Assembly: GCA_027310725.1 (NCBI GenBank)
Contig: DAIDAG010000072.1
Span: 1 to 47,122 of the forward strand
Direction of reading: 5' to 3'
Length of the DNA stretch: 47,122 nt
DNA from: Sideroxydans sp.
GTDB taxonomy: Bacteria; Pseudomonadota; Gammaproteobacteria; Burkholderiales; Gallionellaceae
This document shows positions 1-47,122 of this stretch, in pieces; position 1 is the stretch's first letter; every line of letters begins with the position of its first letter. Made by a program: the position numbers and the translations under genes. The notes under the pieces are model-generated. The model worked only from the letters and a program-made list of their open reading frames with translations, ran no database searches and had not been told where the DNA came from.

Positions 1-483
1 CCCGTATTTGTCCGTGTTGTAGGCAACGTCGGCCACCACCCGAAGAATGCTGAGAGAAGATTTCGCGCTGATCAAACCTAACGTCGGGCTAGCGCCCGTA
101 TAGTCAACGCCCATACCGGCAATGCCGGCCACTGCCACGCCGTAGGTCAGGCTGTCGTTGATCCTGCTGGCGTAGGATATGTCCGGAATGTAGCTCGTAT
201 CCGCCGTGCTGCTGCCGGCGCCATTATTCGCCATACCGGTATTGGTTACCTTCGGCTTGAACAGATTAACGCCACCCGCCACTTCAGAGCCTTTGGCCTT
301 GCCCAGCATCGCGGGGTTTGCCCACAAGCTTTCAGCGCCTATGAAGTTCGCAACACCCGTACCGCCCAATGCCGTGCTTTGCGATCCTACTGCCATCATT
401 TCATCGCCATTTGTTGCATATGCCAAAGGCGAAACTACCGCGCTCAAAGAAAACAACGACGCTACAAACTTCTTGATACTCAT
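1..483 (-). CDS. FadL/OMPP1-family outer-membrane protein, N-terminal part (cut by window edge)
   Basis: The reading frame stays open from the ATG at 483 to the left edge, giving 161 residues. It begins with a signal peptide that probably ends near the alanines of PLAYA (about residue 23). The mature start (NGDEMMAVGSQSTALGGTG, then LWANPAML) is the hallmark N-terminus of the OMPP1/FadL/TodX family: a plug segment with an 'ALGGTG' turn and an 'NPA' motif. Family members form 14-stranded barrels that take long-chain fatty acids or other hydrophobic molecules across the outer membrane. The substrate cannot be read from this fragment. A GGAG-type ribosome site lies 8-10 bases upstream of the ATG. 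The C-terminal two thirds are outside the window. Confidence 0.85.
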   Translation of the reverse strand, partial: MSIKKFVASLFSLSAVVSPLAYATNGDEMMAVGSQSTALGGTGVANFIGAESLWANPAMLGKAKGSEVAGGVNLFKPKVTNTGMANNGAGSSTADTSYIPDISYASRINDSLTYGVAVAGIAGMGVDYTGASPTLGLISAKSSLSILRVVADVAYNTDKYG

Positions 484-543
484 ACTTTCCACTCCCCGAT
501 ATTGAGAGACATCTCAATGGCATTATCTATAAAAAAATTGGCT

Positions 544-861
544 TTATTTAAGTCCGGCAATAAACTCCGAGAGGCTTTTGATCTCAGCGTCAGTGGCGCC
601 CATTCCCTTTGGTGGCATTTTGCTCATCTTCCAGCCGAATTCGCCGCCCTTGGTTATGTTTGCTGCTATCTTGCTTGCTGCATTTGCGTCGCCTTTGTAC
701 TTCTTCGCAACATCGTTCCATGCGGGGCCAACCATCTTTTTATCGATGGCATGGCAAGCGCCGCACCTGGTTTTACCAGCTGCCGGCATATCGGTTGCCA
801 ACACCGAACCTGCTGCCATTAGTCCTGCTGCAACCGTCATGCTCATGAAAATCGATTTCAT
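544..861 (-). CDS. small periplasmic c-type cytochrome (c551-like, class I)
   Basis: This is a 105-residue protein with a signal peptide ending about residue 22 (VLA/TD), one haem site CGACH (Cys33, Cys36, His37) and a likely axial methionine in KMPPKGM (Met82). Size and motif order match the monohaem c551/c552 family, which carries electrons between periplasmic redox complexes. The ATG at 861 is preferred over the one at 876 because a strong GGAGGAGG site sits 5 bases before it. A second family member at 9509 shares the CHAID, VGPAW and DVA motifs, so the two are probably paralogues. The partner oxidase or reductase is not visible here. Confidence 0.93.
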   Translation of the reverse strand: MKSIFMSMTVAAGLMAAGSVLATDMPAAGKTRCGACHAIDKKMVGPAWNDVAKKYKGDANAASKIAANITKGGEFGWKMSKMPPKGMGATDAEIKSLSEFIAGLK

Positions 862-932
862 TACCACCTCCTCCAAGTTTAACTAAAACTGCTTCCCTTG
901 CTGTTTTCCAGCTCTCAATGCCCGAGTGTGCA

Positions 933-1721
<789 letters not shown>

Positions 1722-1799
1722 TTATCGGGCGTCTATAACCACATCAGGTTAGTGAAACATAGCCCTGATTTGTAACTGGTCGCTATTCAGAGTGATACT

Positions 1800-2339
1800 T
1801 TGGAGCGTTACAGCATCAGCGCAGCCCTAACGACTTGTCATAGAGCTCCAAGAGTCCAGCTATTGGTCTGCCTGCCACGGTATGGACTTGTTGATGGGCA
1901 TGCGTATCCAATCAACGCCGACGATTTCAAACGCTATCAATACGATATCGAACGTGGTGAGTGTAAACTGGCCGTTGTTTCCAGCGACATTAATCAATGG
2001 TATTCCCGGTTACTGCCCGGGAAAGGCCTCGCGTGCACAATCGCCATTCTAGTCATTGGATTCGCCTTGACGTGCTATCGGATAACGCAACATCCTGACC
2101 ATCGGATTTCTGAAAGCGAGAAGGATGCTTTTAAGGAGCCTTGACTGGCCGGTTTCGGCATAGGAACAGGCGGTGGTGTCAGCGGAGACAAACAGGCAGA
2201 ATGCGGCCACGAAGCGACAGTCAACGTTGAAAACTCGGTGCCGGAAAGCCGACCCTCGCTACGGACGGCAATGTCCCGGGGATTCAACCGGTCGATGCAA
2301 CAGATAGGCCAAATCGTTCAGCGGGTGTTTCGCAATTAA
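1800..2339 (+). pseudogene. possible decayed membrane-protein gene with an in-frame TGA
   Basis: A frame with no ATG runs from a TTG at 1800 to TGA at 2142-2144 and predicts one membrane segment (ACTIAILVIGFALTCY). The same frame stays open after the TGA for another 64 codons to TAA at 2337-2339, which directly abuts the ATG at 2340. I recognise no family in either half. The missing ATG and the internal stop suggest a broken gene. It may equally be non-coding DNA that happens to be open. Confidence 0.25.
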
Positions 2340-2369
2340 ATGCTTTCCTGGGTCGTTCGTTCAATCGCC

Positions 2370-3242
2370 ATGAAAAATATTCGATCGGGTCGTTTTTTAG
2401 CTTGCTTATCAGCATTCATAATATTTCCAGGATGTACAACAACGCCGTCACCTGGTGAGAAATTTGTTATGAGTGTTACACATATACCAGGCACACGACA
2501 GCAGCTCCAGCACAACCCCGCACTTTCTCTCGCACTAAAACGCGGCGTGACGAGAACTGATATCGCCTCCAAACGATTAATGATTTCCGGATGCTACGAG
2601 CAAGGAAAGGACGGAAGCATATACAAACGGCAGGTACTGTCTTTATTGCCATCTGGCGTCGCGATAAAGCAGGGCGACGTTTTTAAAACAACAATAGAGG
2701 AGGCGGTTGCCGACAGGTGGCAAAGTCTTTACTTCGGAAGATATGTTCAACTACATCATGCAATCGACGCAGACTTTTTTCCCTACAAGTACGCAGCATC
2801 AAATGTGGCTTATCGGTGTAGCAAGAATGCCGGGGAAAACGAATTATTCGTACAGGCTTACTTTGAAGTAGAGACCCGGCTTTATGACGATGCGAAGGCA
2901 GAAGAAGCCAGAAATGATCAAATTACCGATGATGATCTAAAGCAGAGGAGGATTGTCATAGGCGACTGTGCCACCGGAATTGAGTCATGGGTTGTTTGGA
3001 AAGTTCGCTTGCCTTTGGATTTGGATGCTAGCGTTGGTGATTACATCGAGGCAATTGCGGGAGCATATGAAGCACCCCGCTCTACGGGCTCTCTTTCATT
3101 GGCGATACGAAAAGTGGCGAGACCGTCCGATACGGATTTCATTGCCAGTACAGGCCGCGGTGACTTTATGTCGACTCAAGGGAATCCTACCCCGTACAAA
3201 GTAAGCTGTAGAGCGCAGGCCTATCCTTATCCGAGTCATTAA
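2370..3242 (+). CDS. putative lipoprotein of unknown function
   Basis: This encodes 290 residues starting MKNIRSGRF. A hydrophobic signal segment ends in a lipobox IFPGC (Cys at residue 22), so the protein is probably lipidated and membrane-anchored. The rest is soluble, with cysteines in SGCYEQ, AYRCSK, GDCATG and VSCRAQ that could form disulfides. I recognise no family. An upstream in-frame ATG at 2340 abuts the stop of the preceding decayed frame. The 2370 start is chosen because it places the signal peptide at the N-terminus, although no convincing ribosome site is visible. Base composition is more AT-rich than the flanking adk and yqhD, hinting at acquisition. Confidence 0.7.
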   Translation: MKNIRSGRFLACLSAFIIFPGCTTTPSPGEKFVMSVTHIPGTRQQLQHNPALSLALKRGVTRTDIASKRLMISGCYEQGKDGSIYKRQVLSLLPSGVAIKQGDVFKTTIEEAVADRWQSLYFGRYVQLHHAIDADFFPYKYAASNVAYRCSKNAGENELFVQAYFEVETRLYDDAKAEEARNDQITDDDLKQRRIVIGDCATGIESWVVWKVRLPLDLDASVGDYIEAIAGAYEAPRSTGSLSLAIRKVARPSDTDFIASTGRGDFMSTQGNPTPYKVSCRAQAYPYPSH

Positions 3243-3260
3243 GTGACGCAATTTGTCGCT
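3241..3260 (+). terminator. weak hairpin after the lipoprotein gene
   Basis: AAGTGAC and GTCGCTT pair through 7 bp with one G-U pair around a 6-base loop, directly at the stop codon. The downstream tract ACATTCTTTG has only a short T-run, so termination would be modest. The rest of 3261-3546 shows no credible gene. It ends in an AAGGA ribosome site for the next gene. Confidence 0.3.
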
Positions 3261-3546
3261 TACATTCTTTGCTTGCCGGATCACGGTCATTCGCCGAAGG
3301 CCGCAACCTGTCGGAGGTCGTCCGTGGTCTACTGCTGCTGTCGGGCAACCAATTCGCATAGATCAATTCCGGCTTCGGGTTAGGAAGCGACAGCCAACCA
3401 GAAACCGGCGTATCTACGCTATCCCTCCAACAGCGTGCATGTAAAATCAATCACAAATTCCGGATACCTTTTTCACTTTGCCTTTAACATCGTTACACTG
3501 ACCATCCATTCCGCGTTACCCCAACCCGAACCACAAGGACGAACCC

Positions 3547-4701
3547 ATGCAAAACTTCACCTTCCATAATCCGACACGCATCCTCTTCGGCAAAGGCCGC
3601 ATCGCCGATATTCCACGCGAGATCCCGGCCGATGCGCGCGTATTGATCACTTACGGCGGCGGCAGTGTCGTCAAGACCGGCACCCTGGATGAAGTGAAGT
3701 CCGCACTCAAAAGCTACACAGTCTTCGAATTTTCCGGCATCGAGCCCAATCCGACCTACGAAACGCTGATGCGGGCAGTCGAACTCGCGCGTCGCGAGAA
3801 GATCGATTTCCTGCTCGCCGTCGGCGGTGGTTCGGTGATCGACGGTACCAAGTTCATCGCTGCCGCCGCCCCCTTTGCGGGCGATCCCTGGGACATCCTG
3901 GCCAAGCAAGCCAAGGTCAAGAGCGCGATCCCTTTCGGCTGCGTGCTCACGCTGTCCGCAACCGGTTCCGAGATGAACAACGGTGCCGTGGTGACGCGGC
4001 GCGCCAGCAACGACAAGCTGGTCTTTCTCAGTTCGCAGGTCTTCCCGCGCTTCTCCGTGCTCGATCCGGTCAAGACTTTCACCCTCCCACCGCGCCAGGT
4101 TGCCAACGGCGTGGTCGACGCCTTCGTGCATGTGATCGAGCAATACCTCACCTATCCGGTCGATGCCAAGGTGCAGGACCGCTTTGCCGAGGGACTGCTG
4201 CTGACACTGATCGAGGAAGGACCGAAGGCTTTGCAGGAACCGGAGAACTATTCGGTGCGCGCCAACCTGATGTGGACGGCGACGCTGGCGCTCAACGGTT
4301 TGATCGGCGCCGGCGTGCCTCAGGATTGGGCGACCCACATGCTCGGGCACGAACTCACCGTGCTGCACGGGCTGGACCATGCCCAGACCCTGGCCGTGAT
4401 CCTTCCCGCCATGCTGCAGATGCGGCGCGAGGAAAAGCGCGAGAAATTATTGCAGTATGCCGATCGTGTCTGGGGACTGCACGACGGCAGCGCGGATGCG
4501 CGCATCGACCAGGCCATCGAGCACACCCGCCGTTTCTTCGAATCGTTGCAAGTGCCGACACGGCTCTCGGGCTACGGCATAAGCGCGGACGCGATCCCGG
4601 CACTGGTCGCCCAACTGCAGCGGCACGGTGCGGTTGCGCTGGGCGAACACCAGGACTTCGATATCCAGCGTTCGCAACGTGTATATGAACTGGCTGCCTG
4701 A
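3547..4701 (+). CDS. yqhD: YqhD-type NADPH-dependent aldehyde reductase (iron-containing ADH family)
   Basis: 384 residues, close to E. coli YqhD (387) and colinear with it as far as I can recall. Family features are the N-terminal TRILFGKG, the dinucleotide motif GGGSVIDGTKF (93-103), SATGSEMN, and metal ligands at Asp191, His195, His264 and His278 in NGVVDAFVH and WATHMLGHELTVLHGLDHAQ. The family reduces short aldehydes (for example methylglyoxal and lipid-peroxidation products) to alcohols with NADPH in the cytoplasm. AAGGA lies 8 bases before the ATG. It is a single-gene unit, convergent with the dehydrogenase gene that ends at 4849. No YqhC-like activator is adjacent. Confidence 0.95.
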   Translation: MQNFTFHNPTRILFGKGRIADIPREIPADARVLITYGGGSVVKTGTLDEVKSALKSYTVFEFSGIEPNPTYETLMRAVELARREKIDFLLAVGGGSVIDGTKFIAAAAPFAGDPWDILAKQAKVKSAIPFGCVLTLSATGSEMNNGAVVTRRASNDKLVFLSSQVFPRFSVLDPVKTFTLPPRQVANGVVDAFVHVIEQYLTYPVDAKVQDRFAEGLLLTLIEEGPKALQEPENYSVRANLMWTATLALNGLIGAGVPQDWATHMLGHELTVLHGLDHAQTLAVILPAMLQMRREEKREKLLQYADRVWGLHDGSADARIDQAIEHTRRFFESLQVPTRLSGYGISADAIPALVAQLQRHGAVALGEHQDFDIQRSQRVYELAA

Positions 4702-4719
4702 TCCCGGCAGGGATCTAAG

Positions 4720-4850
4720 GAAACGCCGATTAAGTCCTCCGTTCGTGGTGAGCTTGTCGAACCATGAATGGAGGACGACACACAATCACATTGTTGCGGA
4801 ATTTGCCCTTCGACAAGCTCAGGTCGAACGGACTTAATCGGCATTTCCCT
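4720..4850. repeat. long inverted repeat between convergent genes
   Basis: The left arm (about 4720-4764) and right arm (about 4805-4850) are nearly perfect inverses. They share GCCGATTAAGTCC and its complement plus the palindromic core GAGCTTGTCGAA / TTCGACAAGCTC. The core recurs at 12064-12170, 12294-12340, 12542-12565, 41261-41352 and 46860-46892, so it belongs to a dispersed extragenic family. Located between two convergent stop codons, it can fold into a large hairpin and may serve as a bidirectional terminator. Confidence 0.8.
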
Positions 4851-5661
4851 AATTCAGTTCCGGCACATATGCTTTTACCGCCTGCTCAGACCATTCCCAC
4901 AAGCGCTGCGCCAGTTGCTGGTCCAGCGCCTGCGCCGCTGCCGTCGCCGCAGTGCAATTACTGAAATATCTTCCCGTCACCTTTTCCACTTCCGGTGAAG
5001 TCGCCAGATACACGGACGTGCGTGCACCTGTGGCCGCCGAGTCCCCCTGCATGCTGAAAGCCGCGTGCAGCAGCTTGGTGCCGACCACGCCCGGGTGCAG
5101 GCTGTTCGAAGTCAGCCAGGGAGCGCGCCGCGCCAGTTCGTTCGCAAACAGCATGTTGGCCAGTTTCGAATTGGCATAAGCCTGATAGCCGTCGAAATTT
5201 TTTCCGCCGTTCATGTTCTCGAACACGAGATGCCCGTTCTTGTGCACCATCGAGCTAACCGTGACCACGCGCGGTGCATCCGACTTCTTCAGCAGCGGCA
5301 ACAGCAGGTTGGTGAGCAGGAAATGTGCAAGATGATTCACCGCCAGCGTCATCTCGAACCCGTCGCGCGAAATCTTGCGCTCGGTCATGTAAACGCCGGC
5401 ATTGTTGATCAGCACATCCAGCCGCGGCAGACGCGCTGACAAGTCCTGTGCCATGCGCGCCACGGCAGCCAGGTCGCCCAGATCGGCGCAGGCCGTCTCC
5501 AATGGCGCATTGGGCGCAACGGCATGCACGGCATCCATGGCACTCCTCGCCTTTTTCTGGTTGCGCCCATGCAGCACCAGTTCATGTCCCTGCCGCGCCA
5601 GTGCCTTCGCGGTCTCCAGGCCGATGCCGTCGGTCGCCCCGGTGATGAGTATCGTCTTCAT
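4849..5661 (-). CDS. short-chain dehydrogenase/reductase
   Basis: 270 residues with a complete SDR Rossmann core. It has TGATDGIG (the TGxxxGxG cofactor motif), LINNAG, the catalytic Ser in VTVSSMVHKNG, and YANSK supplying the catalytic Tyr and Lys. The C-terminal part (SNSLHPGVVGTKL) resembles the retinol-dehydrogenase/WW-oxidoreductase-like group. The Arg in LHGRNQKK suggests NADP preference. The substrate is unknown. The ATG at 5661 is only 2 bases after the stop of the acylphosphatase gene (TGAGCATG), so the two are translationally coupled. A TTG 6 bases further upstream is not needed. Confidence 0.93.
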   Translation of the reverse strand: MKTILITGATDGIGLETAKALARQGHELVLHGRNQKKARSAMDAVHAVAPNAPLETACADLGDLAAVARMAQDLSARLPRLDVLINNAGVYMTERKISRDGFEMTLAVNHLAHFLLTNLLLPLLKKSDAPRVVTVSSMVHKNGHLVFENMNGGKNFDGYQAYANSKLANMLFANELARRAPWLTSNSLHPGVVGTKLLHAAFSMQGDSAATGARTSVYLATSPEVEKVTGRYFSNCTAATAAAQALDQQLAQRLWEWSEQAVKAYVPELN

Positions 5662-5663
5662 GC

Positions 5664-5954
5664 TCAATTGATGATCTCGAAATTGGTGTAATCGCCATCT
5701 GTCGGATCGATATCGACCCGCTCCACCTGCGCCAGTTGCGGGCCTCGCTGCGCCCAGTTCACGATCGCGTCGACCGCACCGGCATCGCCGTGCACCACCG
5801 CTTCCACCGTCCCGTTGCTGCGGTTCCGCACCCAGCCACAGATCGCCAGACTCTGTGCTTCGTATTGCATCGACTGGCGAAAAAACACGCCTTGCACGCG
5901 ACCATGGATCACAAGGTGCAATGTTTTCAGGTTGGAAGAAGACGGGTCGACCAT
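5664..5954 (-). CDS. acyP: acylphosphatase
   Basis: 96 residues carrying both family signatures: GRVQGVFFRQSM with the phosphate-binding Arg, and GWVRNRSNGTVEAVVHG with the catalytic Asn. It hydrolyses carboxyl-phosphate bonds such as that of acetyl phosphate or 1,3-bisphosphoglycerate in the cytoplasm. The domain has the usual length, with about ten extra residues before the first strand. AGGAG lies 7 bases upstream of the ATG. It is the first gene of a two-gene unit with the short-chain dehydrogenase downstream. Confidence 0.95.
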   Translation of the reverse strand: MVDPSSSNLKTLHLVIHGRVQGVFFRQSMQYEAQSLAICGWVRNRSNGTVEAVVHGDAGAVDAIVNWAQRGPQLAQVERVDIDPTDGDYTNFEIIN

Positions 5955-6090
5955 ATCGGTACTCCTACAATTGGATCATCCTAGCAGCCGGCGCAAGGAA
6001 TTCAAACATCATCGGCATCATGTATTGATAATCCCGCCCTGCTGGCGCATGCTTTGAATTCGTCAACGATGGCTTCCCGAGGAGCACATC

Positions 6091-7452
6091 ATGAGCAAGG
6101 TTATTGCGCTGCTGTTGTCCGGCCTGTTCTTGATCGCCGGGACTTGTCCGGCTGCATCTGCACCTGTAGTGGTCGTACTCAACGTGGACGGCGCGATCAG
6201 TCCCGGCACCGCCGACTATATTGTGCGCGGCCTGAAATCTGCCGCAGCCGAATCGGCCCAATTGGTCGTGCTGAAGATGGACACGCCGGGCGGGCTGGAT
6301 ACGTCCATGCGCCAGATCATCAAGCAGGTCATCGCTTCGCCGGTTCCCGTTGTTGCCTTTGTCGCACCCGACGGCGCCAGGGCCGCGAGTGCGGGAACCT
6401 ATATCCTGTACGCCAGCCATATTTCCGCGATGGCGCCCGCCACCAACTTGGGCGCAGCCACGCCCGTCATGATCGGTATCGGCGGCCTGCCGGGATCGGG
6501 CGATCAAACGCAAAAGGACGACAAGTCAAAACCGGCATCCGGTGTCGCAGCCGCGCCGCTTTCCGCAATGGAGCACAAACTGGTCAATGATTCCTCGGCC
6601 TACATCCGCAGCCTGGCGCAGATGCGGGGCCGCAACGTCGAATGGGCGGAACAGGCGGTACGGCAAGCCGTGAGCCTGACTGCGGCCGAAGCCCTGAAGC
6701 TCAAGGTCATCGATGTGGTCGCCGACGACGTACCCGACCTGCTGCGCAAACTGGACGGGCGCAAAGTGAAGGTGTTGAATGAAGAGCGCACACTGAATGT
6801 AACCGGAGCCGCCATCGTCACGCTGGAACCGGACTGGCGTAATCGCGTGTTGTCTGCCATCGCGGATCCGAGTCTGGCCTATTTGCTGATGCTCGCGGGG
6901 GTCCTCGGAATCTTTTTCGAATTCTCGAATCCGGGTTTCATCTTGCCCGGCGTGATCGGCGGCATTTCGCTGCTGCTCGCGTTGTTCGCCTTTCAGGTGC
7001 TGCCGGTCAACTATGTCGGGCTGGTGCTCATGCTGCTCGGGATCGCCTTCATGACCGCCGAAGCGTTCGTGCCCAGTTTCGGTATCCTCGGCATCGGCGG
7101 CATCGCCTCATTCGTGTTCGGCTCGGTGATGCTGATCGATACCGACGTCTCGGGATATGGCGTTCCGTGGTCGGTGATCTTGCCGGTCGCCTTCGCCTGC
7201 GCGCTGTTCATCTTCTTTGCAGTCGGCATGGCGCTCAAGGCGCGAAGTCGCCCTGTCGTTAGCGGCAGGGAAGAACTGATCGGAGGTATCGGCGAAGTAC
7301 TGGAAGACTTCGACGGCAAGGATGGATGGGCACGGGTTCACGGCGAACGCTGGCGCATCGCAAGCAAGCAGCCGCTGAGCCAAGGACAACGTGTCAGGGT
7401 CGTTCGCATGAACGGGCTGATTCTGGAGGTGGAGCCGGAAAGGCAGGTATGA
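6091..7452 (+). CDS. NfeD-family membrane-bound serine protease (long form)
   Basis: 453 residues: signal peptide (1-24), a ClpP/SppA-like protease domain (about 25-225), four to five membrane segments (about 255-375) and a C-terminal OB-fold NfeD domain (about 385-450). The catalytic dyad is readable as Ser100 in RAASAGTY and Lys163 in EHKLVNDSSAYIRS, matching the Ser97/Lys138 arrangement described for archaeal PH1510. The family cleaves the hydrophobic tail of a stomatin partner, and such a partner is encoded next at 7748. GAGGAG precedes the ATG. Residues about 133-157 form a low-complexity linker (GSGDQTQKDDKSK) inside the protease domain. Confidence 0.93.
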   Translation: MSKVIALLLSGLFLIAGTCPAASAPVVVVLNVDGAISPGTADYIVRGLKSAAAESAQLVVLKMDTPGGLDTSMRQIIKQVIASPVPVVAFVAPDGARAASAGTYILYASHISAMAPATNLGAATPVMIGIGGLPGSGDQTQKDDKSKPASGVAAAPLSAMEHKLVNDSSAYIRSLAQMRGRNVEWAEQAVRQAVSLTAAEALKLKVIDVVADDVPDLLRKLDGRKVKVLNEERTLNVTGAAIVTLEPDWRNRVLSAIADPSLAYLLMLAGVLGIFFEFSNPGFILPGVIGGISLLLALFAFQVLPVNYVGLVLMLLGIAFMTAEAFVPSFGILGIGGIASFVFGSVMLIDTDVSGYGVPWSVILPVAFACALFIFFAVGMALKARSRPVVSGREELIGGIGEVLEDFDGKDGWARVHGERWRIASKQPLSQGQRVRVVRMNGLILEVEPERQV

Positions 7453-7553
7453 ATGATCGGATAAATACCGAACAAGTACTCTCTCCCGAAGGGAGAGAAA
7501 CAGACTTATTGAGGTTTCCATAATTGGTGACAACACACGAAACCTGTTATCTC

Positions 7554-7665
7554 GTCATTCCGGCGAAGGCCGGAATCCAGCGGGTTTATTCAACATGCTT
7601 TTAGCTTTTGTCCCGCGTTGCAGGAATTTGTTTTCTGACTGGATTCCGGCCTTCGCCGGAATGAC
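7554..7665. repeat. 27-bp perfect inverted repeat pair inside the nfeD-stomatin gap
   Basis: The arms at 7554-7580 and 7639-7665 are exact inverses. Each arm is itself a hairpin (ATTCCGGC-gaag-GCCGGAAT). The same unit occurs at 12677-12703, and a diverged version lies at 12637-12663. It is a common extragenic palindrome type, here placed between two functionally linked genes. Confidence 0.85.
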
Positions 7666-7747
7666 GATAGTTCACAAATTTTGTGTAATTAATTATGGAA
7701 AGATCAATAATCATTTTTTTGCTGACACTTTCGATAAGGAGAATGAC

Positions 7748-8506
7748 ATGGACCTGAATTTGAGTTTTGGCGTTGTTGTGTTGCTGCTCGCGTTGCTGGC
7801 GTTCTCAAGCCTGAAGATCTTTCGCGAATATGAGCGCGGCGTTGTCTTTATGCTGGGACGTTTCTGGAAGGTGAAAGGACCGGGACTGATCGTCCTCATC
7901 CCCGGTATCCAGCAAGTGGTCAGGGTCGACCTTCGGACGATCGTGCTCGAGGTGCCGACCCAGGATGTGATCTCGCGCGACAACGTTTCGGTGAAAGTCA
8001 GCGCGGTCGTATATCTGCGCGTCATCGACCCGCAAAAAGCGATCATCCAGGTCGAGAACTACCTCAATGCCACCAGCCAACTGGCACAGACCATGTTGCG
8101 CTCGGTACTGGGCAAGCATCAACTGGACGACATGCTGGCGGAGCGGGAAAAGTTGAACAAGGACATACAGGAAGCGCTGGATGCGCAGACCGATTCATGG
8201 GGGATCAAGGTCGCCAACGTCGAGATCAAGCAGGTCGACCTGACCGAATCCATGATACGGGCCATCGCCAGACAGGCCGAGGCAGAACGTGAACGGCGTG
8301 CGAAAGTCATACATGCCGAGGGCGAATTGCAGGCTTCGGAGAAGTTGTATCAGGCAGCCAAGATACTGGCGCAGGAACCGCAGGCAATTCAGTTGCGTTA
8401 CCTGGAAACCCTGACGGTGATTGGCGCGGACAAGAACACGACCATCATATTTCCGCTGCCCATGGATCTCATCACCCCGTTCCTGAACAAGGAAAAACTG
8501 AAATAA
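7748..8506 (+). CDS. SPFH/stomatin-like membrane protein (NfeD partner)
   Basis: 252 residues: one N-terminal membrane segment (about 5-22) followed by the SPFH/band-7 domain (EYERGVVFMLGRF; VPTQDVISRDNVSV) and a helical region rich in charged residues (IARQAEAERERRAKVIHAEGE). The short tail TTIIFPLPMDLITPF resembles the hydrophobic site cut by NfeD proteases in archaeal stomatins. Together with the upstream gene it forms the nfeD-stomatin pair thought to act in membrane quality control or scaffolding. The ATG at 7748 has AGGAG nearby. An open frame back to 7595 only translates the inverted repeat and is rejected. Confidence 0.94.
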   Translation: MDLNLSFGVVVLLLALLAFSSLKIFREYERGVVFMLGRFWKVKGPGLIVLIPGIQQVVRVDLRTIVLEVPTQDVISRDNVSVKVSAVVYLRVIDPQKAIIQVENYLNATSQLAQTMLRSVLGKHQLDDMLAEREKLNKDIQEALDAQTDSWGIKVANVEIKQVDLTESMIRAIARQAEAERERRAKVIHAEGELQASEKLYQAAKILAQEPQAIQLRYLETLTVIGADKNTTIIFPLPMDLITPFLNKEKLK

Positions 8507-8526
8507 GGCGGGGCACACCAGGCCAT

Positions 8527-9198
8527 TTATTGCCTGAACAGCCTCGCCTTGGGCAGCCAGAGCTTGCCCTGGTCGTCCTCCGCGGCGACATAGATGCTGC
8601 CGCTGTCGGCCGGGCTGTACAGCACAACCACTTTCATGTCCCGCCTGCCTTTGTAGCATTTTGAAATGGCTTCTTCGAACGACGAAACACCCGCTTTCGC
8701 ACGGTATTTGTCCAGCAGCAATTTATCGTCGCCCTCGGCTGCAGGCTCGCCGGTCTTGCCGGATATTGACGGCGCGACCTCCGCATACAGTGCCTGCTTG
8801 ACCATCACACCCAGGACAAAGTTTGCGTACTCTGAAAGCTCGCTGCTTTTGCACAGGTAGAACGGTTCCTGCTGCGTCGCGTAGGTCACGGCTTTCGTTC
8901 CTGCCGGACACTCGGAGTCCCGACAACTTGAAGGGACTGGCGAAACGTCAGCCCTATGGTCATCGGAAGGCTCACCCGGGTTCGTGCCGTTGGACAGATC
9001 ACGATCTTGCGACCAAAAGAAAAGAAAAATCAGCAGCACAGCCAGAACGATCAATCCGATTCCCGCGTATCTGAAAACCCCTGGCTGCGTACTCCATTCG
9101 CCCTGCGCGCCACCCGGATTTTTCTCGCCGCAATAGGGGCAGGACTCGGCACTTGAGTCGACGATCTTCTTGCATTTCTTGCAGGTTATTAATGACAT
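8527..9198 (-). CDS. zinc-ribbon membrane-anchored protein of unknown function
   Basis: 223 residues from MSLITC. An N-terminal zinc ribbon uses two CxxC knuckles (CKKC at 6-9, CPYC at 20-23). One membrane segment follows (about 41-62, GIGLIVLAVLLIFLFFW), then a periplasmic or extracytoplasmic domain with paired cysteines (SSCRDSECPAG; LCKSSEL; SKCYKG). I recognise no named family for the second domain. Zinc ribbon plus one helix is a common architecture for envelope regulators. An ATG at 9207 is possible, but GGATG lies better for 9198. It is convergent with the stomatin gene 20 bases away. Confidence 0.8.
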   Translation of the reverse strand: MSLITCKKCKKIVDSSAESCPYCGEKNPGGAQGEWSTQPGVFRYAGIGLIVLAVLLIFLFFWSQDRDLSNGTNPGEPSDDHRADVSPVPSSCRDSECPAGTKAVTYATQQEPFYLCKSSELSEYANFVLGVMVKQALYAEVAPSISGKTGEPAAEGDDKLLLDKYRAKAGVSSFEEAISKCYKGRRDMKVVVLYSPADSGSIYVAAEDDQGKLWLPKARLFRQ

Positions 9199-9508
9199 CA
9201 AAATCATCCGGAGCCGTCAGGTCCAAAATTTATCAGCAAAGCCTGCATAAGGCTATACAGCACAGGTCACGATGACAGCCGATGCCGGAAACAGGCGGCA
9301 AACTTCAGGCCAATGTTAAAGGAAGGTTAAAGTCGGACGAAAATTCTGATTTGTTGTGAAACAACCAAGCAGATTCGTCAACAATCTTTTAGGATAGACG
9401 TTATATGTTTGCCAGCTAAAAAAGTTGATGCCCGGATGTCTGAATCAACGAAGCTGCCACATCCTTAACCGTTGCCTGGTTTAGTAGAAATATTTCTTAG
9501 GGGGAAAA

Positions 9509-9877
9509 ATGAAATCCATCATCGTAAGCATGGCAGCAACCGCAGCAATCATGATCGCCGGCAATACCCTTGCAGTAGATATGCCGCCGCTGGCAAAAGA
9601 ACTCAACTGCGTTGCCTGCCACGCGATCGACCACAAGGTAGTCGGTCCGGCATGGCGCGACGTGGCCAACAGATACACAGGCAAGGGCGTCACCACCTAT
9701 ACCTACAGGGGCAAGGAATACCCGCTGATCGAAGGGCTCGTGATGAAAGTATCCAAAGGCGGATCCGGCAACTGGGGTTCCATGCCCATGCCCGCGAATG
9801 ATCTGGCCGGCGCCAAGAGAGCCAAGATCGAGGAACTGGTGAGGTTCGAGCAAAGCCTGGCCACGACCCACCCATAA
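9509..9877 (+). CDS. small periplasmic c-type cytochrome (c551-like, class I)
   Basis: 122 residues: signal peptide to about residue 22, haem site CVACH (Cys34, Cys37, His38), VGPAWRDVA helix, and an axial methionine in SMPMPAND (Met94 most likely). Compared with the 105-residue cytochrome ending at 544, it carries an insertion around VTTYTYRGKEYPL in the loop before the methionine. It should carry electrons in the periplasm, but the partner is unknown. AGGGGG lies 5-10 bases before the ATG. The 310-base region before it (9199-9508) holds no gene and presumably its promoter. A clear terminator follows. Confidence 0.92.
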   Translation: MKSIIVSMAATAAIMIAGNTLAVDMPPLAKELNCVACHAIDHKVVGPAWRDVANRYTGKGVTTYTYRGKEYPLIEGLVMKVSKGGSGNWGSMPMPANDLAGAKRAKIEELVRFEQSLATTHP

Positions 9878-9906
9878 ATAGATTTTAAAACGCGATACCC
9901 CGAGAC

Positions 9907-9937
9907 AAGCCGGCTCAATGCCGGCTTTCTTGCTTTC
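9907..9937 (+). terminator. rho-independent terminator after the cytochrome gene
   Basis: AAGCCGGC (9907-9914) and GCCGGCTT (9920-9927) form a perfect 8-bp stem with the 5-base loop TCAAT, followed by TCTTGCTTTC. It separates the cytochrome gene from parE. Confidence 0.85.
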
Positions 9938-10094
9938 GATGCGCACCAAATACAAGCGCGCCCTGAGGATCAAACCGACGACCGGTTATGCCGACAATAG
10001 CGAAGGGGACTCGTCTCTCTGTTACTCTGTCCGGTAAAATAGGCCGCCAAACGGCACCCTGTTACGGAAATACCAGTTACCAATCAATCAGATA

Positions 10095-12053
10095 ATGGCT
10101 ACTTACAACGAAGCAAGTTTCAAAGTCTTACGCGGTCTGGAGCCGGTGCGGCAGCGCCCCGGCATGTATACCAATCTCGAATCGCCCAACCACATCATCG
10201 CCGAGGTGGTGGATAACGCCTGCGACGAAGCGCTCGCTGGGTACGCGAAAAACATCGTCGTCACGGCACACGCCGATGGCTCCATCTCTGTTTCTGACGA
10301 CGGGCGCGGCATCCCGGTGGGCATCCACAAGGAAGAAGGCCGCTCGGTGGTCGAGGTCGCATTCACCGTGTTGCACTCCGGCGGCAAGTTCGACAAGGAA
10401 AAAGGCGGTGCCTACCAGTTCGCCGGTGGCCTGCACGGCGTGGGCGTTGCGGTGACCAATGCACTGTCGAAGAAGGTCGAGGTCACGGTATTCCGCGAAG
10501 GCGGCCAGCATGAGTTGCGTTTCATCGAAGGCGTGGCCGAAGCGCCGCTGAAGAAGACCGCCTCTTGCCCCAAAACCAAGACCGGCACTTCCGTACGCGC
10601 CTGGCCCAACCCCAAATATTTCGACGCACCCAACGTCAACCTCGCGCAGTTCGAGCACTCGCTGCGCTCCAAGGCGGTGCTGCTGCCCGGCGTCACCATC
10701 ACGCTGAACCTGGAAAAGACCGGCGAGACCAAATCGTGGACCTATGCCGACGGCCTGCGCGGCTATCTGGCCGAATCGCTTTCCGAATTCGAACTGACCA
10801 CGCCCATCCTGTTGCAGGAAAAATTCGCACGCAAGGACGACAACAGCGGCTTTGCCGAAGGCGAAGGCGCAACCTGGGCGCTCACCTGGAGTGCCGAAGG
10901 CAACGTGGTGCGCGAGTCCTACGTCAACCTCATCCCCACGCCCTCCGGCGGCACGCATGAGTCTGGCCTGCGCGAAGGTATTTTCAATTCGGTGAAATCG
11001 TTCGCCGAATTGCACGGCCTGCTGCCCAAGGGCGTGAAGCTGGTCGCGGAAGATGTGTTCTCGCGCTCGAGCTTCGTGCTCTCGGCCAAAGTGCTGGACC
11101 CGCAGTTCCAGGGACAGACCAAGGAGAAGCTGGTGTCGCGCGAAGCGCTGCGCCTGGTTTCCTCCATGATCAAGGACCCGCTCGACCTGTGGCTGAATGA
11201 GCACATCGACTCGGCCAAGAAGATCGTCGAACTCGCCATCCAGCAGGCGCAAGCGCGTTTGCGCTCGGCGCAAAAAGTGGAAAAGAAAAAAGGCTCCAGC
11301 GTCGCCGTGCTTCCCGGCAAACTCACCGATTGCAGCTCCAGCGATTCCACCCGCACCGAACTGTTCCTGGTCGAGGGCGATTCCGCCGGCGGCTCCGCCA
11401 AGCAGGGACGCAACAAGGAATTCCAGGCCGTGCTGCCCTTGCGCGGCAAAGTGCTGAACACCTTCGAGGTGGAGAAAGACCGCCTGTTCGCCAACAACGA
11501 AATCCACGACATCGCCGTCGCCATCGGCGTCGACCCGCACGCGCCGACGGATACCGTCGACCTCTCCGGCCTGCGCTACAACGCCATCCTGATCATGGCC
11601 GATGCCGACGTGGACGGTTCGCACATCTCCACGCTGCTGCTCACGCTGTTCTACCGACATTTCTACAAGGTGGTGGAAGCGGGCAAGATCTACATCGCGC
11701 AACCGCCGCTGTTCCGCATCGACGTGCCCGCGCATGGCAAGAAGCAGGCGAGCAAGGTCTATGCGCTGAACGAAGCCGAGATGAACGGCATCCTCGACCG
11801 GTTGCGAAAGGAAAAAGTCCGCGAAGGCAGCTGGTCCATCTCGCGATTTAAAGGCTTGGGCGAGATGAGTCCGGAGCAGCTGTGGGATACAACGCTGAAT
11901 CCGGATACGCGGCGTGCGCTGTGTGTGAAGGCGGATCTGGCCTCGTTCAAATCCACGATGGGGATATTCAACATGCTGATGGGCAAGCAGGAAGCTTCGA
12001 CCCGCCGTGCGTGGCTGGAGTATCACGGGAATGAGGTTGAGGTGGATATTTGA
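10095..12053 (+). CDS. parE: DNA topoisomerase IV subunit B
   Basis: 652 residues. The GHKL ATPase domain comes first (VVDNACDEALAG, DDGRGIPV, GGLHGVGVAVTNALS). The transducer domain follows, then the TOPRIM domain (LVEGDSAGGSAKQGRN with the catalytic Glu; MADADVDGSHI) and the C-terminal KGLGEMSPEQLW. The start ATYNEASFKVLRGLEPVRQRPGMY and the absence of the GyrB-specific insert favour ParE over GyrB. The neighbouring parC supports this. It uses ATP to decatenate and relax DNA with ParC. No ribosome site is obvious. Long open frames on the opposite strand here are codon-bias shadows. Confidence 0.96.
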   Translation: MATYNEASFKVLRGLEPVRQRPGMYTNLESPNHIIAEVVDNACDEALAGYAKNIVVTAHADGSISVSDDGRGIPVGIHKEEGRSVVEVAFTVLHSGGKFDKEKGGAYQFAGGLHGVGVAVTNALSKKVEVTVFREGGQHELRFIEGVAEAPLKKTASCPKTKTGTSVRAWPNPKYFDAPNVNLAQFEHSLRSKAVLLPGVTITLNLEKTGETKSWTYADGLRGYLAESLSEFELTTPILLQEKFARKDDNSGFAEGEGATWALTWSAEGNVVRESYVNLIPTPSGGTHESGLREGIFNSVKSFAELHGLLPKGVKLVAEDVFSRSSFVLSAKVLDPQFQGQTKEKLVSREALRLVSSMIKDPLDLWLNEHIDSAKKIVELAIQQAQARLRSAQKVEKKKGSSVAVLPGKLTDCSSSDSTRTELFLVEGDSAGGSAKQGRNKEFQAVLPLRGKVLNTFEVEKDRLFANNEIHDIAVAIGVDPHAPTDTVDLSGLRYNAILIMADADVDGSHISTLLLTLFYRHFYKVVEAGKIYIAQPPLFRIDVPAHGKKQASKVYALNEAEMNGILDRLRKEKVREGSWSISRFKGLGEMSPEQLWDTTLNPDTRRALCVKADLASFKSTMGIFNMLMGKQEASTRRAWLEYHGNEVEVDI

Positions 12054-12063
12054 TGTATTCCAT

Positions 12064-12170
12064 TCATGGTTCGACAAGCCTGTCCTGAGCCTGTCGAAGG
12101 GCTCACCACGAACGGAATAACAGCCAGCCTGTTCCACCGCTCGTCCTGAGCTTGTCGAAGGATTGAACGG
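12064..12170. repeat. two copies of the CTTGTCGAA extragenic palindrome
   Basis: 12064-12115 and 12138-12170 both carry GTCCTGAGCNTGTCGAAGG flanked by GAACGG or its complement. They lie immediately after parE and are members of the dispersed family also found at 4720-4850 and 41261-41352. Confidence 0.75.
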
Positions 12171-12253
12171 CGCGCCGACAGGCACAGGACTAGCGGAATT
12201 GATTAGGCGCAAACGCCGAACCGTGAATGAATTGAATTGAAACATATTATTTG

Positions 12254-12317
12254 GCCAGCACTTTGATAAGCCAGTTCTGAGCGCCGTTCCTTCCTTCGAC
12301 AAGCTCAGGACGAACGG
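12254..12317. repeat. 64-bp direct repeat, copy 1
   Basis: It starts GCCAGCACTTTGATAAG and ends CTCAGGACGAACGG. The second copy is at 12502-12565 with a few differences in the middle. A partial extra copy of the end (CTCAGGACGAACGG) follows at 12327-12340. Confidence 0.8.
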
Positions 12318-12403
12318 GATTAGAGAGCTCAGGACGAACGGAATTGGGAATCGCGGAGCACACCGGAATGAAGATTGAAGCGCAAAGTTCGTTCGTGGCG
12401 AAC

Positions 12404-12459
12404 CTGATGGAACTACTAGCCATTCGACTAAGCCCGCAAGCGGGCAAGTCGCTGGTTAT
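12404..12459 (-). repeat. 56-bp element, copy 1 (inverse copy at 46760)
   Basis: The reverse complement of this stretch matches 46760-46815 at 54 of 56 positions. It contains a GCCCGC-tt-GCGGGC hairpin. Finding near-identical copies 34 kb apart shows it is a mobile or recently copied extragenic element. Confidence 0.85.
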
Positions 12460-12501
12460 GTCGAACCATGATCGGAATAAATAGGAAACATGACTAAATC
12501 T

Positions 12502-12565
12502 GCCAGCACTTTGATAAGTACGAACTGAGCGCCGTTCGATCCTTCGACAAGCTCAGGACGAACGG
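12502..12565. repeat. 64-bp direct repeat, copy 2
   Basis: This is the second copy of the unit at 12254-12317, in the same orientation, 248 bp downstream. Between the copies lies the 56-bp element shared with 46.8 kb. Confidence 0.8.
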
Positions 12566-12636
12566 GGTTGAAGGACATTGGGCGAACAGATTTCTTAGTC
12601 CCTCCCCGCGAGCGGGACTGCGGAAGGGAGAAATTC

Positions 12637-12703
12637 GTCACACCGGCGAAGGCCGGTGTCCAGTTGATTAAAAACACTGGATTCCGGCCTTCGCCGGAAT
12701 GAC
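12637..12703. repeat. paired hairpin repeats before parC
   Basis: The left unit (12637-12663) folds as ACACCGGC-gaag-GCCGGTGT and the right unit (12677-12703) as ATTCCGGC-cttc-GCCGGAAT. The two arms differ in sequence, but each keeps perfect self-pairing. The whole gap 12054-12752 contains only repeats and no credible gene. Confidence 0.8.
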
Positions 12704-12752
12704 GACAAAGAAGTTATGCGTCACTAACTAATTAACACAGCACCAACAACGA

Positions 12753-15125
12753 ATGACCATGAACGAAAACGAACCACAAGACACACCCGAAATCGAAGCC
12801 CCCGCCCCCGCTGAATCCAGCTCCGGCGGCAAGCGCGAATTCGCCCCGCTCGCCAAGCTCCCCGACAGCGACGAAGTCCTCATCGCCGATTACGCCGAAC
12901 GCGCCTATCTCGAATACGCCGTCTCCGTCGTCAAAGGCCGCGCTCTCCCTGAAGTCTGCGACGGACAAAAGCCCGTGCAGCGGCGCATCCTGTTCTCGAT
13001 GCTGCGCATGGGCCTCACGCACGGCAACAAGCATGTGAAGTCGGCGCGAGTCGTCGGCGATGTGCTGGGTAAGTACCATCCGCATGGCGACTCTTCCGCG
13101 TATGAGGCGATGGTGCGGCTGGCGCAGGATTTTGCGATGCGGTATCCGCTGGTGGATGGCCAGGGCAACTTTGGTTCGCGCGATGGCGACAATGCGGCAG
13201 CGATGCGTTACACCGAGGCCCGGCTCACGCCGATTGCGGATCTTCTGTTGTCCGAGCTGGACATGGGCACGGTGGATTTCATTCCCAACTACGACGGCGC
13301 ATTCCAGGAACCGGCGATGCTGCCTGCGCGCCTGCCGATGGTGTTGCTCAACGGCGCATCCGGTATTGCGGTGGGCATGGCGACCGAGATCCCTTCGCAC
13401 AATCTGAAAGAAGTCGCCAAGGCCGCAGTCGCGCTGGCGAAGAACCCCAACCTCAAGGACGACAAGCTGCTGTCTTACATCAGCGGGCCCGACTTCCCCG
13501 GCGGCGGACAGATCATCTCTTCCGACGCGGACATCCGCGATGCCTACACCACGGGACGCGGCTCGCTGAAGATGCGCGCGCGCTGGACCGTGGAGCAACT
13601 GGCGCGCGGCCAGTGGCAGGTGGTGGTGAGCGAATTCCCGCACGGCGTCTCGGCGCAGAAGGTGCTGGAAGAGATCGACGAGCTGACCAACCCCAAGGTC
13701 AAGGCCAACAAGAAATCGCTCACACCAGAGCAAGTACAGAACAAGCAGCTCATCCTCTCGGTGCTGGATGCGGTGGCGGATGAATCGGACAAATCGCAGA
13801 AGATTCGTCTGGTGTTCCAGCCCAAGACATCGAAGCTGAATCCGGATGACATGATGGCGGTGCTGCTCACCCACACCAGCCTGCAGAACTCGGTGTCGGT
13901 CAACCTCACCATGATCGGTCTGGACGGACGTCCGCAGCAGAAGTCGCTGACGCAGGTGCTGCGCGAATGGGTGGAGTTCCGCCTGCGCACCGTCACGCGC
14001 CGTTGCGGACATCGACTGGACCAGGTCAACGACCGCCTGCACATCCTCGCCGGGCGCATGATCGTTTACCTGAACATCGACGAGGTGATCGCGCTGATCC
14101 GCGGCTCGGACAATCCCAAAGAAGATTTGATGGCGCACTTCGAACTTTCCGAACGGCAAGCCGAAGACATCCTGGAAATCCGTCTGCGCCAGTTGGCGCG
14201 TCTGGAAGGCATCAAGATCGAGAAAGAGATCAAGGCGCTGAAGGCCGAAGCCAAAGAACTGAAGCGCGTGCTCGATAGCGAAGATGCATTGCGCGAGCTG
14301 GTAGTGGGCGAGATCGAAGCCGATGCCAAGACCTATGGCGACGAGCGCCGCACGCTGATCGAAGAAGCGCAGGTGACCAAGGTAACCGCGCAAGTGAGCG
14401 ACGAACCCGTGACGGTGTTCATCTCGCAACGCTTCTGGGTGCGCACAAGACTGGGCCACGGCATCGACGCGACCAGCATCGCCTTCAAGGACGGCGACAG
14501 CATCGCCGCCACCTATGAATGCCGCACCACCGACCAGTGCATCGTCATCTGCAGCAACGGCCGCGTGTGCAGCATCCCCGTCTCGTCGCTGCCCTCCGGC
14601 CGCGGCGACGGCGCACCGCTGGCCACTTTCATTGAACTCGCCCCCGGCGCAAAGATCGCGCACGCCTTCTGCGGCAAGACTGAAACCCCCGTGCTCATTT
14701 CCACCAGCGCGGGTTACGGCTTCCCCTGCTTCCTCGGCGACATGGTCGGCCGCAACAAGGCGGGCAAACAGTTCATCAGCGTGAAGGAAGACACCATCCT
14801 GCCGCCCGTCATCCTGGCCCCGACGCAGAACTCACTCGTTGCCGTGCTGAGCAAGAACGCAAGGCTGCTGGTGTTCGTGCTTTCCGAACTGAAACTGCTG
14901 CAAGGCGGCGGCAAAGGCATGATGCTGATCGACTTGAAAGAGGGCGACGAGCTGACGGCTTGCACGGTAGTGAATTCACCGGCGCTTAACTTGAGCGGCA
15001 CGGCGGGCAGCAAGGTGCAGCAGTTGCATATTGGCGGGAAAGAGTTGAAGGACTACTTTGGGGCAAGGGCCAGGGCTGGGAAGGTGGTTGAGAGTAAGTT
15101 GAAGGCGCTAAAATTTGACCGGTAG
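12753..15125 (+). CDS. parC: DNA topoisomerase IV subunit A
   Basis: 790 residues. The winged-helix/tower core opens with [29 protein letters not shown]. The active-site Tyr153 is in [11 protein letters not shown]. The quinolone-pocket segment [17 protein letters not shown] retains Ser114 and Glu118, the residues typical of susceptible enzymes. The C-terminal domain has degenerate blades ([20 protein letters not shown]). Length and one-sided C-terminal domain fit ParC rather than GyrA. About 25 residues of acidic, Ala/Pro-rich sequence precede the core. The ATG at 12753 or the one at 12759 could be used, and neither has a strong ribosome site. It acts with ParE in decatenation. Confidence 0.96.
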
Positions 15126-15270
15126 ATCTGAGAATGTGATTCAAGAGCTGGCACCTTAACTTTTTTTCATCTGTCACAGAGTATTTGCTTGGACAATCAT
15201 AAGCGTGCATATTCGTTTCTTAATATTGCGAAGCCAAACAGTAAGCATTTAGTGAGGGAGAAAATTCAAT

Positions 15271-17748
15271 ATGCAGGCACTTTTTGAACTTACTGAGGGA
15301 AAGAAACGACTTCAGGCTTTGATTGAATCTTTTCCAATCGACAGCCCTCATTGGAATGAAGCACAGAATCGTTTTCAGTTCATTGATCGCATGCTTACTG
15401 AGTGCCTAGGTTGGGATAAGCCCGACGTCGAGTTGGAGAACTCCGACGAACTCGGTGGCAAGTCAGATTATCTATTAGGGCATCCACCGAAGGCAGTGTT
15501 AGAAGCAAAAAGGGAAGCAAAGCTCTTTGAAATTCCACCCACTGGCAACCCTACTGTTGTACGCAAGATTCAACCATTGCTCCTATCATCAAAGAATTTC
15601 AAAGAAGTTGTCCACCAAGTAATTCCGTATTGCGCTATTCATGGAGCACAAATAGCGATAGTTTGTAATGGCCCCCAGCTCGCGATTTTTCAAGCGATCG
15701 TACCAGGCCAGGCACCGCTTGAGGGCGAGTGCTATTTTTTTAATGGCTTCAGCTCCTATGTGGAATATTTTCCGCTTCTTTGGAAATTACTATCACCCGA
15801 GGGTATAACAGAAAACTGTGCCTATAGAGATTTATCGTTGCACCGCAATCCTAGAATTCCACCAAAGGCATCTACCTCTATTCCTGAACCACTAAAATAT
15901 CGCTATAGAAATGCGTTTCAAGAAGACCTTAGATCACTATCTGCACTCCTCCTTGAGGAAATTGAAGACAACCCAAAATTAAAATCTTCTTTCTATGAGG
16001 AATGTTATGTACCCATTGAGGCAAATAATAGGCACTTGCTGCTAAGCAAGAATATTATTTCCGCACGATACAGACGCGTTAGCGAGGATGGGGTAGTTCC
16101 CTCATCGCTAGAAGCGGCAACCACAATAGATAATGCAGGTGAGCTGAAACTCACAGACCCCGCATTAGCAGGCTCTACTGGATCTCGGCCTATAGTCGTT
16201 ATTGGCGATGTCGGCGTGGGTAAAACATCTTTCTTTGAAAATCTTTTTGAAAGTCTTGAAAGTACCGAGAAGGCCAACACCTACTTTATCCATCTTAACC
16301 TAGGTACCAAAGCGAATTTAGCTACTGATATAAAGTCCTTTGTGCTAACTGAAATCCCATTCGTATTAAAGAACAAGTATGGTGTTGACATCGATTCTGC
16401 TGATTTTGCCAACGCGATTTATCACAAGGATTTGTTGGATTTCGATACCAGCGTTAAAGGTGGATTAAAGAGCATCGATGAAAACGCATATCGGAGAGAA
16501 AAGATTGCTTTTCTTTCTGACAAGATTTGCAACCGTGATAGACATCTTCAAGCATCGCTTGGGCATTTGGCGCGTGGCCGCAATAAGCAAATCATTCTTG
16601 TGCTTGATAACGCAGACCAACGCTCATTTGCTGTTCAACAGGAAGCCTCCCTAATAGCCCAAGAGCTCGCAGCATCTCGGAATCTCCTAGTGTTTGTCGC
16701 ATTACGACCAAGCACGTTTTATCTCTCCAAAACGACTGGTGCACTATCTGCCTATCAGAATAAAATTCTTACAATTTCCCCACCACCAGCGGATGAAGTT
16801 GTGCAAAAACGTCTAATTTTTGCAGCTCGTGTTGCCGAGGGAAAAGTAGAGCCAACTGCTTTGTCAGGTATCCGATTACACCTTGGCAGCGTTGTATCTT
16901 TTCTTAACGCCACATTAAGATCTATTCGTAACAGCGAACCGATAAAGCAGTTTCTAAGCAATATAACTGGCGGAAATACACGCGCAGTTATCGAGCTAAT
17001 AACTGGTTTCTTTGGCAGTCCCAATGTTGATTCCCGGAAGATAGTTCGACTAGAGGAAGAAACTGGTACCTATAAAATTCCTCTTCATGAATTCACCAAA
17101 CATGCACTACTAGGTGAATATGCATACTTCAATTCACAATCTTCCTTTTTGGCGTGCAATATTTTTGACGTCAGTACGGCTGATCCGAGGGAGCATTTCT
17201 TAGCCAGTCTAATTGTGGCATTCCTAAGTTCGAATTCTGGTGTTTTGGATAATGATGGCTTTGTAAATGGGCAAGAAATAATGTCCGAGATGGTCCGCCA
17301 TGGTTTTGTTGATGATCAAATACGTTGCACACTGCGGCGGCTGGCCACCAAGCGTCTAATAGAGACGCCTCATTCGCATTATCGAGAGCTACAGGTGGAT
17401 GATCATGAACCGCCCGAACAGTTCCATTTCAGAGCGACATCCGTGGGGATCTACCACATAAGATTCTGGACTGGTTCGTTTGCTTTTCTTGATGCCGTTT
17501 CAACAGACACGCCTATTTTTAATCGGGAAGCTCGAGAAAAAATTTCAAAGTTAGCGGCTTCGTTCGAGATTGAAGATCGATATCAGAAGGCAGATTGTTT
17601 TAAATCGTATCTTGAAAATCAGTGGCATCTATCAAATTTCGCTGCCAACTACTACGATTTTGCGACCCTGGTGCAAAGCCAAGAAGATACATTTAGTTCA
17701 GTTCGGCATGTTCTCGACCGAAACACAGCGCATAGAACTATCAAGTAG
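15271..17748 (+). CDS. restriction-type nuclease fused to a P-loop (STAND/ORC-like) ATPase, putative defence protein
   Basis: 825 residues. Residues about 1-180 resemble the N-terminal endonuclease domain of type I restriction subunit HsdR, a PD-(D/E)xK fold: Asp66 in KSDYLL, Glu78-Ala-Lys80 in VLEAK, and a Q116xxxY120 motif in HQVIPYC followed by IAIVCNGPQLAIF. A linker leads to an ATPase domain with Walker A GDVGVGKTS (312-320), Walker B IILVLDNAD (441-449) and a sensor-like VALRPSTF (477-484). Residues about 680-735 look like a winged helix. There is no helicase or methyltransferase. Codon use is much more AT-rich than parC, so it was probably acquired. GGGAG precedes the ATG. Nuclease and ATPase motifs are seen; the defence role is inferred. 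Confidence 0.75.
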   Translation: MQALFELTEGKKRLQALIESFPIDSPHWNEAQNRFQFIDRMLTECLGWDKPDVELENSDELGGKSDYLLGHPPKAVLEAKREAKLFEIPPTGNPTVVRKIQPLLLSSKNFKEVVHQVIPYCAIHGAQIAIVCNGPQLAIFQAIVPGQAPLEGECYFFNGFSSYVEYFPLLWKLLSPEGITENCAYRDLSLHRNPRIPPKASTSIPEPLKYRYRNAFQEDLRSLSALLLEEIEDNPKLKSSFYEECYVPIEANNRHLLLSKNIISARYRRVSEDGVVPSSLEAATTIDNAGELKLTDPALAGSTGSRPIVVIGDVGVGKTSFFENLFESLESTEKANTYFIHLNLGTKANLATDIKSFVLTEIPFVLKNKYGVDIDSADFANAIYHKDLLDFDTSVKGGLKSIDENAYRREKIAFLSDKICNRDRHLQASLGHLARGRNKQIILVLDNADQRSFAVQQEASLIAQELAASRNLLVFVALRPSTFYLSKTTGALSAYQNKILTISPPPADEVVQKRLIFAARVAEGKVEPTALSGIRLHLGSVVSFLNATLRSIRNSEPIKQFLSNITGGNTRAVIELITGFFGSPNVDSRKIVRLEEETGTYKIPLHEFTKHALLGEYAYFNSQSSFLACNIFDVSTADPREHFLASLIVAFLSSNSGVLDNDGFVNGQEIMSEMVRHGFVDDQIRCTLRRLATKRLIETPHSHYRELQVDDHEPPEQFHFRATSVGIYHIRFWTGSFAFLDAVSTDTPIFNREAREKISKLAASFEIEDRYQKADCFKSYLENQWHLSNFAANYYDFATLVQSQEDTFSSVRHVLDRNTAHRTIK

Positions 17749-17780
17749 GCGAAATCGATAAAGTTATGAGCTAAAGTAGT

Positions 17781-17890
17781 TAAAGGAGTTAAAGGGGGCC
17801 GATTAAAGGGACCAAGTTCGGATTGTTTGCTGCAACCAAAACCGTCGCGGAGGCTAAAGGGGTTAGCGTCGCATTATTTTCTTGCCTTCA
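17781..17890 (+). repeat. cluster of degenerate AAAGGRGNCAGG repeats (copies A1, A2)
   Basis: Copy A1 (17805-17846) has AAAGGGACCAAGTTCGGATT and, 12 bases on, ACCAAAACCGTC. Copy A2 (17856-17890) has AAAGGGGTTAGCGTCGCATT. A partial copy precedes them at 17781. Related copies lie at 18655, 18759, 20463 and 23165, all in the same orientation. Confidence 0.7.
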
Positions 17891-18004
17891 TAGATACTCG
17901 GCAAGAGTGAGGAAGGCAATTTGATGCTGCCCCATTTCGAAGCCTTAGACAGGAAAATGGATTTTCAAACAATCAGGGCAATAAGAACTACGAGAGGGAT
18001 TCAT

Positions 18005-18559
18005 ATGCTGGATAGCGTTATAAAACTCACAGAAAAGATCACAGAACTCCTCCAGTATCGCAACGAGCGAAGGGCACGGCAATTCAAAATCCTAATTGAA
18101 CCCACGTACCTTGCTCTAAAGGTAGTTCACCAAGACTATTTATCCATATTCGAGACAGCTCGGAAAGAACTCGCCTCAGGCTCCCCCTTGAGCACAGTTG
18201 CGGATTTACTCGAATCACGTCGGTTAGAAGAAGAGGCAGAGCGTAGAGCAATAATTGAGCATGCGAAAACGATGCGCTTAGATAAATCACTTGCTGACTA
18301 CCATTCATTCTTCGATGCCATCATTCAGTATTTTAGAAAAACGCCTTTCTCTGGGGGCAGTACGCCATCCAATTCTTTCTTGCATTCGCTACGCGATGCA
18401 GCAAATAGCCAGCCACTAATTCAAACAAACGCCCCATCCGGCCGCAATCCCAGAGATAGCCTCGTGAATGCCACTGAACACTCGTTGCAGATGCTACGGA
18501 AGAACTGGGAAATAGTGTCTACTGAATACGCCAAGGTACTTGCTGCGAGCATCGAATAA
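18005..18559 (+). CDS. small helical protein of unknown function, partner candidate of the nuclease-ATPase
   Basis: 184 residues, predicted almost wholly alpha-helical. A long N-terminal helix (LDSVIKLTEKITELLQYRNERRARQFK) is followed by a second charged helical stretch (LLESRRLEEEAERRAIIEHAKTMRLDK). A Ser/Asn/Pro-rich linker and a C-terminal helix come after. There are no membrane segments, cysteine pairs or recognisable catalytic motifs. The ATG at 18005 has GAGAGGG six bases upstream, while the open frame back to 17921 lacks a ribosome site. It lies 256 bp behind the nuclease-ATPase, shares its AT-rich codon use and strand, and is bracketed by repeat copies at 17.8 and 18.66 kb. A shared function is likely but unproven. 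Confidence 0.7.
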   Translation: MLDSVIKLTEKITELLQYRNERRARQFKILIEPTYLALKVVHQDYLSIFETARKELASGSPLSTVADLLESRRLEEEAERRAIIEHAKTMRLDKSLADYHSFFDAIIQYFRKTPFSGGSTPSNSFLHSLRDAANSQPLIQTNAPSGRNPRDSLVNATEHSLQMLRKNWEIVSTEYAKVLAASIE

Positions 18560-18654
18560 GAGAACTCAAATTAAAGGTACAGGAGTCGATTTCTTTTCAG
18601 CCATGCCTTTCTTCAAATCAATTCGCAAGTAATTGGGGACAGACCACGCAAATT

Positions 18655-18806
18655 AAACGGGCCAGGCTCGAGTTATTCCCAGCGACCAAAACCCTCAGGC
18701 TTTTCAGCGAAATAATCAGGGACAGCGCCCTAATTTCTACGCAGCCATTTTCTAACTCAAAGGAGCCAGGCTCGAATTGATTTTTCGGGAAACCATATTG
18801 AGCCTA
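18655..18806 (+). repeat. degenerate AAAGGRGNCAGG repeats (copies B and C)
   Basis: Copy B (18655-18696) reads AAACGGGCCAGGCTCGAGTT and later ACCAAAACCCTC. Copy C (18759-18806) reads AAAGGAGCCAGGCTCGAATT. Each is preceded by a GGGGACAGACC- or AGGGACAGCGCC-type tract (18635, 18718). The whole gene gap 18560-18868 consists of this material, and no gene is seen in it. Confidence 0.75.
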
Positions 18807-18868
18807 GCCCCTTTGATTCTTCTCAAGGTCTGGCAGCGCCAACCGCCCCATCACTTGGACTCAGCGAA

Positions 18869-20095
18869 CTAGTCGCCGCCACGGCTGATGTAGTGCTGCT
18901 TTGTCTTTCCAATCAGCAGGCCTCCATCCGACTCCACATAGGTTTGTGCAGTTTCGCCGCTGCCGAACAGCATGCCCGCCACATGGCCATCGCGCACTTC
19001 TGCGATGTGGGAAAAAAGCAGCTCCACACGGTGGTCCTTGTAGTGTTGGTAGGTGTCGTTCTGGTAGGAGTTGCCCAGTGGCAGTTGCCAGAGAAAGAAT
19101 GGCTTGCCCACGGCCGTCGAAACATCCTTCGTCCACTGCAAGAAGGCGGTCATCTTGGTGACATCCCAGTCATGCCCTGGCTGCCCCTTCACCAGGAGGT
19201 ACCAATCGGCATCGCGATCGCTGGGGTCTGTCACCAGGAAGTCGCCATCAGCAGCGCCCATGGCAAGCATGAAGTTGGCCCAGGATGTGGCATCACCCGC
19301 ATTGGTATAGGTCCAGGGTGAGAAATGCAGGCCCACCGTGGCGTTGGGCGCATAGATGCGCACCATGTGGATCATGCACTTGGCAAAGCCGGCGGCATCG
19401 TCGGTATATCCCGTGCTGCAGTCAGTTCGGCTGCTCGCTGTCACCTTGGCGGGAATGGCGCTAGGCAGGCCCGTAGTCGTGTCGGCTCTGGCTTTCAGGT
19501 AGCCGAACAGGTCGGGCTCGATGTGCAGCATGGCTTTTTCGGTGCCGATCTTCTGCAACAGGAAACGCCAATCGTCGAAATAGGTGGTCAAAAATGTCTG
19601 GTCGTTCAGCGCAGCCGTTTCTCCAGTGGGAGATGGCCCTTCGCTCAGCCCGGAAGCGGGCAATACCATGTAATAGGTGAAATACGGAATTTGCGGACGA
19701 GACACGGAGTTCCAGGTGCGTGCCTTGGCCGTGCTGATAAAGCGCGTCGCGAACAAACCGCGTTGCGGGATATTCTCCTGCCAGGCTCCCCACCAGGAGC
19801 ATGATGACACGGGCACCGTGCCACTCATGCACCCTGCGTGGTCATAGGTGCTGAAGCTGGCCGAATTCAGATATTGGTACTGCATGTCGAAAGGTGCCGA
19901 GTCGCCAGAAGTGCTGCTTCCCGAGAAACCCACCATCACCTTGGTGTGCCCCATGAAAGGCGTACTCAGCGTTGAGTTGGCTGGTGTTGTGCTCACACTG
20001 AAATCCATAACCGGGCTGCTGCTCACCGGCGACCCTACGCTCCCTCCCCCGCAAGCGGACAAAATCAATCCCAACAGCAAGTAGCCGACACGCAT
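18869..20095 (-). CDS. exported lipoprotein, possibly glycoside-hydrolase-like
   Basis: 408 residues from MRVGYLLLGLILSACGGGS, a textbook lipoprotein signal with lipobox LSAC. A Ser/Gly/Thr-rich linker follows, then a domain of about 350 residues. That domain has strand-ending acidic motifs (AMLHIEPDLFGYL, FLVTDPSDRDADW) and aromatic clusters (FFLWQLPLGNSY, GLHFSPWTYT) typical of TIM-barrel sugar hydrolases. The EPD segment could hold a catalytic acid. I cannot name a family, and the enzymatic role is inference. The ATG at 20095 is chosen because GGGAGA lies 5 bases before it. The gene stands alone, with repeat copies on either side (18.76 and 20.46 kb), which suggests cargo. Confidence 0.75.
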   Translation of the reverse strand: MRVGYLLLGLILSACGGGSVGSPVSSSPVMDFSVSTTPANSTLSTPFMGHTKVMVGFSGSSTSGDSAPFDMQYQYLNSASFSTYDHAGCMSGTVPVSSCSWWGAWQENIPQRGLFATRFISTAKARTWNSVSRPQIPYFTYYMVLPASGLSEGPSPTGETAALNDQTFLTTYFDDWRFLLQKIGTEKAMLHIEPDLFGYLKARADTTTGLPSAIPAKVTASSRTDCSTGYTDDAAGFAKCMIHMVRIYAPNATVGLHFSPWTYTNAGDATSWANFMLAMGAADGDFLVTDPSDRDADWYLLVKGQPGHDWDVTKMTAFLQWTKDVSTAVGKPFFLWQLPLGNSYQNDTYQHYKDHRVELLFSHIAEVRDGHVAGMLFGSGETAQTYVESDGGLLIGKTKQHYISRGGD

Positions 20096-20462
20096 GCATT
20101 CTCCCGAACTCAATGAAGGGCACCCCTAATAATCCAAATTTTAGTTACGACATAACCTAAAGATTAGTCTTCACTGAAACTGCGTTTTGTCGCAATACTA
20201 CGTTGCTCACAAAAAATTGCTCTTTACATATAGCGCCATCGACACGTTACTGCAAAGCAGCCGTTTGCGGGAGATGGCGCCAGCGGTCATTCCCGCACCA
20301 GACGGCTCCGCCGCACCGTGTCATGACTGCATATGCTGCGTCGCAATTTTTTGCTCGCGCCTTGTCTTGCTTAGAACTTTGAATTATTAGAGGCGCCCTG
20401 AAAAAATCGACCGCCAACGTCGGCTGGTACACGAAGGATAGCAAAGCAAAGGAATATAGCCA

Positions 20463-20504
20463 AAGGAGTCAGGTTCGGATTGTTTTCAGGAACCTAATCC
20501 GTCG
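20463..20504 (+). repeat. degenerate AAAGGRGNCAGG repeat (copy D)
   Basis: It reads AAAGGAGTCAGGTTCGGATT, then CCTAATCCGTC, as in the other copies. It lies within the 544-base gap 20096-20639, where I see no gene. The left part of the gap must hold the lipoprotein promoter and the right part the toxin-antitoxin promoter. Confidence 0.75.
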
Positions 20505-20620
20505 GGCTTTCTAGCACGCCCTCTGTTCACATTTGATCCGTACCGACAAATCAATAATCAAGGAGACTACATTGATCTCCATCCATCGAAGCCGTCACCC
20601 ATAAGCCTGCTTGATTATTA

Positions 20621-20636
20621 GTAGCTTATAAGCTAC
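20621..20636. promoter_or_regulatory. perfect palindrome at the toxin-antitoxin start, probable operator
   Basis: GTAGCTTATAAGCTAC is a perfect 16-bp palindrome ending 3 bases before the ATG at 20640. TTATAA in its centre could be the -10 box. An antitoxin bound here would block its own promoter. There is no ribosome site, and a transcript starting about 8 bases beyond this -10 would be close to leaderless. Confidence 0.6.
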
Positions 20637-20639
20637 ATT

Positions 20640-20969
20640 ATGCCCATGATCGAAGTCTTCCGATACCAGACTGAAGATGGCACAGAGCCAATAACCGCTT
20701 GGTTGCAGTCGCTACGAGACAAGCAAGCGCAGGCCAAGATTCGCGTCCGCCTCAAACGACTGGAGGCCGGCAATTTTGGAGACTGTGATCCGGTAGGTGA
20801 TGGCGTGCTGGAATTGCGCGAGCACCTTGGTGCAGGGTATCGGGTGTACTTCGGTCGGCATGGCCAGACAGTCGTCATCTTGCTGTGCGGTGGCACCAAG
20901 AAATCGCAAACGGCAGATATCAAGACCGCCAAGGAATATTGGCAAGATTGGAAGCGGAGGCAAACATGA
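20640..20969 (+). CDS. RelE/HigB-like toxin (phage-Gp49/HI1419 type)
   Basis: 109 residues matching the 'addiction module killer protein' group of the RelE/ParE superfamily: EVFRYQTEDGTEPITAWLQSLRD, KIRVRLKRLEAGNFGD, and VGDGVLELREHLGAGYRVYF, with a final strand VVILLCGGTKKSQ. Such toxins cleave mRNA on the ribosome. The Arg and Lys residues of these strands are present, so it is probably active. The stop overlaps the antitoxin start by four bases (ATGA at 20966), the usual toxin-first order for this subgroup. An ATG two codons downstream is also possible. Confidence 0.9.
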   Translation: MPMIEVFRYQTEDGTEPITAWLQSLRDKQAQAKIRVRLKRLEAGNFGDCDPVGDGVLELREHLGAGYRVYFGRHGQTVVILLCGGTKKSQTADIKTAKEYWQDWKRRQT

Positions 20970-21298
20970 GCAAGAAAATTAAAGCTGCGGTATCACATCA
21001 CGAACTTGAAGTAGCCGAGCTGCGCGCAGATCGCGAACTGGCTGTCGAATATCTCAAAGCCGCCATGGAATCTCTCGACGATCCCGATGATCGCGCAGCT
21101 GGTCTACTTGCACTGCGCACCGTTGCCGAGGCATATGGCGGATTAGGTGCGGTTGCCGCCGAGGCAGGTATCAGTCGCGAATCGCTGTATCGCACTCTCT
21201 CGGCCAATGGTAACCCAACGCTAAAAACGCTGCTCGCCGTGCTGAAGGTGGTAGGCATGAAACTTTCGGTGGAGCCGGACCAACACGTAGCCGCGTAA
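20966..21298 (+). CDS. antitoxin of the toxin-antitoxin pair (HI1420-like, HTH)
   Basis: 110 residues. The C-terminal half is a helix-turn-helix (GGLGAVAAEAGISRESLYRTLS, then NPTLKTLLAVLKVVGMKLSV), the pattern of HI1420-type antidotes that neutralise the upstream toxin and repress the operon. The N-terminal half is helical and acidic and probably contacts the toxin. The start at 20966 overlaps the toxin stop, while the open frame back to 20885 lies inside the toxin gene and is not used. The palindrome at 20621 is the expected operator. Confidence 0.9.
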   Translation: MSKKIKAAVSHHELEVAELRADRELAVEYLKAAMESLDDPDDRAAGLLALRTVAEAYGGLGAVAAEAGISRESLYRTLSANGNPTLKTLLAVLKVVGMKLSVEPDQHVAA

Positions 21299-21322
21299 GT
21301 AATACGGCCGGGTAGGTTTGAA

Positions 21323-21724
21323 ATGAACGCACGAGCTAAAACAGCAATACAGCATTGGGGCTTCGTTGCACCGCTGTTGCAACCTGCGCGCAATGCAAAG
21401 GAGTATGCACTGTTGGTAGAGGCGCTGGACGCGGCGATCGATGCGGGCGGCGCGGATGAAAAGCATCCGCTCGCGCGTCTGGTTGAATACCTCGGCGATT
21501 TGGTTGCCGAATACGAGGCCAAAGACAAGGTGCCGGCCGCCGCAACCGGTGCGGATGCGCTACGTTACCTGATGCAGCGCGATGGCTTGCGTCAGGTCGA
21601 TCTACCCGAACTGGGTAGCCAGGGTATGGTGTCCGAGTTGCTCTCTGGTCGGCGCGGGTTTAATGCTCGTCAGGTGAAAGCTTTGGCTGAGCGATTTGGT
21701 GTTTCGGCAGCTTTGTTTTTGTAA
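21323..21724 (+). CDS. HigA-like XRE-family regulator without its own toxin
   Basis: 133 residues. A helical N-terminal region (IQHWGFVAPLLQPARNAKEYALLVEALDA) precedes an XRE helix-turn-helix (LRYLMQRDGLRQVDLPELGSQ, GMVSELLSGRRGFNARQVKALAERFGVSAALFL). This is the architecture of HigA antitoxins that normally follow a HigB toxin. No HigB-like gene is adjacent. Instead it lies 24 bases behind a different antitoxin, so it may be an orphan that cross-regulates or protects against other HigB copies. AGGT lies 6 bases before the ATG. Confidence 0.85.
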   Translation: MNARAKTAIQHWGFVAPLLQPARNAKEYALLVEALDAAIDAGGADEKHPLARLVEYLGDLVAEYEAKDKVPAAATGADALRYLMQRDGLRQVDLPELGSQGMVSELLSGRRGFNARQVKALAERFGVSAALFL

Positions 21725-21731
21725 TTCAGAA

Positions 21732-21766
21732 CGATTGGGGCCAAAGGGGCAGCCCCCTTGTAATCG
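21732..21766. terminator. bidirectional hairpin between convergent genes
   Basis: AAGGGG (21744-21749) pairs with CCCCTT (21754-21759) around CAGC, within an outer CGATT/AATCG stem (21732-21736 with 21762-21766). It lies between the HigA-like gene and the convergent DUF6629 gene. T-tracts are short. Confidence 0.45.
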
Positions 21767-21770
21767 GCAA

Positions 21771-22427
21771 TTATGCGATGAGCGAATGCATGTATGACCT
21801 CCGCACATGCCTTAACTGAAAATGCAGATAGATCACGACGCTGAGTATCGCGGCAAAAAAGCACCACACTGAAAAGAATGCGACGTAGTAGAACCAGAAC
21901 GCCACCACAAACAGGACAAAAGCCAGCACACCAAAAAGAACGACGATACGCTGGCTGGAAAAGAGCGCGCTCACACAGGTGGCAGCGATATACAAAGCCA
22001 GGACGGGCGGGATATGAAAATGCGGGAAGACGTAAACGATATGTTCGCGGATCTCTGAGATGATCGGATAGCGAACGATGAAATAGAGCAAATAGGCGGC
22101 GACCGCAACGCCTGTCAGTTGAAATCCCCGGATCACCTTTTTGCGCCACGGGACTGTTTCCATGTGTCCGATGGAGAACGGGACAAATACGGGCCACAGG
22201 ACGTGCGAGAACAATACGAACGCATACGTCATGACAACGTTGAGGAGCTTTCCTTCAAACTGAAATGACAACCATAGCAGGCCCTCGATGAATTGCTGCA
22301 ATCCGAACAAGAGCGGAATCATCGCAAAGAAGATCTCTTCTCTGCGTTTTGTCAATCTCAGGGTAGCCACGCCGATAAGGGACAGAACGGCACCCGCTGT
22401 AAAACTTGCCGCAGCACAAAAACACAT
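21771..22427 (-). CDS. DUF6629-family integral membrane protein
   Basis: 218 residues with about seven hydrophobic segments. The start MCFCAAASFTAGAVLSLIGVATLRLTKRREE, followed by FFAMIPLLFGLQQFIEGLLWL, is the signature I recall for DUF6629 proteins, which normally begin MCFSATASF. No enzymatic motif is visible and the function is unknown. GGAAG lies 8 bases before the ATG. The lytic transglycosylase gene ends 56 bases upstream on the same strand, so the two could share a transcript. Confidence 0.8.
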   Translation of the reverse strand: MCFCAAASFTAGAVLSLIGVATLRLTKRREEIFFAMIPLLFGLQQFIEGLLWLSFQFEGKLLNVVMTYAFVLFSHVLWPVFVPFSIGHMETVPWRKKVIRGFQLTGVAVAAYLLYFIVRYPIISEIREHIVYVFPHFHIPPVLALYIAATCVSALFSSQRIVVLFGVLAFVLFVVAFWFYYVAFFSVWCFFAAILSVVIYLHFQLRHVRRSYMHSLIA

Positions 22428-22483
22428 TGAGAACTTCCGTGGGAATAATTAAACGACAGGGTCAAAACGATATTCTTGGGTAC

Positions 22484-23116
22484 TCAGCCCTTTACCAGAT
22501 ACCTTCGATAATATTCCATCACACGCGGCACATAGTCTGTTGTTTCCGGATAAGGCGGGATCTGGTTGCCATATTTCGCAACCGATGCCTCGCCAGCGTT
22601 GTAAGCGGCGAGCGCCAGATTTCTGTCGTTGTGGTACTTCTTCAGCAGGTAGCGCAGGTATCTTGCGCCACCGCGCACGTTTTGCATCGGGTCAAGCGGA
22701 TCGGCGACGCCATAGCGCTTGGCGGTCTTCGGCATCAATTGCATCAACCCTATTGCGCCCGCCCTGGAAATCGCAGCGGGCCGGTAGCGCGACTCGACCG
22801 AGATCACCGCATGCAGCAGCGCGCTTTCCACACCATAGGTCCGGGCAATTCTGTTGACCATGCGGTCATAGATCATTTTGTCCGCAATTTGGTAGAGCGG
22901 CTTACCTGTGTATGCCTCGGAGACCGCGACGATTTGCGCGGCCGGTTCCGGGATCATTGCAGGGTGGTCGCTGTCGATTTGAATATTGCTTGAATTCACG
23001 GTGCCTGCACCAGTGGTTGAAATCGATTCCTCCGCCCACACCGGTTGCATGCCAAGAACGCTTACCGCAATGAAGGTGACTGCCGACAATAGTGGTACGC
23101 GTTCCAATGCTTTCAT
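22484..23116 (-). CDS. lytic transglycosylase (SLT-domain)
   Basis: 210 residues: signal peptide (about 1-28, ending PVWAEE), a low-complexity stretch, then an SLT domain. The catalytic Glu lies in VISVESRYRP, followed by AIGLMQLMPKTAKRYGV, NVRGGARYLRYLL and LALAAYNAGEASV. These enzymes cleave peptidoglycan with formation of 1,6-anhydro-MurNAc in the periplasm. The family includes housekeeping and secretion-associated forms, and no secretion genes are nearby. AGGAG lies 6 bases upstream of the ATG. Confidence 0.94.
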   Translation of the reverse strand: MKALERVPLLSAVTFIAVSVLGMQPVWAEESISTTGAGTVNSSNIQIDSDHPAMIPEPAAQIVAVSEAYTGKPLYQIADKMIYDRMVNRIARTYGVESALLHAVISVESRYRPAAISRAGAIGLMQLMPKTAKRYGVADPLDPMQNVRGGARYLRYLLKKYHNDRNLALAAYNAGEASVAKYGNQIPPYPETTDYVPRVMEYYRRYLVKG

Positions 23117-23164
23117 GGCTGGCTCCTATGAATAAATGAACAAAGCAATACAGAGTCATGTAAT

Positions 23165-23204
23165 AAAGGAGCAGGATCGAGTTTTTTCAACAACCAAATC
23201 CGTC
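23165..23204 (+). repeat. degenerate AAAGGRGNCAGG repeat (copy E)
   Basis: It reads AAAGGAGCAGGATCGAGTT and then ACCAAATCCGTC, matching copies A1, B and D. It marks the right end of the accessory stretch, in the gap 23117-23540, which holds no gene. Confidence 0.7.
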
Positions 23205-23278
23205 AGTCTGTTTGTGCGTACGCCGGCATGATATTTTCAATTATGTACACCGGCCTCTTAGTGATCGCGGCCCCGGCT

Positions 23279-23346
23279 GTGCGTTTCAGAAAAGCTGCGC
23301 CGCGATTATGTGCTTGCAAGCCGAAGCTTCTGTGCGACAGCGCACA
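23279..23346. promoter_or_regulatory. conserved 70-bp element, copy 1 (second copy at 28327)
   Basis: It contains CGCGATTATGTGC, AAGCTTCTGTGC and CAGCGCAC in the same order and spacing as 28327-28395. TGTGC and GCACA at its right end form a small stem. In both places it sits between divergently transcribed genes, which suggests a regulatory site. I do not recognise the regulator. Confidence 0.55.
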
Positions 23347-23540
23347 TTGCCTTGCGAAATTCCGAAGTGCAATCGCCTTGGCTTGACTATTGGCGGATAC
23401 GGCCTGCTGCCGAAGCTGACGTTTACAGGAGTGGTATTGTTGACATTGGCAGTCGGCTATATAACAATCATTTCCCGATACGGCTCCCGCCGTCCCGTCC
23501 GACGACGGAATGCCCCTCGAGATTTGGCGAGGAGTAAATC

Positions 23541-23690
23541 ATGAAGAATCCCAATGTTCCCCAACCGCTTGCCAGTGGATCCCTTGCCTCGCGTTTTCAG
23601 GCTCCGAAGGCAATGGCATTTACGATGGCGCTGGCCGATCCCGAGTTGATCGCCTGGAAAGATCGCGCCACTTCGCATGCCTCTGGATGA
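23541..23690 (+). CDS. 49-residue protein of unknown function upstream of dsrC-like gene
   Basis: A short frame with a good AGGAG six bases before the ATG encodes 49 residues. The first half is basic and Pro/Ser-rich (MKNPNVPQPLASGSLASRFQ). The second half (MAFTMALADPELIAWKDR) could form one amphipathic helix. There is no signal peptide or cysteine. It precedes the DsrC-like gene by 67 bases on the same strand, and the ribosome site and GC-rich codons support translation. I recognise no family. Confidence 0.55.
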   Translation: MKNPNVPQPLASGSLASRFQAPKAMAFTMALADPELIAWKDRATSHASG

Positions 23691-23757
23691 ATGGACCAGC
23701 GAACTCACCTGAGTTTAGCTGAATCAGTTTCTGCAAGATCAAGAGAAGGAGATCACC

Positions 23758-24126
23758 ATGCTCGATATCAATCACGTTCTTAATGAACAGGCGAATGGCC
23801 GCTTTGATCCTGAAGGCCATATGTACGACCTTGAACATTGGTCTCCGCTCATCGCCAAGCAACTGGCGCTTGACGAGGGGATCGGGGAGCTCACCGAGGC
23901 GCATTGGCACGTAATCCATGCGCTGCGAAACCTGTATCGGGAGCAGGGACGTCCGGAGAATACGCGCGTCGTCATGCAAATGCTGGCGCAGGATTTTGCC
24001 GATGAAGGCGGGCGTCGCTACCTTTACGAGCTGTTCCCGAAAGGGCCTGTCAGCCAGGGATCGCGTTTGGCGGGCGTGCCCGTCCCTCCCAATGCGAGCG
24101 ATCCCTCGTTCGGCTGGGCCGGCTGA
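23758..24126 (+). CDS. DsrC/TusE-fold protein lacking cysteines (RspA-like)
   Basis: 122 residues. The family core is clear: DPEGHMYDLEHWSPLIAKQLA, LTEAHWHVIHALRNLYREQG, PENTRVVMQMLAQDF, and GGRRYLYELFPKGPVSQGSRLAG. True DsrC ends with two conserved cysteines on a flexible arm that carry a trisulfide, and TusE keeps one. Here these positions are Ser/Gly/Asn, the arm ends NASDPSFGWAG, and the protein has no cysteine at all. It therefore cannot relay sulfur the classical way. It resembles the Cys-less 'RspA' group proposed to be regulatory. AAGGAG precedes the ATG. Small genes lie on both sides. Confidence 0.88.
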   Translation: MLDINHVLNEQANGRFDPEGHMYDLEHWSPLIAKQLALDEGIGELTEAHWHVIHALRNLYREQGRPENTRVVMQMLAQDFADEGGRRYLYELFPKGPVSQGSRLAGVPVPPNASDPSFGWAG

Positions 24127-24184
24127 GCATGCCACGCAGTTTTGTTGTGCTGTCGCAGATTCTCATCAACGCAAGGAGAAAATC

Positions 24185-24415
24185 ATGAACACTGCAGATA
24201 TGTTGATCTACGTGCATCCCAAGCTGGATGCGCAAAGCAGGAGCGCTCTGGAAAGAACGGTTGAGGGGCGTCTCGGGGTCGATTGCGCGCAATTCGATTC
24301 TCATACGCATCACCATGCAATGATGGTCAGGTATGATCCTGATGCGATCCAGGGCATGCAGATATTGAATATGGTACGCAATGCCGATCCTGCGGCGACA
24401 ATAGTGGGGCTTTAG
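24185..24415 (+). CDS. 76-residue protein with a predicted ferredoxin-like (HMA-type) fold
   Basis: Predicted order beta-alpha-beta-beta-alpha-beta: MLIYVHPKL, SRSALERTVEGRLG, VDCAQFD, HAMMVRYDP, GMQILNMVRN, AATIVGL. This is the pattern of heavy-metal-associated domains, but the CxxC metal loop is absent (HPKLDAQS instead). A His cluster (HTHHHAMM) between strands might bind a metal. AAGGAG lies 7 bases before the ATG. It follows the Cys-less DsrC-like gene by 58 bases and probably belongs to its operon. Function unknown; the fold is inferred from the hydrophobic pattern. Confidence 0.75.
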   Translation: MNTADMLIYVHPKLDAQSRSALERTVEGRLGVDCAQFDSHTHHHAMMVRYDPDAIQGMQILNMVRNADPAATIVGL

Positions 24416-24473
24416 TTTCGGAAAAAATATCGTTCGCCAATTGGAGGCGCGAACAAACTCCGGCTAAGCCTTC

Positions 24474-25220
24474 TCAGGCTTCAACCTGATGGGATGCTCC
24501 GCAGCACTTCTTGTACTTTCTGCCGCTGCCGCAAGAGCAAGGTGCGTTGCGGCTTATTTTTGGATTTTCATTTTCAGAGGTCCTGCCACTGGCGCTGTCT
24601 GCAGCACGACGTTGCGGCGCCCAGAATTTATATATCCAGCCGACGCTCGCCGGGATCTGTTTTGAAAGCTCTTCGCGCTGAGCCGGTGTCTTCACCAACT
24701 CTTCTTCTGCCTCGGTGATTTCCGCTGCACCCAACAGGTAGATCGGCCGCAATGCCACTGGCCCGTGGCTGGATTCAAATAAGGCCTTCCAGCTATCCCG
24801 CCGCATGTTGATGCCCGTCATGTAGCCGTGCGCCCACATTTCACCGTCCATGTATTCGCGCTCGTCGCCTTCATAGACTTGCAGATCAAAGACGGGCTCG
24901 AAATGTTCCGGGTCCTGGTGCAAGCTCCAGCCGATTGCATTCAGGTGGCGCGTCATCAGGCCGGTGATTCTTTCTGCCTGCGTCCCGGAAGCAAATGTCG
25001 GCGCATCTTCTGTTGTCGGGCCCCACACTCGCGGGATCCATTCGCCTGGGTTCGGCATTGCCGGGCCGGAAACGATGGCGGTCAGAAATCCATCCAGGCA
25101 ATCCAGCAGCATGACTTCATTTGTCGTAGCGTCGGACATCAGGAAGCTGTCGAGCTCGTCCATTTCTTTTTCGGAGAGTGCGAGCGTCACTTCAGTTTCA
25201 CTTGTTTCTTGTTTTGGCAT
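24474..25220 (-). CDS. YecA/UPF0149-family protein with C-terminal SEC-C zinc motif
   Basis: 248 residues. The N-terminal UPF0149 (YgfB/YecA) helical domain has LSEKEMDELDSFLM, LLDCLDGFLTAIVSGP and YMDGEMWAHGYMTGINMRRDSW. A linker of about 30 residues leads to the SEC-C motif APCSCGSGRKYKKCCG (CxC...CC), the zinc site also found at the end of SecA. Such proteins are thought to act as adaptors binding SecB or other partners. The exact role is unknown. It is convergent with the 76-residue gene and has no strong ribosome site. Confidence 0.9.
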   Translation of the reverse strand: MPKQETSETEVTLALSEKEMDELDSFLMSDATTNEVMLLDCLDGFLTAIVSGPAMPNPGEWIPRVWGPTTEDAPTFASGTQAERITGLMTRHLNAIGWSLHQDPEHFEPVFDLQVYEGDEREYMDGEMWAHGYMTGINMRRDSWKALFESSHGPVALRPIYLLGAAEITEAEEELVKTPAQREELSKQIPASVGWIYKFWAPQRRAADSASGRTSENENPKISRNAPCSCGSGRKYKKCCGASHQVEA

Positions 25221-25290
25221 GGTTGCTTTTTACTTTCCTTGCTGAATGATTTTGGAAGCGCTGATTTGATCAGCACTTCCCTTTACCGGG

Positions 25291-26166
25291 CTAGTCTCTA
25301 TGCAGGAATGCTTCCAGAGCCGATGCGACCTGTTCGGGCTGGTCGTGCTGAACATTGTGGCCCGCATCGGTGATGGTGACAACCTGCACGTTTGTGAAAC
25401 TCCCGATTCGGTCGCGATATTCATCCGGGTCGTTGCCCAGGCGATCGTACACATAGCCTTTGTCTGCGACCAGCATCAGAACGGGCGCCTTGATCTTGCG
25501 CCAGGTCGCCTTGGAATCCTCGATCCGGTAAGGGATCGGCGACGGGATCCTGTGCCAGGGATCGCAGGCCATCTCGATCTGGCCGTCAGGGCGCATGCGG
25601 CTTACCACGCGGGACAGGAAAGCCGCTTTCTTGATATCCAGGCGGGGATTGGCCAGCATCAGGCGCCGTGCCAACGCTGCATGATCCGCGTAGATCCGCG
25701 TTGTCGGCTGCTCCCGAATGGCGTTGATCCACTTTGCCATCGCGGCCGGTGTGTCGATATCCGCTTCCAGTTTCATGCCGAGGAAATCGAGCATCGCGAG
25801 TTGTGCGACTCGCTCGGGGCGCACTCCCGCATACATGCTGGCGATGTTGGCACCCATGCTGTGGCCGACGATGCGCACCGGCTTGTCGCCCGAGTAGTGC
25901 TCCAGCAAGCAATCGAGGTCTGCATAGTAATCATGGAACCAGTAAGGTCTCGCCAGCCATTGCGATGCGCCGTAGCCGCGCCAGTCCGGCGCGATGATGT
26001 GCCACGATTGTTTGAGCGCATCCACGACAAACTGGAACGTGGGAGAGGAATCCATCCAGCCGTGCAAAAAGAATACGGTCGGCGCGTCGGGCGAGCCCCA
26101 ATGCCGGACGCAGTAACTCAAGCCGCGCACGTTGATGATTTCGGTTCTGGACTGGGTGTGGGACAT
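25291..26166 (-). CDS. alpha/beta-hydrolase
   Basis: 291 residues from MSHTQSRTEI. The family elements are the oxyanion motif FFLHGWMDSS, DWRGYGAS, the nucleophile elbow GHSMGAN (Ser103), a C-terminal acid in LMLVADKGYVYDRLG and the catalytic His in TDAGHNVQHDQPEQVA. The first 60 codons of the open frame (back to 26340) look non-coding and lack hydrolase features. The ATG at 26166 therefore fits the family start, although no good ribosome site is seen. The substrate cannot be deduced; epoxide- or ester-hydrolase-like activities are typical. It follows the antiporter on the same strand. Confidence 0.9.
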   Translation of the reverse strand: MSHTQSRTEIINVRGLSYCVRHWGSPDAPTVFFLHGWMDSSPTFQFVVDALKQSWHIIAPDWRGYGASQWLARPYWFHDYYADLDCLLEHYSGDKPVRIVGHSMGANIASMYAGVRPERVAQLAMLDFLGMKLEADIDTPAAMAKWINAIREQPTTRIYADHAALARRLMLANPRLDIKKAAFLSRVVSRMRPDGQIEMACDPWHRIPSPIPYRIEDSKATWRKIKAPVLMLVADKGYVYDRLGNDPDEYRDRIGSFTNVQVVTITDAGHNVQHDQPEQVASALEAFLHRD

Positions 26167-26367
26167 GATGGTTTGATGTGGATGGGCGACGTGGCGCGAT
26201 CGGTTACGACGAAAGGTACCCGACTCGAACGGTTCCCGGCAACAAGAACATAAAGAAATCAGAAGGCGCAGTTCGGAATCAAATCCCGCAGCCTGCTTGA
26301 TCGGTGGCTGAATGACTGAAGCGTTAGCCCCGCTTTTCATTTCAGCATGAAATCCATGCTGTCGACC

Positions 26368-27669
26368 CTATTTGCCGCGCCGCCAGAAAAGTCCCATTAA
26401 CGGCTTGACGCTGGTGCCGTGCAGAAGGATGGAGAGCGTGACGACGATCAGTGTCATTTGTATCAATTGCAGCGACAGCGCTTCCGGCAAGCCGTTCTCT
26501 ATCGCATACATCAGATAGTAGAGCGAGCCGATCCCGCGCACGCCGAACCAGCCTGTCATGCCGCGTATGCGCCAGGTCGTGTTCGTGCCCAGCAGGCCGA
26601 CGACGACACTGACCGGGCGTGCGATCACGAACAGGAACAGCGCCAACCACACCGCGTCCCAGGTCCACGAGTTCAGGTACAGCGATCCGCCGATCAATAG
26701 CACCAGCATCACTTCCGAAAGTCTTTCCAGATGTTCTTTGAATACCAGAGATCCTTGGCTGACGGTTTCCGGCGGTTCCAATTCGGCCTGCGCCTTTCCG
26801 GCTGCGCGTGCGGATTGCTGGGTTTTGCTGCTGTCAAATGCTACCCGGGCCGCCTCGGCCAGTTTCAATTCGGTCTGGCGCAGTGCGACGGCGGCAAAGA
26901 ATACCGCCAGGAATCCCCAGCCGTTAACCAGCGTTGTCAGCCCGTATACGACGCCGATCAGGCCGAGGCCGAGGAAGTCGTCCATCAGTTCGTGCTTGTG
27001 CGGCTTGCTGCGCAGCTTCCAGCCCAGACGCGCGAGCGCCACACCCGCGACAACACCGATGGTGATGCCCGACACGGTAGCCCATAACACATCCAGCAAT
27101 AGCCAGTTGATCCCGTAATCGCCGATTTCATGCAGGCCCAGCATCCCCATCCCCAGCATCACAAACGGGAACGCGCTGCCGTCGTTCATGCCGGCCTCGC
27201 AGGTGATGGTGAAGCGCAATTGGTCGTGGTCTCCGGGATGGCGGATCTGCACATCGGTTGCCAGCACCGGATCGGTCGGCGCAACGATCGCGCCCAGCAG
27301 CACGCCCGCTCCCAATGGCAGATTCAGCACATAGTAGGCAAAAGCGGCGACCGTCGCGACGGTGACGGTCATCGATACCGTCGCCAGCATGATAGGCGCA
27401 CGCCAGCGGGCAAAGGTGAACGGCACCGGCATTTTGACGCCGGCAGAGAACAGGGAGATCAACACCGCGACTTCGGTCAGCACTTCCAGCAGCGCCGATT
27501 CCTTGAGCGGGTTGAAATGAAACAGATTGAGCGCGGTCGGCCCGACCAGCACGCCCACTGCCAGGTAGATGATGGCGGAGGTAACCACCGAACGTTTCAG
27601 GATGGAAGCAGTAAGGCCCATGAACAGCAATAGTCCGCCTACGAACATGAACCATTGTGAGTCAGTCAT
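26368..27669 (-). CDS. CPA1-type sodium/proton antiporter (NhaP-like)
   Basis: 433 residues with about 12 hydrophobic segments. Key motifs are AIVAPTDPVLATDVQ and EAGMNDGSAFPFVML, which holds the ND pair typical of CPA1 exchangers. RGMTGWFGVRGIGSLYYLMYA near the C-terminus resembles the conserved FSGPRG/GxRG region. A cytoplasmic loop of about 45 charged residues (FDSSKTQQSARAAGKAQ) lies between helices 8 and 9. There is no C-terminal TrkA domain. It should exchange Na+ or K+ for H+ across the inner membrane. There is no strong ribosome site at 27669. Confidence 0.92.
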   Translation of the reverse strand: MTDSQWFMFVGGLLLFMGLTASILKRSVVTSAIIYLAVGVLVGPTALNLFHFNPLKESALLEVLTEVAVLISLFSAGVKMPVPFTFARWRAPIMLATVSMTVTVATVAAFAYYVLNLPLGAGVLLGAIVAPTDPVLATDVQIRHPGDHDQLRFTITCEAGMNDGSAFPFVMLGMGMLGLHEIGDYGINWLLLDVLWATVSGITIGVVAGVALARLGWKLRSKPHKHELMDDFLGLGLIGVVYGLTTLVNGWGFLAVFFAAVALRQTELKLAEAARVAFDSSKTQQSARAAGKAQAELEPPETVSQGSLVFKEHLERLSEVMLVLLIGGSLYLNSWTWDAVWLALFLFVIARPVSVVVGLLGTNTTWRIRGMTGWFGVRGIGSLYYLMYAIENGLPEALSLQLIQMTLIVVTLSILLHGTSVKPLMGLFWRRGK

Positions 27670-27768
27670 CGGTTCGTTCCGGATACATAAGTGACAGCAT
27701 TGATTAAACGCACATCGGCCAGACCGAAGGCCGGCCTGTCCCGAGCCTGATTGAACTACCGGCTCTCT

Positions 27769-28215
27769 TTAGTGATCGTGGCCGCGGCCTTCGTCATTGC
27801 CTCTGCCGTGCCGGTCGTTCCCCTGGTTGCCCCGGCCGTCATCACGGCGTTCGTTGCGGCCGCCGTCATGGCGATTTCCATGCCGCTCCTGGTAACGCGG
27901 AACGTATTCGCGCTTGTACCAGTTGTCCTGCACAAAGAAGACACGCTCGCCGCAGGCGTTGTATTCACCGCAGTGCCTGCTCCAATGTCTGGCGTGGCTC
28001 GGGGGTACGCGCAGATAGATCGGCGGGCGCATCGGTCCCCGCTCGATGATCACCGGCTGGGCAAATATCACTTGTGGCTGCGGGAAGTCGCCGATGTCGA
28101 TTCGGCCATAGAAATCGGGCTGGCCAATGCTGACGGAGACGCCAACGTCGGCTGCGGCAGCCGGAGTGGCTATGTAAAGAACGGCTATCGCTGCTGCAAC
28201 GAGAATACGTTTCAT
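27769..28215 (-). CDS. exported basic protein with Gly/Arg/His-rich tail
   Basis: 148 residues: cleavable signal peptide (MKRILVAAAIAVLYIATPAAAA), a short domain (VGVSVSIGQPDFYGRIDIGDFPQPQVIF, LRVPPSHARHWSRHCGEYNACGERVFFV) with two nearby cysteines, then about 45 residues of repetitive Arg/Gly/Asp/His ending EGRGHDH. The architecture is common in betaproteobacterial periplasmic proteins of unknown function. The tail could bind metals or nucleic acid. AAGGGG lies 7 bases before the ATG at 28215. Upstream, in the divergent region, is the second copy of the 70-bp element. Confidence 0.82.
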   Translation of the reverse strand: MKRILVAAAIAVLYIATPAAAADVGVSVSIGQPDFYGRIDIGDFPQPQVIFAQPVIIERGPMRPPIYLRVPPSHARHWSRHCGEYNACGERVFFVQDNWYKREYVPRYQERHGNRHDGGRNERRDDGRGNQGNDRHGRGNDEGRGHDH

Positions 28216-28326
28216 GTTGAATCCCCTTAATGTGTTTTCAGGAAGGTCAAACAGTGCGCCCTGGAATTCCCCGCCGGCACGGGGTGTCAGCATGGATATC
28301 GTCCGGAACACAGGTCGGCGGCCTGG

Positions 28327-28395
28327 TCGTACGCTCCAGAATGGCTACGTCGCGATTATGTGCCTGCGGCCCAAAGCTTCTGTGCTGCAGCGCAC
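28327..28395. promoter_or_regulatory. conserved 70-bp element, copy 2
   Basis: It shares CAGAA, GCGATTATGTGC, AAGCTTCTGTGC and CAGCGCAC with 23279-23346. It lies about 110 bp from both divergent start codons (28215 minus, 28498 plus), so it could control either. The rest of 28216-28497 shows no gene. Confidence 0.55.
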
Positions 28396-28497
28396 GTTCA
28401 AGGTGTAACGAGACCGCATTTACTGCGACCGCAAGCAATGCTGGCGTGTCAGAATAGCACGGCTCATCCAGTTTCCGATTGCAGAAGAAAGATCACC

Positions 28498-29937
28498 ATG
28501 ACGCCACCCGTCTCCGCAACTGTATCGTCCCAAGCCGCTCTGGCACGGATGGAATCCATCTTCGCACAGCAACAGGCGGCTTATGCCCGATCCCCGATGC
28601 CGACCCTGGACGAACGCAGACGGCATCTCTCGACGCTCAAAAGGTTGCTGCTGGAACACCGGTACTCCATTGCCGCAGCGATCAGCGCCGACTTCACGTC
28701 GCATTCCGTCGATGAAACGCTCATGGCAGAGATCATGCCCGCGGTGCATCACATCGACTATTCGCTGAAGCACCTGCGCCGCTGGATGCAGCCCGGGCGC
28801 CGCAGCGTGGGCCTGCATTTCCTGCCCGCCGGAGCCCGCGTGGTCTACCAGCCGCTGGGCGTGGTCGGCATCATCTCGCCGTTCAACTATCCGGTAAACC
28901 TTTCCATGGTGCCGCTGGTGACTGCGCTTGCTGCAGGCAACCGGGCCATGATCAAGATGTCGGAGCTGACGCCGGGGACTGCGGCACTGGTCGGGGAGAT
29001 GCTGCGCAAGGGCTTTGCGGAGGATCACGTTGCGGTGGTGACCGGCGAGGCCGATGTCGGCGCCGCGTTTGCGAGGCTTCCGTTCGATCATCTGCTGTTC
29101 ACCGGCTCCACACCGATCGGCAAACTGGTGATGCGCGCGGCGGCGGAGAACCTGACCCCGGTCACGCTGGAACTGGGCGGCAAATCGCCGGCCATCATTG
29201 CCGGCGACATTCCGCTGGAAGACATCATGGACCGCCTGTGCTTCGCCAAATCGTTGAATGGCGGGCAGACCTGCGTGGCGCCCGATTACGTGCTGGTGCC
29301 GCGCGGCAAACTCGAATCTTTCATCCATCTTTACAGGGCCGCGTTCAACAGGATGTACCCCACGATCAACGGCAATGCGGATTACACCAGCGTGGTGAAT
29401 GCACGAGCACATGAGTTGCTGCAGCATTGGCTGAAGGATGCTGCAGCGAAGGGTGCGCGCATAGAAAAGGTGAGCGATGAGGCCATTACCGACGGGACCT
29501 TTCGCATGCCCCTGCATCTGGTGACGCAGGTGACGGACGAGATGACGATCATGCAGAAGGAATTGTTCGGGCCGATATTGCCGGTCTTGCCCTATGACAG
29601 CATGCAAGAAGCGCTGGACTATGTGAACCTGCATCCGCGTCCGTTGGCGCTATACCTGTTCACGCATGACCGGGCGCTGCAGGACCATGTGGCAACCCAC
29701 ACGCATTCCGGCTCGATGTGCATCAACGAGGCGCTGATTCAGGTTGGTATCGACGACCTTCCTTTCGGCGGCATCGGCCATTCCGGCATGGGCCAGTACC
29801 ACGGCCACGAAGGCTTCCTGACTCTGTCAAAAGCGAAGGCAATCATGAGCAAGGGCCGACTAAACTCGATGAAGTTCATGTACCCGCCCTACGGCGGGAT
29901 CATCCAGAGATGGTTGCTGAAGTGGCTGCTGCGTTGA
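28498..29937 (+). CDS. calB: aldehyde dehydrogenase of the coniferyl-aldehyde-dehydrogenase group
   Basis: 479 residues, the usual length of this NAD(P)-dependent group. It has QPLGVVGIISPFNYPVNL, FTGSTPIGKLVMRAA, the catalytic Glu225 in LELGGKSP and Cys259 in NGGQTCVAPDYVLVP. FGPILPVLPY, PFGGIGHSGMGQYHG and a hydrophobic C-terminus (IIQRWLLKWLLR) follow. The N-terminus (SPMPTLDERRRHLSTLKRLL; HSVDETLMAEI) is typical of coniferyl aldehyde dehydrogenases, but members often oxidise general medium- and long-chain aldehydes, and the C-terminal hydrophobic tail could bind membrane. The 28498 ATG is chosen over upstream in-frame ones that overlap the regulatory element. Confidence 0.88.
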   Translation: MTPPVSATVSSQAALARMESIFAQQQAAYARSPMPTLDERRRHLSTLKRLLLEHRYSIAAAISADFTSHSVDETLMAEIMPAVHHIDYSLKHLRRWMQPGRRSVGLHFLPAGARVVYQPLGVVGIISPFNYPVNLSMVPLVTALAAGNRAMIKMSELTPGTAALVGEMLRKGFAEDHVAVVTGEADVGAAFARLPFDHLLFTGSTPIGKLVMRAAAENLTPVTLELGGKSPAIIAGDIPLEDIMDRLCFAKSLNGGQTCVAPDYVLVPRGKLESFIHLYRAAFNRMYPTINGNADYTSVVNARAHELLQHWLKDAAAKGARIEKVSDEAITDGTFRMPLHLVTQVTDEMTIMQKELFGPILPVLPYDSMQEALDYVNLHPRPLALYLFTHDRALQDHVATHTHSGSMCINEALIQVGIDDLPFGGIGHSGMGQYHGHEGFLTLSKAKAIMSKGRLNSMKFMYPPYGGIIQRWLLKWLLR

Positions 29938-29971
29938 GCGATGGGAATTCCGGGTGGCGCGATCGACGAAA

Positions 29972-30002
29972 AAATGGCCTTGGCTATGAGCCAAGGCCAT
30001 TT
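29972..30002. terminator. perfect bidirectional terminator hairpin
   Basis: A 14-bp perfect stem (AAATGGCCTTGGCT, 29972-29985, with its complement 29989-30002) has a 3-base loop and A/T tails on both sides. It lies between the convergent aldehyde dehydrogenase and DUF4382 genes. Confidence 0.9.
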
Positions 30003-30011
30003 CGTGTTGAG

Positions 30012-31202
30012 TTACGGTATCAAGGTAAAGTTTTGCATGAAATTCGCCGCTGAAATATTCACCATGATTGACTGGGTCGTGTATCCGGTTGCGGAAGCAG
30101 CGTCGGTGTATTGCCCGACTGTGTAAGTTCCGTTGGCAAACGTGAGCGGCAGTGCACCGTATGTGGCGAACTGCGGAGCGCCGATAGGCAAGGTCAACGA
30201 ATACACGCCGGATGACAGATCGGCGGCCTGCGATTTCACCGTCACGACCGGGATGGTGCTGACCGCCTGCTGCGCCATCGTGTAGGCGACTGCAGTCGAA
30301 CTGACCGGATTCAGCGTCACCGTGCCGCTGATCATATGGGTGGCGGACAATGGCAAGGTGATCGGCACGCCGCTGGTACTGATGTTCACCACGCTGGTGC
30401 TGGTGGTGACCGGTACCGTTGCAATGACCGCCGTGGCGCGGCCGTCGGCAGTGATAACAACGTCATAGTTTCCGGGCGCAACACGGGCGAGGAAGAATTC
30501 GCCGGTCGTTGCGTTCGGCGCCGTGGTTTGCGCGACGACACCGCCCTGCTGCGCCGTCACCAGAACGTTGCTGGTCAGCAACGCGGGATCGACAAATCCG
30601 TCGATGCCGTTCAAGGCAAAGGGGGATATTCTGATCACGGGTTTCAGCATATAGACGCCGGCACCGTTCAGCACGATGGACTTGCAGGCGTCGAAATCCA
30701 GCACCAGGTCCACGCGTTGTCCGGATGCCACGTTGAACTGATTGATCAGCTTGATCCCGCTCTGCATCGCGCTTGGCGTAACCAGCGGGGTCTCGACTCC
30801 GCGCGTGGGGACAACCGAGTTGGCGAGGCCGCTACCGGTGTTCGGGTCCAGCACCAGGCGCAGTTGCGTGTATTGTCCCGCTGCCAGCGGCGTTTCGCCG
30901 AGACTGTCGAGCGCGCCGTTGTTCAGACTGAGCAGATTGATCTTCCGCGGCGGGTTCAGCGTAATGTCGGTCCAGCCGGCAGCGGTATCGGGAGCGGACG
31001 CGCTCTGGTGCACACGCACTTTGTTGACCGTCACATTCACCGCGTCGTAGCCGCAGGCTGGCGCATCAGTCAGGGAGACGCCGAGCGTGCCCGGTGCCGG
31101 GGCACTTGAACCGCCACCGCATCCGGCGACAAGCACCGCAAGCAATGATGCCATCAACCACGTTAGTGGCCTGGACCTGGAATGATAGTCTGGCTTTTTC
31201 AT
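30012..31202 (-). CDS. DUF4382-domain lipoprotein
   Basis: 396 residues. The lipoprotein signal ends in LVAGCGGGSS. A DUF4382 domain follows (GTLGVSLTDAPACGYDAVNVTVNKVRVHQ; INLLSLNNGALDSLGETPLAAGQYTQLRLVLD; RVDLVLDFDACKSIV). The C-terminal half holds beta-sandwich repeats resembling carboxypeptidase-regulatory or Ig-like folds (GNYDVVITADGRATAVIATVPV). Family members are surface or periplasmic lipoproteins of unknown role. AAGGAG precedes the ATG. The gene is monocistronic, and the 382 bases upstream (31203-31584) contain no gene I can support. Confidence 0.9.
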   Translation of the reverse strand: MKKPDYHSRSRPLTWLMASLLAVLVAGCGGGSSAPAPGTLGVSLTDAPACGYDAVNVTVNKVRVHQSASAPDTAAGWTDITLNPPRKINLLSLNNGALDSLGETPLAAGQYTQLRLVLDPNTGSGLANSVVPTRGVETPLVTPSAMQSGIKLINQFNVASGQRVDLVLDFDACKSIVLNGAGVYMLKPVIRISPFALNGIDGFVDPALLTSNVLVTAQQGGVVAQTTAPNATTGEFFLARVAPGNYDVVITADGRATAVIATVPVTTSTSVVNISTSGVPITLPLSATHMISGTVTLNPVSSTAVAYTMAQQAVSTIPVVTVKSQAADLSSGVYSLTLPIGAPQFATYGALPLTFANGTYTVGQYTDAASATGYTTQSIMVNISAANFMQNFTLIP

Positions 31203-31584
31203 TTTTTTCTCCTTTTAGAGTGAGCGCGAAAGACACCGGCGAATACCGTGAGTTGAAAACCGATATACGTCACTTGCGCATATCGACGTGAACTTCTTCA
31301 GTTGCCCAAGATGCGCTTTGAATGGTGGTTTATCTGTGCGACAGGACACGCAGGATGTTTGTCGCGATGCGAAGGAATCAAGCGGAATACTTGGATGCGC
31401 GATGCCCAGTGTACGCCATAAATACACGGGTGTTCCAGCGTGCCGAAAAGCTCCGGATCGACGCTTTGCCCTGCCTGTTTCTTTGTGTCAAAAGAAGCCG
31501 TTAGACGCCGCAGTATCAAGCAAATCCGTCAGCCCGGCGATGCTGTTTTGTTTCTGCCGTCCCGCTTCGATGCTCTGTATGAAA

Positions 31585-32061
31585 TCAATGCTGCCGCTGG
31601 TAGAGGCCGACCAGTTCGGTGTGGCTGATTATGTGGCCCTGCATCGCAGCTTCCAATGCAGCTTTGGTGGGCGATTTCAGGTCTGGCAGCACGGTATCGA
31701 GCGCAAACAGTTTGTGGAAGTAGCGGTGATTCCCTATCGGCGGGCACGGGCCTCCGTAGCCGGTCTGCTGCCAGTCGTTCTTGCCCTGCAGGGTGCCCGG
31801 CGGGAGCGCGGCGGCGGCGATGCCTTCGGACAAACCGTGTACGTGAGTCGGAATGTTGTACAACACCCAGTGCACCCAGGTCCGCTTGGGCGCTTTGGGA
31901 TCGGGCGCGTCCGGGTCGTCGACGATCAGGACCAGGCTCTTTGCGCTGGCCGGCACTCCGTTCCAGTTGAGCGGCGGCGAGACGTTCTGCCCGTCGCAGG
32001 TATGGCGAGCGGGGATCGCGTCGTTGTGCTGGAAGGATGTTGATGTGATGATGAATGGCAT
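31585..32061 (-). CDS. YbhB/YbcL-type PEBP (Raf-kinase-inhibitor-like) protein
   Basis: About 158 residues. The phosphatidylethanolamine-binding fold is recognised by DGQNVSPPLNWNGVP, LVLIVDDPDAPD, WVHWVLYNIP and TGYGGPCPPIGNHRYFHKLFALD. The role of bacterial members is unknown; they are thought to bind anionic or phospho-ligands. No signal peptide is seen. Two ATGs stand in tandem (32064 and 32061). AAGGAG is spaced better for the second. The isochorismatase-like gene lies 61 bases upstream on the same strand. Confidence 0.93.
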   Translation of the reverse strand: MPFIITSTSFQHNDAIPARHTCDGQNVSPPLNWNGVPASAKSLVLIVDDPDAPDPKAPKRTWVHWVLYNIPTHVHGLSEGIAAAALPPGTLQGKNDWQQTGYGGPCPPIGNHRYFHKLFALDTVLPDLKSPTKAALEAAMQGHIISHTELVGLYQRQH

Positions 32062-32122
32062 CATGGTCTCCTTGTCTGCGAACACGCCGGCCCGGGCAGG
32101 CTGGCGAATATTGCCAGCCCTC

Positions 32123-32689
32123 TCATTTGACCAGCTTCGAGAGTTTCTTGAACGAGTCGGTGCCGGCGATCTTCAATAACTGGAACACGACTGCCTCGGT
32201 GCAGGTGGGCACGGCGCCGGCGAGCACCATGGCCTCGATCGCGGTCTGTCTGTTGTCGCTGCTGCGGCTCATTACGGCATCCTTGGCGAGATGGACGTTG
32301 AAACCGTCATCCAGCAGATCGATGACGGTTTGCAGCACGCAGACATGCGTCTCCATGCCGGTGACGATGATCTGCGTCCTGCCGCTCTGTTTCAGTTGCT
32401 TGATGAACACGTCGTTGCCGCAGCAGCTGAAAGTCATTTTTTCGAAGCCGGGGGCGGCGGGTGCCCTTTGCCTGAGTTCGCCCAATGTCGGCCCCAGCCC
32501 TTTGACATACTGTTCGGTGAAGATCACAGGTATCGCCAGCTCTTTCGCGCTTTCCAGCAGGATGCCGGTGTTTTTTGTTAGTTGCTGCAACGCGCTCCGT
32601 TCCATGGCTGCGCAGAGTTTTTCCTGCACATCGATAACGACCAGCACGGCCTTTGCCGGGTCCAACAGGAATTTGCTTTGGATAGACAT
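32123..32689 (-). CDS. isochorismatase-like cysteine hydrolase
   Basis: 188 residues with the family triad: Asp20 in VVIDVQEKL, Lys84 in FEKMTFS, and Cys117 in GMETHVCVLQT. FNVHLAKDAVMSRSSDN and the AxxxL tail are typical of the YcaC-like branch. The family hydrolyses isochorismate or amides such as nicotinamide. The substrate here is unknown, and many YcaC-type members have none assigned. AAGGGAG lies 4 bases before the ATG at 32689, while upstream open frame to 32959 crosses a terminator and is rejected. It is probably cotranscribed with the PEBP gene. Confidence 0.92.
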   Translation of the reverse strand: MSIQSKFLLDPAKAVLVVIDVQEKLCAAMERSALQQLTKNTGILLESAKELAIPVIFTEQYVKGLGPTLGELRQRAPAAPGFEKMTFSCCGNDVFIKQLKQSGRTQIIVTGMETHVCVLQTVIDLLDDGFNVHLAKDAVMSRSSDNRQTAIEAMVLAGAVPTCTEAVVFQLLKIAGTDSFKKLSKLVK

Positions 32690-32774
32690 GATTCTCCCTT
32701 CGCTGACAAGACTCGGCGCCCGAATCACGATGGATGGCGCGACCACGCCGGGCTGCATCGAATCGTTCAAGAAA

Positions 32775-32801
32775 GACGCAGGGGAGGCGATCCCCTGCGT
32801 C
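32775..32801 (-). terminator. rho-independent terminator
   Basis: An 11-bp perfect stem (GACGCAGGGGA / TCCCCTGCGTC) with a 5-base loop is followed, on the minus strand, by TTTCTTG. It ends transcription of the 191-residue gene 8 bases after its stop. Confidence 0.88.
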
Positions 32802-32808
32802 CTTTGTA

Positions 32809-33384
32809 CTAATCGCTCGGCGCGAACTGCAGCGAGCAGGACAGCACGCCCGCAACAAACAGATTTTCGCTTTGCCCCAAATATGCACCGGGCATCAGTT
32901 TGAAGCATGCCAGGGTTGCGATCACCTTGCGTACCTTTTCTTGTGTCATCAACTCCCACGCGGCATCAAACTCATCCGGCTTGAATACCAGTTCTAGATT
33001 CAGGCTGCTCTGGTTTGGCAACTCGGTGACATATATCCGGCCGATCTCTCCGCTGCCGGTTCCCTTTTGTGCCGCGATATAGCCTGAAGAACCGGAGGAA
33101 ATATTGACCCTGGAAGTATCGACCGCCATGTGCGTCGTAAGGTAGGCAAAGAGCCGGTCTTCGAATTCCTTGTCGGATACGACCTGGGTATCGTGCTTGC
33201 TCGAAGTGGCCAGGAACTCAAAATCGGCACTCGGTTTGTTTTCGGTCAGCAGTCGAACGGAAGCGATCTTTTCGCATGAAAGTCTCAGCGCCCTGGCTGA
33301 ATTCTGGCTCGATATATCCTCGGATTTCCCCATGCTGTTGACCAGGAAAGAATCGAGTTCGAGTTCAAGTGAGACTTCAATCAT
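32809..33384 (-). CDS. conserved-looking protein of unknown function
   Basis: 191 residues, soluble, with no signal peptide, membrane segment or metal motif. Alternating hydrophobic patterns (VSLELELDSFLV; IGRIYVTELP; SLNLELVFKPDEFDAAWELM) suggest a mixed alpha/beta fold. The region VRKVIATLACFKLMP is strongly helical. I recognise no family. Codon use matches the neighbouring genes, and a strong terminator directly follows the stop, both favouring a real gene. No convincing ribosome site is visible at 33384. Confidence 0.7.
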   Translation of the reverse strand: MIEVSLELELDSFLVNSMGKSEDISSQNSARALRLSCEKIASVRLLTENKPSADFEFLATSSKHDTQVVSDKEFEDRLFAYLTTHMAVDTSRVNISSGSSGYIAAQKGTGSGEIGRIYVTELPNQSSLNLELVFKPDEFDAAWELMTQEKVRKVIATLACFKLMPGAYLGQSENLFVAGVLSCSLQFAPSD

Positions 33385-33473
33385 TTGGGCAGTGGTCGAT
33401 TTTGATCGACATTCTCCATAGGGGTGGGAATCGGGCGGTGGAACTTCAATATGGGCGCAGCGAGCCGCCTGCG

Positions 33474-34196
33474 TTAATTATTGCACACGGCGGACGTACG
33501 GGGACCGGCTTCGTGCTGTTCTTGGCAACCTTGTTTTGGGATGAGCCGGTACACCTTGTGCTCGGAACATCTTGCGATCCCGTCGCCGCGATCCGGGTCG
33601 GGTTCCAGAATGCTTTCGACGTGAGCCAGCTCGATCCCGAAAGCTTCCGAATATAACGCGATGACCTCCGCGGATGGGCCCAGCGTCACTTCCCGCGTCT
33701 CGCCTTTATCGGCATCCTCCACCGTTAACAGGAACATTTTGCAGGCCGCCGGAAGGATCAGTTTGAGGTGGGCGACGTAGAGCCGGCGTATGTCTTCCGG
33801 CAGTGCGGTGAGCGCTGCCCGGTCGTAGACGACATCGATTTCTCCCAGATCGGCCCGGCCTGCGGAGAAGTAGTCTCCACAGAGGATGCTGATCTTGCCG
33901 GCTCGCCACAGGGTGAATCGCCCGACTTTCCGCCGGCTCGGTTGCATGTGATTCTCGCGGAAGAATGCGCGCACTGCGACAGGACTCAGCTCCAGGCCGA
34001 CCACTTCATGTCCCTGCTGCGCCAGCCAGATCATGTCCAGACTTTTGCCGCACAGCGGAACGAACACCCTGCTGCCTTGAGCAAGTTCAAGGCCCTGCCA
34101 GAAGCGAGTGAGAAACCGGTTGACTTCTTGCTGGTGAAAGTCGGTCTGCCGGTCACGCCAGCATTGCTGCCAGAGTGCGTTGTCGCGGCTGCTCAT
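33474..34196 (-). CDS. tpm: thiopurine S-methyltransferase family protein
   Basis: 240 residues, a SAM-dependent methyltransferase. The bacterial TPMT signature is complete: WQQCWRDRQTDFHQQEVNRFL, VFVPLCGKSLDMIWLAQQGHEVVGLELS, and DVVYDRAALTALPEDIRRLYVAHL. In other bacteria this enzyme methylates selenium or tellurium oxyanion derivatives and thiopurines. The ATG at 34196 gives the canonical N-terminus, whereas the open frame to 34283 adds unrelated residues. It stands alone. Confidence 0.94.
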   Translation of the reverse strand: MSSRDNALWQQCWRDRQTDFHQQEVNRFLTRFWQGLELAQGSRVFVPLCGKSLDMIWLAQQGHEVVGLELSPVAVRAFFRENHMQPSRRKVGRFTLWRAGKISILCGDYFSAGRADLGEIDVVYDRAALTALPEDIRRLYVAHLKLILPAACKMFLLTVEDADKGETREVTLGPSAEVIALYSEAFGIELAHVESILEPDPDRGDGIARCSEHKVYRLIPKQGCQEQHEAGPRTSAVCNN

Positions 34197-34372
34197 GGTT
34201 GCGCACGTTTCGTTGAAGGCCGGGCAAGCCGGGATGGCACTCGCGAGAAGCGCGCCGGGATGTTGCGGTAGCGCGGTTTTCAAAGAATAGCACGGTTGTT
34301 TCGGCGTTTTGGTGCGGGACAGGATTAAAGGACTGCCTCGACGTTCATTGCCCGGGGGATTTCGACCGGAAG

Positions 34373-34564
34373 CTAGGGCGCACCGTGCTTTTTGCTTTTC
34401 ATCGAGTACAACTCACAGACCGATGAGTTATGACCGTGCATATCTTTTAAATGGGGAATGCATACAACGATGCCGTGCCCGCCTTTCTTTCTGAACGTGT
34501 GGACACAATTGTCACAGGTTGGATGAGTTGGCAGTTTTCTTTTGAAGTGCAAGCTCTTGTTCAT
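34373..34564 (-). CDS. 63-residue Cys/His-rich small protein
   Basis: From MNKSLHFKRKLP: a basic N-terminus, then CDNC, VVC, and later SVCELYS, with several His residues (HTF, GGHG, IPHLKDMHGH). Four cysteines and nearby histidines make a small zinc- or iron-binding fold plausible. AAGGA lies about 10 bases before the ATG at 34564. The frame is open further back to 34705 (with a CSMC pair), but that part looks non-coding. Function and family unknown. Confidence 0.5.
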   Translation of the reverse strand: MNKSLHFKRKLPTHPTCDNCVHTFRKKGGHGIVVCIPHLKDMHGHNSSVCELYSMKSKKHGAP

Positions 34565-34913
34565 ATTGGCATCTTCCTTGATCAACAGCGTGTTGCAACT
34601 CTCGGCACACATTGAGCAGATGTGCCGGGAGCAAACTCGTGCTTCGGCCGTCGGAAGAAGAGAGAGGCACAGGAATGAAAACCCATGCCGCAGTCCCGCT
34701 ACCATAGTTTCCCTTAGGCCGGAGACTTTGCGCCCATACTTTTCAGCACGTTTGCCAAGTGCTGCGCATATTACTCTGATTCAGGCAGCTTGAAATACCG
34801 CAACAGTTCCCAAAGGTCCGACGTCGTTTTCAAACCCGTTCAGCGGCGACACCTGACTGTCTGGCCGACTGTTCCAGTTCGCTTGACGCATGGTCGCCTT
34901 CAATCCGGATTGC

Positions 34914-35069
34914 TTACCTGCGATCTCCGCGCTCACCGCCCCTGTCGCCATCATGATCGCCTCCCCGGTCACCATCGTGACGCCACCCTTCACCCGGAAA
35001 ATAACAACCGGATAGCAATGTTGTCAGTATGCAAAGAATAGCCACTGAAAACTTGAATTGTCTTTTCAT
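34914..35069 (-). CDS. 51-residue lipoprotein with Asp/Arg/Gly/His-rich tail
   Basis: ATG at 35069 with AAGGA 8 bases upstream. The protein begins MKRQFKFSVAILCILTTLLSGC: a basic start, a hydrophobic core and a perfect lipobox (LSGC, Cys22). The mature part of only 30 residues is YFPGEGWRHD followed by Asp-Gly-Asp-Arg-Gly-Gly type repeats, ending in TAA at 34914. The signal and ribosome site make it a convincing gene despite its size. It probably sits on the outer membrane, and the charged tail may bind metal or polyanions. The tail resembles that of the exported protein ending at 27769. Confidence 0.7.
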   Translation of the reverse strand: MKRQFKFSVAILCILTTLLSGCYFPGEGWRHDGDRGGDHDGDRGGERGDRR

Positions 35070-35208
35070 CGTGAAGTTCCTTCCGGTTCGAATAAACGAT
35101 CGTTCCGATTACGGTTAAACGATTGCAAGGTTATAAGCTCCGGAAATATTCCTCTGTACGGTACAACACCCTGCCGCTTCCATTCTTCAAACCGGGTCGG
35201 AATTCGAA

Positions 35209-35742
35209 CTACTTGAACATCGCGGCGCCAACCTTGCACACGACCTCATCCTGGGAACCGGCTCCGCCCGAACAACCGATCGCCCCGATCAGTTTTCCGT
35301 CCTCGACCAGGGGAATGCCGCCGCGCGAACCGATGGCGCCATCGAGCGTTGCAACATAGGGCATGTTGTTCACCTGGATCGCATTCTCGAATATCTTCGT
35401 TTCGCGCCGGAAGCTGGCTGCCGCACGGGCTTTGTGTTCCGAGATCTGGATCGATGCCAGCTGCGCCCCGTCCATGCGCTGGAACGCAACCAGGTTGGCG
35501 CCGGAATCGACCACCGCGACATTCATCTTCCAGCCGCGTTTCTTCGCCTCTGCAACCGCGGCATTGATGGCCGCCGTCGCACGCTCCAGGGAAATGGGGG
35601 CACCGTACGGAATATCGAAATTCATTTTTTCGGGAACGGTATCGAGTGGATTTGCCGGCTTGGCATCCTCGGCAAAGCAATCGACAGACACAAGCAAAGC
35701 CGGGCAAAGAACAATAGCAGCCAATATTGATTTCAACGTCAT
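35209..35742 (-). CDS. exported GlcG/HbpS-family (haem-binding-like) protein
   Basis: 177 residues: signal peptide to about residue 24 (VDCFAED), then the GlcG/HbpS/PduO-C domain. Key segments are SLERATAAINAAVAEAKKRGWKMNVAVVDSGANLVAFQRMDGA, HKARAAASFRR, and IGSRGGIPLVEDGKLIGAIGCSGGAGSQDEVVC. Exported members have been linked to haem binding and redox sensing. The ligand here is unproven. AGGAGAG lies 7 bases before the ATG. It is monocistronic, and the 563 bases upstream (35743-36305) show no gene I can support. Confidence 0.92.
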   Translation of the reverse strand: MTLKSILAAIVLCPALLVSVDCFAEDAKPANPLDTVPEKMNFDIPYGAPISLERATAAINAAVAEAKKRGWKMNVAVVDSGANLVAFQRMDGAQLASIQISEHKARAAASFRRETKIFENAIQVNNMPYVATLDGAIGSRGGIPLVEDGKLIGAIGCSGGAGSQDEVVCKVGAAMFK

Positions 35743-36305
35743 GATGTCGCTCTCCTGTCAGAATTATCGATGGTCAACTAGTCTGGAATGGTTCGGTTCT
35801 GCATTTTGGAATCCCGGCCCGCATCCTTCGCGGCTGAAGAAATCGGACCGCGGAAGAGCCGGCTGCATGCAGTGACCGTGTCTTATTCTGACAGAATGCG
35901 AAAGATTAAAAACACCATTTTTGTCATGGTGTTCAGGGGCGACCTGCGCATCTTTCTGGTCATTCCGGAACAATTCAAGTGCAGAGCCGGATCTTCTGCC
36001 GGGCCGGCATTGCCCGCCTCCATCAACGTTGCCTGTCGCAAGTTGCTCTTCCGCGACTCTCCGCAGAGCCGAGACCGGCGGTTAACTATTGATGGCAAAG
36101 AATTGTTTTTGGAAACGAAGATTGGATCCTCCGTCCGTGTGATTTTTCGACAAGTTCGGCGTACGAATTGGCGTCGCGTTTGTTACAAAACTGAAGTTGT
36201 CGGGGTTCGAATTTCAGGCATAATCCGCGCGGCTCGAACAACATGTAACTTGATATTGCACCATTGATACGATCATCAGATCACTAGCTCACAAGTGACA
36301 GACCA

Positions 36306-38579
36306 TTGAACAATAAGACAGCAATACAATCTGCCCAGCTTCGACAGTTGCTTTCCGTCAGCAAGGTTTCGTTGATCGCCAGCATATCTCTCGCCGCCAT
36401 CCTCGCCTATTTGCAGAGCACGGTGATCCCTTCCGCTTCGCTCCTGATCTGGTGTTCTCTCATGGTGGCTGCCTCCCTGTTGCGGGCTGCCCTTGTCTGT
36501 TTCCCCCAGCCGTCCCGGCTTAATCGCGGCTTTGCCCGGATCCGGCTGAAGAGATTTCGCCTTGGAGTGATGGTTGCCGGCGCGGTGTGGGGTTCGTCCG
36601 GTTTCCTGCTCTTCCCTGCCGATCATCCGCAACATGTGATGTTCCTGATCTTTGTACTGGCGGGGATGACCGCCGGCGGCGTCATTTCATTTTCTGCCGA
36701 CCTGATCAGTGCCGTCACGTTCTCGGCGTTGCTCAGCCTGCCGATCGCAACCCGCCTGTTCGTTGCCGGAGACAGTTTATCCGTGACGATGGGCGTGGCG
36801 GTGATGCTGTATCTCGGCTTCATGATCATGAGCATGCGGCGCATCAACCGGAACGTGTATGAAAATATCACCTTGCGCATCGAGGCTGCCGGGCGCGAGG
36901 AAAAGGTGAGGGATAGCGAGGAACGCTATCGTTTGCTGCTGAGCCATCTGCCCGTGGGCATATTCCACTACGACACCGATCTCGTCATCACCTACTGCAA
37001 CGACCGCTGTGCCGCCATGCTGCGCAACTCCGTTAATTGCATCGTCGGTCTGGATATGACACTGGTCAAGGACCAGGCCAGCCTCCCCAGCCTGCGCAGG
37101 GCCCTGCAAGGCGAGATGGCTTATTACGAAGGCCATTATCAAGCCACCTACAGCGAAGCCGAAGCCTGGATATACATGACCTGTGCGCCAGTCCGGGACG
37201 GCAGCGGAAAGATCGTGGGCGGTATCTCTATCGTTCAGGACGTCACCGAGCACAAGGTCGCGGAGGACAGGATCAACAATCTGGCGTTCTATGATCCCCT
37301 TACCAATCTGCCTAACCGGCGGCTGCTGCTGGACCGGCTACAGCAGGCGCTGGCCACCAGCGCACGCAGCGGCATGGAAGGCGCGCTGTTGTTCATCGAC
37401 CTGGACAATTTCAAGGCCCTGAACGACACGCTGGGCCATGACATGGGCGACTTGCTGCTGCAACAGGTCGCCCAACGCCTGGGTTCATGCGTGCGCGAGG
37501 GCGATTCCGTGGCGCGCCTGGGCGGCGACGAATTCGTGGTGATGCTGGAAGACCTGGGGCAATACGATCTTGAAGCGGCGGCGCAGACGGAAGCCGTCGG
37601 CGAGAAGATCCTCGCTATCCTGGGCGAGCCCTACCAGCTTGCCATCAACGAGTATCGCTGCACGCCCAGCATCGGTGTGACCCTGTTCAATGGTCATCGG
37701 TCGGCAAAAGAAGAATTGCTGAAGCAGGCCGACATTGCCATGTATCAGGCCAAGAAAGCCGGCCGCAACACCGTGCGCTTCTTCGATCCGCAGATGCAGG
37801 ATGCTGTCAATGCCCGCGTTTTGCTCGAAAGCGAATTGCGCAAGGCACTTGAGAAACAGCAATTCCGTTTGCACTACCAAATCCAGGTGGACGGATCACA
37901 CCGGCCGTTGGGCGCAGAAGCATTGATCCGCTGGATACACCCCGAGCGCGGACTGGTGTCTCCCGACGAATTCATCAGGGTGGCGGAAGAAACGGATCTG
38001 ATACTGCCCATCGGGCAATGGGTGATGGATACGGCCTGTGCCCAGCTCAAGACCTGGCAGCAGGATACGCTCACGCGCAACCTCGCATTGGCAGTGAACG
38101 TGAGCGCGAAGCAGTTTCACCAGAACGATTTCGTCGCCCGGGTGCAGGCTACCGTGGAACGCCACGCCATCGCCCCGGTACTGCTCAAGCTGGAGCTCAC
38201 CGAAAGCATCCTGCTGGAGAAGATCGAAGACACGATCAGGACCATGCACGCATTGAAAGAGATCGGGGTCCAGTTCTCGCTGGATGACTTCGGCACCGGC
38301 TATTCGTCCCTGCAATACCTCAAGCAACTGCCGCTCGACCAGATCAAGATAGACAGGTCGTTCGTGCGCGATATTGCCTCCGACAGCGGCGACAGAGAGA
38401 TCGTGGGCACCATCATTGCAATGGCACAAAACCTCGATCTGGACGTCATTGCGGAAGGTGTGGAGACGGAGGAGCAGCGACAGTTCCTTTTGGCCAACGG
38501 CTGCGTCAACTTTCAGGGCTACCTGTTCGGCAAGCCGGTTCCGGTTCGGGAATTCGAAGCGATGCTGGCACCGAAATAG
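36306..38579 (+). CDS. membrane PAS-GGDEF-EAL cyclic-di-GMP enzyme
   Basis: 757 residues if started at the TTG at 36306, which has no strong ribosome site. An N-terminal membrane sensor of about six helices (20-185) comes first. A PAS domain (about 205-320: LLLSHLPVGIFHYDTD...VQDVTEHKVAED) follows, then GGDEF (about 325-495), then EAL (about 505-750). The cyclase site RLGGDEF is intact, with an inhibitory RxxD (REGD) five residues before it. The EAL site is also intact (AEALIRW, ELTES, DDFGTGYSSL, KIDRSF, AEGVETEEQ). It can potentially both make and degrade c-di-GMP. The signal sensed is unknown. Confidence 0.94.
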   Translation: MNNKTAIQSAQLRQLLSVSKVSLIASISLAAILAYLQSTVIPSASLLIWCSLMVAASLLRAALVCFPQPSRLNRGFARIRLKRFRLGVMVAGAVWGSSGFLLFPADHPQHVMFLIFVLAGMTAGGVISFSADLISAVTFSALLSLPIATRLFVAGDSLSVTMGVAVMLYLGFMIMSMRRINRNVYENITLRIEAAGREEKVRDSEERYRLLLSHLPVGIFHYDTDLVITYCNDRCAAMLRNSVNCIVGLDMTLVKDQASLPSLRRALQGEMAYYEGHYQATYSEAEAWIYMTCAPVRDGSGKIVGGISIVQDVTEHKVAEDRINNLAFYDPLTNLPNRRLLLDRLQQALATSARSGMEGALLFIDLDNFKALNDTLGHDMGDLLLQQVAQRLGSCVREGDSVARLGGDEFVVMLEDLGQYDLEAAAQTEAVGEKILAILGEPYQLAINEYRCTPSIGVTLFNGHRSAKEELLKQADIAMYQAKKAGRNTVRFFDPQMQDAVNARVLLESELRKALEKQQFRLHYQIQVDGSHRPLGAEALIRWIHPERGLVSPDEFIRVAEETDLILPIGQWVMDTACAQLKTWQQDTLTRNLALAVNVSAKQFHQNDFVARVQATVERHAIAPVLLKLELTESILLEKIEDTIRTMHALKEIGVQFSLDDFGTGYSSLQYLKQLPLDQIKIDRSFVRDIASDSGDREIVGTIIAMAQNLDLDVIAEGVETEEQRQFLLANGCVNFQGYLFGKPVPVREFEAMLAPK

Positions 38580-38619
38580 GAACCGGCCCGCAATTTCCCT
38601 TGCCGCCGATAATCGATTG

Positions 38620-39138
38620 TCAGGTTACGCTGATCGCGGCGAATCTCAGGTGATGCATGAACTCGCGCAGTATCAAAAGCGTGGCAGCGAATGCCGGGTC
38701 GCCGGGAATGCCGGCACTTGATGCAGGCCTGCCCAGCGAATGGCCGGCAAGCAGCGCAAATGCGTGCTCCACGGCTTCGATTGGAAGTGGTAACGTTGAT
38801 CCAGCAGGGCCGCCGGCAATTTGCGCGATCTCGAGGATGGATACATCCGACGAAATCAGCATCGGGTAAGCCGCAACGATTTCCCTCGCGCGGGTGACCT
38901 CGTCCTCGACGCGCATGATGGCGTTTTCGATCTCTCCCGGCGTTGGCGGCGTATGAAAGAAGAATTCTGCCGCCGTTCTGCGTGAACCGATGTCAAGCAG
39001 CAGCACTTTTTCAGGTTCGCTTCCCGTTCCGGTGGCAACCGAAGTTTCCTGATCGCCGATATGCAGCAAGGTGATGGCCGTACCTTCCGGCACGATCCGT
39101 CTTATTTCCAAATAGCGCTGGTGGTTCTCTGTTTGCAT
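38620..39138 (-). CDS. protein of unknown function
   Basis: 172 residues from MQTENHQRYLEIRRIVPEG. The opening part is strand-rich with TLLHIGDQETSVATG and VLLLDIGSRRTAAEFF, a glycine-aspartate pattern faintly like actin-fold phosphate loops. The rest is helical (ENAIMRVEDEVTRAREIVAAYP; AVEHAFALLAGHSLG). There is no signal peptide or membrane segment. I cannot place it in a family. It is convergent with the GGDEF-EAL gene and divergent from the 85-residue gene. The ATG at 39138 is chosen because the upstream open frame looks non-coding. Confidence 0.7.
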   Translation of the reverse strand: MQTENHQRYLEIRRIVPEGTAITLLHIGDQETSVATGTGSEPEKVLLLDIGSRRTAAEFFFHTPPTPGEIENAIMRVEDEVTRAREIVAAYPMLISSDVSILEIAQIAGGPAGSTLPLPIEAVEHAFALLAGHSLGRPASSAGIPGDPAFAATLLILREFMHHLRFAAISVT

Positions 39139-39301
39139 ATCAATGATCGACCAGGTAGTTTTGCATAATATCCCTGCTGATCTGACTGGATAAATCAATG
39201 GTATTGACGCGACAGCCGCTCCGATTTAGGCTTCGTCCGGGATGAAGGTTCGCGCAATCGATATCCTGCAAATGGCAAGCATGATGATAAAGGAGAATAT
39301 T

Positions 39302-39559
39302 ATGATCAGCAGAGAAACCGTTATGCAAACCCTGAAGTGCAGCCCGTACGAGTACCCGAGAATGCTTGATGAAAAGTTTCCCCATGTGCTGGAAAACATC
39401 CTCAAGCTCTGGAATACACCCGATGCAGAACCCTATTTCACCGACTTGTTGCAGCCCAATGGCCGCGGCGGCGGCAGGATGGATCGCGACGGTTTTCCGG
39501 AACAGGCGTGGGAAGAGATACTGCAACTGAAGCAGCTCTACGATAAACCCCGCCACTGA
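39302..39559 (+). CDS. 85-residue protein of unknown function
   Basis: It starts MISRETVMQTLKCSPYEYPRMLDEKFPHVLENILKLW, an amphipathic helical region, then TPDAEPYFTDLLQPNGRGGGRMDRDGFPEQAWEEILQLKQLY. AAGGAG lies 6 bases before the ATG at 39302, clearly better than the start at 39242. It is soluble with a single cysteine and no known motif. The spacing DGFPEQAWEEI suggests a small helical adaptor. It stands beside c-di-GMP signalling genes, but a link is not shown by the sequence. Confidence 0.72.
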   Translation: MISRETVMQTLKCSPYEYPRMLDEKFPHVLENILKLWNTPDAEPYFTDLLQPNGRGGGRMDRDGFPEQAWEEILQLKQLYDKPRH

Positions 39560-39677
39560 CTGCCAGACGGTCGGCTTGGGTTTGAGGTTCGTTCGCCCTG
39601 ATCGGCAGGGCAGCAAGATCGCCCCTGTTCAAAACACGATTTCCTCTCCGAACCCGGTGTCTAATCCGCTCCGTCCA

Positions 39678-40823
39678 TCATTTCGGTCGGTTGCTCCCCG
39701 CCACGATCTTGTACTCGAACAAACGGCATTCGATGGCACCGTTGTAAAGCGGCGTGCGTCTGGAGGGCGTCAGCCGCATCAGTTTGGCGATGCGCAGGTC
39801 GGCGGTGAACAGGTAGGCGTTCCAGCCGCCGAACCGCTGTTTCAGCACATCGCCCAGTTTTGGGTACAACTCCGCCAGTTCGTCTTCATCGCCCATGCGC
39901 TCGCCATAGGGCAGGTTCGCAACGAGGATGCCCTCTTTCTCCGGCGGAGATGCTTCCAGCACGTTGCACTGTTTCAGGTCCACGGTTTCGCGGATACCCG
40001 CCTCTTCCAGATTCTGGTGCGCAGCCTTGAGCGCGTCGCCGTACAGGTCGCTGCCGTAGATGGGCAGTTCGCTGACCGGCAGTTGCGCGGCGATGGCGGC
40101 CTCGCGCAGCTCATTCCATTTTGCACTTTCGAAATACTTGAATTTCTGAAAAGCGAAATCGCGCGCGATGCCGGGCTGGATATTGAGCGACATCTGCGCC
40201 GCTTCGATCAGGAAGGTTCCGCTCCCGCACATCGGGTCTAGCAGCGGGATGCCCGGCTTCCAGCCCGCCATCATCAGAATTCCCGCGGCCAGGTTCTCGC
40301 GCAACGGCGCGATGTTGGTGTGGATGCGCACGCCGCGTTTGTACAGCGCGTCGCCTGAGGTATCAAGATACAGGGTGAACTTCTCGCCCTCGAAGAAGAC
40401 ATGGATGCGCATGTCAGGATCGAGTTTGGCCACGCTGGGGCGTGCGTCCTTCTCGGCGCGGAATTTGTCGCACACGGCGTCCTTGATCTTGAGCGTGATG
40501 AACTCCAGGCTCTTGAGCGGGCATTTGATGGCGGTGACCTTGACCAGGATGGTGTCGTTCACGTCGAACCAGCGCGTCCAGGGCAGATCGTAAACGGTCT
40601 TGTAGACATCCTGTTCGTTGCGGAACGGCGTGGCATCCTTTACGCGCCACAGAATGCGCGATGCAAGACGGCTCTGCAGGTTGGCGCGATAGCACAGCGG
40701 CCAATCGCCCGAGAAGGCGACGCCGCCATCGGTTGTGCTTACATCGGCGGCGCCGAATGAATCGAGCTCGCCGGCCAGGAGTTTTTCCAGTCCGCGCGGA
40801 CAGGGGGCGAAGAAATCAGGCAT
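39678..40823 (-). CDS. rlmL: THUMP-domain RNA N2-guanine methyltransferase (RlmL-like)
   Basis: 381 residues: N-terminal ferredoxin-like/THUMP region (FFAPCPRGLEKLLAGEL; VYKTVYDLPWTRWF), then a Rossmann methyltransferase with LLDPMCGSGTFLIEAA (SAM site) and catalytic VANLPYGERMG. It corresponds to the N-terminal half of E. coli RlmL, which methylates G2445 of 23S rRNA; the RlmK half is absent, as in many bacteria. The ATG at 40823 lies one base after the stop of hemJ (TGATATG), so the genes are coupled. Confidence 0.9.
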   Translation of the reverse strand: MPDFFAPCPRGLEKLLAGELDSFGAADVSTTDGGVAFSGDWPLCYRANLQSRLASRILWRVKDATPFRNEQDVYKTVYDLPWTRWFDVNDTILVKVTAIKCPLKSLEFITLKIKDAVCDKFRAEKDARPSVAKLDPDMRIHVFFEGEKFTLYLDTSGDALYKRGVRIHTNIAPLRENLAAGILMMAGWKPGIPLLDPMCGSGTFLIEAAQMSLNIQPGIARDFAFQKFKYFESAKWNELREAAIAAQLPVSELPIYGSDLYGDALKAAHQNLEEAGIRETVDLKQCNVLEASPPEKEGILVANLPYGERMGDEDELAELYPKLGDVLKQRFGGWNAYLFTADLRIAKLMRLTPSRRTPLYNGAIECRLFEYKIVAGSNRPK

Positions 40824-40824
40824 A

Positions 40825-41235
40825 TCAGAAGGGCTTCACAACAACAAGAATGACAACGGCAAGCAGGATCAGCACCGGCACTTCATTGAAGAAGCGGAAC
40901 CAGACATGGCTTTTGGTGTTGCGGTCTGCGGCAAACACCTTGACCAGATGACCGCAATACAGATGGTAGGCGACAAGTACCGCCACCAGGGTGGTCTTGG
41001 CATGCAACCAGCCGCCACTGAAACCGAAACCGAACCACATCCATAGCCCGGTGATCACGGCCAGCGCGCCGATGGGCGTGACGAAACGGTAGAGTTTTCG
41101 TTCCATCAGTTTGAAACGTTCGCGCACCGCCTGTTCTTCCGCCATCGCATGATTGACGAAGATACGCGGCAGGTAAAACAGGCCCGCGAACCAACTGACC
41201 ACAAAGAAGATATGAAAAGCTTTTAACCACAACAT
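40825..41235 (-). CDS. hemJ: protoporphyrinogen oxidase HemJ (UPF0093/CopD-like)
   Basis: 136 residues with four membrane helices, the length and pattern of HemJ. It has a conserved His in LWLKAFHIFFVVSWFAGLFYLPR and the LHAKTTLV segment with His and Lys, ending in RFFNEVPVLILLAVVILVVVKPF. The family oxidises protoporphyrinogen IX in haem synthesis in bacteria without HemG or HemY. GAGGAA precedes the ATG. It overlaps functionally with nothing nearby but is coupled to the downstream RNA methyltransferase gene. Confidence 0.9.
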   Translation of the reverse strand: MLWLKAFHIFFVVSWFAGLFYLPRIFVNHAMAEEQAVRERFKLMERKLYRFVTPIGALAVITGLWMWFGFGFSGGWLHAKTTLVAVLVAYHLYCGHLVKVFAADRNTKSHVWFRFFNEVPVLILLAVVILVVVKPF

Positions 41236-41260
41236 AACAATTCCTCAACACTTGAAAAGT

Positions 41261-41352
41261 CCGTTCGTCCTGAGCTTGTCGAAGGAACGAACGGCGCTCG
41301 GAACAAGTTTGGCGAAGAGTCGTTCATGGTTCGACAGGCTCACCACGAACGG
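41261..41352. repeat. inverted pair of CTTGTCGAA-type extragenic palindromes
   Basis: CCGTTCGTCCTGAGCTTGTC (41261-41280) continues to 41294. A facing diverged copy runs from 41324 (TTCATGGTTCGACAGGCTC) to 41352. The pair fills the gap between the ABC permease stop and hemJ start. Confidence 0.75.
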
Positions 41353-41367
41353 CCTTCCAAGCCGGTG

Positions 41368-42153
41368 TTAGCGCGACAATCTGCGCCGGAACAACACAAG
41401 CGATACGTAAAAAGCGATCAGCGTATATGCCAGCAACACGCCGATATGCAGCAACGCCTGCGGCGGAATCGTGCCGCCCATCAATGGCCGCGCCAGGTCT
41501 ATTGCGTGCGTCAGCGGCAAAGCGCCGGCGACCACCTGCATGCTTTCCGGCAACTGGGTGACCGGAAAAAACACGCCGCATAGTAGCATCATCGGTGTGA
41601 TGACCAGCGTGAAGTAGTACATGAAAAAATCATAGGCGGGCGCCAGCGCGGTCATGATGAGACCCAGTGAGGCAAAGGCCAGACCGATCAGCAAGGCCAG
41701 CGGGATCATCCACAGCGACATGAGCGAATGCGACAATCCAAGCACCCAGATCACGGCCAGCACAGCCGCGCCGGACATCAGGCTCTTGGTGGCGGCCCAC
41801 AGGATCTCGGACAGCACCACGTCATCCAGCGAGACCGGGGTATTGAGAATGGCCTCCCAGGTGCGCTGTTCATGCATGCGGGCAAACCCGGAATACAGTG
41901 CCTCGAAGCTGGCGCTGTTCATGGTGCTGTAGCACACGGTGCCGGCGGCCAAAAATGCCATATAGGACATGCCGCCCATGGTCGGCAGCAAACTGCCCAG
42001 ACCGTAACCCAGACCCAGCATGTAGATCACCGGATCGGCCAGATGGCCAAGGATGGAGGGCGCCGCGATCTTTTTCCACACCAGCCAGTGCCGCTGCCAG
42101 ATGGGGAAGAAACGCAGGCTCAATTTCGGTAAAGCAAAATCGCGGTTGTTCAT
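41368..42153 (-). CDS. ABC-2 type exporter permease (NodJ-like)
   Basis: 261 residues with six membrane helices: RHWLVWKKIAAPSILGHLADPVIYMLGLGYGLG, MAFLAAGTVCYSTMNSASFEALY, RMHEQRTWEAILNTPVSLDDVVLSEILWAATKS, and the family motif LCGVFFPVTQLPESMQVVAGALPLTHAIDLARPL. It is the membrane subunit for the ATPase encoded at 42742-43656. NodIJ-type exporters move lipo-oligosaccharides or drugs, and the cargo here is unknown. The ATG at 42153 overlaps the thioesterase stop (ATGA), a coupled arrangement. Confidence 0.93.
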   Translation of the reverse strand: MNNRDFALPKLSLRFFPIWQRHWLVWKKIAAPSILGHLADPVIYMLGLGYGLGSLLPTMGGMSYMAFLAAGTVCYSTMNSASFEALYSGFARMHEQRTWEAILNTPVSLDDVVLSEILWAATKSLMSGAAVLAVIWVLGLSHSLMSLWMIPLALLIGLAFASLGLIMTALAPAYDFFMYYFTLVITPMMLLCGVFFPVTQLPESMQVVAGALPLTHAIDLARPLMGGTIPPQALLHIGVLLAYTLIAFYVSLVLFRRRLSR

Positions 42154-42617
42154 TTCGTCCTGTCCTGTTCCACTGCCGCGAACGCGCGGTCCGGCGACAC
42201 CACCCCGACACCGCGCTCGTACACGCAGCCTTTGGATGTGCCTTCCGCGGCGACACGATCCCCGTGGATGAAGGTGTGAGTCATGTAAAAGTATTTCTCG
42301 TCCCAGCGCAGCACTTCCAGTTTCACTTCGTAACGCAGGAAGATGTTCAGGGGCTTCTTGTAGATCATGGTGTGCTCGGCGATGACCGGTATCCAGCCGC
42401 GTTTGAAGATCGCTTTCAGCAGACCGCTGCGCGCAAACACATCCACACGGTTGAGGTCGCAAATGGTCAGGTAGCGGCCATTGTTCATGTGAAAGTTGAT
42501 GTCGATATCGTTGGGCAGCACGTGCAGCGTGAGCGAGCTCGTATAGTTCCCGTTGTCCAGCCGCTTCATGAAGAAGGAACGGATGATGACCCACAGCATG
42601 CGGAAGATCAGGTTCAT
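42150..42617 (-). CDS. hotdog-fold acyl-CoA thioesterase-like protein
   Basis: 155 residues. The hotdog/4HBT-like core shows LTLHVLPNDIDINFHMNNGRYLTICDLNRVDVFARSG, where a typical catalytic Asp lies in the PNDID/NFHMNNG region, and YKKPLNIFLRYEVKLEVLRWDEKYFYMTHTFIHGDRVAAEG. It resembles the THEM6/thioesterase-like branch. The first 17 residues are hydrophobic and may anchor it. It is wedged between ABC ATPase and permease genes, overlapping the latter by 4 bases, so an acylated cargo is a reasonable guess. No ribosome site is visible, because a repeat abuts the start. Confidence 0.85.
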   Translation of the reverse strand: MNLIFRMLWVIIRSFFMKRLDNGNYTSSLTLHVLPNDIDINFHMNNGRYLTICDLNRVDVFARSGLLKAIFKRGWIPVIAEHTMIYKKPLNIFLRYEVKLEVLRWDEKYFYMTHTFIHGDRVAAEGTSKGCVYERGVGVVSPDRAFAAVEQDRTK

Positions 42618-42740
42618 TTCAAGTCACAGTCGCAGCAAGGCCAAGGCGGCAAGGTTGAGGCGACGAAGACAGTACAGATAGTACGGCAAGGAGCCGAAGA
42701 CCGCAGCCAACGCGGGGATTGCGATGAATGTGGCTTGAAA
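42617..42740. repeat. 124-bp element with inverted ends inside the ABC operon
   Basis: TTTCAAGTCACA (42617-42628) and TGTGGCTTGAAA (42729-42740) are near-perfect inverted ends. The interior is G/A-rich (AAGGCCAAGGCGGCAAGG) with a small AGTAC-agat-AGTAC palindrome. It fills exactly the space between the ATPase and thioesterase genes and has no open frame. This is a MITE-like insertion candidate. Confidence 0.6.
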
Positions 42741-42741
42741 T

Positions 42742-43656
42742 TCATTCGCGCATCTCCCTGCCGGTCAGCTTCAGGAACACGTCTTCCAGATTCGCCGGGC
42801 GATGCAGATAGCGCAACGCGCTTTGTCCCTGCAGATGGGCAACCAGTGGCTGCGCATCTTTTACGTAGCAGAACACCGACTCGCCGCTGACTTCGAAGCG
42901 TTGCGAATATCTGGCGGCATGTTCGCCCGCCCACTGCCCGGAAGTCTCGCCGAACACTTCCACCACTTGCGGCTCGATGTTCTGCTCGATCAATTCGCGC
43001 GGCGTGCCCTGGCTGATCAGCTTCCCGTTGTCCAATACCGCGAGGCGGTGGCATAGGCGTTCGGCTTCGTCCATGAAGTGTGTCGTGAGCAACAGGGTCT
43101 TGCCCTGCTGCGTGAGTTCGCGCAGCCGCTGCCAGATCAGGTGGCGTGCCTGCGGGTCGAGTCCGGTGGTCGGCTCGTCGAGGAAGATGACATCGGGGTC
43201 GTTGACCAGCGCGCGCGCCAGCGTCAGTCGCCGCTTCATGCCGCCGGACAGCGTCGGCACTTTCGCATCGCGCTTGTGGGTGAGACTGGCGAATTCCAGC
43301 AGCGACGGGATGCGTGCCTCGATCTCGCTGTCCTGCATCCCGAAGTAGCGGCCGTACACCAGCAGGTTCTCGGCCACGGTGAAATCGGGGTCGAGGTTGT
43401 CCATCTGTGGCACCACGCCGACGCGTATGCGCGCCTCGCGCGCGGCCTGCGGCACCGGCAGGTCGAGCAGCATCGCGGTTCCCGCGTCCGGCGTGATCAA
43501 TCCCAGCAGCATGCGCAAGGTCGTGGTCTTGCCCGCACCGTTGGGGCCGAGCAGGCCGAAGCATTCCCCTTTGTGGATAGACAGGTCGAGCCCGTCCACC
43601 ACACGCTGTCCGCCATAGGACTTTTGCAGGCCCCTCGCACGGATGACTACATTCAT
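42742..43656 (-). CDS. ABC exporter ATP-binding subunit (NodI/CcmA-like)
   Basis: 304 residues: Walker [12 protein letters not shown]-loop VVPQMDNLD, signature [15 protein letters not shown], Walker [14 protein letters not shown] and H-switch [13 protein letters not shown], followed by a C-terminal regulatory extension of about 80 residues. It powers the ABC-2 permease at 41368. The gene order ATPase, thioesterase, permease is unusual for this two-component exporter type. AAGGAT precedes the ATG. Confidence 0.95.
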
Positions 43657-43670
43657 GTTTGATCCTTATA

Positions 43671-43726
43671 AGCCACAGAGAACACCCGGCTCGAATCTCT
43701 CTGTGGTCTCTGTGAACTCTGTGGCT
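43671..43726. repeat. short inverted repeat with CTCTGTGG iterations
   Basis: AGCCACAGAG (43671-43680) and CTCTGTGGCT (43717-43726) are exact inverses. CTCTGTGG also occurs at 43699. It lies in the gap between the hydrolase and ABC genes. Confidence 0.6.
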
Positions 43727-43747
43727 GATTGTTTTTGCGTTTCTGCT

Positions 43748-44368
43748 TCACAACTCGATCCCGGTGAAATGTCGCCTCACGATATCGCGCAATTGTGTCA
43801 GTCGTCCGTGGAAGAAATGCTCGGCCTGTGGCAGCACGACGATGGGCAAATGCTGCGGGCGCGCCCAATCAAGTGCATCTGCCAGCGGTACCACGTCGTC
43901 ATGCTCGCCGTGTATGACCAGCGTGTCGGGCGCGACAGCGGGCATGGCAAAACGCCCGACAGCCGGCGCGGCCAAAATGAGATGCCGCGGATGCACCAGC
44001 AATGCGGTGCGCGCGGCGACATAGCCGCCGAAAGAGAATCCCGAGAGGATCAGGGGCAGTTCTTCGCCGAACTGTTCCTGCGCAAAACGCACGATGGCGA
44101 GCATGTCCTGCTCTTCGCCGTCGCCGCCCGTGAACTCGCCCTCGCTCGCCCCCACGCCGCGAAAATTGAAGCGCAGCGTGACGCAGCCGAGTTCGGCGAA
44201 AGTCTTGGCCAGCATCACCGCCACCTTGTTCTCCATGGTACCGCCCATGGTCGGCAAGGGATGGGCCACCACGGCGATGCCGCAAGCGATCTCATCGGGC
44301 GTGTGCACGACACCCTCGATCAGCCCCGCCGGACCGGCGGTCGAAAATTTTTCCAGTACGGTCGCCAT
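43748..44368 (-). CDS. small alpha/beta-hydrolase
   Basis: 206 residues. Elements are VVAHPLPTMGGTMENKV, LRFNFRGVGASEG, the nucleophile elbow SGFSFGGYVA (Ser112), the acid in VIHGEHDDVVP and the His in QAEHFFHGRL. This belongs to the YcjY/dienelactone-hydrolase-like group often called 'alpha/beta hydrolase, KANL3/Tex30-like'. The substrate is unknown. Its ATG overlaps the ferredoxin stop by one base (TGATG), so it is the last gene of a coupled three-gene operon. Confidence 0.93.
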   Translation of the reverse strand: MATVLEKFSTAGPAGLIEGVVHTPDEIACGIAVVAHPLPTMGGTMENKVAVMLAKTFAELGCVTLRFNFRGVGASEGEFTGGDGEEQDMLAIVRFAQEQFGEELPLILSGFSFGGYVAARTALLVHPRHLILAAPAVGRFAMPAVAPDTLVIHGEHDDVVPLADALDWARPQHLPIVVLPQAEHFFHGRLTQLRDIVRRHFTGIEL

Positions 44369-44679
44369 CAGATCTTCAGTCTCTCCACCACGCGCCCGTT
44401 CCTGAGGTGTTCCTCGATGATCTCGTCGAGGTCGCTCCGGTCGACATAGGTGTACCAGACCGCCTCGGGATAAACCACCAGCACCGGGCCCAATTCGCAA
44501 CGCCCCAGACAACCAGCTGAGTTGATGCGCATCGTTCTTTTGTCGGTGGAAAGTCCAAGCTGCTTGACCTTGTCCTTGACATAGTCGCGCGCCGCCTGGG
44601 CCTGGTGGTTGTTGCAGCAATCTTCGCCGGCAGGGCGCTGGTTCACGCAGAAGAACACGTGCTTGTCGTAGTGACTCAT
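44368..44679 (-). CDS. thioredoxin-like [2Fe-2S] ferredoxin
   Basis: 103 residues with the cluster pattern Cys11 ... Cys21-Cys22 ... Cys57-x3-Cys61 (FFCVNQRP; EDCCNNHQ; SAGCLGRCELGP). This is typical of Shethna-type ferredoxins and of the small NuoE-like domain. The tail WYTYVDRSDLDEIIEEHLRNGRVVERL is also typical. It probably transfers electrons in the cytoplasm, and its partner is unknown. The start overlaps the VanZ stop by four bases and the stop overlaps the hydrolase start by one. Confidence 0.93.
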   Translation of the reverse strand: MSHYDKHVFFCVNQRPAGEDCCNNHQAQAARDYVKDKVKQLGLSTDKRTMRINSAGCLGRCELGPVLVVYPEAVWYTYVDRSDLDEIIEEHLRNGRVVERLKI

Positions 44680-45767
44680 TTCTTTCCTTCTTCAAGATGG
44701 CGGGCGGACCGCACCCACCAGAGATAACCGCCCAGCAGCAGCGGAAAAACAAGCGAAACATTATGCGACAATCCGTTGTAATTGCGCAGGTGCCCGAATC
44801 GCCATTGATACAGACGCATCGCGGCGGACGGCGTGCCGCTGTCCAGCACCCAGTTCGCCAGCACCACGTAGCTCAGCGCCCCCAGCGCGGTCGCCCAGAT
44901 GAGCCGCGACCGCGGCAGCCACGAGATACCGGTGATCAGCATCACACCGATCACGATGCCCAATATCGCTTCACTGTTCAGCCATAGCAGCAACGCCCAG
45001 GATTTGAGCAGCAGCGCAGCAGCGATGAATTTTGCCAATGCGACCACGCCGAGCATGAGCGCCAGCCCGACGACCGCATGCCGGCGCACCCGCAGCAGGG
45101 TCAACAGCAACGCCCCGACCATCAGCAGATTCAATGCGACCGCCACACTCTCCCATACATTGAACGGCGCCTCAGGGATCGCGACGGACATCCGGTAAGC
45201 CGGCTCGGTGATGAACACATTGCCCAGCATGGGCAAGGAAGGGTTGATCTGCGCGAACATCCACAACATCACGAGCGCCAGCCCGAAATCCACGCCGGCC
45301 CCCCGCCTGAACAGCCCGATACGCCATTTCGTCACGCGAATGAACCAGGGACGGTTCGCGATGGACACCGCCAGCAACGCGCCTGCAAAAGCGCCGATGC
45401 CATTGGTCAGGATGTCCGCGTTGGAACTGGTGCGCATGGGCAGATACATCTGCAGATATTCCATCGCAACGGAAAGTCCGATTGCAACGAGGGTCGCCCA
45501 CAGCACGCTGCGCACGTTGCCGAAATAGGTGAGCAGATTCAGCGCCAGCAAGATGCCAAATGGAAAGTAGGCCAGCAAATTGCTCAGCGCGTCGAAACCG
45601 GAATAGGTCAGCATCAGCGGCGAAGTCAGGACGGCCCAGAACTCCAGACCCTGCTCCTGCCAGCCCAGGAATGGCGAAAGACTGGCATACACAATGAACG
45701 CGGCATAGCCCGCCACCAGGTAGCGGCGCAACAGGCTGCGAGACTTTGCAGGTAAGGAAGTGCTCAT
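44676..45767 (-). CDS. VanZ-family integral membrane protein
   Basis: 363 residues, about nine to ten membrane helices. The VanZ domain occupies the N-terminal half (VYASLSPFLGW; SGFDALSNLLAYFPFGILLAL; EYLQMYLPMRTSSNADILTNGIGAFAGALLA). The C-terminal half adds further helices and a conserved-looking VFPLLLGGYLWWVRS. VanZ relatives have roles in glycopeptide resistance or cell-envelope physiology. The function of long proteobacterial forms is unknown. It is the first gene of the operon with the ferredoxin and hydrolase. No strong ribosome site is seen. Confidence 0.9.
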   Translation of the reverse strand: MSTSLPAKSRSLLRRYLVAGYAAFIVYASLSPFLGWQEQGLEFWAVLTSPLMLTYSGFDALSNLLAYFPFGILLALNLLTYFGNVRSVLWATLVAIGLSVAMEYLQMYLPMRTSSNADILTNGIGAFAGALLAVSIANRPWFIRVTKWRIGLFRRGAGVDFGLALVMLWMFAQINPSLPMLGNVFITEPAYRMSVAIPEAPFNVWESVAVALNLLMVGALLLTLLRVRRHAVVGLALMLGVVALAKFIAAALLLKSWALLLWLNSEAILGIVIGVMLITGISWLPRSRLIWATALGALSYVVLANWVLDSGTPSAAMRLYQWRFGHLRNYNGLSHNVSLVFPLLLGGYLWWVRSARHLEEGKK

Positions 45768-45891
45768 ACGCGGAGCCCGGGGAGATCGCTTAAACTTTTA
45801 ATGATTGACTCAGAAGTAAGGGTAAGAAACAATGCCCCGCTTCGGAAATTAGACCAATACAAATTGGCGTTTACTAGTACTAGGAGGAATT

Positions 45892-46356
45892 ATGGCATAC
45901 CTGCATTGGTCCAGTGACCTGGATACCGGCATAGAGGTCATCGACGGCCAGCATAAACGCATCGTCGACTACCTGAACGAACTCAACGAAGCCAACGACA
46001 AGGGCGACAGGCAGGCAACCAACCATGTGCTGAACGAACTGGTCGATTACACCCTCACCCATTTTGCATTCGAGGAAGAGTTGCAGGAAAAGGCTGGTTA
46101 TCCTTTCGTCAGGGCGCACAAGCGCGTACACGACATCTTTACCAAGCGTGTGGCCGAATTCCAGAAGCGCGCAGCAGCCGGGGACGATGTCGCACCGGAA
46201 CTGCTTTCCATGCTGAAGATATGGCTGGTCAATCACATCAAGGGCGACGACGCGGACTATGCGGAGAGCGTCAGGAAGATGCTGGGGGTCGAAGGCATGG
46301 AGGGTAGAGTTGCCGGAGGTTGGCTGGGCGTAGCGTTGAAGAAATTTTTCGGCTGA
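45892..46356 (+). CDS. bacteriohemerythrin
   Basis: 154 residues with every di-iron ligand: His21 (DGQHKRI), His57 and Glu61 (THFAFEE), His76 and His80 (AHKRVH), His115 and Asp120 (NHIKGDD). It reversibly binds O2 in the cytoplasm and may deliver or sense oxygen in a microaerobic lifestyle. There is a perfect AGGAGG four bases before the ATG. About 20 residues after the four-helix bundle (VEGMEGRVAGGWLGVALKKFFG) form an amphipathic tail that could dock on a membrane or partner. Confidence 0.95.
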   Translation: MAYLHWSSDLDTGIEVIDGQHKRIVDYLNELNEANDKGDRQATNHVLNELVDYTLTHFAFEEELQEKAGYPFVRAHKRVHDIFTKRVAEFQKRAAAGDDVAPELLSMLKIWLVNHIKGDDADYAESVRKMLGVEGMEGRVAGGWLGVALKKFFG

Positions 46357-46396
46357 TACGCGGCTCCATTCGCTCTGCCCGCGACATCGGCGGAAT

Positions 46397-46726
46397 TCAA
46401 ATCTCCTTGCTCACACCCGGTAAAGCAGCGGCTGCTTTCTGCTGCTTCGCGATCGCCGCAGGCAGCCGCTTCGGCGCAGCGATGCGCAACTGCTTGTTGA
46501 CGTTGTATACCCCAAACACCACCGTGATCGCGCTCTCGGGTACCTGAAACTCACCGGCAAGGAATGTCACCAGATGTGCCGTCGCCCGTCCGCGCACCGG
46601 ATTCTCGGCGACGTGGATCTCCAGTTGTTTGCCGATGACTTTGCCGATCTTGGTCTTTTTGGCGCGGGGGCGGCCGAGGATGTTGAGGACGAGGGTGTCG
46701 TTTTCCCAATGGCAGAAGGATTGCAT
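46397..46726 (-). CDS. UPF0235/DUF167 family protein
   Basis: 109 residues resembling E. coli YggU. An initial strand pair (DTLVLNILGRPRAKKTKIGKV) and EIHVAENPVRGRATAHLVTFLAGEFQVPESAITVVFG are typical. The Gly/Arg/Ala core motif normally reads PxxGxANxxL. The C-terminal part (LPAAIAKQQKAAAALPG) is longer than usual. The role of the family is unknown. GGGAGA lies 4 bases before the ATG. It is convergent with bacteriohemerythrin. Confidence 0.88.
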   Translation of the reverse strand: MQSFCHWENDTLVLNILGRPRAKKTKIGKVIGKQLEIHVAENPVRGRATAHLVTFLAGEFQVPESAITVVFGVYNVNKQLRIAAPKRLPAAIAKQQKAAAALPGVSKEI

Positions 46727-46759
46727 TTATTCTCCCAATTTGAACAACCGTTCGTCCTG

Positions 46760-46815
46760 ATAACCAGCAACTTGCCCGCTTGCGGGCTTAGTCGAATGGC
46801 TAGTAGTTGCATCAG
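46760..46815 (+). repeat. 56-bp element, copy 2 (inverse copy at 12404)
   Basis: 54 of 56 positions match the reverse complement of 12404-12459. It contains GCCCGC-tt-GCGGGC. It is joined on its left to CCGTTCGTCCTGA, the start of the other extragenic palindrome family, suggesting that the two repeat types travel or recombine together. Confidence 0.85.
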
Positions 46816-46859
46816 TAGGTGCGGCCGTATCGAAGGATGGGCAAAGCCCACAATTACAG

Positions 46860-47122
46860 CCGTTCGTGCTGAGCCTGTCGAAGCATGAACGTTCCAGTAA
46901 ACCAACTTCGTCGGGCTACCCCCGACGAAGCCCAGTAGCGTAGGTTGGGTTAGCAGTTTCATCGCGTAACCCAACATCAAAACCAACACCGTCGGGGGTA
47001 GCCCGACAGCTAGTCACTTTCTTTTGCTTCGCCAAAAAGAAAGTAACCAAAGAAAAGGCGACCCCGGTTTGCCGCCCTTCGGGTTCCCTCGATATTTCGC
47101 CAACAAGCGGGGCTGCGCAACT
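46860..47122. repeat. nested extragenic palindromes at the right edge
   Basis: In order: a CCGTTCGTGCTGAGCCTGTC copy (46859-46892), a hairpin CTTCGTCGGG-ctac-CCCCGACGAAG (46909-46930), a GTAGGTTGGGTTA / TAACCCAAC pair (46941-46975), an inverse of the GTCGGG hairpin (46991-47007), and an A/T stem CTTTCTTTTG...AAAGAAAG (47017-47043) that leads to the window end. No gene is visible in 46727-47122. Confidence 0.65.

Follow-up and report, generated by a model that had tools for sequence, protein, structure and literature searches.

An HsdR-type nuclease domain joined to an Orc/Cdc6-like ATPase: a candidate single-gene defence protein in the parC slot of Sideroxydans

Nucleases of the HsdR type belong to the PD-(D/E)xK nucleases and are recognised by the motif D...(D/E)xK...QxxxY. 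In type I restriction-modification, the nuclease goes together with an SF2 translocase, HsdM and HsdS. AAA+ ATPases of the Orc/Cdc6 type typically have a sensor-2 arginine, and the Walker B motif is usually DE, with a catalytic Glu. A nuclease effector can also be joined to an NTPase within a single chain, as in Avs4. As far as the description drawn on here goes, Rousset 2022 includes, from the P4-satellite hotspot, STAND proteins that combine C-terminal repeats with a Mrr_cat or BpuSI_N nuclease domain (PMC9122126), and the account of DefensePredictor gives 13 further validated systems with PD-(D/E)XK domains (PMC13092281). The protein family described below may overlap with those DefensePredictor systems; text searches of the literature found no paper that ties to the family.

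The window, i.e., the whole stretch of DNA that was analysed (47,122 nucleotides of Sideroxydans sp., contig DAIDAG010000072.1), has the following features in and around the gene of interest, ORF A.

12753..15125, plus strand: parC, the conserved left edge of the slot
15119..18645, no strand: variable slot, absent from the nearest relative (G428)
15271..17748, plus strand: ORF A, 825 aa; predicted HsdR-type PD-(D/E)xK nuclease, AAA+ (Orc/Cdc6-like) ATPase and winged helix; member of PHROG 14719
15271..15840, plus strand: predicted nuclease domain, residues 1-190 (invariant motif residues, Foldseek, N-terminal profile, Pfam matches of relatives)
15466-15468, plus strand: D66, invariant in 24 aligned proteins
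15502-15504, plus strand: E78, invariant in the 24
15508-15510, plus strand: K80, invariant in the 24
15616-15618, plus strand: Q116, invariant in the 24
15628-15630, plus strand: Y120, invariant in the 24
16168..17070, plus strand: AAA+/P-loop ATPase region, about residues 300-600 (Pfam, structure model, Foldseek)
16204..16230, plus strand: Walker A, GDVGVGKTS, residues 312-320 (alignment)
16588..16620, plus strand: Walker B with DN-x-DQ, residues 440-450 (alignment); Asn replaces the usual catalytic Glu
16981..16983, plus strand: Arg571, sensor-2-like, mostly in G-[N/D/S]-x-R, invariant in the 24
17185..17439, plus strand: winged-helix-like segment, residues 639-723 (secondary structure of the model)
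17800..17847, no strand: dispersed repeat copy between ORF A and ORF B, with related copies at 18568, 18650, 18754 and 20462
17921..18559, plus strand: ORF B, 212 aa, a separate passenger and not a conserved partner of ORF A

Both open reading frames, and the motif residues D66, E78, K80, Q116 and Y120, Walker A G312-S320 and Walker B D446 and D449, lie where the preliminary description had placed them. ORF A is adjoined by parC, ORF B and an ORF of 414 aa on the minus strand that has no Pfam match. The GC content of its region is 0.44 versus 0.61-0.62 over parC, and that of third codon positions is 0.38 versus 0.80, confirming the sharp difference from parC that had been remarked upon. The protein had been called a nuclease-ATPase fusion and not a restriction-modification layout, and this holds: Pfam finds no helicase, methyltransferase or specificity domain in it, and the flanking ORFs are none of these.

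The motif of HsdR-type nucleases is complete in the ORF A protein (D66, E78-A-K80, Q116, Y120), and both active sites, that of the nuclease and that of the ATPase, are unchanged across 24 aligned sequences which are 19-80% identical to it. Alignments A1-A4 leave out L009, whose open frame is in pieces; A3 and A4 also leave out L074, L078, L080 and L083 (broken or partial), L066/L014 (the same contig found twice), and L079 and L084 (subtype or contig shared with L085). By Foldseek, the nuclease domain is weakly nearest to DrdV, BpuSI (the second match) and HsdR, the top five matches all being restriction enzymes at E 0.009-0.06, with none reaching E 0.001. The sole match of the N-terminal profile to PDB sequences is the type I R subunit 3h1t (E=0.0011); this entry recurs (E=0.025), beside almost only P-loop proteins, among the best 60 of 119 PDB matches of the profile of the whole family, and the whole ORF A protein on its own gives no match in PDB sequence comparison. 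Neither HSDR_N nor HSDR_N_2 matches the window's protein at E<=1 in Pfam, and three of six scanned relatives reach the Pfam gathering score (HSDR_N_2 in L018 and L021, HSDR_N in L020).

Thus, the protein is like type I HsdR in having an N-terminal PD-(D/E)xK domain with Q-x3-Y, in the only PDB sequence match of its N-terminal profile and in its nearest folds, but unlike HsdR it has an AAA+ ATPase in place of an SF2 translocase, and no HsdM or HsdS adjoins it; nor do the loci of 11 relatives have any recurrent neighbour. A remnant of a restriction-modification system was rejected, as there is no translocase and no conserved methylase neighbour. ORF A could instead encode an ATP-dependent restriction enzyme of the type IV kind, which would recognise modified or unmodified DNA directly and cut it without a partner methylase. 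The HsdR-type nuclease and the lack of a conserved methylase neighbour fit such an enzyme, as do records that name relatives “type I restriction endonuclease” or “Predicted type IV restriction endonuclease”; this is nevertheless unlikely, given that Pfam detects neither an SF2 translocase nor a recognisable modified-base reader domain in ORF A or six relatives, and that the type IIG match found at the N-terminus is weak (E=0.015) and spans only the nuclease part.

In the structure model (pTM 0.64) the nearest Foldseek matches of the ATPase are Cdc6 (1fnn, E=1.3e-6) and BREX BrxC (E=9.2e-4), and chains of ORC, OCCM or clamp-loader entries fill ranks 2-20, although these superpositions are partial, with target TM-scores mostly 0.2-0.4 and rmsd mostly above 10. 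Structure prediction, which had been proposed as a check, placed the ATPase nearest Orc/Cdc6 and the nuclease domain, weakly, nearest restriction enzymes. The winged-helix-like segment is present in the model, as three helices followed by strands, but at about residues 639-723, somewhat earlier than the 680-735 first given. The Walker A glycines, Lys318 and D446/D449 are invariant in the 24 aligned proteins, and all 24 have DN, not DE, in Walker B; because the usual Glu is missing, ATP hydrolysis could be slow or absent. The protein is thus like Orc1/Cdc6 and BREX BrxC in its AAA+ core, winged helix and sensor-2-like Arg, and unlike them in its fused nuclease and its Walker B. Among P-loop NTPases of the KAP kind, which include Tmn, relative L018 passes the Pfam cut-off for KAP_NTPase and a homologue on a Paracoccus plasmid adjoins a Tmn-like gene, but the window's protein has no KAP_NTPase match at E<=1 in Pfam.

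The order of effector and NTPase would also suit a STAND/NLR-like sensor, in which, as in Avs-type systems, recognition of a phage protein by the ATPase and C-terminal region would lead to oligomerisation and turn the nuclease on. One chain joining a nuclease effector to an NTPase is likewise found in the STAND proteins with Mrr_cat or BpuSI_N in the part of Rousset 2022 considered here (PMC9122126), and BpuSI ranks second among the Foldseek matches of the nuclease domain. ORF A has Pfam matches to AAA_16, ATPase_2 and NACHT, and relatives have nSTAND_NTPase5; however, the three matches of ORF A are weak and all below the Pfam cut-off, so that no STAND-type NTPase is present at the curated threshold, and structural comparison ranks Orc/Cdc6 entries, rather than STAND proteins, at the top. 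After the winged helix the chain runs on for only about 100 residues, and the secondary structure of the model contains no apparent C-terminal repeat array of the sort that would serve as sensor. The ATPase resembles an AAA+ module of the Orc/Cdc6 type more than it resembles a sensor carrying a large repeat domain, and a STAND/NLR-like mode of action is accordingly rather doubtful.

The family to which ORF A belongs is PHROG 14719 (833 positions): residues 25-782 match positions 23-782 (E=4.8e-68), a full-length match, and relative L022 matches at E=2.3e-281. The PHROG library lists the function as unknown, and sequence records label its members “hypothetical” or “P-loop NTPase fold”. In PADLOC 2023 and NCBIfam 2026 no full-length model matches the window protein or six relatives, which bears out the impression that no named system fits; the best matches are of L021 to part of DrmMI (6.8e-6, PADLOC) and of L020 to part of the orc1/cdc6 model TIGR02928 (1.6e-5, far below cut-off, NCBIfam). 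Homologues occur on chromosomes, plasmids and prophages in several proteobacterial classes, from environmental bacteria to E. coli (15 records) and Klebsiella, and in all four E. coli records opened the homologue sits at an extra-gene position inside a prophage. Since the family has no match in 50,697 phage records, its link to phages rests on prophages and contigs of viral collections. Long matches (E<=1e-60) are sporadic, in four of 398 genomes (the window's own, G202, G210 and G387); the total of 46 PHROG matches was rejected as a family count, because most are short and four of 14 control genomes also match. Broken copies exist, such as L009 and an E. coli copy split by IS1. In the tree, two gammaproteobacterial copies group with the window protein (97/95), and classes are mixed at further forks, some of them weakly supported; this was not taken as proof of transfer.

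No neighbour recurs beside the homologues at the loci of 11 relatives: the gene is solo. This bears directly on ORF B, which had been proposed as the second gene of a two-gene module. ORF B is probably a real gene, judging by its sequence: ORFs like it are expected by chance about 7e-4 times in that stretch, and its codon score is best in its own frame. It shares strand and low GC with ORF A at a distance of 172 bp, which would suit a two-gene system, but the gap contains dispersed-repeat sequence, and a homologue of ORF B is absent from all 11 loci that encode ORF A proteins 59-80% identical, the very outcome named beforehand as counting against the pair. None was found in 60 further genomes from the genus, family and order, in plasmids or in viral contigs; loci L063-L065 entered only the search for ORF B. 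Of 397 other genomes of the phylum, one has a distant match, next to a putAbiC gene, and for this genome no match to the ORF A family is listed. The module was therefore rejected, a joint system being extremely improbable; ORF B is an unrelated neighbour. Nor do repeats bracket the region as supposed: copies sit between ORF A and ORF B and 3′ of ORF B, and those at 12.1-12.7 kb, before parC, are of another kind. A mobile unit with shared ends was likewise rejected, as the flanks of 11 copies, compared over at most 1 kb (less on the upstream side of L001 and L007), have no common boundary sequence, matching only over 38 bp between L004 and L005 and in a 26-bp dispersed repeat between the window and L010.

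The strongest evidence for defence is the slot. The slot, which ORF A fills, begins at the parC stop codon; G428 matches the window to 15118, resumes at 18646, is continuous from 18770, and holds a SIR2-domain gene in between. Of 14 relatives in the same genus whose full-length ParC match is at least 89%, 13 have AT-rich, mostly unrelated DNA immediately behind parC (the contig of the other, G364, stops there); of ten relatives with a ParC match of 65-72%, five were examined. In none of the 13 does the slot DNA share a stretch of at least 60 nt with the window's cargo, and in five the right edge resumes, 95-97% identical, 0.6-2.6 kb after parC. The slot holds, among others, PD-Lambda-5, PARIS-like, SIR2 and Fic genes (in L093, Fic lies 4.4 kb away from parC). 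Of 20 cargo proteins scanned, 15 match PADLOC models at E<=1e-5, with kinase, methyltransferase and beta-lactamase-fold domains of a generic sort among the hits, in contrast to one of ten large hand-picked ORFs beside ORF A homologues elsewhere; of the 13 relatives, L056 was compared with Pfam only and L057 was left out of the scans. Elsewhere the homologues are not clearly clustered in defence islands, as nine of the ten neighbours have no defence match. ORF A is foreign cargo and, because the slot holds other, unrelated defence genes in related bacteria, probably a defence gene; the low GC and the contents of the slot agree with the earlier suggestion of foreign cargo in a defence context. 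Alternatively, an Orc-like initiator ATPase with an origin-processing nuclease could serve plasmid or prophage maintenance or replication control, for which the Orc/Cdc6-like fold and the homologues on plasmids and in prophages would speak; the chromosomal copies, the sporadic occurrence and the defence-type genes that take ORF A's place after parC make this very unlikely.

The reading preferred here, with a probability of about 0.6, is that ORF A encodes a single-gene defence protein, an ATP-gated putative nuclease directed against phage or plasmid DNA. Its basis is the domain make-up, the invariance of both active sites, the solo and scattered occurrence, the defence slot, and the prophages and plasmids. 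From these we infer an activity, a DNA trigger, ATP gating of the nuclease and a cut target. The gene would be self-contained and carried as exchangeable cargo. The Orc/Cdc6-like AAA+ module and winged helix would bind invading DNA, or a DNA structure made in phage or plasmid replication, in an ATP-dependent manner, probably as an oligomer, and binding would license the N-terminal HsdR-type nuclease to cut either the invader's DNA or any DNA, as a suicide response. More tentatively, and as a possibility on the doubtful side, an AAA+ DNA clamp of the Orc/Cdc6 type may have been turned into a sensor, which sees a DNA structure associated with the invader's replication and sets off the fused nuclease directly, giving immunity from one protein.

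Because ORF A is a single gene of some 2.5 kb whose two active sites can be mutated, it is cheap to test, and the slot 3′ of parC provides a list of candidate defence genes for the genus. If active, ORF A would link origin-recognition ATPases to immunity, and if the clamp-turned-sensor idea is true, PHROG 14719 would constitute a novel class of nuclease that senses DNA, present in several proteobacterial classes on chromosomes and plasmids and in prophages.

Two open reading frames follow parC in the window, and one of them has a distant relative elsewhere:

15271-17748, + strand: ORF A, 825 aa, beginning 145 bp past parC
17921-18559, + strand: ORF B, 212 aa, TTG start codon followed directly by ATG, beginning 172 bp past ORF A
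L089:7526-9919 (genome G336): distant ORF B relative adjoining a putAbiC-domain protein

The GC content of the ORF A/ORF B stretch is about 44%, as against 61-62% across parC, and third-position GC is 0.38 in ORF A, 0.48 in ORF B and 0.80 in parC; the window is one entire contig from a draft genome of 80 contigs that is 65% complete. Dispersed repeats (TTAAAGG..CAGGCTCGAATT) occur within 17800-20504, at 17800, 18568, 18650, 18754 and 20462, and a 26-bp piece of the repeat is also present 3′ of the ORF A homologue in locus L010. A 414-aa open reading frame (18869-20113, - strand) is lipoprotein-like by eye and gave no match in a Pfam search; its DNA is shared with locus L055 and, at 84%, with L058. 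Short overlapping frames at 20640-21724 are putative HigB/HigA-type toxin-antitoxin genes.

In Pfam, ORF A itself has only AAA-type matches, all sub-threshold. Among six relatives scanned (five 20-22% identical to ORF A, and L016 at 38%), curated cut-offs were passed for HSDR_N_2 by L018 and L021, for HSDR_N by L020, and for KAP_NTPase by L018. Across 24 aligned proteins, 19-80% identical to ORF A, the nuclease residues D66, E78, K80, Q116 and Y120, the Walker A glycines and Lys318, and D446, N447, D449, Q450, R514 and R571 are invariant. The Walker B position reads DN; the usual form is DE. A winged-helix-like segment is predicted at about 639-723. One family member, on an Acinetobacter plasmid (L020:1827-4757), carries a C-terminal cold-shock-domain extension, possibly a nucleic-acid sensor.

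An AlphaFold2 model of ORF A, built from the 24 aligned proteins, had a mean pLDDT of 79.8 and a pTM of 0.64. Its best PDB match was Cdc6 (1fnn, E=1.3e-6), followed by ORC, OCCM and clamp-loader chains, and the BREX protein BrxC came 21st (E=9.2e-4); the modelled ATPase is Orc/Cdc6-like. The N-terminal 248 residues, modelled separately (pLDDT 75.7), gave restriction enzymes as all five top matches, the best being DrdV, BpuSI and HsdR structures at E values of 0.009-0.06, short of conventional significance. The N-terminal sequence profile had one match in the PDB, a type I R subunit (E=0.0011), and in a viral structure library the whole model matched first a phage protein whose name refers to a type I R N-terminal domain (E=1.8e-4). 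Motif, profile and fold jointly give the nuclease assignment, and the HsdR-type nuclease and P-loop ATPase of the preliminary description are borne out.

The match of ORF A to PHROG 14719 runs the length of the protein. Proteins 59-80% identical to ORF A are encoded by 11 loci from other genomes, and one of these copies, at L009:8001-10461 (Candidatus Accumulibacter), is broken into three open frames. Relatives are found in 23 plasmid records (six covering at least 80% of ORF A) and 19 viral-collection loci, and long matches occur in four of 398 genomes from the phylum, including that of the window. In E. coli, there are two subtypes, in 7 and 8 of 5,426 genomes, counts that include one copy split by IS1 and one annotated in two pieces, while two records look like one strain; in all four records opened, the gene is an extra one within a prophage, adjoining a DUF977 gene. 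Almost no flanking DNA is common to the copies of ORF A, and the mobile unit therefore appears to be the gene itself. In the tree, the window protein groups with two gammaproteobacterial copies (97/95), which is no more than a hint.

ORF B had been proposed as a small partner in a two-gene module. A homologue of it is missing from all 11 loci, and no frame besides ORF A recurs in three or more of them. The single distant match to ORF B, at 26% over 116 aa, lies in a genome that is not among the phylum genomes matching the ORF A family. Thus, ORF B is a neighbour rather than a partner, and the two-gene module is abandoned.

The nearest relative (G428; ParC 98% identical) agrees with the window at about 95% as far as base 15118, at the end of parC, and from 18646/18770 onwards; what it has between these flanks is a 702-aa SIR2-domain gene of 45% GC. 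In 13 of 14 same-genus relatives (full-length ParC, at least 89%), conservation of parC extends to the stop codon, and the 500 bp beyond it are 39-49% GC; the fourteenth contig ends at parC. More distant relatives (ParC 65-72%; five of ten examined) have 52-58% GC there, and in L096 an AT-rich stretch begins only 2.5 kb past parC. When the window and the 13 relatives were compared pairwise over the 5 kb past parC (2.8 kb for L061), no stretch of at least 60 nt was shared in the first 2.4 kb, with two kinds of exception: 355 bp common to L093 and L094 at 79%, and a right edge common to L057, L061 and L092. This edge consists of an ORF region with 95-97% identity among L057, L058, L060, L061 and L092; in these five of the 13 it resumes 0.6 to 2.6 kb past parC, in L060 first with 133 bp at 2.6 kb and then with the remainder at 3.7 kb. 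It resumes so soon in L057 that the slot is nearly empty, holding one 144-aa frame. The last parC codons of the window (15090-15125) differ from those of all 13 relatives and include one extra codon, as though insertion had exchanged the tail. About 413 bp past parC, L093 (G423) has a second partial parC 3′ end of 51 codons, with 69% identity to the window, as if brought by an inserted element.

The cargo of these slots includes PD-Lambda-5 A (E=1.8e-172) and B (1.7e-124) in L090, AriA and AriB-like genes in L060, a DndB/DpdB-like gene with a D12 methylase in L059, Fic in L093 (4.4 kb from parC), QueC plus PDC-M57 in L094, PDC-M21B in L061, a kinase with a YaaC-like gene in L058, and a methylase/GHKL/MBL operon in L062. 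In two pooled scans of the 11 relatives other than L056 and L057, 15 of 20 cargo proteins, in nine of these relatives, matched PADLOC at E<=1e-5, several through generic domains; L091 (two frames) and L092 (one) had no match, and L056, searched in Pfam alone, had none there. As a rough background, one of ten large neighbours of ORF A homologues elsewhere matched (Tmn), both these and the cargo frames being chosen by size and place.

ORF A is foreign and solitary, keeps both active sites across its family, and is placed where relatives hold defence-type genes. It is most likely a one-protein, ATP-gated nuclease that would target phage or plasmid DNA. A defence role has a probability of roughly 0.8; ORF A is very probably an active DNA nuclease, and gating by the ATPase is somewhat favoured. 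The Orc-like fold points to DNA itself as the activating signal, direct sensing by ORF A being a tentative proposal; the main rival is a protein trigger, as in STAND systems. A nuclease and an NTPase in one chain is a known principle, but ORF A differs from known examples in its Orc/Cdc6-type ATPase without a repeat sensor, and is therefore a variant. Neither PADLOC 2023 nor NCBIfam 2026 contains a model that covers it, and a literature search, with most subscription papers and all supplements beyond its reach, gave no paper tied to the family.

The compared sequences of loci L055-L062 and L090-L094 mark the parC 3′ end as a hotspot for defence genes within the genus. Its unassigned cargo, e.g. 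the 774-aa frame of L092 (298-2622) and the genes of L091, provides candidate defence genes.
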